A stretch of 5,753 nt of DNA. Origin: Chloroflexota bacterium (lineage in GTDB: Bacteria; Chloroflexota; Dehalococcoidia; UBA2979). The notes below the pieces were generated by a model. The model was not told the origin of the DNA, did no database searches, and worked only from the letters and a program-made list of their open reading frames with translations. Position 1 is the first letter of the stretch. Every line of letters starts with the position of its first letter. The stretch spans positions 1-5,753 of the forward strand of contig JAQCJS010000083.1 in the NCBI GenBank assembly GCA_027592975.1, written 5' to 3'. The position numbers were made by a program, and so were the translations under genes. Below are positions 1-5,753 of this stretch, piece after piece.

Positions 1-50
1 GCGCGATCCGCATCCCCGGCGTCTCACCGCTCCGGCTGCCGAGCCTGCGC

Positions 51-731
51 GTGCGCCTGCCGCGCGACGCCGGGAACGCGATCGGCGGGGCGATCGGTGA
101 CGCCGCTGGACGTGCAGGACGCCGAGTTGCCTCCGCGGCGCCCGCCGCCACGCTGCCCTCCACCGTGCGTTCCACGCTGCACCTCGGCGCGCCGTCTCCT
201 ATCAGGGCCGCGGTGCTACCGCGCGTCTCGCCGCGCGTGGGGATGATCGCGTTCGCGGCGTTCGCGGGCATCGCAATCGCGCTGCTGTTGATCCAGGTGT
301 CGTCCGGTGCGAGCGACAGTGCCGCCGCCGCCCGCGAACTGGCGGCCGCGCGTGACGCCATCGTCCAGCGCGAGGCGAAGATCGCGAGCCTCGAGGGGGC
401 GATCACGACGAGGACGCAGGAGCAGAGTGCGCTGCAGAGCTCCGCCGAATCGGCACAGGGCCAGGTCGCGGCGCTCACCGATGAACGCGATGCCGCGAAG
501 CAGCGTGTGGGGCTGCTGGAGGCGGAGTTGATGCAGACGAAGGGCGACCTGAAGGACGAGCAGGCGCGCACCGCGAAGCAGCAGGCTGAGCTGAAGACGC
601 TGAGCACGTGCCTGAACGGCACGGCGGTCGGCCTCGCGTTCGGGCGCACCAACCGCTGGTCGTCCGCCGACGTCGCGCTCGCCGCGGTCGCCGACTCCTG
701 CAAGGCGGCGGAGTCGCTGCTGCAGCGCTGA
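51..731 (+). CDS. Membrane-anchored coiled-coil protein with C-terminal two-cysteine module (hypothetical)
   Basis: Function not recognised. Seen in the sequence: residues 1-64 are an Arg/Ala/Pro-rich low-complexity stretch. Residues 65-83 (MIAFAAFAGIAIALLLIQV) form one transmembrane helix. Residues 90-185 are Ala/Glu/Gln/Lys-rich with heptad-like spacing, a probable coiled coil. Residues 184-226 form a compact tail with Cys187 and Cys217. With positive charge before the helix, the coiled coil and tail should be extracytoplasmic, where the two cysteines could form a disulfide (inference). The start is uncertain: the GTG at 51 has no good Shine-Dalgarno, the frame stays open to the left edge of the window so the gene may be 5' partial, and an ATG at 243 directly before the helix is an alternative. 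It converges on the next gene with 14 nt between stops and no obvious terminator. Similar short tails with two cysteines occur in secreted actinobacterial and Chloroflexota proteins, to my recollection. The reading frame is well supported, the function is not. Confidence 0.6.
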   Translation: MRLPRDAGNAIGGAIGDAAGRAGRRVASAAPAATLPSTVRSTLHLGAPSPIRAAVLPRVSPRVGMIAFAAFAGIAIALLLIQVSSGASDSAAAARELAAARDAIVQREAKIASLEGAITTRTQEQSALQSSAESAQGQVAALTDERDAAKQRVGLLEAELMQTKGDLKDEQARTAKQQAELKTLSTCLNGTAVGLAFGRTNRWSSADVALAAVADSCKAAESLLQR

Positions 732-745
732 CGTCCGAGGGCGGG

Positions 746-1321
746 CTAGTGCCCCCCGTGCGCCCGCGACGCCTCGATCGCGGGTGCTTCGCCTTCCGTC
801 ACCACGTGCGTGACGATGAGGGTGTCCACGGCGTCACGGCGGCGGATGCCCAGTTCCATCACGCGTGTCCAGGTGCCGAGCGCCGGCACCTCGTACGTCT
901 CGCCCGTGCAGAGACAGCGGATCATCAGCGCATCTTCCGCGCTGTGGGGCGTGGGCAGGTGGGGCGCGACCCAGAAGCGCGCCGGCCGATCCAGCGGGTT
1001 GCGCAGCACCGCAACCACCAGTTGCGCCTCGTCCAGCGTGACGCGCATGTTCCCGCCGGCGATCTCGGCGCCTACGTCGCTGCCGGCCTCGGGCGCCTCC
1101 CCGGCGGGGTACGACCTCATGAGCCACAGCGGCTGCCCCTGCACGGTGCGGTGCAGTCTGATCGTCGCGGGGAACGCCTGCGGCAGCACCCAGCGCACGC
1201 GCAGCTCCGCGCCGCGCTCGATCGCCGGGGCGGTACCGCACCCGGACAGCGCGAGGATCAGCGTGAGTGCGGCGAGCAGCAGCGCGGGGCGGGTGAGGCG
1301 GCGAGCGAGTGCGTGGGGCAT
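746..1321 (-). CDS. Small secreted lipoprotein with Cys-x-Cys motif (possible copper-binding, Cox11-like)
   Basis: A 191-residue lipoprotein. It has a basic N-terminus, a hydrophobic core and a textbook lipobox LSGC with the lipidated cysteine at residue 28, so the mature protein should be anchored on the outer face of the membrane. The body is rich in beta-type segments. Residues about 119-160 read like a beta-sandwich domain: an Asn-Pro turn, FWVAPH, then IRCLCTGETYEVPALGTW with Cys136 and Cys138. This resembles the CFCF copper-binding strand of the cytochrome oxidase assembly factor Cox11/CtaG followed by its Pro-Gly turn, but only loosely. The C-terminus (AHGGH) and PHLPTPH add histidines that could bind metal. 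I chose the ATG at 1321 because it gives a standard signal peptide and has GAGAGA about 9 nt upstream; longer in-frame starts to 1378 lack a Shine-Dalgarno and run into a terminator. Lipoprotein status is strong, the copper role is a guess. Confidence 0.72.
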   Translation of the reverse strand: MPHALARRLTRPALLLAALTLILALSGCGTAPAIERGAELRVRWVLPQAFPATIRLHRTVQGQPLWLMRSYPAGEAPEAGSDVGAEIAGGNMRVTLDEAQLVVAVLRNPLDRPARFWVAPHLPTPHSAEDALMIRCLCTGETYEVPALGTWTRVMELGIRRRDAVDTLIVTHVVTEGEAPAIEASRAHGGH

Positions 1322-1336
1322 GCGGTCATTCTCTCG

Positions 1337-1381
1337 CATCGGACGCGCGAACATCAGACACGCGGGCATCAGACGCACAGA
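1337..1381. repeat. Three tandem 15-bp imperfect direct repeats upstream of the lipoprotein gene
   Basis: Copies begin at 1337, 1352 and 1367, exactly 15 bp apart: CATCGGACGCGCGAA, CATCAGACACGCGGG, CATCAGACGCACAGA. CATC, GAC and most of the following Cys/Gly-type bases are shared. The array sits between the terminator of the sulfurtransferase gene and the chosen lipoprotein start, where a promoter or operator is expected. It also creates a run of ATG codons every 15 nt on the minus strand, which makes the open frame look longer than the likely gene. An operator is an inference; the periodicity is directly visible. Confidence 0.6.
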
Positions 1382-1403
1382 GGCCCCGGTCGCCCGGGGC
1401 CTC
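1380..1403 (-). terminator. GC-rich hairpin terminator after the sulfurtransferase gene
   Basis: A perfect 10-bp inverted repeat, GAGGCCCCGG at 1380-1389 and CCGGGGCCTC at 1394-1403, closes a 4-nt loop. It lies 30 nt past the stop of the sulfurtransferase gene. On the minus strand it is followed by TGTGCGTCTG, only modestly T-rich, so termination may be incomplete or factor-assisted. It separates the sulfur cassette from the lipoprotein gene. Confidence 0.75.
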
Positions 1404-1432
1404 CGCGTTGCTCCTCGGACGAGGCGCGCGGG

Positions 1433-2431
1433 CTAGGAGCGCGACGTCTCGATCTTGTTGTTGGAGGAGCCGTACTCCTCCCAGGAGCCGTCGTACACGG
1501 CGACGCTCGGGTAGCCGATGATCTCCTTCAGCACGAACCAGGCGTGCGCGGCGCGGATGCCGGACTGGCAGTACGTGAAGATCGTCTGGTTGTCCTGCGC
1601 GACGATGCCGGCCGTGTCGTAGAGCTTCTTCAGGTCAGCGACCGGAAGGAACTCGCCCGTCTTGGTCACGGCGTCCGAGTAGGCCAGGTTCTTCGCGCCG
1701 GGGACGCGGCCGCCGGCCTTCGCCGGAGCGCGCAGGTCACGACCCGCGTACTCCTCCGCCGTGCGAGAGTCGCAGACGATCTTGGAGGGGTCACCGACCG
1801 CCTTCACCATCTGCTCCATGCTCACCACGATCGCCTCGTTCGGCTTCGCGGTGAAGGCGTACTGGGTCGCCGGGCGCGCGGGCACGTCCTTGGAGACGGG
1901 CTTCTTCGCCGCCTCCCAGGCCGTCCACGTGCCGTTCAGCACGCGAGAGTCCTTGTGCCCGTAGACATCCAGGCTCCAAGCGATGCGCGTGGACCACAGG
2001 CTGCCCTTGTCGTCGTACAGGACGACGGTGTGCTCCGGCTTGATGCCGGCCTTGCCCAGCGCGGTCGCGATCTGCGCGGCCGCGGCGAGCTCGCCGATGC
2101 CGCCCTTCTTCTGGTTGAACTCCGCGGTGGAGAGCCAGACGGCGCCGGGGATGTGACCCGCGTCGTACTTCGCCTTTGTGCGGAGGTCAGCGACCACCAC
2201 GTTGGCGTCCGAGGCCTTGCCGGCGAGCCAGTCAACGCTCACCAGACGGTCCAGGTTGGGCTTGAGCTGCTGCGCGGCCGGGGTGGCCTTAGCCGGGGCG
2301 GCGGTCGCCGCGGCCTTCGGGGCCTCGGCGGGCTTCGTCTCCGTCTGCGCTCCGCAGGCGATCGCGGCGCTTGCCAGCACCGCCGCGCCCAGCAGCCACA
2401 CGCTCTTGCGAGGCGTGAAATCGAACTTCAT
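1433..2431 (-). CDS. Exported lipoprotein sulfurtransferase, tandem rhodanese domains (thiosulfate/3-mercaptopyruvate type)
   Basis: A 332-residue enzyme expected to move sulfane sulfur from a donor such as thiosulfate or 3-mercaptopyruvate onto a thiol acceptor through a cysteine persulfide. Residues 1-25 are a signal peptide; AAIAC places a lipidated cysteine at 26, with Ala rather than Leu at -3. Residues 27-58 are an Ala/Pro/Lys linker. The N-terminal rhodanese domain (about 62-175) has AGHIPGAVWL, but Asp140 sits where the catalytic Cys would be, as is normal for the inactive half of this family. The C-terminal domain (about 200-325) has VCDSRTAEEY, GRVPGAKNL, the active loop CQSGIRAAH with Cys288, and YDGSWEEY. 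The loop is closer to the CRxGxR form of thiosulfate sulfurtransferases than to the CGSGVT form of mercaptopyruvate enzymes, but the substrate is not settled. The ATG at 2431 has AGAGGGAG just upstream. It is last in the cassette, 91 nt after the TusA-type gene. Outside location distinguishes it from cytoplasmic SseA-type enzymes. Confidence 0.93.
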   Translation of the reverse strand: MKFDFTPRKSVWLLGAAVLASAAIACGAQTETKPAEAPKAAATAAPAKATPAAQQLKPNLDRLVSVDWLAGKASDANVVVADLRTKAKYDAGHIPGAVWLSTAEFNQKKGGIGELAAAAQIATALGKAGIKPEHTVVLYDDKGSLWSTRIAWSLDVYGHKDSRVLNGTWTAWEAAKKPVSKDVPARPATQYAFTAKPNEAIVVSMEQMVKAVGDPSKIVCDSRTAEEYAGRDLRAPAKAGGRVPGAKNLAYSDAVTKTGEFLPVADLKKLYDTAGIVAQDNQTIFTYCQSGIRAAHAWFVLKEIIGYPSVAVYDGSWEEYGSSNNKIETSRS

Positions 2432-2451
2432 CTTGCTCCCTCTGAGAATCT

Positions 2452-2474
2452 GGCCCGCGCCAGCAGCGCGGGCC
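2452..2474 (-). other. RNA hairpin directly upstream of the sulfurtransferase ribosome binding site
   Basis: GGCCCGCGC at 2452-2460 and GCGCGGGCC at 2466-2474 form a perfect 9-bp stem with a 5-nt loop. Transcribed on the minus strand, it ends about 20 nt before the sulfurtransferase start codon and just ahead of its Shine-Dalgarno. No U-tract follows (AGATTCTC), so a complete terminator is unlikely. It could be an attenuator, a processing site or a 3' stabiliser of the upstream mRNA. Confidence 0.6.
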
Positions 2475-2486
2475 GTGCTTCGAATC

Positions 2487-2506
2487 CACCGCCACAGCGG
2501 GCGGTG
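2487..2506 (-). other. Second hairpin in the gap after the TusA-type gene
   Basis: CACCGCC at 2487-2493 pairs with GGCGGTG at 2500-2506 across a 6-nt loop. Both arms are flanked by the direct repeat CGAATC (2481-2486 and 2507-2512). It lies 16 nt past the TusA-type stop codon. With the neighbouring stem it fills most of the otherwise uncoding 91 nt. Confidence 0.45.
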
Positions 2507-2522
2507 CGAATCGCCTGTCGTC

Positions 2523-2771
2523 CTACTCGTCCTTGAAGAGGCGGATCATCCACTCGCCTTCGCGGACTTCGTCGATCTCGCAGCCGTAGCCGCGCTTCAT
2601 CGCCTCCGGGGGGATGGTGGAGAGTGCGGGCGGGTGGTCGGTCAGCACGTCCAGCGCGCTGATGCCGGGGTGCACCTCGTCCAGCTCCTTGTTCGTGCGG
2701 AGCATGGGGTACGGGCAGATCTCGCCACGCACGTCCAGCACGGGGACGGTGGTTTCAGTCTCAGCCATCAT
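2523..2771 (-). CDS. TusA/YeeD-family sulfur carrier protein (TsuB-like)
   Basis: An 82-residue cytoplasmic protein of the TusA/SirA fold, which carries sulfur as a persulfide on a conserved cysteine. The hallmark segment is LDVRGEICPYPMLRT, with catalytic Cys19 in Cys-Pro-Tyr-Pro, followed by the usual LDVLTDHP (40-47), an IPP turn and GEWMIRLFK at the end. A second cysteine, Cys64, follows GYG; some family members have one near there. Length is normal for the family (about 75-85). Two adjacent ATGs (2771 and 2768) follow the strong site GAGGAG; the second has the more usual 8-nt spacing. It follows the cysteine-less homologue by 26 nt and the YeeE-type transporter one gene further up. Known pairing: YeeE/TsuA imports thiosulfate and YeeD/TsuB assists it in the cytoplasm. 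A selenium-linked role, as proposed for YedE/YedF, is the main alternative. Confidence 0.93.
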   Translation of the reverse strand: MMAETETTVPVLDVRGEICPYPMLRTNKELDEVHPGISALDVLTDHPPALSTIPPEAMKRGYGCEIDEVREGEWMIRLFKDE

Positions 2772-2797
2772 TCACACTCCTCGTACGAGGCTGCTTG

Positions 2798-3088
2798 CTA
2801 CTCGCTCTTCGCCGCGCCCGCGGTGCGGGGACGGAGCGCGATGCGCCAGCCCAGCTCCGCGTCGCGTCGAAACGACGACTTGACGCCGCGCACGGCGGCA
2901 GTGGGAACCACGTACTTCACGATCACGTCGTGCTCCGTGGTCAGGTCCAGCAGCTCGCCGCCCGCCGCGCGCCCGATCGCGTCCTCGATGTCCGAGATCG
3001 TCTGCGGGAGGGGGCGCGCACCGAGGGCGATCTCGGTCACGGCGGGCTGCTCTGCGCTGCCGGAGCCCTGAGGGGCGCTGTTGCTCAC
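2798..3088 (-). CDS. Cysteine-less TusA-fold protein between transporter and sulfur carrier
   Basis: A 96-residue protein with no cysteine. Residues about 16-87 align without gaps, at an offset of 7, with the neighbouring TusA-type protein. Shared residues are Gly23, Leu47-Asp48, Thr51, His53, Pro62, Ala64, Arg67-Gly68, Glu78, Trp81, Ile83 and Leu85. The catalytic Cys position is Pro26, and Cys-Pro-Tyr-Pro becomes Pro-Leu-Pro-Gln, so it cannot carry a persulfide in the TusA manner. It may be a regulatory, scaffold or transporter-docking partner (inference). DUF2249-type proteins are another TusA-like group without that Cys and are the other likely assignment. The GTG start at 3088 is well supported: GTGA overlaps the transporter stop by 4 nt, and CGGAGG lies 5 nt upstream, indicating translational coupling. 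The frame is open further upstream, but that part is antisense-like or out-of-frame shadow of the transporter gene. The C-terminal 10 residues are an Ala/Lys tail. Confidence 0.85.
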   Translation of the reverse strand: MSNSAPQGSGSAEQPAVTEIALGARPLPQTISDIEDAIGRAAGGELLDLTTEHDVIVKYVVPTAAVRGVKSSFRRDAELGWRIALRPRTAGAAKSE

Positions 3089-4323
3089 GCGAGCCTCCGG
3101 ATGATGCGCGTGCCGATGAGCGCGCCGCCGGCCATGGCGACGGCGTACACCCAGCCGTTGAGGGCGAGCGAGGGGATGGCGGAGTAGAACGCGCCCAGCG
3201 TGCAGCCCAGCCCCAGTCCCGCGCCGTAGCCCATGATCACGCCGCCGCCCAGCGACTGGACGTAGCGCTGCGGCTGGCGCGGCACCCGCAGTCGGAAATC
3301 CCGCGCCAGCACCGCCGCGACGAACGCGCCGACGATGATGCCGATGTTCAGCATGAAGCCGTCCGTGAACCAGGACGCGCCCTCTGTCAGCGCGGCGGCG
3401 CAGCCGGCGAGGCCCTCCAGGCCCTTCTGCACGGCGACGGGCACACCGGCGGCGCTGCCCAGGTCGTTGGCCCAGCGCGAGATCTCGCCGACGACGCCCA
3501 GCGGGCGGTACTTGATGAAGAGCAGCACGTTCAGCATGGCGAGCACGACACCGCCGGCCAGCGGCGACCACTCGCGGCGGAAGACGCCTCGCAACGCCAC
3601 GCGCACGTCGTCCGCGACGCTGGCAGGGGGCGCGGGCTGCGCTCGGCGGATGGTGACGTTCGCGACGAACGCCTGCTTGCGTTCCCACCACAGCGTCCCC
3701 ACGTACGCGGCCGCGAGGAGCGCGAGCGTGATCACGATGGCACCCGTGTAGCCGATGTTGGCGGGGAACCACACGCGCGGCGAGGTGGAGATGCTGACGT
3801 CCCACCACCAGTTCCAGGTGCGGTTCAGCGCGTACAGGCCGACCATCACGCCCGCCATGGACACCCACGAACCGACGTAGCCCTCGCCCATGCGGTACAG
3901 CGAGCCGGAGACGCAGCCGCCCGCGAGCACCATGCCCAGCCCGAAGAGCCCGCCGCCGATCACCGTGGCGATGCCGACGGGGAGGATGTGCGCGTCGTCC
4001 GGGCTTCGACCCGCGAACGGGTCAGCGACGATCGTCCCCATGACCATCGCGAAGCCGAGCGTGCCCACGCCCAGGCCGACGAGCAGCCCGCGCGCGGTGC
4101 GGCCCTGGTGCAGCATGAACAGGTCGCGGAACGCGGAGACGAAACACAGGCGCGCCCGCTGCAGCGTGAACCCGACGGCCGTGCCCACCGCGAAGAAGGT
4201 CGCGAGCGACGTGCCGGCACCCAGCGCCACGAGGTAGATGGCGATCGGCACCAGCAGCACGGCGAGGTGCACGGACTCCGGCATCGTGAATCGTCGGGCG
4301 GACGAGATCGTCTGTGCGGTCAT
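3085..4323 (-). CDS. YeeE/YedE-family membrane transporter (TsuA-type, probable thiosulfate import)
   Basis: A 412-residue integral membrane protein of the sulf_transp family, whose characterised members (TsuA/YeeE) take up thiosulfate. About ten hydrophobic segments are visible, near residues 19-37, 38-55, 79-99, 113-135, 149-166, 190-212, 254-272, 322-340, 356-380 and 388-405. The family signatures are ARLCFVSAFRD (Cys60), GMVLAGGCVSGSLYRMGEG (Cys137) and GLGLGCTLGAFYSAI (Cys374); I infer these are the conserved cysteines that relay the substrate through the pore. Cys308 (LAGCAAALTEG) is extra. Residues 215-250 form a polar cytoplasmic-looking loop. It is longer than E. coli YeeE (about 350) and nearer YedE in size. 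Start: the ATG at 4332 has its GAGA directly abutting, while the ATG at 4323 has it 9 nt upstream, so I prefer 4323; 4284 is possible. It is first in the cassette and overlaps the next gene by 4 nt. A selenium-linked substrate cannot be excluded. Confidence 0.92.
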   Translation of the reverse strand: MTAQTISSARRFTMPESVHLAVLLVPIAIYLVALGAGTSLATFFAVGTAVGFTLQRARLCFVSAFRDLFMLHQGRTARGLLVGLGVGTLGFAMVMGTIVADPFAGRSPDDAHILPVGIATVIGGGLFGLGMVLAGGCVSGSLYRMGEGYVGSWVSMAGVMVGLYALNRTWNWWWDVSISTSPRVWFPANIGYTGAIVITLALLAAAYVGTLWWERKQAFVANVTIRRAQPAPPASVADDVRVALRGVFRREWSPLAGGVVLAMLNVLLFIKYRPLGVVGEISRWANDLGSAAGVPVAVQKGLEGLAGCAAALTEGASWFTDGFMLNIGIIVGAFVAAVLARDFRLRVPRQPQRYVQSLGGGVIMGYGAGLGLGCTLGAFYSAIPSLALNGWVYAVAMAGGALIGTRIIRRLA

Positions 4324-4330
4324 GCGAGCC

Positions 4331-4360
4331 ATTCTCTACGTTCACGACTTATTTGGTCAA
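4331..4360 (-). promoter_or_regulatory. Candidate promoter of the sulfur cassette
   Basis: The interval 4341-4372 is the only AT-rich patch in the window. Read on the minus strand it contains TTGACC (4360-4355), five of six matches to a sigma-70 -35 box. Eighteen nt later comes GAGAAT (4336-4331), four of six matches to a -10 box. If both are used, transcription would begin close to the ATG at 4323. A short imperfect dyad, ACTT at 4348-4351-like and AAGT, overlaps the -35 region. The -35 match is good, the -10 is weak. Confidence 0.4.
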
Positions 4361-4375
4361 GTAATCAGGTTTCGA

Positions 4376-4402
4376 CGAGCCTCGGTGGATTCTAGAGGCT
4401 CG
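4376..4402. repeat. 8-bp inverted repeat in the divergent intergenic region
   Basis: CGAGCCTC at 4376-4383 pairs with GAGGCTCG at 4395-4402 across 11 nt containing TCTAGA at its right side. It lies between the AT-rich promoter patch of the sulfur cassette and the thiolase-like gene, a plausible operator position for either. Direct observation of the symmetry; the role is inferred. Confidence 0.5.
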
Positions 4403-4437
4403 CCCGCCGCCGCGCCAATCCTTGCCCGGGCGGGCGA
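4400..4437. repeat. 9-bp inverted repeat overlapping the previous one
   Basis: TCGCCCGCC at 4400-4408 pairs with GGCGGGCGA at 4429-4437 across 20 nt. Its left arm shares 3 nt with the right arm of the 4376-4402 repeat, so as RNA the two stems could not both form fully. The 180 nt between 4324 and 4509 holds no gene that I can support. Confidence 0.5.
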
Positions 4438-4494
4438 CTGCCCACAGATTGGACGAGTGCCGTAGGATGCCGCGCAGCACACCAGAGACGAGCC

Positions 4495-4503
4495 GGGGGG
4501 GGG
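4495..4503 (+). promoter_or_regulatory. Nine-G homopolymer in the ribosome-binding region of the thiolase-like gene
   Basis: Nine consecutive G residues end 6 nt before the ATG at 4510 and occupy the Shine-Dalgarno position. Any GGAGG-like site here is replaced by a pure G run, which can still pair partly with the 16S tail. Its length is prone to slippage and to sequencing error. A TAGGAT at 4463-4468 could be a -10 box, but no -35 at suitable spacing is evident. Confidence 0.4.
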
Positions 4504-4509
4504 CCGCAC

Positions 4510-5745
4510 ATGGGGTTCAGCGCAGGTGGGAACGTGGCGATCGTGGGCGTGGGGCGCTCCAAGATCGGACGGAAGCAGGACCGCTCGATCGGTGCGCTCG
4601 CCGTCGAGGCGTCGCTGAAGGCGATCGAGGATGCTGGCCTCACGCTTCGTGACATTGACGGGCTGTCCACGTTCCCGGAGAGCACCGGGCCGGGCGTCGG
4701 CCCCACGCCGGGCGTGAGCGCCGCGGGCCTCCAGTGGATGGTGCAGGGCCTCGGCATCGAGCAGGTCAACTGGTGGTCGAACGGCGGTGGCAACATCTCC
4801 ACCGCCATCGGCACCGCGATCCACGCGATCAACGCCGGCTCGGCCAACACCGTCCTGGTCTGGCGCGCGATGTACCAGCCCCGCGCCGGCGCCTTCGGCA
4901 GCGGCACGCGCAACAGCGCCGCGAACGGCCCGGTGGAGGCGCCGAAGGCGACCGCCGGCAACGCGTACCAGGCGCCGTACGGCATGGGTGACGCGCCCAC
5001 GGGCTTCGCCGCCGGCTACATGCGCTACATGAAGATGTACGGCGCGCGCCGCGAGCACATGGCGGAGTACGTGATCTCCTGCCGCGCCAACGCGAACAAG
5101 AACCCGATCGCGGCCTTCTACTCGCAACCGATGTCCTTCGAGGACTACATGAACTGCCGCATGATCGCGGATCCGCTGTGCCTGTTTGATTGCGACATGC
5201 CGGTGGACGGCGCAGCGGCGATCGTCCTGACGCGCGCGGACCGGGCCACCGGGTTGAAGCAGAAGCCGGCCTACGTGAACGCGCTGGGCTCCGGCGGGTG
5301 GGACTGGCGACACCGGCCGCCCGAGGAGTGGCAGAACGACACCGCGGTGAACCTGGGCCGGACGCTGTGGGCGGGCACCGACCTGCAGCCGAAGGACATC
5401 GACGCCTGCATGCTGTACGACGGCTTCTCGCCGGACATCTACTGGTGGCTGGAAGGCCTGAACTTCTGCGGCCGCGGCGAGGCCTACCAGTGGATCCAGG
5501 ACGGCCGCATCCGGCTGGGCGGCGAGATGCCGATCAACACGTTCGGCGGCCAGATCTCCGAGGGCCGGCTTCACGGCATCGGCCACTGGTGCGAGGCGGT
5601 GCTGCAGGTGCAGGGACGCGCGGATGACCAGCCGGGCGACGGCGCACGGCAGGTGAAGGACGCGCAGCACGTGCTGGTCGCCACCGGCATGACCGGCCAC
5701 GGCGTCGGCGCGATCCTCGGCCGCGAGCCGATCCGCTCCCGCTAG
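4510..5745 (+). CDS. Thiolase-superfamily protein, SCP2-thiolase/lipid-transfer (Ltp) type
   Basis: A 411-residue cytoplasmic protein of the thiolase fold. The start VAIVGVGRSKIGRK (9-22), the segment EASLKAIEDAGL, PVDGAAAIVLTRADRA (231-246) and GGQISEGRLHGIGHWCEAV (346-364) are typical of SCP2-thiolase and Ltp proteins annotated as acetyl-CoA acetyltransferases. The canonical thiolase residues appear missing. The nucleophile region reads NGGGNISTAI (91-100) with no Cys. The position of the GHP histidine is Arg353, with His355 and His359 nearby. The C-terminal Cys-x-Gly is replaced by VATGMTGHG. Tyr303 in LYDGFSPD matches the YDxF motif of Ltp-type proteins, in which a tyrosine acts in retro-aldol cleavage of steroid side-chain CoA esters in some members. 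A condensing or cleaving step on an acyl-CoA other than classical thiolysis is therefore likely; the substrate is unknown. Ltp enzymes usually pair with a DUF35 protein, which would lie beyond the right edge. The ATG at 4510 gives the usual N-terminus. It is divergent from the sulfur cassette. Confidence 0.9.
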   Translation: MGFSAGGNVAIVGVGRSKIGRKQDRSIGALAVEASLKAIEDAGLTLRDIDGLSTFPESTGPGVGPTPGVSAAGLQWMVQGLGIEQVNWWSNGGGNISTAIGTAIHAINAGSANTVLVWRAMYQPRAGAFGSGTRNSAANGPVEAPKATAGNAYQAPYGMGDAPTGFAAGYMRYMKMYGARREHMAEYVISCRANANKNPIAAFYSQPMSFEDYMNCRMIADPLCLFDCDMPVDGAAAIVLTRADRATGLKQKPAYVNALGSGGWDWRHRPPEEWQNDTAVNLGRTLWAGTDLQPKDIDACMLYDGFSPDIYWWLEGLNFCGRGEAYQWIQDGRIRLGGEMPINTFGGQISEGRLHGIGHWCEAVLQVQGRADDQPGDGARQVKDAQHVLVATGMTGHGVGAILGREPIRSR

Positions 5746-5753
5746 CGCGGGGC

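What the first reader, a model, noticed from the sequence alone, without database searches (positions are those of the whole stretch)
2798..3088. Cysteine-less TusA paralogue embedded in a thiosulfate-uptake cassette
The protein aligns without gaps over about 70 residues with the adjacent canonical TusA-type protein (12 or more identities including LD, TxH, RG and WxIxL). However, its catalytic Cys is Pro26 and it has no cysteine at all. Its gene overlaps the transporter stop by 4 nt with a strong GGAGG site, which implies coupled stoichiometric synthesis. It could be a non-catalytic subunit that docks on the transporter, a regulator of the active TusA-type carrier, or a heterodimer partner. 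I know of the YeeE-YeeD pair but not of a described three-part YeeE / Cys-less TusA / TusA arrangement.
Basis: partly seen in the sequence, partly recalled or inferred. Interest (0 to 1): 0.72.

Follow-up and report, generated by a model that had tools for sequence, protein, structure and literature searches.

The report
Cysteine-free TusA paralogue beside sulfur importer
Next to a bacterial sulfur-importer gene sits a small protein that has kept the shape of the sulfur carrier TusA but lost the cysteine that does the chemistry, and in some related bacteria it stays beside the importer gene where the working carrier has moved away, which suggests it is a non-reactive part of the import machine.

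Summary
The 96-aa protein ("X") is on the minus strand (3088-2798), overlaps the stop of a YeeE/YedE-family transporter by 4 nt, precedes a CPYP TusA and a rhodanese, and has no cysteine. Pfam and NCBIfam find nothing in X itself. Homology to TusA is well supported: profile-profile probability 92-98% against at most 12.7% in 40 shuffles per profile, a TusA-fold model whose best solved match is YeeD of the YeeE-YeeD complex, and a Cys-less relative in the same slot that passes Pfam's TusA cut-off. The lost Cys aligns with Leu27, not Pro26.
X is a constrained family: of 88 homologues 61 have no Cys, 27 have one elsewhere, none has CPxP. In one order X directly follows YeeE in 20 of 23 genomes, four with TusA not adjacent. 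In a phylum sample, 22 of 26 intact close YeeE loci have a CPxP TusA instead.
Best reading: a catalytically dead TusA paralogue kept as an accessory subunit of the transporter. Docking and substrate are untested. New variant of a known kind.

The parts
2798..3088 (-). X: 96-aa Cys-less TusA paralogue, GTG start, TAG stop
3085..3088 (-). 4-nt GTGA overlap of the YeeE stop and the X start
   Evidence: NTGA overlap in 17 of 25 X loci
3094..3098 (-). GGAGG, Shine-Dalgarno-like, inside the Arg-Arg codons of the YeeE end
   Evidence: present in 7 of 25 X loci
3005..3010 (-). Leu27-Pro28 codons: position of the lost CPxP Cys and its first Pro
   Evidence: L27 in 51 of 52 rows, P28 in 44 of 52
2891..2929 (-). 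helix alpha2 of X (residues 54-66), its most conserved element, with K58-Y59
2523..2771 (-). canonical TusA-type sulfur carrier, 82 aa, CPYP
2706..2717 (-). CPYP motif of the partner TusA (Cys19-Pro22)
3085..4332 (-). YeeE/YedE-family sulfur transporter, 415 aa, Cys63/140/311/377
1433..2431 (-). double-rhodanese protein with an N-terminal signal and lipobox-like Cys (read by eye), 332 aa
4331..4418 (-). two weak sigma-70-like sites at the YeeE start (4418-4389; the other, 4360-4331, runs into the start codon); no others found in the window
   Evidence: 2 found, 0.2 expected; consensus matches only

Best explanation
X is a TusA-fold protein that descends from the TusA family, has lost the persulfide-carrying Cys of the CPxP motif, and is kept as an accessory subunit of a YeeE-type sulfur importer in a lineage of Chloroflexota. 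Shown here: the fold prediction, homology to TusA, absence of CPxP in the 88 homologues seen, purifying selection, and conserved adjacency to YeeE. Inferred: X binds at the cytoplasmic face of YeeE (alone or with TusA in a YeeE-X-TusA assembly) and helps position or exchange the active TusA, which takes up the imported sulfur species on its own Cys. It would do this without doing sulfur chemistry itself, comparable in role to the non-reactive paralogous subunits of DsrEFH (and, from recall, TusBCD).
Confidence: 0.55

Rival explanations
1. X is primarily a heterodimer partner or regulator of the active TusA (pseudo-TusA), independent of YeeE: it pairs with TusA to protect or discharge the persulfide, as non-catalytic subunits do in DsrEFH.
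For: Full contiguous YeeE-X-TusA-rhodanese order in 16 of 20 X loci of the order. X operons have their own TusA subgroup. TusA-family proteins form dimers (StYeeD and M. cuprina TusA, PMC11073785 section 12). In DsrEFH type II, TusA persulfidates DsrE but not DsrF/DsrH (PMC13293266 passages).
Against: In the four loci of the order where X and TusA are not adjacent, X is beside YeeE (G407, G408, G426, G429).
Confidence: 0.2
2. X has a separate small-molecule role: a conserved basic beta3-beta4 surface (R67, K/R70, R74, R82, R86, R88) binds an anion such as sulfite or thiosulfate, or X senses sulfur status; in sister clades the single beta3 Cys would do this.
For: Basic residues conserved in the window clade (48 to 52 of 52 rows). 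27 of 88 homologues have one Cys, each at the same beta3 place.
Against: The beta3 Cys is Ser or Ala in 51 of 52 rows of the window clade; no ligand evidence; median pI of 51 close-family proteins is 5.4, so the protein is not basic overall.
Confidence: 0.12
3. X is a decaying duplicate of TusA without function.
For: It lost the catalytic Cys and its amino-acid changes accumulate several-fold faster than those of TusA.
Against: Purifying selection (dN/dS 0.22-0.34 in four pairs), ten invariant columns over 52 sequences, presence in 20 of 23 YeeE genomes of the order.
Confidence: 0.03
4. X is unrelated to TusA and merely shares the common IF3-C-like beta-alpha-beta-alpha-beta-beta arrangement.
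Against: hhalign with shuffled and reversed controls; Pfam TusA over cut-off for the G572 X; location in TusA operons.
Confidence: 0.03

Closest known systems
YeeD/TsuB (with YeeE/TsuA), Spirochaeta thermophila and E. coli
   Same: TusA fold; gene next to YeeE; 8k1r YeeD is the best solved structural match; YeeE residues at the YeeD contact or cysteine path are kept in the window transporter (C63, C140, R147, E150, acidic D345).
   Different: YeeD has the catalytic CPxP Cys, which is also needed for binding YeeE (PMC11073785); X has none, and a second, Cys-bearing TusA is encoded with it.
TusA family (Pfam PF01206)
   Same: Homologous by profile; one Cys-less member of the X family passes the Pfam cut-off.
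   Different: No CPxP in any of 88 X homologues; the window protein itself has no Pfam hit.
DUF2249 (Pfam PF10006)
   Same: TusA-related and also without CPxP (0 of 33 rows, 1 row with any Cys), so Cys-less TusA-like proteins are not new as such.
   Different: X profiles are closer to TusA (92-98%) than to DUF2249 (8-87%) in hhalign. Against this, single-sequence Pfam scans favour DUF2249 slightly (15 of 41 members, best E 2.6e-4) over TusA (13 of 41, best 0.0067).
DsrEFH sulfur-relay complex (TusBCD likewise, from recall)
   Same: Precedent for non-reactive paralogue subunits beside one reactive subunit in a sulfur relay (DsrE loaded by TusA, DsrF/DsrH not; PMC13293266 passages).
   Different: Different fold family (from recall); no membrane-transporter partner subunit described in the passages seen.
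YTD cluster (YeeE, TusA-like YeeD, DsrE-like, Chp1, Chp2) of sulfur disproportionators
   Same: Multi-part YeeE gene cluster with a TusA-type protein (PMC13047784 passages).
   Different: Its extra proteins are described as DsrEFH-like, not TusA-fold, in the passages read.

Membership tests
TusA family (PF01206), as homologue | beta-alpha-beta-alpha-beta-beta TusA fold | tested here: met
TusA family (PF01206), as homologue | significant sequence or profile similarity | tested here: met
   hhalign 92.3% / 97.65%, 40 shuffles per profile at most 12.7%; the window protein alone gives no Pfam hit, the G572 relative passes the cut-off
TusA sulfur carrier / sulfurtransferase (functional) | catalytic Cys in CPxP at the start of alpha1 | tested here: not met
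   Leu27-Pro28 in the window protein; no CPxP in 88 of 88 homologues
YeeD/TsuB | encoded next to a YeeE-family transporter | tested here: met
   window and directly downstream in 20 of 23 YeeE genomes of the order
YeeD/TsuB | Cys-dependent thiosulfate decomposition and binding to YeeE | not testable with these tools
   no Cys, so Cys-dependent activity is not expected; binding unmeasured
DUF2249 (PF10006) | match over the Pfam cut-off (29.5 bits) | tested here: not met
   no hit for the window protein; weak hits for 15 of 41 relatives; hhalign 7.75% for the window clade
TsuA/YeeE thiosulfate transporter (for the neighbour gene) | NCBIfam TsuA cut-off | tested here: not met
   134 of 400 bits and 94.8 of 645; Pfam Sulf_transp is met at 211 bits

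The most novel reading that the evidence does not exclude
X is a cysteine-free 'place-holder' of the fourth-cysteine position: it occupies the cytoplasmic exit of YeeE when no thiosulfate (or other sulfane sulfur) is being delivered and is exchanged for Cys-bearing TusA during uptake, so that a dead TusA gates a group-translocation-like importer.
Probability: 0.15. Interest if true: 0.68.

Novelty: new variant of a known kind. Interest (0 to 1): 0.5.

Why it matters
YeeE importers are thought to hand their cargo from cysteine to cysteine, ending on the Cys of a TusA-type partner (PMC11073785). A lineage that fixed a Cys-less TusA in the slot next to the transporter, while keeping an active TusA, separates the docking function of the TusA fold from its chemistry. 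It gives natural material to ask whether the partner only accepts sulfur or also gates or scaffolds the transporter. It also gives a likely identity to a family whose NCBI labels seen here are all 'hypothetical protein'. Two members carry a JGI label 'TusA-related sulfurtransferase' (P0029, P0089); both lack Cys altogether, so sulfurtransferase activity is unlikely.

Tried and rejected
Considered and rejected or left open. (1) Chance similarity: rejected with shuffled profile controls, though the pairwise identity alone is only modest. (2) DUF2249 membership: weaker than TusA by profile, though single Pfam scans of relatives favour DUF2249 slightly. (3) Phage origin: PHROGs gave one weak hit to a 39-position family of unknown function (E 0.001) and one at 0.32, judged chance. 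(4) Hmmsearch of PDB sequences with the X profile A5 found no TusA, only two chance-level hits; kinship to solved TusA structures rests on fold and profiles. (5) Search for YeeE positions that differ between X+ (23 rows) and X- (28 rows) operons: 5 sites (76, 162, 272, 281, 374); too confounded by phylogeny to use. In that script two interface positions were mis-numbered by one (62 and 68 for C63 and R69); C63 was counted separately (50 of 51, one gap) and R69 was not counted. (6) Tree: X is one side of a branch (SH-aLRT 99), but long branches meet and only 84 columns were used, so whether X arose by tandem duplication of the neighbouring TusA is not settled. In that script the TusAs of L058 and L060 were labelled 'single' although their loci have X; with the labels put right, the 21 true single TusAs are one side of a branch (SH-aLRT 88). 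(9) The window's own genome is not held.

Literature: ten searches over open-licence PMC papers; in the titles and abstracts listed I saw no description of a Cys-less TusA between YeeE and TusA. One search listed 15 of 33 papers and only 12 of 163, so the search is not exhaustive; subscription papers, including the TusA review of Tanabe et al. 2019 (seen only as a reference), were not available. Seen: PMC11073785 outline, sections 9, 10, 12 and passages; PMC11582611 outline, section 6 and passages; PMC9431562, PMC13293266, PMC13047784 passages only; all other papers listings only.

Full report
WHAT IS THERE. The window carries, on the minus strand, a compact cluster: a 415-aa YeeE/YedE-family transporter (4332-3085), X (3088-2798), an 82-aa TusA with CPYP (2771-2523) and a 332-aa double-rhodanese protein with a signal-peptide/lipobox-like start read by eye (2431-1433). 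X has 96 residues and no cysteine. The only two sigma-70-like sites found in the window lie at the start of YeeE on the minus strand, one of them running into the start codon (consensus matches only); this is consistent with one operon but does not show it. The transporter passes Pfam Sulf_transp, the partner passes Pfam TusA, the last protein passes Pfam Rhodanese, and X has no Pfam or NCBIfam hit.

WHERE IS THE LOST CYSTEINE? Profile and multiple alignments place Cys19 of TusA opposite Leu27 and Pro20 opposite Pro28. Leu27 is kept in 51 of 52 rows and Pro28 in 44 of 52. Among 88 X homologues from three searches (one of them is the window's own protein), 61 have no Cys and 27 have exactly one, each in the RGxxC / AGMxC stretch at the start of beta3; none has CPxP. 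Outside these 88, the X-like protein of G433 has two Cys, neither in a CPxP. The partner TusA of the window has a Cys at the same beta3 place (RGYGC). The family's defining change is therefore loss of the CPxP Cys, while complete lack of Cys belongs to some of its clades.

HOW WIDESPREAD, AND WITH WHAT NEIGHBOURS? All seven loci found in named species genomes (titles Chloroflexi / Dehalococcoidia) have YeeE-X-TusA-rhodanese. In the order around genome G001 (44 genomes held), 23 have a YeeE of this kind (E below 1e-78; two more have matches near 2e-4 that I did not count). X directly follows YeeE in 20 of the 23. In one (G427) the locus ends about 80 nt after YeeE, and a partial X-like match lies on another contig. 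In two (G432, G443) the slot next to YeeE holds a TusA with CPLP or CPIP, followed by a second CPYP TusA. Of the 20, 16 have the full contiguous order. In G426 and G429 the order is TusA-rhodanese-YeeE-X, and in G407 and G408 TusA lies about 1.1 kb downstream, in G408 behind an oppositely oriented ORF (the gap in G407 was not inspected). In a 400-genome sample of the phylum, 66 genomes had some YeeE match and 30 loci were fetched. Of these, 26 carry an intact close YeeE: 4 have X (G001, G049, G105, G209) and 22 have a CPxP TusA downstream of YeeE, within about 350 nt, in the place X takes elsewhere. The other four loci (two with an in-frame TGA, one more distant, one partial) showed neither. 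The X of G209 is very divergent (19 bits) and is called mainly by its place. Further X genes next to YeeE appear in G521 (only YeeE-X visible in the 2.5-kb locus) and G572. One X-like gene (G433) stands without YeeE, beside a thioredoxin-like gene.

EVOLUTION. The simplest history is an older YeeE-TusA-rhodanese operon to which a second TusA copy was added next to YeeE and then lost its CPxP Cys. The two-TusA operons of G432 and G443 show that such a state exists. The tree puts all 31 X rows on one side of a branch (SH-aLRT 99) and, once two mislabelled rows are put right, the 21 single TusAs on one side of another (88); long branches and 84 columns leave the duplication event unresolved. X evolves faster than its partner TusA yet under purifying selection: dN/dS about 0.22-0.34 against 0.02-0.10 in four pairs.

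WHAT IT PROBABLY DOES. In the partner TusA (22 rows) the CPxP loop is invariant (entropy 0.0) and alpha2 is next (0.17). In X (52 rows) the same loop is the least conserved segment (1.45) while alpha2 is the most conserved (0.48). In the solved S. thermophila complex, residues at the start of alpha2 (E48, R49) and before it (D42, Y43) contribute to YeeE binding (PMC11073785, sections 9-10); X has K58-Y59 at the E48/R49 positions in 52 of 52 rows of its close family, though K58 is Thr in much of the sister clade. The transporter keeps C63, C140, R147, E150 and an acidic residue at 345, equivalents of the cysteine path and YeeD contacts. Together with the fact that X is beside YeeE in the loci where TusA is elsewhere, this favours X as a non-reactive TusA-fold subunit of the transporter, with TusA the reactive acceptor. 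Against it: in YeeD the catalytic Cys is required for binding YeeE, so X may bind differently, and no interaction was tested. The idea that a non-reactive paralogue can be a fixed part of a sulfur relay has precedent in DsrEFH, where TusA loads DsrE but not DsrF or DsrH (PMC13293266 passages).

SUBSTRATE. Calling this a thiosulfate-uptake cassette goes beyond the evidence: the transporter is under the NCBIfam cut-offs both for TsuA and for selenium YedE, and YeeE relatives are linked in the literature to thiosulfate, other sulfane sulfur and selenium (PMC11582611 passages).

NOVELTY. Cys-less TusA-related proteins exist (DUF2249: 0 of 33 rows with CPxP), and YeeE plus TusA is known. A conserved Cys-less TusA paralogue fixed beside YeeE together with an active TusA was not seen in the listings of ten searches of open-licence papers (limits under Tried and rejected). 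I class it as a new variant of a known kind, of moderate interest.

Noticed in passing
L061 (G073) and L062 (G375), YeeE ORFs: Both YeeE genes have one in-frame TGA exactly at the position of the conserved fourth Cys of the window transporter (Cys311; Cys in 50 of 51 aligned YeeE). Both genomes have SelB and tRNA-Sec over cut-off, and a stem-loop lies about 16-36 nt after the TGA in L061 (weaker in L062; no shuffle control): a candidate selenocysteine-containing YeeE/YedE transporter. Not searched in the literature.
   Followed up: partly
L096 (G432) and L097 (G443): YeeE followed by two TusA genes that both keep CPxP, the first in the slot that X occupies elsewhere.
   Followed up: partly
L116 (G433), 1486-1758 minus: X-like protein with two Cys and no YeeE in the locus, next to a thioredoxin/AhpC-TSA-like gene.
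   Followed up: partly
window 746-1378 minus: Lipoprotein-like ORF downstream of the rhodanese gene with sub-threshold similarity to the LIC11469 family (49 of 150 bits, E 4.5e-13); possibly part of the operon.
   Followed up: no
window 4510-5745 plus: Divergently oriented thiolase / lipid-transfer-like gene.
   Followed up: no
L122 (G462), L123 (G458), L124 (G454): YeeE-TusA-rhodanese operons with a further, more distant TusA-type gene after the rhodanese, as also in L054.
   Followed up: no
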